This document shows positions 1 through 64,000 of a stretch of 64,000 nucleotides of DNA, one piece after another. How positions within the stretch are numbered: the first letter of the stretch is position 1; each line of letters opens with the position of its first letter. A program made the translations under genes and the position numbers. Source of the DNA: Nemopilema nomurai (Eukaryota; Cnidaria; Scyphozoa; Rhizostomeae; Rhizostomatidae); the NCBI GenBank assembly GCA_003864495.1, contig ML133471.1, positions 3,966,257 through 4,030,256 on the forward strand, written 5' to 3'. Below the pieces are notes generated by a model, which was given only the letters and a program-made list of their open reading frames with translations, did no database searches and had not been told where the DNA came from.

Positions 1-469
1 CCAAGGTATCTACAACTTTTGTCTTATTTTTTCTTGATGTTGAGAAAAACAAAAAACACGAGAGAAGATTAAATTTGTAATTGAATTGGTCAGTTTCCAG
101 AAAAAGATTTCTCTTCTAAATATCATACTGCCAGCGTGGGCGTGCCAAAGTAGGGGGTGTTGGGGGTTGTTACTTTTTGTAGAAGCTGTCGGTAATTTTT
201 TGCCTGTCGGTAAAAGTTGAAACAACTATAACAGCGTGACGGTATCTCAGGGAAGAATTACATTTGCACTTTTGTTATATCCAGCTTAGACACAAAGGAA
301 CCACTACGGTACTAGACAGGGGGGCTGGAAGCATTTTGAGGTGGTGGGGGCAGCTACTCAAAAAGGGCACATTTTCAATTACTGACATGAACTGACAATT
401 GGGATATCTTATGTAACCCTGGCAGACATTCCTTTGAATTCACGATTAGACAAAAGGTTTCCATCTTTG

Positions 470-770
470 TTACCTTCTTAATTGGTATGACAACTTCTTT
501 ATTATATATTTTAAGTATTCAGGTAGCTTTTTAAGCTCTTCTGTCAAAGCAGGTAAGTTGATGAGGTCGGAGATACAGGCCAGCTTCTCCATAGCATCCT
601 GAATGACTTCTTTATCGGCTCCACCTATCAAGCACTTGTCTATGTTGAAAATGTTTTAAAATCTTTCTAGTCGAAGCGGTTCTTCATTGCTAGACTCAAG
701 GTAGTGATTGCTTCACAAACATTCGCACCGAAACTATTCATTTCACCGGCTACTTGAAATGTAGAAGGAG
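470..770 (-). pseudogene. Decayed coding-like segment, unidentified
   Basis: On the minus strand, 770 to 667 reads about 30 residues (including EMNSFGANVCEA) to a TAG. After a frame change, 640 to 470 reads a helical, charged stretch (including KEVIQDAMEKLACISDL) to a TAA. Composition and codon use look protein-derived, but the two parts are in different frames with stops between them and no clear splice sites join them. A decayed transposase-like or other gene remnant is an inference; I cannot name the family. The rest of 1-1403 holds nothing I can support. Confidence 0.25.
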
Positions 771-1403
771 AACTTTGTCACAAAAAGTAAATTGTATACC
801 TAAAATATGAATCTAATAAAAATGAGAATATACTCCATGAAAAATTGTGCTGTTTAAAGATATTTTTGTCACAAAAAGGCAAGCAAGATATTTTGGTGCA
901 ATGAAATATATCTCCTTTTCTTTCTTACTCTAGTATTGTGTATGCAATTCTTTGTGCTATGTACCAAAATGAAGACAGCTGTAAAATATTGAAGGAGAAT
1001 CATTCCAGGTAATGAAAAGCAATTACACAGTCTTTTTAAATTGGTCAAAGGTCATTCACGGAAGCAACCTTTTGCAATAGTGATTGATTAATAAATACAG
1101 TTATTTATCTTCTGTTTGCTCAAGAACACTAGGGACAAAGATTTTAGGCTTTCAATACATTTAGATTGATTATTGGCTTAACCTTTACATTTAAAATTGA
1201 TTTCATCAATGTCTATATTCACCAAAACTCTTCTATTAAAGCGAAAGCAGCTTGAGAATTCGCAAATAACAATTCCAGATAAACTAAGAAATATGTACAT
1301 ATCTACACCAATGTTGAGTTAGTGTGCCACAGGCAGGTTGATTTGTTGTGAGTGATGTTAAAGTTAGGGTTATCCTAAAGTTAGAAAAATTGTCTTTTTG
1401 CAG

Positions 1404-1530
1404 AAAAGGGAGCAGAATCTGGTTTGCGGTTGCATTTGCATGCATGGGCATATGTGTCATATTATCGATCATCATCAGTTGGCATGTTCATAGATTACGG
1501 AGGATGAGGCTGGTGGTGGAGCGCATATAA
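1404..1530 (+). CDS. Terminal exon of a membrane protein gene entering from the left (partial)
   Basis: A good acceptor (pyrimidine run ending in TTTTTGCAG at 1403) is followed by an open frame of about 41 residues to TAA at 1530. The frame encodes one hydrophobic segment of about 20 residues (WFAVAFACMGICVILSIII) and then a short basic tail rich in Arg (HRLRRMRLVVERI). An AATAAA lies at 1687-1692, a sensible poly(A) signal for this end. The arrangement fits the C-terminus of a single-pass or tail-anchored membrane protein. I find no upstream exon within the first 1.4 kb, so the family cannot be named, and the exon rests only on the splice site, the hydrophobic segment and the poly(A) signal. 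Confidence 0.42.
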
Positions 1531-1692
1531 ACAATCATTTAATATTGTAACTCATCAGGAAAAACATTCCTTCATTTGACAGCAACTATTTCATCTTTTA
1601 TTAGTCTTGAAGTAGCTTTTAAATAATAATTAGGATAGTGCTTTATGTTACCTTTGTACAAATTAGACTAAAACCTTCTTTACATAAATAAA

Positions 1693-2751
1693 AGTTTTAT
1701 CTGCAATATAGTCTGGTTTCAAACTATTCTTGTAATTATAATTCTTCAAGTTTGTATGCAATTGTGTTAATACTGATTACAAAATCTTTTTTGAATATTG
1801 TGTCACTGTTAACACAATGTTATTATTTGTAACTAAGTACCTTTTAATAAAATGGTCTGAGTAATCTTTGTTGTGTTCAATACTATAAAATATGCAAACA
1901 ATTTAAGTTATAACAGTTGTCATTTATCACACTTAACCATATTGTACTTTTCATAACAAACTACAATCATTGAGCTACAGCAACTCCTGGCAAACATATT
2001 CTTATAATATCTGAATTTATTCTAAGAACTATTTACATACTGCTGAAGTGCTAATAAAGGCTGCAGTGAAAAATATCTAAGTTTAAAAAATTATCTATTC
2101 TATAAAAATAGATAAGGAATCTATCAATGTTTTTTTTTTGAGTTTTGTAAAAAATATTTTGTTATATAAAAAATATTACAAGATTAATCATTGATAATCT
2201 AACCAAAAATATACAATACTTGATCAATGCAAATATGTTATAAATCTTGCAAAAAATATATGGTTTTTGATACTGGAAACAGCCTAAAAAAATATTTTTC
2301 ACTTTTTGGTCTGTAAAACCGAGCCCTTAGCAAGTTGTGCTAAAGACCACAGAAATCTATTAGTTCATGTACTGGTTCATAAGCAATGCCAGGGTGGCAG
2401 CAATCAGTGTCAAATAAGGAAAAGAGAAAAAGGAAATATGCCGCAATGTTGCAGATTATTAAAGCTTCAGGGGGGATGTAAGAGATACTTAACAAAACAT
2501 GACTTTGAAAGAGACAGCATAGTTTTAGCACAAGTTTTAGCACAAGACAGCATACTTGAGTGGGAGATGCTAGCTTGCATACTTCTTGCTTTGAAACATA
2601 ATGGTCTTATACTTCTTGCTTTGAGATATTATGTTTTGTTCTAAATGTTATTGAGAACATTTAGAGAACATTTGAGAATTTATAATGCTTGAGTCATTAT
2701 TCTATTTGTTATTACTCCTAACAAATGACTAAAGTTTTTAGAACAATTTAC
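1693..2751. other. Intergenic, AT-rich
   Basis: Very AT-rich sequence between two genes that converge here. A minus-strand acceptor (TTTCTGTGGTCTTTAG, around 2340-2355) could start the last short exon of the ARL14EP gene, giving a few residues to a stop, but this is not firm. No other feature seen. Confidence 0.4.
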
Positions 2752-4002
2752 CTCATAAGAGTTCCTTCATTATAAACATCAACATGATCATAGCTCCACC
2801 TTCTACCACATCTGCATGCTGAACCACATTTCTCAGAGCCACACTGGGAGCACGGGTAGTGACATCCAGGACAGTCTGGGTCTTGACAATCACACAGATC
2901 CCGACCATCAATCTCCAAACAGCCAGCGCTGTTATGCAGTGCCTGTCTCTTCATTTTAAAGCCACAGAATCCTTTCCTAAAAAATGAATTGTGTAGTATT
3001 TGGCATTTGAAATTAATCTCAATCCGGAGCCAAGCTGCAACATACTTCTATGATCAGTCGTAAAAATGACATTTTCAAAGAAAAGTTCAATATCTGATGG
3101 CCTAAGGAGGATATGTCTGGTACCACAGGATGAACATAGAAAAAAGATAGCAGTGTAACCAAATTTTATGAATAATACTTTCTTTGCAAAGATTTTTCAA
3201 AGATAAGAAGAAGCAAAGAAATACAACAGCAAAGATTTCCCATCATAAGAGTGTGCTGATGCAAAACAGCCAAACAATCACTGTGGTCAAGTTGGAAACA
3301 AACAGAAAGTATCATTTTGGCCTCATTTTCCCTTTGAACACTAGCCTTGTTAGGGGGGCAAATGCACTTGGCACTTAGAGAAAAGGGTTCATGCAATGAA
3401 TTATGAAGTTTTCTTGTTCCATGATTTATAATCTGTCTTGTGAAAAAAGCCAAAGGAAATGGATTTTGCCACCCTGATGGAATCAAGTATTGATAGCACA
3501 TCCACTTGGGCAGAATAATGAGAAGGAATAATGCAGGCTTCACTGCCTACACAATAAGTGTGCAGACTTAACTGATGCTGCAACGTAACAACTAAACTAA
3601 CTGACCCAGCTTCACTTCTTCCATTTTGTTGATCCATCAGTCGACTGAGCTTCCTTTTTTCCCTGTTGCTGAATTCAGGGTTGAAGCCAGCAGTGACAGT
3701 GAGACGGCCAGGATTAATGAAAGCCAGCTGCTGCAGCTCTTTGTTCATGGCAACTGACTTTCTATCCTGGAAGGTAGAGCTAAACTTCACAAACAATCCA
3801 GCCAATTATCAAGAACCTCAAAGTGGTAGACAGATGGTGTGCCAGCATTGATTTAGCCTTATCAGATGCACTAGCCCAATCCAAATTCAACACTTTACTA
3901 TAATGCCTGTTTCAATACCACCTTGTCCAATGAGTCCGTTGAGCTATCATCTTCTTGGCCTGAATCGTTTTGATGTTCTGCAATCTCATCCTCTGCTTCC
4001 AT
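2752..4002 (-). CDS. ARL14EP: ARL14 effector protein homologue (ARL14EP-type), last exon uncertain
   Basis: Three exons are visible: 3922-4002 (27 acidic residues from MEAEDEIAE), 3606-3766 and 2752-2976. All phases agree. Exon 2 carries the conserved block ending INPGR followed by NREKRKLSRL, which matches the FTNPGR...KREKRRL region of ARL14EP. Exon 3 carries the family's Cys-rich C-terminal domain: CDCQDPDCPGC, then PCSQCGSEKCGSACRC and RRWSYDHVDV, with about a dozen cysteines placed as in ARL14EP, where they probably bind metal. Human ARL14EP links the small GTPase ARL14 to an actin motor in vesicle transport; the role here is inferred by homology. The N-terminus is shorter than in human. 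Exon 3 ends in a donor (AG|GTAAAT), so at least one short exon follows; a candidate acceptor near 2340 would add only a few residues. Confidence 0.85.
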
Positions 4003-7000
4003 CACTGCTCAGGTGTATCTGAAATTAAAATAGGATTAAATCAAGGAAACTTAAAAATCTTAATTCACTTCATCTTTATTAAAGTTTGAGTGCAGCTCTG
4101 GCAAAAACCCTGTAACATTGCAACTCATGGTGCAATAACAATAATAACAAACAGAGCAATTCTTGTTCTGCTGTACAAAATATGTATAGCTAGTCAACTA
4201 CAACAAAAATTATTTAACTTTTGAAAACAAATCTTGCTTGTTTTTCAACTTAGAAAAACCACCTATCAGAATCTTTGCTAATATCAGATTAAGTGCTATA
4301 GATGAAGTATTAACAGATCAATCTATTCATTTCACCTGCTTAGTACGAACAATTTTGTATCATCCAACCAAAACTTTATACAAAAAGCACGCTGAAAGCT
4401 CACAATATTTGCTTCAAAGCATGAATTAATATTTTTGATATAAGAATAATACATTTCGGGGCAATTTGCACTACCCTTGTGCTATGAGCGAGCCACGCTG
4501 ACATTTCTGTTGGAATGTGTGCGAACATAAATAAATGCATAATGAAATTTTTCTGTATGGTTGAGTGAGAAAATAGCACTTCTAAACTACTTTATTCAGC
4601 TATGTCTTGAAGTTAAACTTAGTTGATACTTGAAAGGACAAAGGATTTGTGATGGCACTTTCAAAATCAAATCAAACCTTTCCGGTTTAATGACCTCTCC
4701 TCGGCTGTTCTTCCCGCCAGTCCATTTTGTTTTCGGAAGAACTCACACGATAACGAGGTTCGGGACTTGGTCATTAAGTGAACGACACGACCACGAAAAG
4801 CTAATTTCTCTTATTGTCCCCCTTGGATAAAAGTAAATAAACATCAAATTTTGGAACGTATGTGCTTTTTATAAATACACATGTGCGCATATTACCATCT
4901 CCAGAAGCTAAACTTTCTCCTGGTCCCAAAATCAACAATTCCCGGAATGGCAGAGAATCTAGGAAAATGTTTTTTCATCTTTCACTGTTTGTAATATTAA
5001 CCATTCTAAAAAACGTACATAAACCTGGCACTTCAATATCAATCATAGGAAATTCCGGAAAAACTCCTTGGCCGACTAAATAGTTACAGACTTGTCATCT
5101 CAAGTTTTGTATCCAAGTCCATTTCTCATAAGAACTTTTCGCGTTTCTTTTTCTCTTTCCTATTCGCCCAAAGAAATGGCACAGTTATGATCTATTCAAG
5201 CATCTTGATCTTGAAAGGATTTTGAACAAATGTATGTCCATAATTTGAACATGCAGTTTAGCGCTTTACAATGGGAGACAACTCCATTACTGACCACTGA
5301 CATGGTATGCCCGTATGTGATCAATAAAGGTATCACTGTTGCTAGGCCCCTTCAAATTCGGATGATGACAGCAGCGCGGGTGACCTTGCTATGCAGACTT
5401 TGATTAACAAAACATTAGCGCATAGTTTAAATGCAGTTTCAGGTGAAAACTGATATCGAGGAGTCTGCCGATGTTTTAGGACCATCTGAAGTTGTTAATG
5501 TCAATTGGATCCACTAGGGAGGAGGCAAATCGGTCCACTCAGTGAAACTCAAACGAAAAAGACAACGTCATCACTAATTCACACACATGGTGTAAGAAAT
5601 GAAAAAAGACTCGTTAAAACAAATTTTGCTCTTAGTTGCTCAAAGAACTAACTATACCTTAACACATTTAACCGTTATATTAAAATTTATCAATACGAAA
5701 ATATCCCTAATTTTGAGAAAATTCGATTCTCAATCGCCAAAGCTGCTGACGACAGCACGTTGATGTCTAGCACCGTGGAAAATACCAAACGCGTTAATAA
5801 ATATGATGTGGAATAACAGAAGTCTGATATTGGTTAAAAAGCTAGCAAAAGAAACCGGTGGTTTAAAACGACTTCTCGGGAACCCTTAAACACTGGAAGG
5901 AGGGGAATTGAGATGGCAGCACTGTAGGGACACTGCTTGCTTGGTGGGTATAAATGATGATCAAGTGTCATCTAATACATATACTGACATTATTGACAGT
6001 CACTTTAAAGTCATCAGAAGTCGTTGGCCAACACCTTCTCGCCCTTTTCAATCACGGTGCACGTGCATTTTTTGTTATATAAAAATGTTTAACAGCTTGG
6101 TCCATTGCATTTGAACAATTAAAACTTGAAGCTAGGCACGAACTCATAAATTCGTTTCAGTTAAGTTATTATGCAATAAAAGCAATAAATTAAAACGGTG
6201 AATATCATTTCACGTCGTTACGTTAATGATTTACTATTTGAGTTTTCACTAAAAACAACGCAGAGGCCTAAACGCGAATTTTAAAACAGCACTGACGCCT
6301 AAGTGACCGGTCCTGTCAATGTCCCTACTACGAGTGCAAAATCGACCATCCCTAGCAAATGCCAAACTGACTGTTGCAGTTGAAGACTTTGTCTAAGCAG
6401 TCTTCACGTGGGAAGGTTAACTGAACAATTGAATGTAGGCAGAGGCTAGCATGACACTACGCCCGTGTTAGAGATAATTACGCTCTTACATTCTTGGCAC
6501 AATAATGGCTTTGCCGGGGGAGGAAGGGTTGACCGGTGATCCCCTCCACTTCATTATCCAAGCACAGGTTTTGCAGGCCGAAGCAAAGGATGGTCTCTCA
6601 GCTATCTTCATTTTACTGGCATCTTTGAGCTCATACGAATTACGCGTCCAGAAGCTTGCCAGTTACTAAATTCACACAAACTAGTGTCAACTCTACTTTC
6701 AAAAATGTGTTAGTGTCCTAAACGTTAGTAATAAAAACAGATCCATGACCCCAAAAAGATCAAAATGCCACATCTGCAGGCCGGATTCGACTCTGACAAT
6801 GACAGTAGGACAGAAATTGCAATCAAGAGATGCAGGGCTGGCATAATGAGCCTAGTGGGAATCAAGGCAGCTAAAATCAACTCCTAAAATTTAACGGACA
6901 TTTAGAGTCCAAGCAAATATTATGGTAAAATAAATATACTATCCAAAGATGTAAATAACTTTATATTTCTTTAAACTGCGAACAAATAATCAACAACTAG

Positions 7001-7732
7001 TAACAAGTGACTGAATGATTTAATCAGTAAATTATTAGAAAGGGAAATCTATATAAATGATAATTGTGTTGCTCAGAATACGAACAAAAGGTAGGTAGAG
7101 GTGCTAAGTTTTGATTCGTGGTAATGCACTTGTAATGAGCAGAGGATTGCATTGGGATGGAGTAGAAAAACAGGGGGTGTTTTCCTCTTAGAATATGACA
7201 TAGTTTTATGTTTGCAAGCAACCAGAACATAAAGGCACTGTTCCCAATGAACAGACATGGGCCCTAATAATCTGTTTGCAATCCCCCGAATAAAGTGATC
7301 ACTACCCGAAGCAAGTCTTTGCCTACTAGAATGTTTCAATATGCATTATATTCACTAGCGAAAAAATTTTTTGCTTGATTGTGAAACCGACTAAGTTCTT
7401 ATACGTGGGAGACATAATAGCCAGAATAACAATAATAAGTAATATCAATAATAATAAACTATAACATTTTTTCACATAATGATTTTGTCCTACGAATCCG
7501 ATAAAAAAATTGAATCTGTCTAAAATACACGCCACAAATAAATTCACTTTCGCAATAAGAATATGACTGTCTAACTATGACAAACCTTTCATTCCACGGA
7601 TTATGACTCATAGAAACAAAGAAGCGATCGCATTTGCGAAAAAGGATTTATGCTGTCACTAGATGTACGTCTCCCAATATAACATTATGAACTTTGCTGC
7701 CTTGCTATTGAATGAAATTGAATACGTGAATC
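4003..7732. other. Intergenic region
   Basis: Between the start of the ARL14EP-type gene and the 3' end of the DENND4-type gene, both on the minus strand. It should hold the ARL14EP promoter (from 4003 upward) and the DENND4 3' UTR (below 7733). Open frames here are short, lack splice context and match nothing I know. No RNA gene or structured repeat seen. Confidence 0.4.
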
Positions 7733-10700
7733 TCAGGGTAGGAGTGCCATGTTGGGCAACCGTGGCTGAAGGGTAGGCTGTTGGAATGCCCTTCGACACC
7801 AGAACGCCTTACCCGTTGGTGGCTTGTCGTCAATTTTCAGCTGATCAGCGCGATCTTTGTAAAGCTGCTTGTAGGCATTTTTGTACTCCCGATCGAAGGC
7901 CTCTGTGTATGCAAAAAATTCAGGTTAAGTCAAAAAGGAAAGAAAACAATAATGGGACATAATAGCACTTTAATAGCAACAACAACAACAACACTGACTG
8001 GACAATGAGGCCAGGGCAATTTAATTTTGGCAAAGCGTCACCTCTTAAAGTACATTAACGGATTTTAAAAAATGCAATAAACTGGAATGGCCTTACGAAA
8101 ATATATTGCAAATATTCTTTAAACGGACACATAAAGTAGTGGAGATAAAAAACTCACCAACATCAATGGCATCGACTCCACAAGCCATAACAGACAAAAA
8201 CATCAGTTCCCGATAAAGACTCCTGCAGAAGTAAAGGAAAATTAAAAAACTTAATAATCTTATTAGTCAAGACATCACAACAATATTACATTGAACAAAA
8301 ATTAAAACTTGCGTTCTACTAATAAAAGTAAAATGATCGTAAAAAAAATAATGAAGTGGTGCAAATTTGCAAAAGGGGTACCATTGAATTTTCTGCTCAA
8401 TTTTCTGTTGTCTACTTCTCTCGTCTAGAAGAATATTCATGGGCGATTGGACATCGTTCTCCTGAATATGTGTAGCTACTGACTTGAGAAGGCTAAAAAA
8501 TAATGTGTCCAATTGAGTATATTTCACAATTAAATAAACCACGGACGAAAGGTCTGTCACCTCTACTAAACTTGAAAGGACACCTCTTTACAATAGCAGC
8601 AACAGAAACTTCATTGTTCGCTAATCATGCAGTGGGAAGCTAGTCGCCAATGAAATCTATTCTATGCATCAATTGTTTGACAACATTTTGCTCTTATTAT
8701 GCTTACTAACTTGGGCCTGAGTCAAAATACAATAATCTACTTATTTGCAATCAGCCAGAGGAGTTTTAAATATGAGTTTTGAAACCGGCACAAAAATGTC
8801 TCTATAAATGTGCGAGGAAAATTTCGGATCATTCAACATGACACAAATTGCAAGATAGACATGATAAAACAGGAGGCGATCGAGACCAATCTGAAAAAGC
8901 CCAGATTCTAAATTATTTGGAAGGTTGAGAAAAAACTTTTGCCAACCTTCTTGAGGCGAGTCTGCTGTCATGGAAGTCTGGCTGATTTTCTGCAACAAAA
9001 GCATAAAATCATTGCAACTTTTCGTAAAACTAAATCATCAACATCACAACATCATCTTCTGTCACTTTGCTAGTAACATCAAAGGTTTGTTAGTAAGCCA
9101 TCAATCAAATCAAGCCTCCTTTCTGTTGACTCAACCTGATTATATGTGCATCATGTAGCGACAGTTCTTTAGCAGACGTAGGTGCAACATGGGCTGCAAA
9201 GAGATGCCTTCTGTAAAATACCTGGCATGCTCCAGATCATGTACAGCGAGATGTGATTGGCATCACCAAGCCGCTCGTTGTCCCAGGAGGTTGATATGAT
9301 CACACGGCTGCCAGACTTGGTCTGCTCCTATAAAGGCAATAATTGCACTCAAAGAAGGGCGAAAACAGGCCTAATAAAACTATATTCACTATAATATGTT
9401 GGGAACTTTTAAGTCACAAGATGGAAGACTACGTCATGAACTAAAAATAGCATAAACGTAAGGAATAGTCATTTAAAACCTGCTTTCGTTGATTGTTTGT
9501 GTCATTGAATATACATACAGGTGTCACAATGCGAGACACTGGATGTATCCTTAAATACCCAATTGAATCTGTACCTGGTTGGGCTTTTCTAAGTTCTTGT
9601 ACGACTGCAGGATGAGGTCTGACAGATGACTGCCCAGACCAAGGCGCTTGAAGTACCAAACCTGAAAGAGAGGCCAGTCTCGAACAGACGATGGGAAATC
9701 ACGAAACGGGAGATATTTGAAAGGGCCAAAAGAACGCATTCTGCAAGGCTGCATAACACAAATGGGTAAAGAAGTTAATCTTGAAACAATAAGATGATAA
9801 CGCTCAAAATGTTTTAAAGATAGAAAAAAGAATGACAGTAACGTAACAAATTAAACGGAAGAATAGAAACTTTGCTTAAAAAACCTTGAAAATTCGTAAC
9901 ATTGGACTTAGCTGGTGTTGTAAAAAATTGAAAAAAGTAAATAATGCAAACCATGTTCCAGAATAGGATGGGCCTTTTCACCACGAAGTCACTCTCTTGC
10001 AGCGGCAGATCGCCGTCATTGACAAGCAGCGTTTCGAGCTCTTTTCTCAACACAAGTGGACTCAGGTACTTCACTGTAATTGGTGGCTTTTCCTCTGGAG
10101 ATCCGGCTAGAATATGACACGGAACAGCTAATCAAACTGTTTATACTCAAGCAACAAGTTCAATTACAAAGGGCCTACCTGTCATGAAGCTCAAGAATAT
10201 GTAGCAAATTGTCAGTGCTTTATCACTTAAATGATTGATAAGATATTACTCCATCACAAACAATAATCGCGAGTTATGACGTAATGCAGACATATTTGAA
10301 ATCTGAAAGCTTCTTTGGTATACTGAAAAAGTATGTAGAAATGATTCATGGTGAGAAGAACTTGCGCCCATGTTACTTGAAAATTAAGCCTTGTTTCACG
10401 CCGCGATCACGTGCATCTATTGCAGGAGCTTATTGGCTACTCAACTCACCTACGAAGACAGTTAGACTGCTGCTACTACTGGACTTGCGCACTCGGTAAA
10501 ACTGCTGCCTCGGACTGTTGCGGTGTCCGGGCAGGGGGCTGCTGCTTGCGCTCGTAGGGGCACTGCTACTCAGCACCAGTTCCCTGTTGAGCCGCTTGTT
10601 CTTTATGGAAATCGGCTTCGAGCCGCCGGCCGCTTGCATCATGGATGAGGAGGGAGGCGACAACGGGATCGAATCGACGTCTTTGCCGAGCAGGGAGCTG

Positions 10701-12143
10701 GTCTCTCCAGCCTCGTCATTGGCAGCAATCTCAATGGCACTGCTAAGTGAATGACTAACAGAAGTGGGCTCGGAGTTGAGGCTTGAGGTACTGCAAACTT
10801 TCGACTGCAAACCACGGTAATCCTAAGGATTGAGGCAAAATGAATAAAAATGGGAGAATTCTCAGACATGTAGAACTTTTTAAATTCCTTGAGAGTTGCT
10901 GCATTGTAGCTACAAATTACACACGAATTTCAGAGGTTTTCAGTCACTCATGAAAACACAAAGGAAAAAATTGGCTCTGCAACTTAGTCAGCATATAATC
11001 GAAAAAATATCTACCACACGGAGGAAACATTACATCGTAAAAACGTTAATGAAAGGAAAACCAATGGTCAGGTCCTTATCTTCACACATGCATTATCGTG
11101 ATATTAACTTCGATTTTCAAGGGAAGAAAAGATTTATAGACTACCTTTATCTTCATCTGCAGCAAAGGCACTTGCTTTTCCTGACAGAATGGACATCTGT
11201 AAAAGAAGACACAACTCTCTCATTTCTACAAACAAATACGTTAGGAATTATCTGGAAATAAAACAAATAGACAGCAGCTGGCAAGCACTCCTTCAGGAAT
11301 CACTAGTAGCCACAGACATTGAGAAACTCTGGCTGAATCAAAGTCCAACTTTGAATGAATGGCATTTCGGGGGCTCGGTGGGATCTTGGAAAAGTGATGT
11401 GACACCTTGGCGATGTAATACCCTAGTGCATATCTATAGATGCGTTTAGAGCCGCATGCCAAATGGTGCCCTGCAGAAAGGGTGACTTCTGAAACGGGTG
11501 CAAGTGGAGGGAACATAGCCTCACTTGCTGTAAATCATCTTTTTTCCCTTTGACCTAGTTTTCTGTTTCGTCGTGAATTTGTTCATTGTTGTTGATTGAA
11601 CAGCTTTGCCTTGCCCATTCTCAAGTGAAACGAGGACCCCTCGAATCAAGGCTACTCACACTGTGTTCCAGTTGGAATCGTCAGCACTCCAGCCTCCCAT
11701 GATTTCCTCGTCGTACATTATCCTGTTGCAGTTCATGCACGCCTGACTCGTTCCCATGACAGCCTCCAGTGCAATGTCCGACTGATGTCTCAGGGGGTAC
11801 CTGAAATCAGACTCGTCGAAAGATTCCATGGAGCCGGGGGGTAGGAGATATGGCTCCTGCCAACTTCCACTATGACTGATGATGAACTGGTTGCTCCCGG
11901 GACTGTCGCTCAGGTTCGAACCAATCGAGGTCTCGCTAAGGTGCCGTGCCAGTGGCTTCCTCTGAAACCAGGGGTAGTTGGAACTCGAGCCTAGCAGCTC
12001 TGTGTCAACACTTCCGGGTTCACTTTCCGGTTCCGACATTTCTGAGGTACTGTGCGCGCGGCGGTGGCCCTTGGAGAATACCGTGCTCTGTACTTCTGGT
12101 CTGGGCGGAATGTCTGGGTATTCAGCCGGAAACTCTGAGAGGC
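7733..12143 (-). CDS. DENND4: DENND4 exons 29-38: zinc-ribbon-like element and conserved C-terminal block
   Basis: Exons (minus strand): 11660-12143, 11145-11196, 10450-10822, 9952-10106, 9575-9661, 9222-9327, 8947-8989, 8382-8492, 8158-8222, 7733-7902; residues 911-1457. Exon 29 ends [17 protein letters not shown] and exon 30 starts CPFC, a paired CxxC arrangement also seen in vertebrate DENND4. Exon 31 is a Ser-rich, probably disordered and phosphorylated linker. Exons 32-33 ([25 protein letters not shown]) and 37-38 are the C-terminal family block. Stop TGA at 7733-7735. Confidence 0.92.
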
Positions 12144-15100
12144 CTATGAGTAAAAGCAACATCCAACTAAAATACCGTAGATTTGGTATAAGGATTACTC
12201 GATGAAGATTATGGTGGTATATATAAAGATTTGAAGACAATTTCCTTTTTAAAGCTGGCGTAAACACGAATGGTTCTAGCTTGCTTGGGTTTGGGGACAG
12301 GCCTAAACTTTTTCAACAAAAATATGCCCACCAAAATATCAGTTTCCGAAGCTTGGTATTTATAATGCCTGCTACAAGTCTAAGGAAGCACCTTGGTCAC
12401 ACTCTTCCCCCTTTTCACTTTTCGTTATTAAAAGGGGATCAATAAATGCGAGTCAAAGCATTGTCGCTTGTGTGACAACAATTTGGCACGCATTGTACAA
12501 TCGTTCTTTGTGCAAGAAAAGCATACATGTTTGCAACGGATAGAGCTCAAATGAGCTGAATAAATACGGTTCGAACCTCCGGCAACAGGATGGGTCCGAG
12601 TCAGGTCTTCTGTTGACAACAGGGAGCTGTAGCCGGCGTCGGACCCAGTCCCCTCGCTTGTTGTTTCATTCACTCCGACTTTGGCAACATTTTCACTGCT
12701 GCCATGGAAACTGATCAGGTCCGGCGTCTTCAAGCCTTTCTTGAAGGAATTGATAGCCTGCAGAATGTGACGTAACTTCCGCCATAATTCCTTGGCTGAC
12801 TTATGATCAGAGCTCCACTTGCCTTCGATGACGGCCTAAGAAAAGAACACGTGACTTTAAGAAACGAGAGTACTCAGCAATCAGTGCTAATACAGGGAAA
12901 GTATCAATTGTGTTAAAGTTCATAAACTTAATTTGGACTTTTTCTTAATTTCATAAAAAAATTTATCCGTTCTCTTTTCTGAGGTTGTGACGTGTGATTG
13001 ACGTCATCGGAGGGAGAGAGTCTTTGGTATATTTCGTTGCAAAGCACCTTGGGAGGATACCAAGCCACTTACTCTGTGGTAATAACCCCATGTGATTGCA
13101 TTTGGTGCAATCTTCTGCCTCTTCATCTCGAACAGCACCTGAAATAGATATAAGTTGTAGAATTTAATCTACCAAACAAAAAGTACAGAATTGTAGAATA
13201 AAAATGGCTTTCTGGTGAACTAAGAATGGTGGTAACGAGACGTGCCGAAACGATGGCAAGAGGAGGGCTAATGGTTTACAAATATGACACCTCTGGGCAG
13301 GTTCTGGAACACTATGCATTAAATGATTAGTGAACTAGCACTTGTGACACGAACCAATTGCAGAGACCCAGCATCAGCGAGGCATCTTGAAGACACGGGA
13401 TACAAGGGTTACACGACAAACTTCAACTCCAGTTGGTAGTGAGCTTGGCCATGCGCCTGACTTACCTTGACTGCCAGAGCTGGGTGTCCGAACTGGCCAG
13501 CCAATTGCATGAGCACACGAAAACAAACCTACAGCCAAAAGGAGAGTAGAAATGTAAGGATGCAATTTGCATGGGTAGGAATGTAACTGCACAGCTGTAA
13601 TATAATATCTTATTATGTGAGACCTTCGCCATAAAACTACCATACAGTCTCAGATCAACGAAGTGACTTTTATCTAGCTTTGAACAAAACAATTTGATAG
13701 AAAAGATACTATCGACTTGTGGGGCTGATTCAATTAATCAACAATAATTACACGATGATCGTGTCTCGGGTTGGGTAATTTGATTTCAGTTACAGATTGA
13801 AAGGCGATTGAAGAACTAAATTTGTGAAATGTTTGTTTTTCGGAATTCCTTTATACAATCAAGACTCTCTGCTCTCTTTTCAAAGGCAGCTAAGATTATG
13901 ATATCTATTCATAACTCCTGGGTAAATAAAAAGACGTTTAAATCTTGATACAGCAATGCTAGCATCAACAACGCTTTTTTGGAAGAGGAGATTCCTTTAG
14001 CAAACTAGACGTACTTCATCTGGAAGTTGGGCCTTTTGTTCGGCAATCCTCTGCAGAACCTACAATAATGAATAATAAATAATAACAAAATATAATAAAT
14101 AATAAATTGAATGCCTTGTTTAATGCAAGTTTAATGCCTGGTAAGAGCGAAGGAGTAATTCGTTGCATAACAAATTCATGGCACTGCTGTTCTTGGTCAA
14201 ATCAATGTGACTCAACAACATTAAAACAAAGAGCTTTTGAAGTAAAAAGATACTTAGATAGTCTAGACAGTTGGGCTAGCATATTGTAACATAATGAGAT
14301 GCTCTTTAAACAACTTCCTTCAAATTGGTTTCTCCTTTATTCAAAATGCATATTTGATATAGGGTATGCAAGTTCATTAAAAAAGCCGTGCCTTCTACGA
14401 GTCTATCGTAAAATTGTAAACGACGAGAATAATAGGCAAAATAGATTAAGAATAATAGATTGAGGTGAAAATGAGCGATCATAATAAGAAATGAATAATC
14501 AAAAAGTATCAAGGGATGGCAAAGGGTTGACTTACCTCCAGAGCCTGGTCAAGCACTTTCTTTTTGTTATGGTGCGTTTTGATGTAGGCCGGCAGGTGAA
14601 TGAACCAAATGGCAAAACAGTGGCCCAAAAGACACCTGGAAGGGACATAAACCACTCCCTTAGACACAGTGCCAACAGTTTGCCAAACAAACATCAACAA
14701 GGGCAAACGAGCTATATTCATGTACATCTGAATTGCTTTCAGCCTTATTTAATCAGCTCAAATGCGTTTCTAATATGACATAGGTCAAACAGAATGACAG
14801 TTTTGTTGGAAAGAAAAGAAACTCACCTTGCCCATAAGGTAGGACTATTTGACTGTTTCTTTGCACTCTAGAAATAAATGAAAGTAAACTCAGCTTTAAA
14901 ATACTGAAAATGGTCGTGGTTTTTCTTTTATATGCATTTCTGCAGCTCAGGGTATCAAGATGTCCTTTGTGAAAGGGTATATGCGCACCAAGAAAGAAAA
15001 AAACTGCGAACTCGGGAATTGACTTTTTTCCTTCGGAGCCTATTAATCCTTGCATCATATTGGGAGCTAGATCAAGGAGAATTTCACCTCTAGATTGGCA

Positions 15101-18100
15101 CTCTTTTTATAACCAGGCCCCAAATATTTAGTATGAGTCAGAATACAACGTACTTTTCAGTTCGCAGAATTTGTAAAAAGAGGGTATATTTGACATCATT
15201 AGAGTCTTGTTAACAGACCCTTCTTAGAGAGTCTTCATAGAGAAATGGGCCTTGAATAAATAGAAATGGGGCCTTGAATAATAGAAGGCTGCTCCCCTGA
15301 AGTCTAATAAGATATGTATGATAAGCCTGTTTGAAAAGCTAACCCTGTTATTTACATCCTTATCCAAATTTTAAAGGCTACACTTGAAAGCAGCCAAAGC
15401 ATCCTCTGTGCACATGAAAAAGACTTCTTGATTTAAGTGAAATTGAAAAGCCAGGCGGATCTTGCATAAAATTAAATGAATCATAAACAGTTGTGCTGCA
15501 AGACCTCTGAGCTGTGCTTCTTTAATGGAATTTGAGTAGCTGTTGTGCTTACCACAGTGCATTGATCTCGTTCGTGTTTTGTCCTCCCAACCGCTGGTGA
15601 TCTGGGAGGCGCCTTCAAATTTTGTATGTTCGTCGTTACGTCTTGGAGAAATAATTCTTTTTGTAACTTAGGAAAGCCATTGTATCTAGAAAAAAAAAAG
15701 TGACAGATGATTAGATACTTAATTTGTAGAAACGTTGTGTCTCAGCTGGATTGAAGAAAGACTGTGGCTCAAGTAATACCTAAGCATCTAAAAAGCATCC
15801 ATTTCATGATGGAACTCAATTATTTTTGGTTCGTATGTGCCTACTCAATAGCTTGAAGTGATACTTTTGTGACGATTAACCATTCTTCTCTCACATTACA
15901 AATTGAGTTCAAAAAACCTTCTAATAATCGATTAATAAAAAAGGTATCTTTATTCTTTTCCGAAAAAGCTTGGAAAGATAAAGGCATTTAATCAGTCACT
16001 TCTTAGAATATAGATTGTTATGACGCCATTGCGACAAGCATGCGCCAATGCCTCTTCGTGCTAATACGCTCCTAGTTAGGTATTACAATCCTCACTATAT
16101 AGAATATCAGAACAAGAAAATTCGAGTCACAAAGATTTTTTCCAGCCCGCAATAGTATTAGAAAAGCTGGTAAGTCAAGATGATCTACTTACTCATATAT
16201 AGCGTTGTGCGGTAGCCCTGTACAGTCTGGTGGAGTAACAACCACGGTTCGTTGGCTAGAATAAGAAAGGACGAACGATGTAACCCACTAATGGACTAGA
16301 CTTTCAAATTGCCTTGGACTTTCAATTTCAAGTTAAGCTTTGACGTGAAAAGGAAATGTTTGCTTCTCTAAAGCTGTCTAAAGTGAAAAGTGGTGACACA
16401 AATGCAGAGAAAAACTCACTTTCGCACAGGTGACATCCGCAACAGTGGGCTGCTTCCTTCACACTGAAAGCAATGGTATGATTGAAAACAATAAGTCTCA
16501 AATTCACGAGAAGAGGCATGGTACATGAAAAGGTACTGCATAAGAGATACCTACTAGTAATTGGTGGCAAATGGGTAAATATAATAATTGCTCTAAAGAA
16601 AATGTTTTACTAGCAAAGGAGACCGATTTGAATTAGTGATTGATTTACAACCAATGTACAACCTTCCCTTTATGACAGACATGTGCTCAAATGCCTGTCA
16701 CCTAAAAAGGCCGTAAGTAATCTTCGAGCGGGACTGCAGACAACATGGGTTGAAATGCACACAGATGCCAATACAAATCCCAATTCGATGTTTATCCATA
16801 AAAAGGAATCACAGCAGTGTTGAGTCTTCTCTTGGATAAAAATATCAGAGGAGTAATTCAAGCAATTTCTGAATCACAACAAGGCATACCTTCTCGGTGC
16901 AGTCGTCGAAAAAAGCAAGCAGCGTGTCATTTGATGACGCAAAAAATCGTTGCTGGATTAAATGACTGAAAAGCTAGAAGAGAAATAAGTAGTATTTATC
17001 AGTTTTGTCTCTGAACGCTGAGGTATTATATCATTCTCAAAGGTTAGTATCCGAGGTTAGAATAAGAGTGTTGCGCATACGTCAAGGGAGATATATCAAC
17101 CAAAGGGAAACCGCGAGAGGTTCGACTAGCACTGAATACTGTCTCAAGTCCTAATGGTTCCATGTAAACAAACCTTCTGCTTGGTTTATTAGAAAATGTG
17201 TCATTGTTCTTCGAACAAAGGATATTGAAAGCTCGCGAATAAAAAATGCGACCAAATGACAAAACAACCTTTTACATAGGAACGGACTTGGCATCCTATT
17301 TAGTCAACTGTTTACATACCTGTGTTTTCAACAGTATACTAAAAAATTTCTGATATTCTCTCGGTCTGCTCCTAGCAAATCCTGAAAAGATGGAAACAGG
17401 AATTCGTGTAAGAATGAAACTTTAACAAAACTGTTATGTATCTCACCACAACCAATCCTGAGAAATCATCAAAGTCAATTATCGGGGGGAAAAATTTTCA
17501 GAATTTTGCTTATCTTTTTATTCCAATTCTATTGAGGTCAAACAGATCCTTTGCCTATTTATCATAGCAAATACAACATACAACTGTATTGAAAGTTAAT
17601 TAACGTATTAAAAGGAAGTTTCAAAAACTAATTATCCTCAAAGAAACACTGAATTCAAAACCGGTTTATTTTTGTAGCAAACGTATTGTCCTTTGATAAA
17701 GGACACATTTTTGGCACACAATGATTTGTTGTTGAAAACTCCTGAACAAATAGAGCAATCTTACTCGTTCGTAAAATGAATTCCTAACTTTTAATTAGAG
17801 AAAGCTTCCAACTCTAAGTGGTTTTGAGTATATAACCGGCGAAACTTACTCAATTAGAGAATGTTTGTCTACATAATTCAACGCCAAAATGAAGAAGAAT
17901 TAAGCTTGAAAAACAGGCTCATGATTTCAGAAATTCGTAGAAATGGTAATGTGAAAATGAATAATAGCTTAAGGTAGCAAATGGCCTTGCTAAATGACCT
18001 TCACTAATACAAAAATGGTTGAAACAATACTACGATGAACAACAAACCTTGCAAGTCAAAGATTTTCGAAATGTCGCAAGATTCCATCGTTGGTCGGGTC

Positions 18101-21100
18101 GTGATTGGTAATAAATATTGCCTACACAGAATTAATCATTAAGAAATTGCAAAAACTCAAAAATACTTTTCTACTTCCTGTTTATATAAGTTTGCTTCCT
18201 CTTAAATTTCGCTTTCTCTAACTTTAAAAAAAAAATGTGTCCAGGCATTTTGAAACACACTTTACATCAACAGCTATAATTGATAAAGGTTAATCATTTT
18301 CTGACTTTTGACTTCTCACCTGTAGCCTTTAAGAATGGTCGCATTGAATCGTAGAAATGCCTCTTGTATGTCGAGCTCTAACTTCTCCTGTTTACAATCA
18401 ACATTAGAAAAATCAAAAACTTTTCATTGAATTCTCATTTAAAGAAACAAAATAGAGCTTGAATGACTTTATGCTGTCTTCCTTAGCGAAGCAGATTTGC
18501 TGTTCCCATTCACAAAGAAAAGCAAGGGCAAGATGGGACAATGCTTGAAAGTAGTGCAAAGAAAGTGATCATGAAATAGAGAATCGGCTTGCTGTCCAAA
18601 AATCAAGAGAAACATTCTAAAACACTTTCTGCTTAATTTGAGGGGATCAAATTTACACAGGCAGAAGAGCTTCAAAATCTTTAGATTGATAGACGTAAAG
18701 AACAAGTGCCTCTCCAATAGTACAGATGCATGAAATAGCAGGCACCTTTCGTTTTGCGAGTGATCCATCAGCATCCATCGGTGGCATTTCAATAGCTCTG
18801 TCGACGTCCTCGTTGTAGGCTAAAGAGATAACACATAAATTTATGTTGTGAAATACAAAAGGACTAGGCATAAGGCAGATTGCAAGCAAAGAACAGCAGT
18901 GAAGTTTCAAATTACGAAAGGCATTAGAACAGATTTTGGAAACTTACAATACTAATACTTTTGGATGATTTTAGAAACTTAGAGTCTTAAAAAGTCTTCA
19001 ATAATACAAATAAAACTGCTAAATATATGTAAGACACTGTAACGTTACAAACTGATCAATGTTTGATGCCTTTAAATAATACCAGCATTTTAAAAACTAG
19101 CTAGAGGTAAAAACGCATTCTAGTTTGGTTTAGGATTATACCCTCAACGGCGAGAATAAGATTGTAAATACATTATCTAACGTAACACAACCCTAATTAA
19201 GATTAAACCTAGAAATTAAAGGGAAATGAATAAACAAAAAATGATCAAAGCAGTACTAAAATCCAATTTCAGCTGTAACAAAATGTTATGAGATAAATTA
19301 TGACCAAACTTACTCATCAAAACTTCATTGAAGATAGCGTCAAGTCTGTCCTTGAGAACCCTCGCTGGCTTCTGTTAAGTTCAAATAGAAATTAAAAATT
19401 ACCGCAAGACGATTTTTGGGCCATTTCGGTAAATAAATAAGCGAAAATAAAGAGAATGCAAAATGCTCACTTCAACAAACAACAACAACAACGGTGCAGT
19501 ATACACCCCTGAATTCGACTCTCACCACCCTGAAGGTCAAACTCTATCACGAGAAACAAAGCGGTTCTCTTGCAAGCGCTACGAGGTTTACGCATTCTAG
19601 TGATGTGACAAGAACCAGTGTGGTTAAAAAGTCGATTGATTGACGTTCAGATCAGGTTCAAGCTAGCACGTAATATATATATAAAAACATGAAAAAATTG
19701 GCTTAAAAGGGAAGAATAACTAACTAGTTTACGTACAACAAACGAAAAAAAAACCTTTGGTAATAGTCGCCCGGAAATTTCTCTAGAGTCTTTTGGATCT
19801 TGCAAAGCCCTGAAGACATTTCAAAATACTTCGTTAATACAAGCTGTCAAGCAAAGTTCAAATATAAAATTGCTTGTATCCATGGAAGGATTGAAACCTG
19901 CATCGAAGACTGCATCGAAGAGGCTTTGTTTCGAGGCAACTTTACGGTAGATAAGCTTATTAAAAACCCTCGTGACTTAACGTGATGGATTTGAACCAAC
20001 TCTAGCATACCCAAGAAGGATTAATGCGACCCAAAACTAAGGATACTTACTGCGTGATCATGTTTGTATCAAGGTCAACACACGTGACATCCTCTGGTGG
20101 GCTACCTCGATCAAAAAATCTCGAATCGATGCCTGCAGAAAATAAAGTAAAATAATGGAATAATGATTTTAGTTGAATGTATAGCGAAGTGGAAATCGCG
20201 AGAAAATGTTCATACAGCACATGCTCGGAGTAAAATAATCATCGGCGCTGTCAACTGAGCGCGAAATGGTTCATTAACGGATATAGTAAGAGAAGCAGAG
20301 GCAGGGAAAAAAGACAACTCTCTAGGGGGTGTATAGGAAAAAACAACATAAAATGGGGCTGATTGATCTTAGCAAAGGGTTGGCTTAAGATAATAACAGA
20401 AGAGTATTTCACGAGTGGGGGGAAATCAGAGAATGAAGCCCAAAGAAGCAGGCAGCATTTTTCAGCAAGAAGACAAATCAATTGAACAATATGAGCTGCT
20501 CTTACCATATATGAATGGAATAGGTGCAGATAACACGTCTGCCAACTTCAACGGACACAGAGGTATGTAGGGACATTGCCAGACAAAGGGGAATAACAGC
20601 TGAAAGCAATGGCACCTTATTAACATAGAACATTTGGCATTTTTGTAAGCATAATATTGTAAAGAAGAAAGAACGAAATAAATAAAAAAATCAGAAAGCA
20701 GTTGATGGTGATATGTTCAAGACCTTGTGCCATGGCACACCTTTTTTGAATGATGGTACATGTACGTGGTACACGTATGTTAGTGTGTCACTCAAATACT
20801 GTTTTCTTTGTGTTTCATTCGAATTTTCATACCTTCGTCTAGATAAAATAAGGTCGGACTACTTGCTTATCCCGATTAACATTCAAATTTAACGAAATTC
20901 AACTGCGGAGAAACAGATTCGTACTCCGTGGCAAAAACACTCACAGCAGTAATCGCTTCGCCGACACTTGTCAGTAGGGCGGGCCGCAGTGAATGTATCA
21001 ATATCTTCTGTTCAGTCAGTGCACAACACAACAACGTTAGCACGTTATCTGGGCCTAGGCATCGCAGTAACGACGAGTGAGAGGCTCCACTGAAAAGCAA

Positions 21101-24100
21101 AAACTGTTTCATTAAAATGCGTTGCTTGTAGCCGCCGAACGCGTAAACTACACGCCCTTCAGATAAAATTAGCGACGCTCGTTTAACGCAATGTTGTATG
21201 TTGCTATCAAGTACCAGTTTGATTAAATACCAAACATACTAGGTACCAGCTTATCTCTAAACTCAAGCCTCTTTTTTCAAAAGGCAATTTTGAGCAAGTA
21301 GCTTAATCTCCCAAACCTAACAATTTTATCTTACACAGAACAAATAGCTTTAAAAAGAATGCTTGGTACTCCATGTAAAGGGTTTCTCACCTGATTGGCA
21401 GGGGCCCATGGGACGGTTCCTGGAGGTCAAACGATTCGTGAGTCATCTGAAACAGAGAATTGCCTGGTAAGTCAAAGTAGTTGCAGCTACAACCACAAAC
21501 CTAATTGAGCAATAAAGACCCCTATTCATATATGTGTTGGAGAGTAGGCAGTGAATCACGGCTGTACACGCCTTGCAAAGAACAGAATGCTGAGTATGGG
21601 AATGCTTCTAGAAAACTTCCAACAGCAGTTTAGGGCCATCGAATACGAAGCAGACAAGCAAAAGACAGTGGCCTTGACTGGTAGCAAACATCTCCACCAT
21701 TTAATAAACACAGATTAACAAAAGCAGGTATCTTCCTACTCACTAGAACTTGTACTCTTGGTCTTTGAGGAGTAGGGAACTGAACATTGGTCATGAAATG
21801 CGATATGTACCTGAAGAGCAAAAGCAGACAATATAAACAAACACAACAAACAGTTGCAAGCTACAGAAAGCAAAAGAGTTGTCCACTCATCTTCGACCTG
21901 TGACATCGCGGAGATTGGGGGCAGCTATGAAAGGGACTGGCTACAATACTCCGAGTTTTCATTTTCCCCTTTCGAAAATCATGCCTTCGATTTAAGAACA
22001 CATTTTTCACATTAGAAAATCTTCCAACAGTTGAACTAGGAAAAATGAGTAACCTTTCAAGAGGAATGGCTTGTGAGCCTGAAATTGACAATCTGTAGAT
22101 GGCAAGCAAAAACTTCCTGAAGGCATCAAAGAACGGGTAATGCGATAATACACAGATGCACTTGTTTGTATGCATTATGTATTTTTCACCATCATGACTC
22201 TGGAAAAAAACAAAACACGAAGTTAGTTCAGCTAATGAAGCTGACGTTCCAAAACAACATTTGGGTAACATATACATACACACACACTTTAGAACGAAAT
22301 CAGGCGTTGTCCAGACTTGTCCAGAACATGTTAATACGATTCAAGTTGACTTGTCCAAACTCGAGGAATCCCCTTAAAGCTTCTCTTGGGACCATTCGTA
22401 AAGCACCATTTACTCAAGGGGAGCACGATCTTAGGAATTAGGGATGATTTGCTGACTGGTTGATTACCACTAGAGGGAAGGGGCTCCAGTTACAAAATAA
22501 CTGAGTTCTCTTTAGCACCCCTTAAAATCAGCCTTGCTCACTTGCTGTTGCTCCTTCATCATTGCCCGGACTTCTTCCGAACAAGATTCCTCGGGAAGTT
22601 CTTCAAAGAATGTTATGCCAGCAGCGTATATCTGAAGAAAACAAACACAAGGTTGTGAAGGATCCATTTGTCCAAACATGATATTGCTTCTCGCGTTCCA
22701 TTTCGTACAATCTACACACATTGTTTGGCTGCACAAGGGCAGTGACGCGTCCTTGTGACAAAACTACATCACACATAAAAGAACTAGCTTGTAAGAGTTT
22801 GTAAAGGAAAGACTGCTATGCATGCCGTACACACGCGCAACTTGTATATCAAAGATGCTATTTTGACGAGTAAAGGGTATTTAACAAGTGTGATACGAAA
22901 AATTTAATCATCAAAAAGTTAAAAAGCATAAAGTTTTCTTGGCATGTGTTCAAGGACCAACATGTAACAAATCTTCACTGGATTTCAACACAAATTTACT
23001 TTTATCTTAAAACTCGAAACACTGGATTTAATGCTTTTCCTATTCGTCCAAAACTCCATATAATCGCATACCTTTTGTCCTTTGAAGTCAGTAAGGGCGA
23101 AAGTAGAGAAAATGGGAAATGGCGGCTTGGCGCTGGCTGCCCAACACTCGACAACCGCGCCGATGGGCAGGCAAAACAGCGGAACAGCGTCGGGCAGAGG
23201 GAGGTCTTCGTAGTCCTTCAGGGGGTAGCGGCTTATTATTTCTGAAACAAAGCATGTGGTGTTAGACAATAGGAAATCTCTGCCTTTGTGGGTCTGCAAA
23301 TTAGCTGCGGTTGCCTTTAGGCCAAGACGTTGTGCACTCACCTGCTTTGTATGACACAGAGTTTGTCCTCGCTAACGACTTGCGATAACAAAGGTAAACG
23401 TCGGAACCGACCTGAAAATTGATTTTATAGAATGAAAACAGGTGAATGCAAAGTAAGTAACATGTTGAAAAAAGGTTGTTTACGAACATAAACATCAAGA
23501 GATGGTACATAAGAAAATGCATAGCATTGCCTGAATTGTTCATTTTAAAATCCGTAATCAGGAAAGATACTATTTCGAAACAAGGTTGACGAAAAACAAT
23601 GCACAGAGTACAATAATATGATCTACTAGAAGATCAATCTCAAAATAAGGGTGCGTATAATGTTTCTCTTTATAAGAGACGTCTCCCCCACAGATTTGGG
23701 AATAAATGAGACTTCCATTTCAAATACTTCGGTTAGCTAAATGCAAATTTACTTACCAAGCCTTGATTTAAATTTCTATCGATCAAACAAAATGCATGCG
23801 GAGGTTTTTCACCCTGAAAATAAAAACAGGCATATATAGTACCAAGCATTAACTTTTGAAGTTCTACAGAAATTTCCTCGCAACATGAAGAAGATTTTAT
23901 GTTGGGAGGGGGGTGTTTTGGGGGGGGGTGAAGGCTGGGTTGATAGAGTGGGGAGGTAAAGCTAGCACCATCCACCTTATGACTCATGACACAATGGGTA
24001 TTGACGGGTGATGATGACATTATCAAAAGATTATTATTAGTTGTTGGTGTTCTCTTTTGGCAGACTTAGCTTTTTCTTTTTTGCATCACACAAAAATTCA

Positions 24101-25081
24101 ACATCCACAAAAATAATGCTTTTGATCTATCTTTTAAAGGAGTTGCATAGTTGAGCATACATGATGGCCGCGACCCACAACCTACTCTTTTGACGGGCAA
24201 TTTGAGATTCTGCATTGACATACCTTGCTTGCAATTATAACACAAATGTCGATGACTGCGAGCTGCGAGTGGGCGAACTGGGGCAGTGCTCTTCGGTACG
24301 TAATGAAAATTCTCATGTTGGTCGAGTTGTTGACATTGGCTACGAGGCCGGTTGGAGTCTTGTTGACGATTCCGCAGGACGGCATCAGCCTCTGTTTCCC
24401 TTCGTACAGGACCCTGAAAGAGGCTCGCATGATTCAGCGAAGGGTATAGCAGGCAAGGAAGCTTGTACTTTGATATGAAACTATTTGGGTAAATGTATAG
24501 GGAACAAGCGGTGTTTCTTGGGGTGACCAAAAAGTTAAGGTAGCAGCTCATTGTCCCTTTTTCGAAGCTGAGTTGAATGAAGTTCAGAATATGATGGAAA
24601 GCGATCGAGTACACAATGTGCCTACGAATGTGACACAATGTGACAATTGGGTCATGTGTAGCTAAGATTGGCACTAACTAAAGATTGTCTCACCTACATG
24701 AGAAGCCTCTCAGCTACATTCGCAGAAGTGTAAAACAAAGAATCATTGGTAGTTGTGTGAATTAAAAAAAAAGTAATATACGAAACTGGCTAGAGTTGAA
24801 GGGGATTACCCAATGTCCATTAACGGGGCTTTGTCCCTGCCTCTCTTATAGCAGAGGAAACAAGAATCACTCCGCAGCGACCCTGCATTTAGATCCGCAG
24901 CTAGCTCCGTGGGCGTAAGGTCGATGCACTCGTATCCAGGGGGTGGTGTCTCCCCCCTGTTCTTGAAAATGACAGCAAGGTCTGTGATTGGCTCAAGCGT
25001 CTCCACATCCTCTTCTGGGTTTTGCAAATTCTCAGCACCAACAACAACGAAATAATCTGCCACTCGTCGATCGTCAGCCAT
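7733..25081 (-). CDS. DENND4: DENND4-type DENN-domain Rab guanine nucleotide exchange factor (Crag/DENND4 family), complete
   Basis: Thirty-eight exons, all with matching phases, sum to 4374 bases: 1457 residues plus stop. The ATG at 25081 begins [16 protein letters not shown], the typical DENND4 start, and the C-terminus has [15 protein letters not shown] and EAFDREY followed by a WCRRAF motif, the family's hallmark ending. Order: N-terminal MABP region (about 40-165), uDENN (about 190-330), cDENN (350-490), dDENN (490-640), PPR-like helices (770-850), a Ser-rich linker, a two-CxxC zinc-ribbon-like element (about 1045-1075) and the conserved C-terminal block. Known family members activate Rab10 (human DENND4A-C) and act in polarised secretion (fly Crag). 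At 1457 residues it is shorter than the vertebrate paralogues (about 1800-1900). It cannot be assigned to A, B or C and is probably the single pre-duplication gene. Confidence 0.95.
12577..16463 (-). CDS. DENND4: DENND4 exons 20-28: PPR-like helical region
   Basis: Exons (minus strand): 16420-16463, 16193-16255, 15553-15685, 14827-14867, 14536-14635, 14015-14059, 13466-13528, 13073-13138, 12577-12835; residues 639-910. Exons 25-28 read [47 protein letters not shown], the pentatricopeptide-like repeat region found in DENND4 proteins (VLFEM...PNAITYG in relatives). The second half of exon 28 becomes Ser/Thr/Gly-rich. The donor of exon 28 (GAG|GTTCGA) is chosen because only it keeps phase with exon 29. 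Confidence 0.9.
16890..21446 (-). CDS. DENND4: DENND4 exons 9-19: cDENN and dDENN regions
   Basis: Exons (minus strand): 21391-21446, 20945-21089, 20506-20599, 20051-20132, 19755-19809, 19314-19371, 18746-18819, 18320-18387, 18048-18121, 17320-17381, 16890-16973; residues 355-638. Exon 10 has [17 protein letters not shown] and exon 11 [14 protein letters not shown], both diagnostic of the cDENN core that contacts Rab. Exons 16-19 ([32 protein letters not shown]) are the dDENN part. The donor of exon 13 (GTTTTT at 19754) is weak, but the phase and the LPKKP join support it. Confidence 0.92.
21744..25081 (-). CDS. DENND4: DENND4 exons 1-8: MABP and uDENN regions
   Basis: Exons (minus strand): 24810-25081, 24224-24413, 23757-23813, 23342-23411, 23072-23241, 22542-22631, 22054-22199, 21744-21810. 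They encode residues 1-354. Exon 1 ends [16 protein letters not shown] and exon 2 continues [14 protein letters not shown] with VNNS and RIFITYRRA, a clear match to the MABP-containing N-terminus of DENND4 proteins. Exon 5 ([20 protein letters not shown]) is the classic uDENN signature. Donors and acceptors are canonical GT-AG. Confidence 0.93.
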
Positions 25082-27635
25082 TCTGTGTTGGCGGGAAATA
25101 CGGATAACCAGCTACAACAACAACAACAACATATTCTCAATTGCCGGGATAAAAAGGATCGCTGGGTTACACGGTAAAATACACAACACGCGAACGAATC
25201 CCAATGTCCTAAGGCCTAAGCGTTGAAGGTACGAATGTCCTGCTCTAGCCTTGACACGAATCCACAAAACCAATCTGAACAGACTACGTTCATAGAAACA
25301 GGTGAATTGAGAAGACTTAATTCGAAAGAGGTGCCGGATCGGTTATAAAAGAAGAATTCCTCTCCAACCACATAAATAATTCACTTGCTACCACAACATA
25401 CAAACCACTTCAATACGTATCTACTATAAAAGATAAACAATAAAGAAACCGCTGACAGCTCTGGAAGAGGTAAAGAGATACCTCTAAGCTACGCACTGCG
25501 CACCTCTGTCCTGTGGGTTGATAAAATCTAGTGAAGACAAATACGAGCCAACTAGCATTGCACAGTCTTCTGAGCAACACGCTAGTGTGACACAGGGACC
25601 CAAGTGGAGGAAATACGAGATCCTTGTGGTTGAAAGTGTTTTGCGCAAAAACATTATCGCATGAAATTACGAAAAATCAATTTTTTGGAAAAGAATAGGC
25701 AGATGAAGTGCCCCCAAACCAATAGCCTAAAACAGGGTGGCATGAAGACAGAGCAATGCATTAATACCCTAAACAATAGAGAGCAATCTTTGGGACCGAG
25801 TTAGCAAATGGCATCAAACGTATGCAAAATATGCAGAATGTTGTCAACTGAAATCTGTTTTGCATGGTCTTCGGCGTGTGATAAACAGGTAAAGACAAGA
25901 CTTGTGGATCTGCCTGATAATGGAGATAATGCGACACACTAGGTAAAAGCTACAGATATGAGCTTCAGAAACTATAAATAATAGATAACATGAGGAGTTC
26001 AGTTCTCAAATGCATTCCAATGCTTGCAAAAGATCTAAGTAAGAATCCAAACAACTGCAAAGACACTGGTATATTTCTTTTTATCGCACGACCCAAATGA
26101 AATCAATGATAGGGCTATAAACAGCGAGAAGGACTTTGAGAAGGTCATAATGTGCTCAACAGAATAAACTACAGCCATGCTCGCATTTGGGGAAGTTTTG
26201 TTCGACAATCAAGATCTCGTTCTAGATACTGATCAAGGCAGAAACATGCGTTTCAGTTCAGTTGTCAATTGTTTTTAAGTGGGCACTCAGCTTTTCCAAA
26301 CAACCTGGACAAATGCCACGCACCTACTTCAAGGCAAAATGTTTTCACGATGGAATGCTTATTGACGCCATTTGATTGGTTGTTCGAAGATGCACGTGAA
26401 TTGAGGCTAGCAAACAATATTTGGCTCGATTCAACCTTTTCACTTTCTTAGTTCAAGTAGTAAATTCTTTGTTGTGGTTTTATCTGTTGGTTTATTTATT
26501 CTGGACTCTTTCCATTACCAATCCTTCAGTCCATGTCTAAAGGGGCGTCTAGGAGTATAAATGTGTCTGCCTGAATTTGATAAAGCAACAAGTATGCAAC
26601 CATCAGCCGTAACCATTAACCTTGGGACTAAAGATCAAGGAAATGTGGTCAAAGCCACATCAGAATACAACCCATAATGCTTTGCAGGCTGTCTGCGCGA
26701 AAGAATACTAGAAGGAGCGATCACGTCGCTAAGCTTCATGACATGGGATATGTACTGGCCTGGCGATATTTTGCAACAAAAAGGCCTATAGTCAACAATG
26801 AAAGAAGTGTATCGCCAGAATAAATGCTTCCTCTTATACTAAACGAAAGTCTGAAAATTCTGCTGATGGGAGAGCCAGGCAATAATATGCAGACGGAGTC
26901 TACATCAATCTCATTTCCATATATCACTGAAATCAAACAGCGATTCAAATCTGTTTTGAATTCATCCACTCGTGTTGTCTTCCAAATTTCATGCTAATCT
27001 GGTCATTCAAAGCACGCCCTTGCACTGTTTTCATTCAAAAAGTACCAGGAAATAACATGTTATGCATGGAGAAAAGATCAAGCAGGAGTTCACAAAAATG
27101 GCAGGAGATAAGGCCAAAGTGATCGTGCCAACTAGGTATTAGATATTGTTGTAACCTTATGTGAGAAGTTCCTCCTAATCTTCTGTATTGTCCTGCACTA
27201 TAAAAAAGGTTCGTTCAAACTGTTCCAGCGTTTCCAGGAACTAGGATTGGCAACACTTAAGCTCTCCATACTGCCATACAAGCAAAGTTGCACTGCTTTG
27301 ATTTCCAGGTCTTCCATTTCTCCCCCAGTCTTTAAAAATGTTTCCAGGATCGGAACCCGGCTGTAATAGCTGTCACACCAACAAGGCAGTCCTTTTTGGC
27401 TGCTTTGAGCACAACTTCTTAAGAGACTGGCTAAGAGAGTTATTCGGACTTAACTGATATAATTTTAACGTCACTGAATACCACACGAAGACTCGTGCGC
27501 AAAAGAATGTACTTGGGTTTTCTGTGTCTCGCTCTTCGGAAACTGGGTTTTACAAGTAACCAACTCATTCGCAGCTGACTTACAAACGCCAAACCCTGAC
27601 CTAAAGACGACATGAAGACGAAATTCAGGCCATAA
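25082..27635. other. Intergenic: DENND4 5' flank, then no recognisable feature
   Basis: The first few hundred bases above 25081 should hold the DENND4 5' UTR and promoter; a short CAA-type triplet run lies at about 25113-25130. Beyond this I see no gene; short open frames near 26.3 and 26.8 kb look accidental. Confidence 0.35.
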
Positions 27636-28345
27636 ACTTTCGCGAATGACGTTTTTCTGCAAATTTCGCGACAAAAACTTTCGCGATCAAGAAAAACTAG
27701 CATTTTCGCGTAAAGAAACTTTAGCGATTGAAGAAAAGTTAGGAGGAAAACACGTTCTAGTATTCGTTTTCGGTTTCCAACATCAAATATTATGTTAATT
27801 GTCACTTCCCATTTCTTCCAATTCTGAATCGCCATCGCTTTCGTCCTCTTTCACCCTCACAATACCCTCTGTTTCGCCTTAACAGTTATGGTGATAATTT
27901 ACAAGCTTCTATGGCCCAAGAGACTAAAGACTGTGGTTATTAAAGGCATTGAGTCATGCTAAATAGCGGTTTTCCACGGGCTGTTGTCTTTTTTCATGTG
28001 ATAAATCGTTTCGTGTGATCAGACATCAACTGCAAGGTTAAAACATCATGTGTGCAGTTTGCTTGACAGCCAATCAGATTAACGGAGCTATCATAATGAC
28101 TCAGCAATTTTTGCAATTTGGGTATACGCTTTCCATTTATCATGACTCGATGCCTTTAAGGAACAGCAACGCAAACAATTGAAGAAACAAAAAACAATTA
28201 GATGGAAAAAACTTCCTGTAATTTCGCGAGCAAGAACTTTCGCGAAATTCCAATTTAGATTATGCCTTAGCAGAAACTTTCGCGAAAAATGCTAAGAAAC
28301 GCGAAAACCGCTAAACTTTCTGCCCGCGAAAGTTTCTGCCCCTAA
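27636..28345. repeat. Degenerate inverted-repeat element rich in TTTCGCG motifs (MITE-like)
   Basis: Two clusters, about 27636-27735 and 28215-28345, are packed with TTTCGCG or its complement (for example AACTTTCGCGA, CTAGCATTTTCGCG). The right cluster read on the minus strand resembles the left on the plus strand: both have TAGCATTTT(T)CGCG near AAACTTT(C/A)GCG. CpG-rich motifs at this density stand out from the AT-rich surroundings. It fits an old non-autonomous DNA element with diverged terminal inverted repeats. No open frame lies inside and no target duplication is evident. Confidence 0.45.
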
Positions 28346-31300
28346 AGTACAAATAATGAAACAGAGGCTTTTATGGGGCAGTTACCTTGCCAGTCCCCAA
28401 ATTGGTTTATTATTTTTACGAGTGTGATGATGAGTAGTGAGAGAGAATGAAACATAACATACAAAAGAAACCACTAAGGTCAAGTTTAAGATAAAAATTG
28501 AGGTGTGTCATGTGTTGGGAGGATCAGTTTTTTGTTCTTTATAAAAGGCTTTGGAACTTTCACTTTCACTTTCTTACTATAGTTTATGATTAAAGCTTAG
28601 ATGTGAAAAATAAGAACTCTGTATAATCAAAAAACATGTCTTGAGGAGTCTAGACGTTCCTTTAGCCTGACCTTAAAGCTGTTCAATCGGTCACAAGCTT
28701 GTAAAGATCAATACAGCCATAAACATTTTACCTGTTTTTGTCTGGCAGGTGATAATGAACTTTTAATTGACAGACAGGTTCCTTCCTGTCTTTCAATTAA
28801 AACGTCTTTCCCAAAAAAATTCATTTGCATTACAATGCTAGATTTGCCAAAATCTATATTAACATAAAGTTCCTTCACAAAAAAATGCATTTTGTAATAA
28901 TACCACACTATATGGTGAGAAAAGGAGCATTATGAAAACAAGCTTCACATATTGAAAAGACAGACAAAACTTAATAAAGGCATTGAAATTCAATCTTAAA
29001 CACATATTAAAATACCATTCGTGCATAAGAATGCAGTAAATCAAATGTACTCATATCCATTTCTGTTTGGTTCACTTATTCATAAAGACTTTAATGAAAC
29101 CTTTGATGATTCACACGCCTATTCTTCTTTACAAACCTTTTTATAACTTCAATGACTATATGCAAAAGTAGGGTCATAAAATGTAAGCTTACTTCAGAGT
29201 AGATTGCAGTAGCTTACGCACAGCAAGCTGTAATTAGAGTCAAACAGACATTGTAATAAAAAACCTTGCTTGTTGTTGTATATATATATTAGTATATATA
29301 GTCACTGTTAGTGGCAAATAATATAAATTTTTGGATTGTCCAATAGAGTTAGAATGCCAAGAACTTCAACCATGTTAAGAGTAATCAAACTGTGGCCATA
29401 TACGTAATCTTCACAGCTAGGGGTGAAAGAGGAATGCTAGCAGAGCATTGGGTACAACTGGATAAAGTTTAACACAAAGTTGTATGCTAAATCTTTAGAT
29501 AACAGTTGCATATGTACACATTCAATAACAGTCATTGATTGTTGTCTATCATAAAGTGATTTTTGTTGTGTGACAGGGTAGTACTCACTTATGGTATAGG
29601 ATAAATATAGGGTGATTCTATGTTATTCCAGGTTTGGTGTTTAATGTGATCACTGGTCAAATAGACTAGGTGTATTCTTTATCACTTATACCCAGCTTAA
29701 ATTCAAATAATTACCTAATTGAACTCAATATTTACAAGACTTTATGACAATCTGAATTTATCCCAAGGAACATAATTTGGAAATTTTCAACTTTTGACCT
29801 TAAGTCTTTTGTGAAATGTTTCATGCAGGCAAATCGTTACAAAACCCATAAGGGTCATTGTGCAAATGAGGTTCATTGGATACCATAGTTTGAGAAATGT
29901 CAGCACAGTGACTTAACTTAAATGGTAAAAAGTCACATCAAATTAACTGAGAAATACATAGTTGCACTTTGAAACTATGAATGAGAGACATTCCAGCCAA
30001 ATTCAACAAACACATTTTATAGCGATCCACAGATTTTCTTAAAATAAGTATTATTTGTCAGCAGCAATGCAAGGTCCCATCCCTGGTGCTGTATGATTTC
30101 TGTCAGAAATTTCAAGTAGACCACAATATAAAAAAAATTAGGGCCTGTTAGGGTTCCCAAGTCCAAGCAGCTTTTCTGTTGTTTTATGTCTGTTTCTTTC
30201 TGTCAAAGTAATCCTAATACTTAGGATTCATTAAAATAATAAGGAAGTCTATCTAAAATAGAGACATACCAAAAAATAACTAGGAACTAAAATGCTATTA
30301 AGAATAATTAAGGTGAAAGCTAAACTACAAAGAGTATGGCATAATGATAATAACGCAATAACGAAAACAGCGTTCACTAGTATACTAAACAGTGTCAATT
30401 TAGTAAAACACAACTTTTTATACATTTGAATGCAGAAAAAAACAAAATCCATCTAGACCTAAAGTGAAGCTTGGTGTTAAAAAAATTCCCAACCTATCCA
30501 TATTCACGGTTATCGGTCTGTTAAAAGTCAGAAATTTTTACTATTCATTTTGTGTAAATAGAATTAGGCATTTCAACTAACCACTGTGAGATTATGAATT
30601 GGACATTCCAAATAATAATAAAGAGTCAAGAGAAAGTGAAACAATACAAAAAAATAGGCCAGCATTTCTCGAATTCTTATGAGGGAAACAAAAATTGGCA
30701 AAGACTCGAAGATAAAATCTTCCTTTCTGGCGCACAATCATTATCACGCTACAAAGGCTTTTCATCTATTAACTTAAATGCTCATATAAAAAGATTTTGA
30801 CTTACCTGTTATGATCCAGAGGGAGTTATAATCTAAGGACAATTCATAATCAGGAACGGCATATCTTTCGCAAAAATATTTCTTTCGATCCGGTGTGTAG
30901 CTTCACTCTATGTGGTAAACTCTCTAGTTCAAAGTTTTGGGCCTAGGCCAGACAGGAAGCCGCCAGGCATACCATCAGTTGGTTGCCAGGATCAACACTC
31001 GCATTAAACGTTTCGAGAAGGGGTCAGCTTCGTTACTGGTGGCTTCGAGCAGAATATTCTCAGGCAGTTGAATGGATTCGATAAACAATTTATTAATCGA
31101 CACCCTCTGTACGACGCTGTTCACCAAGGTGATGAAATCATCGCCAATAAAAAGACCAGCAAGACAGAACCAGCATCTCGCGTGCTCACGCATCATCTCG
31201 CGGTTCCTATTGTGCGGGAAGCTGTAGGAAATTTAGGACTTTGTGCGTTGTCCCTAAAGTGCTAAACATCTGGAAAATTAATATTTTAGAAAGCGCGATG

Positions 31301-31439
31301 TTTGAAAAATTTAAGAATTGCGAAGACCTGAAACATATTAGATATGGAAGGTTGATTTAACTCGGACGTCCTAAGCTAAATAGTTCTCTAGGGTATCAAT
31401 GAAAATATCGTTCAACAGATCAAAGCTGGGTTAGTAAAA
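28346..31439. other. Intergenic, AT-rich, nothing firm
   Basis: No supported gene. A minus-strand open frame at 30975-31196 has protein-like composition but no splice context or known match. A short TA-dinucleotide run lies near 29280. Confidence 0.35.
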
Positions 31440-31637
31440 GAATAAATATACTTTTACTTTACTATACAATACAATACTATACTTTACTTACTATACTTTA
31501 CTTTACTATACTTTACTATACTATACTATACTATACTAAACTATACTATACTAAACTATACTATATTATACTATACTATACGATACTATACTATACTATA
31601 CTATAATATACTATACTACGCTTTACTATCATACTTT
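31440..31637. repeat. (ACTAT)n pentanucleotide microsatellite
   Basis: About 200 bases of tandem TACTA/CTATA units with ACTTT variants, most regular between 31505 and 31620. Simple-sequence repeat with no coding value. Confidence 0.9.
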
Positions 31638-32059
31638 ACCAAACAAATTCACCTTTGAGCACAGTACAGTTTAGTTTAATGTGTAGTTTAGCAAAAAACA
31701 GGGTGACATCTTCCCCTTTACTTTCTTTTATTTCTACATACCTACTCTCAGAGCTTTGGGAAATTATTCATTTTATTTTTTCTTTCATGGAAGAGGGAGG
31801 GCATTGATAAAAAGGCGGGCGTCTTCATAAGCAAAAGTACGCAAGGTGTGTTGGCTTCGTTTACAAATTTCAACTATCATCATCGAAGAGTGGACCCACG
31901 CCAGACTGGAAAATTTGTGTGTGGCTGCAATTAATTTATCAGGCCGATGCCCCCCCCCCCCCCATTTTTGCCAAAATCTTTTGTTATGGGTTTTTGATTT
32001 GTTGCTGTAGTGCGGAAAGATTATTTGCGCGGCCACATTCACGTTTGATTTATTATGCG

Positions 32060-32112
32060 CGGAAGTGGAAATTGCCGGCGCATGCGCACCACATAAGACA
32101 ATCCAGAATGGC
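32060..32112 (+). promoter_or_regulatory. Orphan CpG-type promoter motif cluster (ETS, NRF-1, YY1-like)
   Basis: Within 55 bases lie CGGAAGTG (32060-32067, ETS type), the palindrome GCGCATGCGC (32078-32087, NRF-1 type) and AATGGCGGC (about 32107-32115, YY1 type) whose ATG at 32108 opens only a 17-codon frame. This set is typical of housekeeping promoters with the start site in the cluster. No matching gene model was found on either strand, so this may be the first exon of an unresolved gene, a non-coding RNA or a dead promoter. Confidence 0.4.
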
Positions 32113-32115
32113 GGC

Positions 32116-33679
32116 ACCACTGCAAGCATGCACTGTAGCAAGAATATTTTTACCCTCGTGAAAGTTGTAGCTAACATTCCACACCAAATGGTGTTTTTTT
32201 ATCAAACATTAATGATGGCGATCAGTTTAAAAGGATCTTAAAACATTTCAACAACAAGTCAACTGAAAATGATTTAAATTGTTGCGAATTTTTTGGATGG
32301 ACTGTGCCTAAAATCCTCCAAAGTGGCACCAGTTAATGGGCCAGTATCATCAGAAGAATTCAATGTGGTCAGTTCTTCATCATCATCGAAATCAGATAAA
32401 TTTTCGTCGCCTTTAAGCATGACTGGTAATAATGAGATTTTTATCTGCCTCTCCGATGTGTATTTTGCATATCGAATTTCCAACGTGGTTTTTGTTAACC
32501 GGTAAGAAAACAGTACGTAGGCGCATTGGACATGATACTTTCTCATCTGAGCACAGATGATTTTTATGTAGACAGCAACAATTTGTGTTATTCTTGCGAT
32601 TTTCTTCTCACTGGTGCTTTAAGCAGACAGAAACTTTTTGGGAAATGCCAAGCTCCAGAGCCTCTTTCAAAGTCAGCTGTTTTCTATGCCCGTAACAAAT
32701 ATTTGAATTTCCACTTCGTGTTGACCGAGATGCCAATAAACATCCCATTTCATTACAATAAATTTTTAAATATTGTAAAAGGCTATAACATCTTTCCAGA
32801 AACTGCCAAACGTAGACACCTTTCAAAAGAAATTTATTTGCTACCAAAACAAAGCATTGCGCAATATTCGACTTTCCCGCGCTTTCCAAATGGCGTAGGC
32901 AAATGGTAGGCCAAAGTAAACGCGATCGTGGTTGTTTCCTTGTTCTCTCCGGAAATTAGAGGTGGAAAGGTGGATGAGGGAGACTGAGACATGCAAAAAG
33001 AAATATGCTTGACTTTCACGTGTTTTGAGAGTTTCTGAAGACTAAGTAACACACAAAAAACAAACTTAAATTACGATCTTTGGTAGGTAACGATCTTTGC
33101 CGAGCTCGTTAGACCAACGCTGTTTATCGTTCATTGAAATGATGTTTTTATGAGATAGGAGATTTACTTATTGAAAGCAGCAACATGTGAAGGCTTTGAA
33201 GTATGGTTAAGGTTAGTTTGAGCATTTTTCAGCCTTTCGATTCTTATTTTTCCTGATTATTTCAGTTTTTAGTAGCAACTTGAAACTATACTTGAATTCA
33301 ACTCGCTGTTATTTCTAACAACGGATCAGGAAATAAGGCAACACCTGCTTATATGTCAAACAAACTATTGAAAATTCAAATGCCAATCTCAAAAAGCTTT
33401 TTTTTAACCACTTCCTTATCTTTTCATGTTGATTACAGCTAGTCAATATTTTTTGACACCGACATGGGTTTACCGTTGCTAGCATAAACTCTTATAGTTT
33501 TGAAACTACTTGTTAGATTTGTCTTTGCTATTTAGAAAATGCAGGCCATAAGATAAGGACCAAAAAGACACAATCCTGGCTTTATATGCATTTTTGCTCA
33601 ACGAAATTTTGTCTTTCAAAATTTCCAGTTTCAAATGTTTTTCGGTTCAGAATCACAGCCTTAAAAACTCCTTCCTAGT
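32116..33679. other. Unresolved region with overlapping open frames on both strands
   Basis: Plus-strand frames at 32293-32505 (Ser-rich, ending just at a good donor, CG|GTAAGA) and 32526-32909 (127 residues) overlap minus-strand frames at 32274-32546 (acidic tail, SDFDDDEELTTLNSSDD) and 32608-32889. None shows a known domain, and I cannot decide which strand, if either, is coding. It may be a real lineage-specific gene driven from about 32.06 kb. Confidence 0.25.
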
Positions 33680-33689
33680 GCGCATGCGC
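33680..33689. promoter_or_regulatory. NRF-1-type site in the APIP promoter
   Basis: The perfect palindrome GCGCATGCGC lies about 130 bases upstream of the APIP ATG (33818), inside a GC-rich, CpG-rich patch (33675-33850). The start codon itself sits in an AATGGCGGC context. This is the usual layout of a housekeeping promoter. Binding is inferred from the motif only. Confidence 0.6.
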
Positions 33690-33817
33690 CCGCAATTTCC
33701 ACTGTGTCTATGCGCGGCCAATTTCGAAAAGCGCGCAGACGGGTGCGCGGGCAGCGGGCGCGCAGCAAGGATTCCAGTTTGGGACCCACGTTGTTTGGGA
33801 CCAGTTTGGGACCCACA

Positions 33818-36800
33818 ATGGCGGCCAAAAGGCGAAGAACCGACAAGGACAAAGATGGCAAAGAGGTTGGCGAGCCTATCGATTCATCAAACAACCCTAG
33901 AAGCGAACTTTTAAAGTTTCTATTTTACAATATGTATTACTCATTTCAGTCTTTCTATACTGACAAAGGATGGGACTGCATTATGGGCATGCTCGATGTG
34001 TACCTTTGTGCACACACCTTGCTTTTATTCAGTTCAGTGCAATTTTATTTTAGTATTAAATAACGTATAGAAGTTGATTAATAACCATCATTAGAGTTTA
34101 CAAAGCAAGAAAGATAACTAGATGGTAAAAGTTAGAGCAGTATGAAAATATTAGAGGAGGAACCCAAAGAAGAAACTAATCAAGAAGAGAGACTCTCTTA
34201 TTGTGTAGCACCCCTAATCAAGGACCTTGAAAATAATTCTCTATTTGTGGATGGTTTATAATATCCCTCTCCCCAGGACAGGCTGCTTTTCTAGACAGAA
34301 AACTTGGCTCTTATCAGAAGCAATGTACACATCAGCTATCATATTTAAGATATTATTGATTTCAATCCTTGTGTATGTGAAGATATCTGAGTGATGAGTA
34401 TGGTCAATAACTTTTTTCTCCCAAAATAAACACAGCTTGGTTGGTCCACAAAGAAAGTTTATTTTCTTGATTAATCAAAACAGTCCAGTTGTCTCTCTTG
34501 GTTAATTCAGGAAGGCTTATCTTGCTACCCATTACGAATCTTTATTTCTCTGAGGCAAGCAAAAGTTTTCCAACCATGCTCTTTCAATCTTCTTTTTTAT
34601 GGTGATCTACAACTAGAGAGTAATTGGTTTTCCAATGAAAGTGATCTAAAATAGAAGCATTGCAACTTAAATTTAATTGATTTTAAACATCTATGTATCT
34701 TCTAAACAGAACAAAAACTTTTGTTCCCACATGAAAATGTCAGGACCATTCATATTATAGCTTCTAGTTCTTGATCACAATGTACTGACCTGCCTTATTA
34801 TATCAAGTAAGTTCAACATAGATTAATTTCTTTCTTCTCTATCTTGAAGGTGCAAGTAAGAACACTGATTCCTGAATTGTGCAACCAATTTTATCATTTA
34901 GGGTGGATGTCTGGCACTGGAGGGGCCATGAGCATTAGAGAAGGGTAAATACTTAGATGAATATCCAGAAGCTGACATTAGCGAGGCAATGCTAGGAGCC
35001 AGTCAGATTGCTTTGCTATATCATAACTGATTATATCCCAATTTAAATTGATTTTTAAATCATAGATATGACTGTTGTTTATTTGCAAAATTTATGGTAA
35101 CTTGGATTCATGGTAACTGTTGATAGATTTCCGTTCTTCATTTAGGATTGTCACTGTCTTCTTGAAGTTATTGTAATGTTATATTTAATAGTTCATTCAC
35201 TTTGTTTAAGGCCTGATAGAATCTTGGTCACTCCATCAGGGGTCCAGAAGGAGAGAATCAAGGTAAACATTTCCCAAGGTATAATGCATGTAGCTTTTAG
35301 GTGCAATTGTTTCTTGAAAGTTGATTGTGATTTTTTTGAAGTGATTAAGCAAGTTAACAGCCCAAGCATTGTTTCATAGACCTGAATCTGAAAAGATCCA
35401 GACAAGAACCTGAATCATTATTTTATTGAAAGTTGTCTTCACTTGAGTGCCTACCATTTCTTTACCACACTGGTGTTTATTCTTTTTTATTTTGTTTCTC
35501 CCTCTCCTTTTTTCCTACCTCTCTTTCAATACTTGGCACAGATTTTCTTTCAAAACCTGTAACAGGGTGCATTTGTAATGCGTAGTTGTTATTTGCAATG
35601 CGGACACAGACAGAATCTGTCTGTTCATTTCATAGACAGAACCTCATGGACAGAATATGGTATATTAGCCAATCAGGTTAGAGTTTCTCATTGCCATCAT
35701 AAAGCCGCCATAGGTATCAGAATTACACGTTAACACCTTGTTTAGTTGTCAAGATTTATTTGCACAAGGATTTCTACATGCATTTACTCCCCATGTGGTC
35801 TGAAGGATTCAAAACAGTGCAAGCTACACAATAGACCTGTATTCCACCGCTAGCGCTGCCTCTCAGTCATTGTTTCAAACTATTACAAATGCACAAAATA
35901 AATCATTCTTTGATCTCATAACCATTAACAATGATAATCGGATCAGAGAATACAGAATAAAACTTTCTCTGCTCTTATAATTATTAACAATTGGACCTCG
36001 GTGGCAGCAAGAAACCATACGAGGCAGAATGCAAAACTATAGTGTCATAAATAGAAAAGAATTGCAGATCAAATTTCTTCTTCAGAATCAACTGTTTGTA
36101 ACATTGTGTAATGTGACAGCCGATAAACGAAATTAAGAAAACGTTTTCAGACAAACGGCAGGATTGTCTTACCTGAAATGTTGTGATCAATAAACGGCTA
36201 AATACCCGTTCCCAAGATAAAATTATAAGTCATTGTTTGTCAATGCCTTTCGATTCGATGCTCCAACACGAATGTGCACAGAGAAAGAAGTCCCGCCAAA
36301 TGTAAAGCATACTTCGCGCCAAATCATGCATCCTAAATATTGATTGGTTGAGATAGATGTGTTCAGCCTTCATTTCAGTGTCTATTGGATGGTCTGAAAA
36401 GTAGGCATTTCATTGGAAGAGCCAACCCGCGCATTTTGCTGAAAGGCAGTTGATTGGGTAAAAACAACTCTGTCCTCATACGGACAGAACTTTTTCTGCT
36501 GGACAGAATTTCTTCTAAGGCTAACCTGATTGGCCAAGACAAATAACCCCAGAAATGCCCGCAATCAAACAGCATCCGACATGACTCATCCTTGCATTGA
36601 ATAAATTTCACGCCCAAGGACACACTGGTTGAAATGACCTGATACAGTTTCATTCATGGCCAATCTACTTAAAATCCACAGCAATCAAACACTCAAGCTT
36701 TTAGGGGAGACTGATTCCCCACATTTTTTTCGAAAAATCTTGCAAGTAGGGGGCTGCATTACCCTCAGCCAATACCACAACATCCCTAGCAAAATCTGCA

Positions 36801-39800
36801 ATTGCCGAATCTCACGAAACAGTCACAAATTTTCGTGAAACAATTACAAACAATCCATGAAAAGAAGCAGATGCACAGCAAAATTTGAAAAAGAAAAAAT
36901 TACCGTCTAGTCAAACACCTTAAAAATTCATCAACTAAATAAAACAAAGGACAATATGTCGAGAATGGAAGTGAGCGGAAGTTTGTGCCATTCCGTTGCA
37001 GCCAGAATCAGCCTGAATGATTTCATACGCAATGCCTGCCAGCACGGGGTCAATCAGTCTTCTACAGACAGAATCTGTCCATAGTGGACAGAATCAGTCT
37101 ATGGGAAGCGGAAATTTCTCAACCCAGCCTTGAGCTTTCATTTCATACGCAATGCCTGCCAGCACGGGGTCAATCAGTCTTCTACAGACAGAATCTGTCC
37201 ATAGTGGACAGAATCAGTCTATGGGAAGCGGGAAATTTCTCAACCAGCCTTGAGCTTTCATTTTATACGCAATGCCTGCCAGCATGGGGTCAATCAGTCT
37301 TCTACAGACAGAATCTGTCGATAGTGGACAGAATCAGTCTATGGGAAGCGGGAAATTTCTCAACCAGCCTTGAGCTTTCATTTCATACGCAATGCCTGCC
37401 AGCACGGGGTCAATCAGTCTTCTACAGACAGAATTTGTCCATAGTGGACAGAATCAGTCTATGGGAAGCGGGAAATTTCTCAACCAGCCTTGAGCTTTCA
37501 TTTCATACGCAATGCCTGCCAGCAGGGGGTCAATCAGTCTTCTACAGACAGAATCTGTCCATAGTGGACAGAATCAGTCCATGATAAGCGGGAAATTTCT
37601 CAACCAGCCTTGAGCTTTCATTTCATACGCAATGCCTGCCAGCATGGGGTCAATCAGTCTTCTACAGACAGAATCTGTCCATAGTGGACAGAATCAGTCT
37701 ATGGGAAGCGGGAAATTTCTCAACCAGCCTTGAGCTTTGGTTTCATACGCAATACAAACCTTTTGCATTGCGTAATTTTTCTCATTACAAATATGTTTAA
37801 AAACAGGCTGTGCGTCGAAAAATGCTAAATGTTTTAGACACTAAAATAAAGTGTTGATTTTATTTATCACTATTAATGTCTCTATCAATTTGTGACGTAA
37901 AGTTTTGGTGCAAATAGATATCCCCTTTTTTCGTCTTAGAAGAAAATAGGTATCCCTGTTTAATACCGTGTGCCTCTCTGGCCGGCCCCCGCCCCGATTA
38001 TGTAATTAAAAAAGATAAAGCGTGTTTTTAATGCAAGAAACTATTAAGTATACCCCCAATCATTGTCAAAGTGAACTACCTTTCCTATAGAACAGCGTGG
38101 CAAAGAGGAAGTAGCCTGGCTTTCTTTCCGACTTTCCGAGAAAGAGAAGCTTTCTTCAGTGACATGCGATATTTTTAGCAAAGTTGAGAGTTAATGCGAA
38201 ACCCCCTTCCAAAACAGCTGGAAATGAGACTTCTGATTACTCCTGGTATTTCTTACAAGAAACCATGTTCCCGACCCGCTTTCATTAGATATTGTAAACC
38301 GGGTCGACGTGTGTTTTGAATAAATTTAATGCTTGGCGGTCCCTTTCTTTCGAACGGTTGAAATATAAAGTTTTAACAATTGAATTTCATTTGTATTTTG
38401 CCGTGTGAGCCTTTCTGCTATCTTTGGGGTTCCATGGTTAATGATTATGAGATCAAAGAATGATTTATTTTGTGCATTTGTAATAGTTTGAAACAATGAC
38501 TGAGAGGCAGCGCTAGCGGTGGAATACAGGTCTATTGTGTAGCGTGCACTGTTTTGAATCCTTCAGACCACATGGGGAGTAAATGCATGTAGAAATCCTT
38601 GTGCAAATAAATCTTGACAACTAAACAAGGTGTTAACGTGTAATTCTGATACCTATGGCGGCTTTATGATGGCAATGAGAAACTCTAACCTGATTGGCTA
38701 ATATACCATATTCTGTCCATGAGGTTCTGTCTATGAAATGAACAGACAGATTCTGTCTGTGTCCGCATTGCAAATAACAACTACGCATTACAAATGCACC
38801 CTGTTCTGTTTGTCTGATTGTTTCAACATCCTATTTCAAAATGATTTCTTTTTATGTGTATGACAATCAAAACACATGCTGCAAATTAATTTGTTAGAGG
38901 CAAAAGCTGAGAAATAATAACATTTCTCTCTATTGGTAGCCAGAACAACTGTTCGTTTGCGATGATTCAGGGAACATTGTTGAAAGTCCTGACCCAAGGT
39001 ATTGTATTTGTACCTGCTAAAGCAATGTGTCAACATATCTATGGTTGATAATATCTTGAATGTATTTTAACAATTCTCTTTTTATAGTTCTTTTGTTATC
39101 CTAAATTTCTACAAAAAGAATCCGCCAGAGCAGGACTTGAACTCACAACCCTTAACTTTGTACGCCAAGTGCTCTACTGCTGAGCTATTGGGTCATGCTT
39201 TCAAGCCAGCACTTAAGGCCAAGCCATTTATCTGCACTGCCCCTCTTATTAACCAATTGCACAGGGGAGCCATTGCAATGTGCAGAGGCTGCCCACACCA
39301 GGAGGTTTCTGCACATGAAATTTAAGAGTTTTTCCTCTTATTTCGTTTAGCTTGGGGATGAAATTGAGCTCATGTGCACCATTGTTCATGCTTGCTCACA
39401 AGTACAGAGGTATGGAAATCTGTGGTCCCATATTTTTGAAAATGTTCAATATGATGATCCAGTACTCTGAGGTTTTTACCTTGCTTTTATTAATCCAAAA
39501 TTTCAACCCTGCTTTCTAGAAGCACAGGTTAAAAAGGTGGTTAGTGAATTTGAGACTGAAACTATTCAGAAAATGTTTTCCCTTTTAATTGAAATGTTGT
39601 GATCTCTTCTCCATTTGGAAGTTTATGTTATTTTGATAAATTTTTGTCAGGTGCCAATGCATCAATACATACACATTCAAAGGCAGCATTTATGGCATCT
39701 GTTGTATTTCCTGGTAAGGAGATCAAATTGACACATATGCAGCTAATAAGAGGAATCACGAATGACAAAACAGGGAAAAATTATGGGTATGCAATTACTG

Positions 39801-42306
39801 GAAGAACTATTTGAGATTTCTTTGGCCAGTTTAGTTGCTGCAAAGCTAGAAAGAAATGTATTCAAAATCCTTGCTTCTAATGAGTTGTCTTTAAATTAAT
39901 TAGAATAGCATGAAAGAATCCAGTCAGTGTTGAAACTTCAATGTTTCCAAGTGTTAAATCCTTGAACTCTGAAGGGTTTACATTTGCTCTGAAATCCCCA
40001 GCCCCAAATTTTTGTCTGCAAAAGTCTGTTCCTTCTGGTTAATTAACTTTGAATACTTCTAATTTTTTTTAATAAAGAGCTATGCTTCTTTAACAGGGTT
40101 TGGAAACCCTCTTAAAAACGTCTTGAAAGGCTGATACTTGAATTTTCTCTGGCATCACAGCTGATGATTTGGTTACATCTTCTAATATTGTAGCTACAAT
40201 GAAGAACTGATAATCCCAGTGATTGAGAACAGGCTGGCTGAAATATCACTAGTAGTAAGTGAAATCGTTGTTATTCATTCAAGGTCCTTAAGACATGTTG
40301 GGTCATCATAGACGAATGATGAATGGATTCGTTGTCAGAAGTCATAGAGAATCTGAAAATTTATGATTTTCCTCCATAATAGTATGGCCCTGGAATGAAT
40401 GATTTCGCGTTAGGATAATTTCTCTTGTATTAGCATGTGTGTAAGTGGGGAGCTTTATGCTTTCTACCATAGATAAATTATCTAGCACAAAACAGTACCC
40501 AGACATTTTTTACTCCGTTAATGTTATGGCTAACAGATATAAGAATGATCAGCTTGCAAAGTAAGCCACGGGAACAAGACTGGATCATGTGATGTAGCCT
40601 TTAGTAGTTGATAAATATCTAGCGGCGATTGCTCTCTATCTTTTGTATTTTTTATGCAGCTAATGATGTTTGTTCCAGGATCCACTTGAGCAAGCTATGA
40701 AGGACTACCCAGAAACCTGCTGTGTTCTTGTACGAAGGCATGGCATATATGTATGGGGTAAATCTTGGGAAAGAGCCAAGCTCATGTAAGTTTTTTTATA
40801 TGTTTTATACAACCATACGATTTGTAAGCTTTGTGTTTCGTCTTGCCGGAGATGTAACGTAGAGGAAACATTTAACAAGTCTAGGACAGATTCCCATTCA
40901 AGTTCTTGCATAATGCCTTGCATATTGTTGTAAATAAAAGTTAATGTTTGAAATCCGAAATCGTTCTGCTTCATTTTATCAGTTGGTTGTGCTGTGTCTC
41001 GTGCCCTTAAAAGTGTGTGAACAAGGGATCACGAAGGCTCTGCCACAACTCAGATATACTTTCTTGTTCGTTTCTCTCTGCAATTACCTCTCTCCATCTT
41101 TAACCTTCTACAAGACACAGAGCACAAAGCTTCATCCAATATAAACCCATTGTTACTATGATGTTTTGGTTTTATCAACTGTATTATTTATGCCGAAATT
41201 CGTATAAAGTTTGATGCATTATTTCTTTGAAATCCATTTGACATGGCAGCCACAACTAATGCTAATGTTACCAATCCTTGTTTCAAAACCAGCTGTTCAG
41301 TGTGTGTCGTTGCTTCACAAATTGCCCGTTATAGTAATAGCGGACTAACTGATGCGGCAATTTGGTACTTTGTAAAATGCTGATCAAGGCGAACCATAAT
41401 GCGAATGCACTTTTTCCTCAGTGCCAGAACTCGCCGATGGTTATCTGAACCATGTGATTCTCTACGAGTTAAACGTGAATTGATAAATTCTCAATTTACT
41501 TAAATGTGTAGTCTATTCATGGATGTAAATGTTTTTTAATTCGGTGGTCATTTGTTTTGTGTCAATGACACGTCTCCAATAATTCCTGTCGAAATTGATA
41601 CTGCGCAGGTGCATTTTGACGGAAATTCATCGCCATAGAATCAAGCAATATTAATTCATTAAAGCTTATAAAGCGCAAAATCAAAGAAAAAGTAATTTAT
41701 CTGTGGCGCGTTTCAACAACATTTTACAAAGTCCTCCGGTTCTACAACATCGAAAAACGTTATGTTTACCTAAAGGCGTTCTATCTGAAGATGAAGTAAT
41801 GTGTCTGCTAGTTTTTGGAGGAGGTTTTAGCACTAGTCTCATCATTTTCTCAGTTCGTCGGTAATTGATTGTTAGCACATTTCGACAATACCATTTCCTA
41901 CCCCTGGCAATGCCTGAGAGATAAACGGTTGTATACATCAGCAAAGATTACACGATTTCAATGTTATGTCTTGCCAGCAAAAACAAGATTTTATCATTTA
42001 TCCCCAGTTACTATCGTTTACATTTTTGCTTGACAAGAAGTGATATTAAGTCATTCAAGCTAGCAATATGTAGTTTTTAATTTCAAACTATGAATTTAAA
42101 AGAAAATGCCCTGTGTTTGCGTTGCTTGCCTCAATGCTTTATCATATATTTTTGATATAATTGTTTCAATTGCTCGTAGAATAATGTTTCTAAAGCTATG
42201 CAATTTTCGCAGGTGCGAATGTTTTGACTATTTATTCGAGATGGCTGTCCAAATGAAGTTGCACGGCGTTGATCCTTCGCAGAGGCCACCTGAAGCTGCT
42301 GTGTGA
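33818..42306 (+). CDS. APIP: APIP, methylthioribulose-1-phosphate dehydratase (MtnB type)
   Basis: Catalyses dehydration of methylthioribulose-1-phosphate in cytosolic methionine salvage; the family is zinc-dependent. Exons: 1 from ATG 33818 (3' end unresolved), 34850-34944, 35211-35262, 38940-38998, 39352-39410, 39651-39786, 40194-40254, 40679-40785, 42213-42306 (TGA). Exons 2-9 give 220 residues in perfect phase; human APIP has 242. Seen: [23 protein letters not shown], the substrate-site Cys (SSCAPLFM), zinc ligands IHTHS and RRHG. The residue matching human catalytic Glu139 is Gln (CAG at 39740-39742). Exon 1 reads [20 protein letters not shown] and onward. A phase-0 donor after codon 16 (GAG|GTTGGC, 33865) fits but is weak. 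Intron 3 holds a transposable element and intron 4 a SINE head. Confidence 0.93.
35561..35928 (+). repeat. Left terminal inverted repeat of the APIP-intron element
   Basis: 368 bases, inverted copy of 38438-38805. It contains the palindromic CAGACAGAATCTGTCTG and further GACAGAA motifs within 60-100 bases of the tip, which recur in the internal array. Confidence 0.9.
37021..37740 (+). repeat. Six 120-bp tandem repeats inside the element
   Basis: Six copies of exactly 120 bases, starting TTTCATACGCAATGCC, with few substitutions between copies and a partial seventh start at 37741. Each unit carries ACAGACAGAATCTGTC and TGGACAGAATCAGTC, echoing the palindromic motif in the terminal repeats. As 120 is a multiple of 3, one frame stays open through the array (166 codons at 37084-37584), but this looks like a by-product of the repeat length. 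Confidence 0.92.
38438..38805 (-). repeat. Right terminal inverted repeat of the APIP-intron element
   Basis: 368 bases, reverse complement of 35561-35928. It ends GCACCCTGTT at 38805, followed by CTGT, which matches the four bases before the left arm. Confidence 0.9.
39121..39194 (-). repeat. tRNA-derived SINE head (degenerate tRNA)
   Basis: Minus strand, 74 bases, tRNA-sized. Box A-like TAGCTCAGCAGTAGAGCAC and box B-like GAGTTCAAGTCC are present, with a paired D-stem (GCTC/GAGC) and an anticodon arm with loop GTACAAA. The acceptor stem (GACCCAA against TCTGGCG) and the T-stem do not pair well, so this is not a working tRNA. It fits the RNA polymerase III head of a SINE in APIP intron 4. 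Confidence 0.6.
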
Positions 42307-43721
42307 TTGGCAGAGAAATACACAACGAATTCGAATACTAACACGGTCAACACGAATTTTATACTGTTTGTATGATCAACTAATATAGATTAGCCTGTAT
42401 GGATATTTTAAATGACCTATAAGAGTCAGAAAGGTCTCCGTGATACGTATCAAATCTCGTTTTCTGTGCAGTTTTGTTCTAAATTATAATTAACCAAACT
42501 CACTTCTCAAAGCGAAACTAGAAAATCTCCAAGCACATCATCGTGTACCTTGGCCTAAACATTGATGTTGATATGAATTATAATGCCTTGTCATAATAAT
42601 GCACTTCTATTCACTGGCGCTTCGTCTCCGTGCCATCTGCTGCGAGCTGTGTGGCATGTTACAGTCCATGATTCTTCTCATATTAAGTGATTGGATCCTG
42701 TGTCCAGACATTCAGCTACTTTCATTATCATCTGGTCTTTCTGTGTAATGGAACTAATCGACTAATTATCCTAATTGACCTAATTACCTAATTACCCTTT
42801 ACCCTAATTGACCAATGGGTTGTTGGTATGAATTGGCATGATTCATTGGAAAGCCCACCTCAAAAGTTATCCGTAACAATATCGAATTTTTCGCTTTTAA
42901 AGGTAAATTGTCGTTGCAATGCTCCATGAGCATGAATTATAATAATTTTAATACATTTAAATAATCATCATATTCGGCGTACTAATCCATTGTAATGGGA
43001 TGTCGGAGCAATGTTGAGTGACCGCATGACCCTTCCATCGCTTGAATTCCCTACTGCAAGTGTCTTTTCAAACAGTATTTGCGATGGCATAACTTGTTTC
43101 TGTGTTTTGCAAGCGCGCAGCTGTGCTGAAATGATGATTCAATTTTCGACTCATCTGCAAAGATAAAGCATTTCAAAGGGGATTGCGGTGAATCGAATCG
43201 TCTGTTCATCAGGCCAATTCAAATTGCTAGCTATTTACAAATCTTTATCTCGCGAATGCATCGGGAAAATCAATTTATAAATTAGTATCTTTGGACATAT
43301 TTAGACTGGTCTGCTCAAGATGATCGAAAATGACTGTCTTAAGTGGTTGTGACGTAATCAGATGTGGAATTCTTTCACGCAAACTGGTGGAATTTAGTTT
43401 TGGTTGTCTTAGCGCAGTCTAAGGAAGGACTATTCTCGGGATACTAACCAAGAAATTCGAGGCATCCTCAATCGGATAAGAGCAATCCAGAGAATATAAT
43501 TATATCGGATGTTGCATCGAAAATTACCCGTGCGTGATATAGGGATGAGCAAACAAGATATTGACAGGAGAACCTCTTTGGCTTACCAAATGTTTATTGC
43601 TGATGCTTATCTTCTTTGATCGAAAGGCGCTTGAAAATATCATTTGGAGCATGTCCTCTTGAATGTCGTCATTTAGGTACCACCTCTTGTCTGCTGAGGA
43701 ATAGGTATTTGGCTTGCAATC
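42307..43721. other. Intergenic: APIP 3' flank and 5' flank of the fusion gene
   Basis: Both flanking genes point right. A short run of CTAATTACC/CTAATTGACC units lies at about 42770-42812. No gene or RNA recognised; the promoter of the fusion gene should lie in the last few hundred bases. Confidence 0.4.
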
Positions 43722-45461
43722 ATGCTTTTCGCAAAGTTCTCTGTTTTCTGTTTTGGATTGGTTTGTTTTTTGCCACTGAGTATCGGCGGCGGGATGCAGC
43801 GATCAGCTTTGAACCAAACGATGGGAGGAGAAGCCGTTTGCAGCGATGGCACTAAACCAGTTTATTACATCGAAAGAACAAATTCTCGGAAATGGATCAT
43901 ATTTTTAGAAAGTGGTGGGGGATGTTTCGATTACGGCTCTTGTCTGCGAAGAAAAACCGCAGAACCGTATCTATTTGGCGCTGCGTTGTACCCGCAAGAG
44001 ATAACCGGAGAAGACATTTTATCCTCCTCAGATCGTAGCAATCTGTTTCGCCGCTACAATAAAGTGCTTGTACCGTATTGCAGCAGTGACATGTGGCTTG
44101 GAAATAGGACTATCGTTTTTCAAAGTATGGAAGGGAAGACGCTGCGGGTAGCGTTTCGCGGTGCTGCGATTTTCCGCGCGGTCATCGACCACCTAGATGC
44201 ATATGGACTGGTGAACGCAAGCGAAATCTGGCTGGCAGGCAGTAGTGCTGGCGGCATTGGCGTTCTGAATCATGCGGAGTTTATCAGCCGAAATTATAAA
44301 GCGAAGATGTTCGCATTGACCGACTCATCATGGTTTGTTAATTATCAAAATATGCTGGCTCATGAAGGCATGAAAAGATTCATTGCTGAAGTGAGCACGG
44401 TCCAGGGATGTTATGATACGAGTTTGCAGTATCCGTGCTGTCTGTCGATATTCTGTATGGTTTCGAAGCGGTATTTCCCGCGCGGTGTTCAACTTTTCAA
44501 CATTTTGAGCCGCTATGACATATACAGTTTGTCGAAAGGCATTATATTTTCGGGAAAGCTAACCAGCTTTGAGAGAACAAGCAAAATCGTTTCGGACATG
44601 CTGGCTTTCGGCGGCGAAATCTCCCATTCATTGCGCGTAACCAGTTCAATGCCAAACGTGCACTCCATAATAGCTTCCTGCATCCAGCATACATTTTTGG
44701 CTACGAGCTCTTTGTGGTCTCCCGGCGGCCTTTTCAATTCGCGCGTCGAGACGTCATTCAAATTCCCCTTGTTTGTTTTTCGTCATTCTGTGAGGAAAGG
44801 AAGGTGGAACAAAGTGATCGTCAAAGGAAAAACCATTAACAAAATACTTCAGAACTGGTATGAAGCCTCCATTGTCTCGGGGGAGCTGCAAACACGCAAT
44901 GGGAGTGACCTGTCAAGAAAAGGACCCTCCATGTTATCGGATTCATGCCAACGAGTTCAGTGCAACCCCACTTGCCCGAAATCGATCGAATTTTACTCCG
45001 AAGAAAGCCCATGGCCTAAATGGGGTCAATGGTTGCTCTTAATGCTATACCTCCTATTCACCCTTATTTGCGTAGCAGTAAAAGTTTTTTGGTTGGTGCA
45101 GCGAATAAGACAAAATCGCATCCAGAACCAGTTCATAGATTCTCTTTATAATAATTCGACTGCTTTAAAAGCAGTAGGACTGCCTTGTTGTATTCCATCA
45201 AACTACATTGGCCTTTCGTGCATGGACGTTGAGTATTCAGTAACTATTGAGGGAAATAAAAGGCACTTGCACGAGGGGAAGAAGCTTTGCTGGGGTATTA
45301 GGGGTGAGCAAGAAGGTGGGAAAGAGCGAAGACAGATATTGAAGGGAATAAACGCTTACTTTAACCCTGGACAACTGGTGGCCATTATGGGTCCTTCGGG
45401 GAGTGGAAAGACAACATTGCTAGACATTTTGACTGGCAGGAAGGATTCGAAGGAGTCAAAA
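43722..45461 (+). CDS. Fusion exon 1: signal peptide, Notum-like hydrolase, membrane segment, Walker A
   Basis: One uninterrupted 580-codon exon contains both halves of the fusion. The hydrolase part has the nucleophile motif GSSAGG (Ser175), an Asp in SRYDIYS (Asp266) and a His in ASCIQHTF (His323), in the order and spacing of the Notum Ser-Asp-His triad, plus PYCSSDMW and a C-terminal CNPTCP that match Notum (PYCSSDVW, CNPSCP). The Trp of the Notum GGWYC loop is replaced by Gly (ESGGGCF). A hydrophobic stretch ([20 protein letters not shown]) follows, then the ABCG start and Walker [10 protein letters not shown] (557-565). Confidence 0.95.
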
Positions 45462-48400
45462 GTATGTACTTCTTTGCAAATTTTATCATACTTTATTTGA
45501 AGTGGTGGGACTTCAATTTACCCTTATCGTATTTCGGCTGTCGAGCACCTTTTGAAGTTTCGGTAAGATCAGAAAGTCTCAAAGGGTAAGATCAAAAATG
45601 CAAATAACTGGACGTTCTTTTTCATCCTGCCTCGTTTGGGCATTCTCTAGGACGAGAAAATGATTGCGCTTTGTAATACTTCTGGAGAATTACATTGTGC
45701 TATCGGACTTCTATCGGGAAAAGGGTTGTGATCTTATAACAACAATATGTTGCTGTAAGATCTTCGAAAATTAACCATTTAAATTTACGGCAAACCATCA
45801 ACTGAGAAATTACTGCCCTTGTATGGCTCTTCTTTAAGAAACACTTGGTCTTGTCGTGACCTGGAAACGAATGTAATCATTCTGACGTCAGCATGTACAG
45901 TCAGGCCCAATCCCATAGCAACTGATTGCTCAATTTCATGGGGTACTAGATATTATGGAACTAAAAATATGTGAATGTTTGAGTACCAACGATATGAGGC
46001 TGCCCAATCATATGTCCTATCACATGCAATTAAGATGTACGAACTCCATAAAATGACGTCATTCTGATTCGTACATCCGTCTGTACGGCAGGTTTTCATA
46101 AACGGCTTGAGCAACAGCGAAACACGCGAGTGGTTTAAAAGCAACAGTGGCTATGTGATGCAGTTGGCGACCCCGTACTACGAGGAGCTGACTGTTAGGG
46201 AGAACCTGTCTTTCAGTGCTTTGATGAGGCTTCCAAAGACCATGTCAGCAAAAAGCAGGATGATGAGAGTGGAGCAAGTTCTAGGGCAGGTGAGGTCTGC
46301 AGCAGAGAGGAAGGGGGACCCCTGGCCGTCACATTTGATAATGTGTAGTTTATGGGGTCTGCCTTTTGGTAGTTTCCTATAAGTGCTTCTAACATAAATC
46401 AATTGGGGATTTTGACCGATAATAAGCCTATGCACATTGAATGCAGTAATTACATAACGTATCACTGCATACAGCGTGAATTGGATTTGTTCTATGCAAA
46501 ACAATTTTTAAGAATAAGTAACAAGCATTGAGCTGATATCATTTATCCGGGGATAGTATGATGTTTTTTCCATTTGATTTCCAAGTAAACAGGTCCATTC
46601 GCAGCAACGTTGAGCTTCAAAGCAGTTTCAGAAATGTTCATAAATTTTTAACTGTGCTTGCCTTGCAAAGCTAAATCGAGTATTCATTTTGCCTGAAACC
46701 TTTCTCTGTAGACTGGGCTCAATGACTACGCGGATGTTGTTGTTGGGAGTGCCGTGGGGCCTGGGCTGAGCGGAGGACAGGTATGTTTGTTGTTTATTCG
46801 CGGGAATTTTAACCTGACGTTAGGTCTTAAAGTGGCGTCTTTTGTTGCCAGTTGATAGCCGTAATGTGAGTAAAGCCGCCAAGAAATAATACTGTTGAAG
46901 CAGGTGCCCTGCGAAATCTGAAGCAGATGAGTCAATTAAACCAGCTTTAAATCTTATCTGAGCGTGAATACAAGCTTCCTTCTCCATTTGGGCGTTGTTT
47001 GCTCCGTAACGTTGTAAAGTTTGCTGACGAAAACATCCTTGCTTTATTATGACACTGTTTTCTGTCCAGGTTCTGGTTTGCCATTTTCAGCAGCTGTAAA
47101 TGAAAACGTCTTGTTTCCAGGACTGTTACTCTCGCTGCAGATGCATCATATCTTTTCATTGTCAATTATTCATAATCCAGACATCTTTCTTTAAATGTAT
47201 CGTTCTGTAATCCTAAGCGAGTTGTTTCAAGCAATCCTTTTCCAATATGACAACTTTATCCTAACCTAAAACTTAATTGCGTTCTGCAGGCATATCTGCG
47301 GGAAACCCTCGCCATGTCCTGCATTTTCACTTCATATATAGAGTATTATTACGACGATTTTTGTCTTTTCGCAGAAACGCCGTCTTTGTGTGGCGGTGCA
47401 GCTCTTAAGAGTTCCAAGTGTCCTCTTTCTGGACGAGCCAACTTCAGGTTTGCAATCGATGTTATCTTGTCGGTTATCTACATTCTAATTGAACTTAGGC
47501 CCAAACCCTTCCAATGCATGATTTTTGCGAACACGTTTTGGTTCTCATCCGGTTTGCTGTAACCTCTGACGTCATTTATCGCTCTCCCCAGGCCTTGACT
47601 CCGCTTCTTCACTCGAGCTTCTTGAAACCCTGCACGGACTAACTCTCTCGGGCAGACTTGTTGTGCTAACCATACATCAACCTCGAATCGAGATCTTCCA
47701 CATGTTTGACCGAATTTTATTCCTCTCTGGAGGCCATGTAAGTATTAATTTGCTTGGAACATTTTACTGATATAATCATTCACTGATAAAGATAAGAATT
47801 GTTGCCGTATGCCATGCTACCCCTAATGAGTACCCTCTCTCACATGAAGTCTTTCCTCTGTTAAGCTCACTCAATGACCTTTTTCTCATATTGAATTTTT
47901 TCCTTTAATCAGTGCTATATCAGTTTCCCAAAATCTACTTAAATCTACTAAATCATATATATAAGTTAAATTATATTATTTGAAAAACCTACCATTCCTG
48001 ATAATCTTTTCTTTTTACTTGCTAATGATGATTACCGTAATCTCGCCTTCCACCAGCAGATCAATTTCGGTGCTCTACTTAAGTTCACCTTTCTTCGGGT
48101 TTTTGTCTATTTTCAGTTGTTTCTGTGCGTTTCTTGAGATCTTCAATGCAAGTGGTCATCAAATGAGAAATATCCAAAAAACGTTTTATCTATTAGGTAG
48201 CCTATTACGGCTCACCGATAATGGCACCGACAATGATCGCCGAAGCCTTGAAAAGTTCAGGAGAGGTACGATTATATTGCAACTGTTGTCTTGTCCTTTT
48301 TTGTCGGAAGCATTTGTAGATATTTGCTCTTCTGAAGTCTGATCTGAAATTAAATTAAAGATAATGTAAGAAAATGTTTTGAAATGTCTTTGGAACGATT

Positions 48401-51400
48401 GAAATGTTTAAGATTCGAAGTCAATTTGCTTATTGTTTTAATGACCTTTTTTAGGGAATGTTTACTTCCTCATCCATTTCGTCTGCCAGGTGTAAACTCT
48501 ATGTTTGATAGAACGCTGATAAAATTGTAAAGCAAACTTTCAAATTTAGCTTTGCTTATTTCACAATTTAAGGTGCTCTAGAGACTTATTTGAAGCGATT
48601 GCTTTCTAGGCTTTGGACGCATCAAATCCAGCCGACACCATTATGGATGTCCTCGTTTTCAAGAAATCACAGGAAATGATTGTAGAGCATTACCAAGAGA
48701 GTGGCGAAATAGAGGCCATCAAAAAGGCTGTACTCAAGGCAACGAGAAACCCCGTCAAAACACTGAGCATGAAAGTTAAACGGTAATGTTTTGCCACTGA
48801 CCTTTACCAGTCAGCTTAGGCATGTCCGGGGGGCGCTGTAGATGTTATTGGATTGCCTTTGTTGGTGATTCACTGAGCTGCTAGATGTTTACTTGAAAAC
48901 TTCCCTAGCTATTTATATTATGTCATTTCTTGGTTTAAATTTACTTTTCTGCAAGCTGAAACCGCGAGGGTAGCAGTAAGACAAGTAAATAGGGTCGTAA
49001 TTAATGCGACAGTCCAAAACCAATTTCAAAGCTCCCTAAAGAATTTTATGGAATCTAAGAAATCTAAAAAGGTCCCTAAGAAATCTAAAAAGATCCCTAT
49101 AGAATCTAACAAGGTCCCTAAGGAATCTTAAAAGGTCCCTAAGGAATCTAACAAGGTCTTTAACTTCAATTTCTAGGTACTCGTCGAGTCTCTCCGACCG
49201 CTTGCTTGCATTTGACTGTCGCTCTTCCAAGTGCCAAACAGTGGCACAGAAGCTGTACTTGCTCATTATCTTCTTGTTATACGGCCTTGCTTTGGGTGAG
49301 TTGACGTCATATTTATATATAGGCTACGTGATTGATGCTTGTATGTTGCATTTTCTCACACGCTCTGCTACAACACGGAGCACCATTTGGTTCTCATTTG
49401 CCTGTTTCTGATCAAAGTGTCCTGTTACGGATAGGAAAGAGGCTGTTTCAGATAGGATCTGGGCTACAGAAGTTGGTAGAAAATTCCTGGAAACACTTTA
49501 AAGACTAACCAGTTTTCCTGAACAAATGCTCATTCGAACAATACTTCTTTATGTTTAGGTCGATTTGATTTTTGGCAATTGCCTTCACGGCAAGGTCAAG
49601 CCTTCCAATTTATCCAATTGGAAGGCCTGTAGTTAAGTTACATAACTGAGTTGGCATATTGTGACTGCTTCTTGACCATAGCCTAATCATTGCAAAATAC
49701 GGTGATTTGATTTCTTAAGGAGAGAATTGGGAACTTTTGTGTGTGTTCCCTTGCTTTGTTTTCTTTTGATTCAAATTTCCATTGGATATTCCCACTACTA
49801 AATCTGCGTAATAATAACAATGATAATCTATAATCTCAATAATGATAAAGCTCCAAACTTTGTTTACTTTCGTTCACTTTCCTGTCGTTACAACTTCCCC
49901 TTGGTTGCTTTCTCGTTCACAAGGACCCCCGGGGCTCATCGTTAGTTTATAACCGAGTACCATGGCAACTTTAATGCAATAAAGTGCCTCCAATAGGCGA
50001 TAAAACGAATGCCGTGCCTCTAAGTTTGTTATTTCTTGGCCACACAAGCTAAAAGCCGCCTTAATACCATATTTCCGTAAATAGGCCATTCGATAAATGA
50101 TAGGTTTTAATTTGAAAAGAATAAGCTAAGCTTTGTAATGTGATTTCGTCGATAGGATAATGATAGCGGTAACATGATTAGGGTCATCTGGAGCCATAAC
50201 TATCTACCTTCCCAAGGTCACGACCTCGGATCAATGCCTATTTTTGTGATGCACCATTTGATTAACCTGTGATTAGTTCGAATGATAAAGGAAGGTATGT
50301 GATTAACATGCCTGATTGGAATGTGATTAGCATTGTAGTGTGATTAGCATTGAAAACACGTCACTGTTGCTAGTTGCCACTCGACTCTTCTATTGGTCGA
50401 TGAGAGAACTCGTCGACTTTGTTTTCTGACAATTTCCAGTCAGGCATGCGAGGTTATCTGGAAATATGCAACAAATATAAACTAAGGTTTTTTTGTGAAC
50501 GATGAGGAAGTCACTTTACAATCTAGGTTCAGTCCGCTCAGAGATAGTACCCCTTTGATTATTATGTAAAATACAGGATTACATAATGAATACATATAGC
50601 TTTCGCTCGCAAAAGTGTAGATGGAGATTTGGACTTGGTATAAGAAAGCGCTTAACAGAGAGCTAAGAAAAGTGGCCCCTTGACTTTTTCGGGCGTATTA
50701 CCAAGGAGCTTCTGCAGGGGTGCGAATGGAATGGGGTTTTCAAGAGTACTGTTGCAAATATGAGTGTCCTAATTGAACTTTATTGAATATCATGACAAAA
50801 ACAGCTTTGCAGTAGGGAACAACTAATAAAAGTCATGAGGCAGTTTATTAGTTCACGTCCACATCAATCTTCATACAAAGTTGTTTATAAGACCATTTTC
50901 TTCTCTGTTTATCTTTATCACATCAGGTTCCAGGAAACATTTTTCACTCATTTCGCATTTTTAGACAAAGCAATGATGGCCTAGTTACGTACTTGAGCCC
51001 AAACACCAATGTATTCTTCCCTTTGTCAATATTCTTCATCTTGTGTATCAAGGCAATGAATATTACTTGTCCGCTTTTTGCAGTTTCATATGTACATGTT
51101 TAGCTTCTTCGTAGCTGCGTTTCGCTCTACTGAAGCATTTAGCTCGTCAGCTGAAAAGACGTTTTTTAATAATACAAGCCCCTGCAAAGACTGATCTAAG
51201 TTTATCAAGAAAGTTGTTATCATGATTATACCAGTGCCTCCATTTTCTTTGCAGGAAGCGTTTACTGGCAAACGGGCAGTGGCATACTACTCATGAGCTG
51301 CTACCAAGTATTCCTCTGCGCCAGCCAGCTCTTCATGGCATCGGTAATTCATTCCCACCTTGGCAAGGCCTTCCCCCTCTTTGCTCTTGAGCAAGCCGAG

Positions 51401-54400
51401 GGGGTTGGCAAGTCACGTGAACTTGTTCTTCACACCTTCATTCGCATTGCAGCAGTGACTGTCCTGCCTCTGCTCTTGAGCTGCGTCATCATCTACCTCT
51501 GCACGGTCGCTGAGCTTGACTTCTGGAAGTTCTTCGTCACCACTCTTATTCATCTGCAGCTGAATCACGTTTGGGTCGCCATCATTATGCTTTCAGCCAG
51601 CGCCGTCCCTCGCTATTCAACTCTCATTTGCCCAATGCTATCGGCAGTATCCGGATTCGCTGGTGGGTTCCTCGTCCCGGAACCAGAGATGCCGGGCTTT
51701 TACTACTGGCTTTTCTACATTAACCCAACCCACTGGGCCTACAGTGCCACCATGAAAATCCTCATCAATGACGTCATATTCGACTGCAGCAGTCAATCAA
51801 AGCTCGATTGTCAATCGAACATGGGTATTGCTGTCTTGCAACAATTTGGCTTCGAACGGGTGAATCCTTACCAAAACATGACCATTCTGTTTGCAATGGT
51901 GGTCATTTTTTTGGGCGCCACCATGGTCCTGCTTGAAGTTCGGCACAAGGATAAGTTAAGGAAATGGCTTGCAGCGATGAAGCGGTTGGTGCAAGCTGCC
52001 AGAATCAGGTAAGCAATAATCAGCCGATTGCGAATTGGTTTAAGTACGTTGTGATGTTGTTTTAGTCAGTGGCAACTATACTTTCACAGAAACTATGTTT
52101 TTAGAATATATCTTACTCTTATGCGTGTGATTTAATCGTGTTTTGCAAGCGACACAGAACACAATATTTGACAATCTGTAACAAATCTCAGACCTTGGTT
52201 GATACAAAAGCTCTATGATGGATAAATTTTAATTGAAAGGCCTACTTTCAAGCTTTGATAAATCTTAACAATAAACTTGATGCAGTTAGAGTTTGTGCTG
52301 ACTCGGACAAGGGATTAAAAGTTACTCTAAGGTTAAGCATTGGAGAGATAAGTTAGCCTCTTTGAAGCCTGAATGATTCATTCCTGTTGCTTAGTATGTG
52401 TTGCAAAGAAAATGCAAGTTGTTAGCGAAAAGCACTTAGAATATTCCGTTGAAGTGATAGGTTGAACTCAGTCAGTAAAAGAGCACAACATGCAGAGTTG
52501 AAATTTTCATTCATTTCTTTATCTTTGTCAATCAGAAAAAATAGTTACTGGAAAATCTCTTTTGCCATTTCATGCGCTGTAAGCTATACTTCTTTTGCTA
52601 GGTTTTCTGGTACGTTTAAAAAGAGAGAGCCGAAATCATCAGACAAGAAACGGCTAATTTACAGCAAGGACATCGAAGCAAATGGGAAATGTGTCAAAGA
52701 GACAACGTCTTTGCTGGTCAGTAGCTCCGACATGAGTAAAGGGCAGCCTACATCAAATAAGAAGCCCAAGGACGTAAATTCAGAATTACTTTCTTTAATG
52801 CTTCCTGTTGAAGTGGAACCAATGCTAACTGCAAGAGTTCAAATGAAGGAGCGGCCCAAGACAATATCAGTGTTTACGTCACCAGACACTGCGGAGGAGA
52901 AGCCAAGACGAGCCCCTGTTATGCGCTCAAGTAGCTTCACTTGCACAGATTGGCCGCTTAAAGCTAGGGAGTCACCGACGTCAGCCAGAAGGAGCCCAAA
53001 TACGTTGCAAGTGCCCGAGATTGCTATTGAAAACGTCTGTGAGGATGAACACCAGGTTCCGGCAAACCTAGGAAGAGACCGGTCGGACACATGTGAAACA
53101 GAACCAGACGCTTGCTTATCAAGGTATCTGGATACGATTTTGAAGTCGCACGAAGTCTATTGCTCCGTCTCCGGTGGCCGCCCGAAAAGCTCGCGTAGGC
53201 GCAGCGTCACAAAGCGGCTACCGGATGAGGTGAAGCGAAGTGAGAGCGTTCATATTCAACGGAAGGCTTCGATGCTGATTCTTGCAGAGAGGCGGAAAAG
53301 TATGACGGCGCAAATAACCGGATTCGGACATGCATTTACCTATTTGAATGAAGTAGGAATGGAACGGAAACCATCTGCTAGAAGGAACATGTCTGTTGGC
53401 GTCAAGCGGAAAGTAGAAATAAGGAAACAGCAAAGGAACTCTGACGGCTCGTTGAGGAACTCAGGTGGCTCTAATGAGCACCTCCAAATTCCTGATTCGT
53501 CACCAATCGTCGTTGTGTCTCCCGTTGAGATAAGGCGTTCTAGAATGTTGCATCAAATGGCGATAGATATTCCGGACGAAAATTCTAACATTTTAGTTGG
53601 AAAACAAGGAAATTCGCAATCGTATCAAGAAAGTTTGAGCTCCAATGTGAAGCTTTCTGGCGTAGATAAGGGCTCGGTTCAATCTACAGGGTATGGCAAT
53701 GAAAGTAGAACTAAAACTTCAAGAGACACTTCCCAGTCGAATCGAAAACCGTCCTCCCAACGCAGCTTGAGTGGGAAATCTGCAGAACCTATGAAGGTAT
53801 CTGCCCTGAAGATTTCCAGGAAAAAGTTCATTCCACTGAAAGATCACCCCGATGACTATGCCAGAGCTGCAGATAAATTTGACGCCGAATCGAGGTCATC
53901 GTTGTGCCGCACTCCGCTTGGGTCAATAGACGAGACCGAAGAAGACGAGGATTATCCAGTCGCTGACAATTTTGAGAGAAAGCCTTCACTGGGCCTTAGG
54001 CGGGGCTCCTTACAAAGAGCGCAGCAGCAACATCATTTTGGCGAGCACTTTGCTGAAATCGCAAATTGGTTACATCAAAGCGCACAAGTGTTGAACGAGG
54101 ATGACGAGTTATCGGATGAGAGCGATTCGTGCAAACCGTCTTCCGTAACGCCGCTAGCCGTAACTAGTAATTTACAACTTGGCATTGAGCCAGATGACAC
54201 GGATGAGGCGGAAATTGACGCGGAGATCGATGCGGAGATTTCCCGCGCCTTCGCGGAAGATAAGATTCTTATTGTAGCACCAACAACGGATGAATCGGTT
54301 GTATCTTCTGAAGGGCCTAAATCAAGTGATAGCGGCATTCGCTCGGGTGTAAGCGAGTACGATAAAACGGACGGCAAATTTAACGACCATTGTTTACGTA

Positions 54401-54951
54401 AGTGCACGGCTACTAATTCCAAGCCTGTTGCGGTTGCTCCTAGCGCTGCGGGGAATTTCATCGCAGTCCCAGCAATAGTGGTTTCAGCAAGTAGCCCGAG
54501 TCCAAGGTCATTTTCTAACGCATTGTTCTTGGAGAATGGCGGTACCAGTGACATCGAGCGGCACGGAGTGACTGCCAAACCGCATACCGCGTACACTACT
54601 GCAACGCCTAAAAACAATGTCTCGCTAGACGCAAAACATCTAGCGTGGGAAACTAGGTCGAACGACGAATTCTCCACTGACGTGTACGATCACGTTGGCA
54701 TCGGCGAAGAAACACCTGACGACATCGCTCTTGCGACTCCGACCTCCAACTCAAAACCAACACACATTCGTAGGTCGAGTAGCTGCGAGTTTGATTTTGA
54801 CGCTGCCGAGGCGACCGCTGACGTTGACATTGCTCGGATTCGGAGCCTTAGGAGGAAATGTAAAAAGCAGAAGATGGAATCGAAATCGGGACTTGAGACG
54901 AAGAGAAATGCAAGTGACGATTATGAAATACTAGGAGAAACGGTTTTATGA
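43722..54951 (+). CDS. Notum/pectin-acetylesterase-type hydrolase fused to an ABCG transporter with long C-terminal tail
   Basis: Ten exons with matching phases sum to 5691 bases: 1896 residues. Order: signal peptide (1-24), Notum/PAE hydrolase (about 35-425), membrane segment (437-459), ABCG nucleotide-binding domain (about 495-800), ABCG membrane domain (about 845-1100), disordered tail (1115-1896) ending ETVL. Exons: 43722-45461, 46092-46289, 46712-46780, 47375-47447, 47592-47737, 48197-48265, 48610-48782, 49177-49295, 51255-52008, 52602-54951. Predicted topology puts the hydrolase outside the cell and the ATPase inside. ABCG proteins export lipids and sterols as dimers; Notum removes a fatty acyl group from Wnt. 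A linked lipid hydrolysis/transport role is inference. The ATG at 43722 is favoured because it gives the signal peptide. Confidence 0.92.
46092..48782 (+). CDS. Fusion exons 2-7: rest of the ABCG nucleotide-binding domain
   Basis: Residues 581-822. All ATPase motifs are present: Q-loop glutamine (YVMQ, 604), signature LSGGQ followed by KRR across an intron (665-672), Walker [11 protein letters not shown] (685-694) and the switch histidine in TIHQPR (722). The VRENL and LSGGQKRR context is typical of the ABCG subfamily. No catalytic residue is missing, so ATPase activity is expected. Confidence 0.93.
49030..49160. repeat. About five 21-bp minisatellite units in the fusion-gene intron
   Basis: Tandem units of the form AAGGTCCCTAAGGAATCTAAA lie just before the acceptor of exon 8. 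They generate an open minus-strand frame of repeated RFLRDL, which is a repeat artefact. Confidence 0.8.
49177..52008 (+). CDS. Fusion exons 8-9: ABCG transmembrane domain
   Basis: Residues 823-1114. Hydrophobic segments include [15 protein letters not shown] (split by the intron), the region after [27 protein letters not shown], the [12 protein letters not shown] region, and [19 protein letters not shown] near the end. [13 protein letters not shown] matches the conserved ABCG F.xNPxxWxY region, followed by a short extracellular Cys-containing loop. Exon 9 ends AG|GTAAGC; the unspliced reading meets a stop inside this donor. Confidence 0.92.
52602..54951 (+). CDS. Fusion exon 10: 782-residue disordered tail with PDZ ligand
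   Basis: Starts at a good acceptor (TTCTTTTGCTAG) and completes the Arg codon split by exon 9, in the same frame. It is rich in Ser, Lys, Glu and Asp with many basic-Ser patches (RRSSS, RKPS types) that look like kinase sites, a repeated EIDAEID unit, and no hydrophobic segment. The last four residues ETVL form a class I PDZ-binding motif. Human-type ABCG proteins end soon after the last membrane segment, so this tail is unusual. An ATG at 52462 opens the same frame upstream, so a separate gene cannot be fully excluded. Confidence 0.82.
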
Positions 54952-56904
54952 TGAGTTAATGAATTTTGTGTATAGTTTCACCCGATTTATTGTAAAACCT
55001 TATGTAATACTCCTGATCATTCTACGCTGAGCTTACATTTGTAGCCTCTCTAGTAAGTAATTTTGTCAGCCCTTGCGATAGATTGTCAAATTAACGTGAC
55101 TTAGTGACTTAGTGAGCCACTTTTCATGGCAGATACAAGGTAAACAACTTTTGTTTCGTCCCTCTTCTTTGAAGTCAGGACACGGAGAGAGGATAAGCGA
55201 GAAAGAGGATTACCTTTTAATCACGTTTTTCATCCGTAAATTTCAAATAAGGAGGTTATTTTAAGAAAAAGTTGTCTTTCAGCTAGAGTCACATTGGGAA
55301 TGAAGTGAAACCGCAACTGGTTGCTTTTAGTATTTCATTTTCATAAGACGTATTTGTCGATATTTAGCGGGTTGGTTATTGATTTCGCTTTTGATTTCAA
55401 TAACAGGAACTAATTTCTAAATTTTCTGTTGCTAAAATCAGCTGCTCGAATTCCAAGAAACAACTTTCATCAACCTTTAAACCTGTAAAAAGGTTCAATT
55501 CAAATACTTAATATACAAGAAAAGCCAAAGGTGGATCTTTACTTTTTGTATGAAAAGTTTTAAGTTAAGACAGAGTTATTATCTATGGCTAAATGTATTC
55601 GAATTGCAGATCCGTTATTAAGGACTCCCATGGCATGACGTAGTTTTTGATCTAAAGACAATTTTCTCCAGAAATGTTTCCTGAGATCAGATAGGCTCAA
55701 TACAATGTTCACTACTGTCATTGAGTGTAAAAAATTGGATGTGGCATGTTTTGTCCAGTAATCAATTCTAGGAAAAGGAGATTTATTCCTCTCCAAGTAA
55801 CATGTATTCCTCGCCATCTTTTATATAGCAAAACAAATAGAATAGATGTTTTAGACCTTTCATATTATATGTTTTATCAGGTACGGCTAATTATTGACAA
55901 ACTCATTAATTTTGATACACGAGAAAAACATTCACCAACGCTCATAGATGGAGTGTCTTGGATTAGCATGCTTTTCTTTCACGGACTTTAATAAGAAGTT
56001 GGAATTAAAGCATCTAGCAGTTCTATGCATTTACTATGGCCATAAATACTGACACAAAATAAACGTTTTCTTTTAAAAACTTTAGAAGGTAATGCTAAAT
56101 TAAACATGTAATATTACATCTAATAGTTTAATAATACAAAGTATTAAAATACCATTAATAAGTAACATTTGAAATTTGGTAGTAACGATCAAATATAGAA
56201 GAAGGATGCAGTTTTATTAAAGCAAGAATGATGTCTTAGGTTGCGACAAAGGCCGTTTCAGCACTAATTTCATTAACATATTTGATGTTGTTATAGGAAT
56301 ACAAAGGTCATAGCTGAAGGTACACCTTAGGTCAAATTATATTATTACCTTAATATCGTAATCAAGGCCTTTTAGTATAAACAAATAGGTACAAATAAAT
56401 ACTACATCGTTCAAACTACATTTTTTATACAGAGCAGCAGTAGTAGTTAGCAATAAACTATATTAAGAAATGGCTATGGCTTAGGTTCTAGGCTTAGGCG
56501 TATGCGAAAATACTTTCCAATACAGAAAAGGGAATTCACATCAACTGATTGGGCTTCGCAGAGGCACACTAGGCAACTTGTCCGCCATCTTGTTCTACCT
56601 GAATTTTCAGCAACAACTGCAGTCAACAATTTAGCGGTCTTTGCATCCCTCATGTTTATTCAGTTTCCCCCTATTTGGTTCATTGAACCACTAATATAAA
56701 AGTTATTGTGACTGAGCGAGTTGGACAATATTACGTTGAGTTGGTTAAGTTAAGTAATTGTTAAGTGACAAGGAAAGTGTCACAGGCACATAATATGCAT
56801 GCATCTACCACAAGCTTTCTAACTGCTCTGGGCCAACACTCGATAAGCTCCCTTTTTGTCTTTTATAAATGTTATAAAAATATAGCATGAAATACTCAAT
56901 TTAT
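54952..56904. other. Intergenic between converging genes
   Basis: Contains the 3' ends of the fusion gene (+) and the 612-residue gene (-). AT-rich; open frames are short and unsupported. AATAAA-like strings occur (for example about 56058) but I cannot assign one to the fusion gene. Confidence 0.4.
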
Positions 56905-59900
56905 TCACAAAGTGCTGTGGCATTTTATTATCCTAACTGCTCTTTTTACGTTTTGCAATGGCACCCATCTGCCACTATTCAAGTATCTCACTGACTCTGG
57001 CCTGCATTGTGAATCGCTACTCAGTACCTCTGGTCCCGCAACCGTAACTGTGTCGTCGACGTACTTGTTACCGTAGCTTACTCCCCGGTTGCAGCACCGT
57101 TGGAAATTGATGAAGTAGCGTGCTCCTTTATCTATTAACAAGGAGATATGCTTCAGTCACTGACGTACCAAGTCGAAGTATTTAAAAAAGAAATTTTAAT
57201 CCTGATTTCAAAGATAAAAAAGCAACATGTTCTAGAAAAATTGCATCTGAGATGTCTCCTTGCGTTGCGACTAACTCGATATGTGAGACCAATTGTTCTG
57301 TAAAAAAGTATCATCGTACCTTTGCGCGGATTGAGATCATCACTGTTGTAGATCTTGGTTTTAAGATTGTCATAAGGAAATTCCAAAGCTGTCACCGAGA
57401 TGTCCTGTGAAAAAAATGACGTTTGCTATTGAAATGGCTGGTACACCCAAAGTCGCAAAATGCAAAGAGGCTTGAAACATATGGGAAGGTGTGACGGAAA
57501 AAGCAACATCCAGTGGTCAAAGTGCAGTCTAGTAAAGGATTATGTGTTTGCAAAACTATAGCTACTTCGTTTGCAATCGAAGGGATGATGAATTAAGTGA
57601 AATCAGTTTATTGCTTCCATTGAAAATGCCAATTAGGCCGAAAATAAAATTTCAGGTGCAGACATAATCAAGTCCAAAGTACTTCCTTATTGCTCTAAGG
57701 ATAAGAATACTTTGTTCTTCACTTTGGTGCCGCAAACCAATCTTAGATTGCGCAAAATAAATAAGTCATGTAATGCCTTCTTGTATATGTATTTTGTTTT
57801 TGTCATTCGACGAAGCTGCTCTAGGCTGGAGACAAAAGCAAGCTACCGATGTATGACTTCTTTCGACGCTTGGAAAAAACAGTCAGCAATATGTGGCGCT
57901 TTATTTGATAACAGGACAGATGTTGACGCAAAAAGTACATTTTTCAGGCGACAGTCACTCAAAACACCCTAATTTGCAAAATAGTTCGAACCCGTTTGAA
58001 TTTCTTGACGATAAAGGGCCGATTCATGGATGTTCAGTAAGTGTATCTATTGAAATGTAAGGTACACACGAAAATGCAACATGTAAATACAACTCCTTAC
58101 CTCCCAAGATGTATTGTAGGCGAGAAGCATAGTTTTCTCGTTCAGTGAGCCTTTCTTACAACTGCTGAGACGGAGGAGCGTGTTTGGGGCATACCTCTGC
58201 CACAGAGCAATGGCGACTGTTGCCAGGATGAGCAGGAACAGAAGCTTCAACCAGAACACACCTGAAACAACATACCAGCACCACATCAGATTGGGTAATA
58301 GCAGATTGTCGGATAATATGCTAAGTTATTTTGACACTTGAGCATTTACAACTTGAAGTAAGGTAACTAGAGACATTTAGATTCTTCCAATCAAGGTCAT
58401 GCCTAAGATAACATGGGTTCAAATGTTTGATGTTAAAATTAACATGTTCCCACGGGTTCTAACAATGACATAGTAGTCGTTCATCACAGTGTTTACATTG
58501 CCTTGTAAGGTCACCAAGATACAGAACTTCGCTCAGGCACTCTTGCTTCAACACCATGAGCCTTACTTTGCTATGCTATTACACTCCAACCCATTCATGT
58601 GCACATTGCAATAATTCTATAGGCAATGATACGTACGTCGCTTCAGTTTTTTGGCCGCCGCTGCAACAGTCCGATTCATGGTGTCCTCGAACCTCTTGTG
58701 CAGATCAGATACTTTCTCCGTCATAGCGAGGCAATCAATCCCGTTCACAACAGAGACGAAAGCTGACACGAGGGCCTCCTCGCTTATGCCAACATCAGAC
58801 TTTGACTCCAACGCTTGTCCTACGGTAAGAGTGCTTGGTAAGAAACTATTCGACCAATCAGATTGAACCAAAGCACATGAAAGCTTCATTACGCTTCTAT
58901 GTCTACGCTGGATGCCAATGCGACTACCAATGGGACTATCAATAATCTCAGAAATATCCCAGGCCTAATGAGATTATCAACGATTCTACAAACAAATGTA
59001 GGCCGATTTGCTTACCAGCAATCCTATAAGCATTCTTAGGCCAATTTGATTACCAAGAATTCAATACGAATCCTAGGGCGACTATCGACAATCGATACAA
59101 TCGAAGTAATATTTCCAAACATACATGTCTACAACATACGAAGAGAAGAGACGACTCACCAAGAAGAAGAGGTTTCTGGCTGGCGTCCCATCGATTGAGC
59201 GAGATGGTTGCAAGCGTAGCAGCAACGCCGTGCCTCTGCGGGTACGCATAGAGCTGTTCGCCGTTGTAAACAGGACCCACCACTCGCACCTTCACAATCC
59301 CGATGATGCAGACCAGGTCGGTCTCATCTGTGGCGAAAATGGACGGACTAATGATTTCAAGGGTAACAAGAACAAACAAAAACAATGCATATTCTAAAGG
59401 CAGAGAGAAAACCACGTGGGAGGCTGTGACGAATAGTGCAATACTTGTTAAGTGAATGACCAATCAGCGCCCACTAACGCCTTCTTTTAGCAGGGTCCAA
59501 GTGAAAGGATGTCTACAGGAAGAGGGTTTTGCATTGCTTTGCTATGGTACGCTGGTTTTAAAAACATCTAAAATTAAAGAACGCATTGCTTTTCCAATGC
59601 TCACAAATCGACGCTGGTGAAGCTTTGGCATTGTCTAAGTGATATCTGCATAGGGCCACTTTATCAATCTTTAGGGCGATTTTGTCTGAAACTGTCCACT
59701 AAATCTTACCATTGTCAGCTTCCGGACACCTGCCTTCGAGGTAGTAGCTCCGTGTTATGACACCAGCCAACTTGGCTTTTTTGTAATTACTTTCTTCCAT
59801 GATCTCGATCTTCGTTCTGTTATACTCATCCTCAAGGAACACAACGACGTCTCCCTCCTTCAGCTTGCCCTTCTGGCTGAGGTCTTTCAGGGGAATATGG

Positions 59901-62900
59901 TAACCAATGTCGCGATTTGGCGAGGAAATCACCTGGGCACTGAGCGTCCGAAAATCAGCAGAATTGGCTCGAAGGTTGTTGAAACTAGCTGTGAATCGGA
60001 TTCCAACTTACAATCAAAATAAATATTGAAGGACACAACTTTTGAAAGGACGGATAAGGTCAAAGGCGAGTGCTAAGTGCAGTACGCCAAGACAACGCTA
60101 AGGCGGCGTTGCAACTAAGGCTTCGCATCAGTTAGCTATAATTAGCTTGTGGTGGTCTCGCCCGAATGCTAGCCTCGAGCCTGTTATCCAGCTGCGTTTT
60201 TAGAGGCAGTGCAAAGGCGATTCTGATAGCATTCAGCTTGGCATTTGGTCTAAAAGGTCTTAAATATTTTACATACCATCTTGTAGATCAGGTTGTTCCG
60301 GGGAACTTTCCGAAAGAGTACTGCTAGGAGAGAAATCGCCATTTGGGATTGTTGCTGTTTGAAAAATAGAGAAATATGTAAGAAGCAGTATATTTGGTAT
60401 GGCAATGCCACTAGTAATGAAATCTATAAGTTTTAATTTGTGCATCTGTGTATAACGATAAAGGGTAATAAAACGCGATACTCGTGATCACATTTTCGAG
60501 CAGTATAATATCCCCCCCTTCATGTACCTATTGTCATGAAATGTTAACTAGTTTCTCTATTCAACATGTTTCTATTCCCAAGCCTCTTCATTACAGATTT
60601 CTGATGATTAATCCTAGAATGCTTTTCGACATAACAGAATCAGCACCTGGTTTAGCGCCTGTTGGCTGCCTTGGCTCGGTTCTCAAAAGAAAAGCCTTGG
60701 ACTCTTTCTTTCCGATGAGTGTATCGGATAGCTTGCCAAATTTATCAACTTGTCTCATGTAGATTTCTGTAACCAACTGGAATTTGTTGGTCTTTTCAAT
60801 ATTGGAGGGGCACAGAGCATAGACCTCCTTGATAATGCCTTCTTCTGCGGCCATGTAAACAGAGTCGAGGTCGAGGGACAACCTCCAGCTTGAGTCGGTT
60901 ATGGTCTGGCACTCATACTGCATGTTCACTTCTCCCCGCACGATTTTCTTGTCACCATCATTCATTTGGCGTGCCTAGTGATACAAATAGCGCGTTATCT
61001 AATCGTCTAGTACCCTATATTATAATATAAACCAGTCCCCTTTAGAGAGACAAACAGTAATGTCCCCTGTGCATTAGAAATGTCGAAAGAAAGAACTTCT
61101 CTAGGAAAACTTTATCATACACAGCACCCTAAACAAGCCTTTGGACCTTCTCTTCATTGGGATAAAAGAGGGGAAAACACTTAACCATTAGTGGGAAAGG
61201 GTGAAAACCTAAGAAAAGGGGGACCTTTTAAGGTAATATCGATGCCTTGTATCACGGTTACAACGCCCTTGGATCTGACTTTTAAGAAAGGAACCCTAAC
61301 TGAACAGCTGAAAGTATCTACCCCCTTCCAAGAATACGATTGTGTCATTACGAAACTGAAGCATACTTCGGCGAATGACTTCTTCTCTCTTTGAACCAGC
61401 ACTTTCACAATGGGAGCTCCGGGTATCTCTTTGGCTTCTATGTATACCCTAACGTTGCCGTCCTTCACTCGCATCCAAGACCCCCGGTTCCCCAAGCCAG
61501 CTTGCTGCTGCTTAGCTTTCGGGATCTTTTTGTGCACCTTGAAGTACTCTTCTTTCAAGCCTTCGTAAACAATGGACACCCCGTTGCAACGATAGGTGTA
61601 TGGGACATCATCATCGTCGTCTCTAATGTCAAAATCTAGAAGAAAATGAATTCCCTTTAGGATTTGGTCTGGCCATATATGCGCCAGAAGAGGGTTACCC
61701 CCTATCACCAAACAGTGTAAATTCTCTCAGAAAGAACAGAGAAATGCGGATTTCGACACACGTTTTCACAAATGCTGACCAAATCTTATTGATAATTGGA
61801 TCTTTATTATTCAATCGTTACAGCCAAAGGTTTGGGTGGTTAGAGGGTATCAGTGTACCTCGAAGATTAAATTTGTTGGGAATTTTACTAGCACCGAAAT
61901 AAGCCTTCTTAGCAACTTTTCAAGAAAATGTTCATAAAATCAACCAATTTACCCCCCTAAACCCAGGTTGCATTTTAGTGTGTAAGAATGTTGAAAACAG
62001 CCTAAACTCTCTTACATTAGTACTCTTTTTCATCAAAACTATTTTTTATCAATTCTCCTTTATATCAATATTCACAATAGCTAGAAATAGCGGAGTCAGT
62101 TTTTGCATACTAAAAGTACTTTTTCGTCCGCCACTCCTCACAGTATGCAAACATCGGAAAATTACCAAAAGCTGACGAAATAAATAGCCAATTGTGGATC
62201 GAGAACACTAGGTTGGATGTTAAGTAACGTTGATTGGTCAATTATAACCAATCATACGCTCCTCTTTTCACTAAAATCATTTTAAGTACTACTGTGTATT
62301 GCAAGAACTAGAAGCAGATTGCTTCCCATTCCCTGCGATTGAAGTACTCTTGATTTCAAAATTGTTTTCATTTTCAATTGCAAAAGCGAATATCCATCCT
62401 GGATGTAATCACAAAGCCTTTATTTGCCACAAAAGCACAATCTGATATCGTTCATTTATGGTCGAATAAACAGAATAAAACCTTTCGTAAGGCACACAAA
62501 GCAAACGAGAAGCCGGGGAAAACCCCAAATTACTGCAAGCCGCGCTAGTCACTTCAGTTCCGCATTCGAAACGCCGTAGAAAGGCAGGCACAATAGCAAA
62601 AATACAGCAATACCGTGGCTCAGTGTATATGAACAAACCCTTGGCGAGGCCTCGACGTGCTTCGATTGCGCACGTCATTGTCCAGGAAGGGATCAAATTC
62701 GCAATGGCCAACTAATGAGCCAATGTTCCTACGGAATGGACAAATAGCTGCACGCGGTGCGAAGCTTCGCAAATCCCCGGTATCATTGCATTTGTACACA
62801 AAGTACCTGCTTTTTTAAACCCTTGTTCAATCGAAATAGTTGCTAACAGGTTTAAGTGCAAAGCGTTAAAGGTTTGTTCAATGCAAACATCGGCCTAGTA

Positions 62901-63189
62901 TCTTGAGCGATAAAAATACAGACCCACAAATTTGACGACGAGAAGCTATAAAAACACTGGCATGGATATCTTGATGTATCATTAAATGGCTAAACATGCG
63001 ACAGTTTTTGTATGATGGTTTAACATTTAAACATATGAGCCGCAATACGCATCAAAGAAAAGATATATTTATTGTTATGTCTGCACCGCAAAAGTGGCAG
63101 AGAATCACATTACTTCTGTATAACTTACTTTGCTCATCCAGATATAACATTAATGGCTTCATATCCTCGTCCTTGATGTCAACAGACAT
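56905..63189 (-). CDS. Unrecognised 612-residue protein with one membrane segment
   Basis: Ten exons in perfect phase (1839 bases): 63129-63189, 61367-61635, 60647-60974, 60277-60354, 59710-59988, 59160-59327, 58637-58819, 58101-58261, 57320-57404, 56905-57131. The ATG at 63189 is the first after an in-frame stop. No signal peptide. The N-terminal 220 residues are mixed and charged. A Ser/Pro linker follows (221-245), then a probably beta-rich part (about 260-400: KEGDVVVFLEDEY, AGVITRSYY, VCIIGIVKVRVVGPVYNGEQ), a helical stretch ending in KKLKRR, a membrane segment (457-475), and a C-terminal 137 residues with several Cys (FQRCCNRG). The topology suggests a cytosolic N-terminus and an outside C-terminus. 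I do not recognise the family. AATAAA overlaps the stop codon. Confidence 0.82.
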
Positions 63190-64000
63190 GCTGTTGGTTT
63201 GATTACTCGCAATCTCTCTCTCTTCTTGTTTCACGAAAATCTTGTAATGCGGAAAATAATGTCTTTCTCACTCTGTAAAGCTTCACTGACTGTTTTGTTG
63301 AAGGGAATCCCCCACAATGCATGCCGGTTAGACCACAAACACAGAAGGATTTTCGGTGCAGTAGGTCAGTTTCCTTTCAGTGTGCTTTGTTTAAATCGAT
63401 TGAGGGCTTTGTTATCTTGACTGAAGAGGTCTTTCGTTTTCTGAAACTAGTGAAATACCAGAGTAGCAGTGAGAGAAAACATAACTTAGCCTAATCTCAG
63501 ATCATCGATTCGCCAATCATCAGCATTTTTTAATGCATTAGTATGCATCAATTTCTCTCTATTGAATCTGCTAATGGTATTACATTTAGAAATAACACAA
63601 TGCAAAGTTAACCGTTACATTCCAATACAATAAATACAATAAATGAATAGATAGGAAGACAATCCAATGACGTAATGGGTTATGGCAATATACTCGGTCT
63701 TGACGTGTTTTCAAGGGCATAAATTTTTAGGTATCACACTCAGGGTTTTTTGTTCTGAGTTCTGGTGCATGTTGCAAGAATTTTGAGAAAAATAATGTAT
63801 ATCTAATAGGTTTATATATTCAAAGTGTTAGAGCACTATCGAAACAACGATTTTGATCAAAGCTTTGATTTTGACCGGATGCAGGTAAGGTAAAAGATTT
63901 TCACCTGCGAATTTGCCTATCCCGTGTCGAAGTTCACAAATGATCATTTTCCATCTCCCTGTTTCGTAACCCCACAAACTAAACCTATTGCTACCTATAG
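63190..64000. other. 5' flank of the 612-residue gene; nothing else seen
   Basis: Should contain the promoter and 5' UTR of the minus-strand gene starting at 63189. A GAGA-like run lies near 63215. No gene recognised to the window edge. Confidence 0.35.

Follow-up and report, generated by a model that had tools for sequence, protein, structure and literature searches.

A predicted Notum-fold esterase-ABCG transporter fusion in the jellyfish Nemopilema nomurai and its non-bilaterian relatives

Introduction

ABCG half-transporters (ABCG1, ABCG2, ABCG5/G8 and plant ABCG25) begin, to our knowledge, with the ATPase, which is followed by the membrane domain. Plants also have ABCGs in which a cysteine-rich N-terminal part and a helix are present (ABCG24/28). 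A hydrolase and an exporter share a single chain in the peptidase-containing ABC transporters (PCATs), where a cytosolic C39 peptidase is joined to an ABCB-like exporter, and these provide a precedent for cutting and exporting by one protein. Notum of human and fly is a free enzyme with neither a membrane helix nor an ABC part, and passages of one article describe it as acting without a transporter (PMC8172013). Two Notum genes have been recorded in Clytia, and the excerpted part of that report mentions neither ‘ABC transporter’ nor ‘ATP-binding’ (PMC4169000).

Here we describe a gene of the jellyfish Nemopilema nomurai in which a Notum-fold esterase domain, a membrane helix and an ABCG transporter are predicted to form one protein. 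It lies in a 64,000-nucleotide stretch of contig ML133471.1 (assembly GCA_003864495.1, forward-strand positions 3,966,257 to 4,030,256), hereafter the window, in whose coordinates all positions are given. A sequence-only reading of this DNA knew of no described protein with this order of parts. As far as publications are concerned this stands: no description of a Notum/PAE-ABC fusion was found in the open-access PMC literature among the matches listed, a scope that leaves most subscription papers and bioRxiv preprints outside. It does not stand for sequence databases, where many proteins carry the order unrecognised.

Results and Discussion

Gene model and domain order

Exon 1 (43722-45461) is a single stop-free open frame of 580 codons, which survived in none of 2000 base shuffles of that stretch (Table 1); an artefact within this exon is excluded by the open frame. 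The one frame carries PF03283 (PAE) at aa 34-333 (E 3.7e-41; 141.9 bits against a curated Pfam cut-off of 26.6) and the start of PF00005 (ABC_tran) at aa 540-576 (E 1.2e-8), which bears out the initial claim of an unbroken run from a signal peptide through a Notum/PAE domain and a membrane helix into Walker A. Exons 2-9 are our own model, located by tblastn searches that used the related proteins P0066 (Bolinopsis) and P0030 (Stylophora), with borders set by AG/GT; all eight are preceded by AG and followed by GT, and exons 1-9 join into 1113 stop-free codons. In the joined ATPase and membrane part (614 aa), PF00005 falls at aa 40-193 (E 1.2e-28) and PF01061 at aa 352-532 (E 9.4e-12), so the later exons do complete both domains in phase, as had been proposed.

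Table 1. Features of the predicted gene, in window coordinates.
Feature	Position	Strand	Evidence or remark
Exon 1	43722..45461	+	Open frame, 1740 bases, donor GTATGT
Signal peptide, aa 1-22, boundary approximate	43722..43787	+	Hydrophobic aa 1-19; helix 2-15 in structure model
Pectinacetylesterase/Notum-fold hydrolase domain, aa 34-423, end approximate	43821..44990	+	
Nucleophile motif GSSAGG	44238..44255	+	Catalytic Ser175 at 44244-44246
Catalytic acid Asp266 (Notum Asp340)	44517..44519	+	Invariant in 54/54 rows; aligned with Athalia Notum
Catalytic His323 (Notum His389)	44688..44690	+	Invariant in 54/54 rows; aligned with Athalia Notum SCISH
Membrane helix between enzyme and ATPase, aa 438-456	45033..45089	+	Strong hydrophobicity; helix 433-477 in structure model
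Walker A, aa 557-565	45390..45416	+	In exon 1
Exon 2, Q-loop GYVMQ	46092..46289	+	AG/GT borders; tblastn with P0066 and P0030
Exon 3, signature GLSGGQ at 46763-46780	46712..46780	+	AG/GT borders, tblastn
Exon 4, with Walker motif	47375..47447	+	AG/GT borders, tblastn
Exon 5, D-loop and LTIHQPR switch at 47666-47686	47592..47737	+	AG/GT borders, tblastn
Exon 6	48197..48265	+	AG/GT borders, tblastn
Exon 7	48610..48782	+	AG/GT borders, tblastn
Exon 8, membrane domain begins	49177..49295	+	AG/GT borders, tblastn, hydropathy
Exon 9, remainder of ABC2 membrane domain, including CSSQSKLDC at 51785-51811	51255..52008	+	PF01061
Alternative stop if last intron is retained, 1114-aa form	52010..52012	+	
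Tail exon, ~782 aa, Ser/Arg/Lys-rich, probably cytosolic	52602..54951	+	In-frame junction from 52008, open frame; tail homologous to P0122

A nine- or ten-exon gene model can thus be read directly from the DNA, predicting one protein with a signal peptide, a Notum-fold serine esterase, a single membrane helix, an ABCG ATPase, an ABC2 membrane domain and, most likely, a long tail that is basic and Ser-rich. That this predicted architecture is genuine and conserved is the claim we make with greatest confidence, close to certainty. The order of the parts is consistent with the suggested topology, in which the enzyme would lie outside and the ATPase inside.

The esterase domain and its relationship to Notum

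The N-terminal domain has the alpha/beta-hydrolase fold of Notum, and its triad of Ser175, Asp266 and His323 is invariant in all 54 proteins of an alignment chosen by hand from 136. Loss of the triad was considered and rejected: pairwise alignments to human Notum fell short of the Asp and His region, and both residues are seen to be kept in Athalia Notum and in the 54-row alignment. Six of the best 120 of 307 matches to exon 1, five of them with a Walker A, lack the strict nucleophile pattern G[STC]SAG. A signal-peptide proxy (19-residue hydropathy within residues 1-60) picked out only 10 of 68 proteins; this count lends no support to a signal peptide, and it is to be read with the facts that the 19-residue span exceeds the signal-peptide core and that some frames start late. 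We consider the domain to be probably an active esterase.

The domain has the Notum chassis, yet in sequence terms it is not Notum, because the same genome holds a separate Notum gene (on C22, with WWNAN, QWIYD and SCLGH), the fused domains form a clade of their own, and Trp128 and the Notum signature motifs are absent from them. A tree built from 31 PAE domains separated the 20 fused-type rows as one clade (100/99) from the four Notum sequences, namely those of human, fly, sawfly and the present genome (100/99), and from a third clade made up of two other PAE genes of Nemopilema (100/100). The fused-type rows include two models without Walker A (P0069, P0030) and five open frames that end shortly past it (P0002, P0010, P0011, P0014, P0018); L004 and nine of 15 prokaryote loci (L002, L007-L012, L014, L015) were left out of the tree. 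A sister pairing of Notum with the fused clade is absent from the best tree and is not rejected (p-AU 0.257). The plant-like pectinacetylesterases of this genome (C110, C106/C162) have PF03283 in common with the fused protein but fall in a separate clade and have no ABC part in their own open frames.

Notum is distinguished by Trp128, WWNAN (WHNAN in fly) and QWxFDEAQ, all absent from the fused domains; that WWNAN/QWxFD may serve as Notum markers is our own reading of aligned Notum sequences. Motifs of the WWNAN/QWxFD type occurred in one of 155 proteins scanned, the sawfly Notum (P0152). Gly takes the place of Trp128 in 116 of the 124 proteins that match the pattern, out of 137 scanned. Since the Notum clade is distinct and Trp128 and the signature motifs are replaced or absent, a palmitoleate pocket cannot be assumed for the fused domain. 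On these results and the separate Notum gene, the link to Wnt lipid handling that the sequence-only reading had thought possible is not supported.

The transporter half

The transporter fits the ABCG half-transporters, with which it shares the Pfam families, the order of one ATPase then one membrane domain, IHQPR and, as predicted from the model, two cysteines before the last helix (CSSQSKLDC). It differs from them in its first ~500 residues, which hold the esterase and helix, and probably in a long tail after the membrane domain. Walker A, signature, Walker B and the IHQP switch are all intact, and hydropathy gives five distinct segments above cut-off in the membrane domain, six being expected for an ABCG half-transporter. 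The best single-domain match is ABCG2 (161.7 bits, versus 132 bits for Pdr5/CDR1), and a Foldseek search with the P0066 model ranked ABCG25, ABCG2 and ABCG5 first. We consider it likely to be an active transporter, and membership of the ABCG family would imply dimeric, ATP-driven transport.

An origin from full-size ABCGs (PDR) was also considered and rejected; CDR1/Pdr5 had the top total score only as a sum over two domains, and per domain ABCG2 scored better. PDR proteins have two ATPase and two membrane domains, and here there is one of each. In a separate observation, the rows returned by VIA-align contained only Notum, one domain filling them, while Foldseek put ABCG first.

Another gene of this genome bears on the claim that known animal ABCGs begin directly with the ATPase, which is not supported as a general rule. 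In this ABCG-like gene (L025), 124 open-frame residues with 13 Cys stand ahead of a helix, which is followed by ATPase and membrane domain. The layout of the fused gene (N-terminal part, helix, ATPase, membrane domain) therefore has a precedent in L025, although the N-terminal part of the latter is Cys-rich with no hydrolase seen, and its ATPase is just 37% identical to that of the fused protein. What is new here is that the N-terminal part of an ABCG is apparently an active hydrolase. PCATs likewise have hydrolase and exporter in one chain, but their C39 peptidase is cytosolic and attached to an ABCB-like exporter, whereas here an alpha/beta-hydrolase would lie across the membrane from an ABCG ATPase; no Pfam match to a C39 peptidase was found in the fused protein, the N-terminal domain being PF03283.

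Ending of the gene and the C-terminal tail

The sequence-only reading had the gene end at 52008. This position is the end of exon 9, at a good donor (CAG|GTAAGC), but it is not necessarily the end of the protein. Left unspliced, the frame meets a stop one residue on (1114 aa); spliced to 52602 (TTTTGCTAG|G), it stays open to 54951 and gives 1896 aa in total. The tail so added is homologous to that of P0122 (1860 aa), the nearest full-length relative among the matches listed (35% over 552 columns, E 1e-54), and the alignment crosses the 52008|52602 junction, though weakly right there. In the other 16 long relatives no tail match was found at E <= 1, even though these also extend 309-805 residues beyond the GFAGGF motif, where that motif was found. 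The 1896-aa form is therefore likelier here than the 1114-aa form, and the tail is, by this comparison, fast-evolving. No Pfam family matched the tail, which is 13% Ser and 15% Lys+Arg and has 24 RxxS/T sites in 791 residues (a raw count). Hydropathy marks one hydrophobic stretch, aa 1723-1741, inside this supposedly cytosolic part.

Relatives and distribution

A search with exon 1 returned 307 proteins at E <= 0.001, the best 120 of which were analysed. A Walker A pattern was present in 68 of these 120, behind a strict G[STC]SAG in 63 cases; in every one of the 68, a TM-like segment lies after the catalytic His and ahead of Walker A. The other 52, which could be first exons or free enzymes, mostly measure 338-447 aa. 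When the 1114-aa model served as query, 23 proteins were found at E <= 1e-100 (a cut of our choice), and 13 of the 23 combine PF03283, PF00005 and PF01061 in a single chain; those of the 13 with a named source come from a coral and sponges. The search for the same domain order in other animals that had been proposed at the outset thus recovered it in metazoan relatives, and the Nemopilema gene is not a lone case. A profile built from 11 members found 30 proteins among the 7998 candidates sharing most words and added P0137 and P0138; absence from its results means little, since it missed seven of its own 11 members (P0122, P0123, P0125, P0126, P0127, P0135, P0136).

Esterase and ATPase occur in one protein in the corals Oculina patagonica and Porites evermanni, in the sponges Corticium candelabrum, Oscarella lobularis and Oopsacas minuta, and in the comb jelly Bolinopsis microptera; the ‘scpid’ identifiers (P0135, P0138) presumably denote the sponge Sycon. 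Several models are partial: that of Porites lacks signature and Walker B, that of Bolinopsis (988 aa) stops within the membrane domain, P0069 (539 aa) stops before Walker A, and Stylophora P0030, labelled ‘Protein notum-like’, combines the esterase with fragments of the ATPase and pieces of the membrane domain, Walker A being absent from the model. The source name of P0126 reads as a complete ORF from one assembled transcript. Wherever a listed match has both domains and a named organism, that organism is non-bilaterian; most listed matches carry no such name. Among at least eight PF03283 matches in the Nemopilema genome, judged on the translations of L016, L017, L020 and L023, no second fused-type gene was recognised.

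The full order is kept in corals and sponges and the esterase-ATPase join also in a comb jelly, a distribution which suggests that the protein is old in animals. This would be a case of an animal ABC transporter with an extracellular hydrolase of its own, retained by three early lineages of animals. Database names over the fusion include ‘Protein notum-like’, ‘ABC transporter G family member 22’ and ‘hypothetical protein’, and coral and sponge ‘notum-like’ genes in Wnt surveys may be this esterase-ABCG protein instead.

Proposed activity and alternatives

In the mechanism that we propose, the signal peptide would place the esterase outside the cell or in an organelle lumen, and the helix would bring the chain back, leaving ATPase and tail in the cytosol. 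Like other ABCG half-transporters the protein would form a dimer, with two esterases above one transport path. Driven by ATP, the transporter would carry an amphipathic ester (such as an acylated or acetylated lipid or a sterol ester) outward, to be cleaved by the esterase as it emerges, so that export would be one-way and an altered product released; the RxxS sites of the tail offer a possible place for kinase control. Animal ABCGs move sterols, phospholipids and amphipaths, and since the enzyme belongs to an acyl/acetyl-esterase family, an acylated lipid or lipid-modified molecule is our best guess for the substrate.

That the two activities serve one substrate, in the export direction, we put at slightly less than an even chance. 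The complete proposal is more tentative and, taken as a whole, somewhat doubtful: an esterase-exporter of early-animal origin, lost in bilaterians, in which an acylated lipid or lipid-modified signal would be released by ATP-driven transport, coupled to its deacylation at the surface, and the cytosolic tail would be regulated. If true, sponges, comb jellies and cnidarians would possess a transport-and-cut step absent from every studied bilaterian model. The protein would also offer a defined way to study the coupling of lipid export with ester cleavage.

The main rival is a tethered ectoenzyme, the esterase working alone on esters at the cell surface or outside the cell, the transporter being a separate activity or a mere anchor. 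Conservation relative to P0124 is unequal, the N-terminal part being 32% and the ATPase and membrane part 45% identical, and the halves are parted by a single helix and a linker (aa 512-531, between helix and ATPase) that is of low confidence in the structure model; Notum itself, in the passages cited above, acts without a transporter (PMC8172013). We nevertheless think this rather unlikely, as the pair has been kept together across three old animal lineages and the intact ABC motifs exceed the needs of an anchor. In another reading the protein would be an exporter whose ectodomain serves in substrate binding or gating and does not catalyse. Binding ectodomains are known from ABC transporters, and Trp128 of the Notum oxyanion hole is replaced as described above; the invariant Ser175, Asp266 and His323 are unneeded for a binding domain and make this reading improbable. 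Slightly less probable again is hydrolysis followed by import, in which the esterase would free a product outside and the transporter would flip it inward. It agrees with an enzyme placed on the outer face, and ABCG importers are known from plants, but those animal ABCGs whose direction we know of are exporters.

A membrane-bound Wnt deacylase, Notum by function, would be very improbable given the separate Notum gene, the distinct clade, the replaced Trp128 and the near absence of WWNAN/QWxFD from the proteins scanned. Least probable is a gene-model artefact, two adjacent genes having been read as one: although exons 2-9 rest on our own predicted model, hydrolase and Walker A lie within one 1740-base exon, and relatives carry all parts in one protein, one of them as an apparently complete single-transcript ORF.

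Related genes in the Nemopilema nomurai genome

In the ABCG-like gene L025, a Cys-rich N-terminal part is followed by a membrane helix and then by the ATPase, an arrangement that matches the order of parts in the fused gene; no hydrolase was seen in L025. A multi-exon Notum gene, distinct from the fused gene and carrying the Notum signature motifs, was matched as L023/L024. Further pectinacetylesterase (PAE) matches included a single-exon gene of the plant-like type (L016; 426 aa frame) and two loci with identical PAE scores, L017 and L018, each lying in a long single frame (887 and 896 aa, respectively), which are possibly haplotype copies of each other. L017 has an N-terminal hydrophobic stretch, as judged by eye, and a long insert within the hydrolase domain.

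Locations of related loci (genome G000) and of tandem repeats (window)
Feature	Location	Strand
L023/L024, Notum	C22:154500-164400	minus
L016, PAE	C110:181515-182534	minus
L017, PAE	C106:43354-44331	
L018, PAE	C162:89876-90853	
L025, ABCG-like	C19:8058754-8059353	minus
120-bp tandem array	37020-37753	
21-bp tandem repeat	49055-49158	

Distant relatives and tandem repeats

Distant similarity to the transporter half was found in two 970-aa database proteins with an ATPase and an ABC2 membrane domain, P0150 (source name, Ignavibacteriaceae MAG) and P0151. The 120-bp array comprises 6.1 copies that are 96% alike, with one frame open over part of it (187 codons), and the 21-bp repeat (5 copies) lies within intron 7 of the fused gene.
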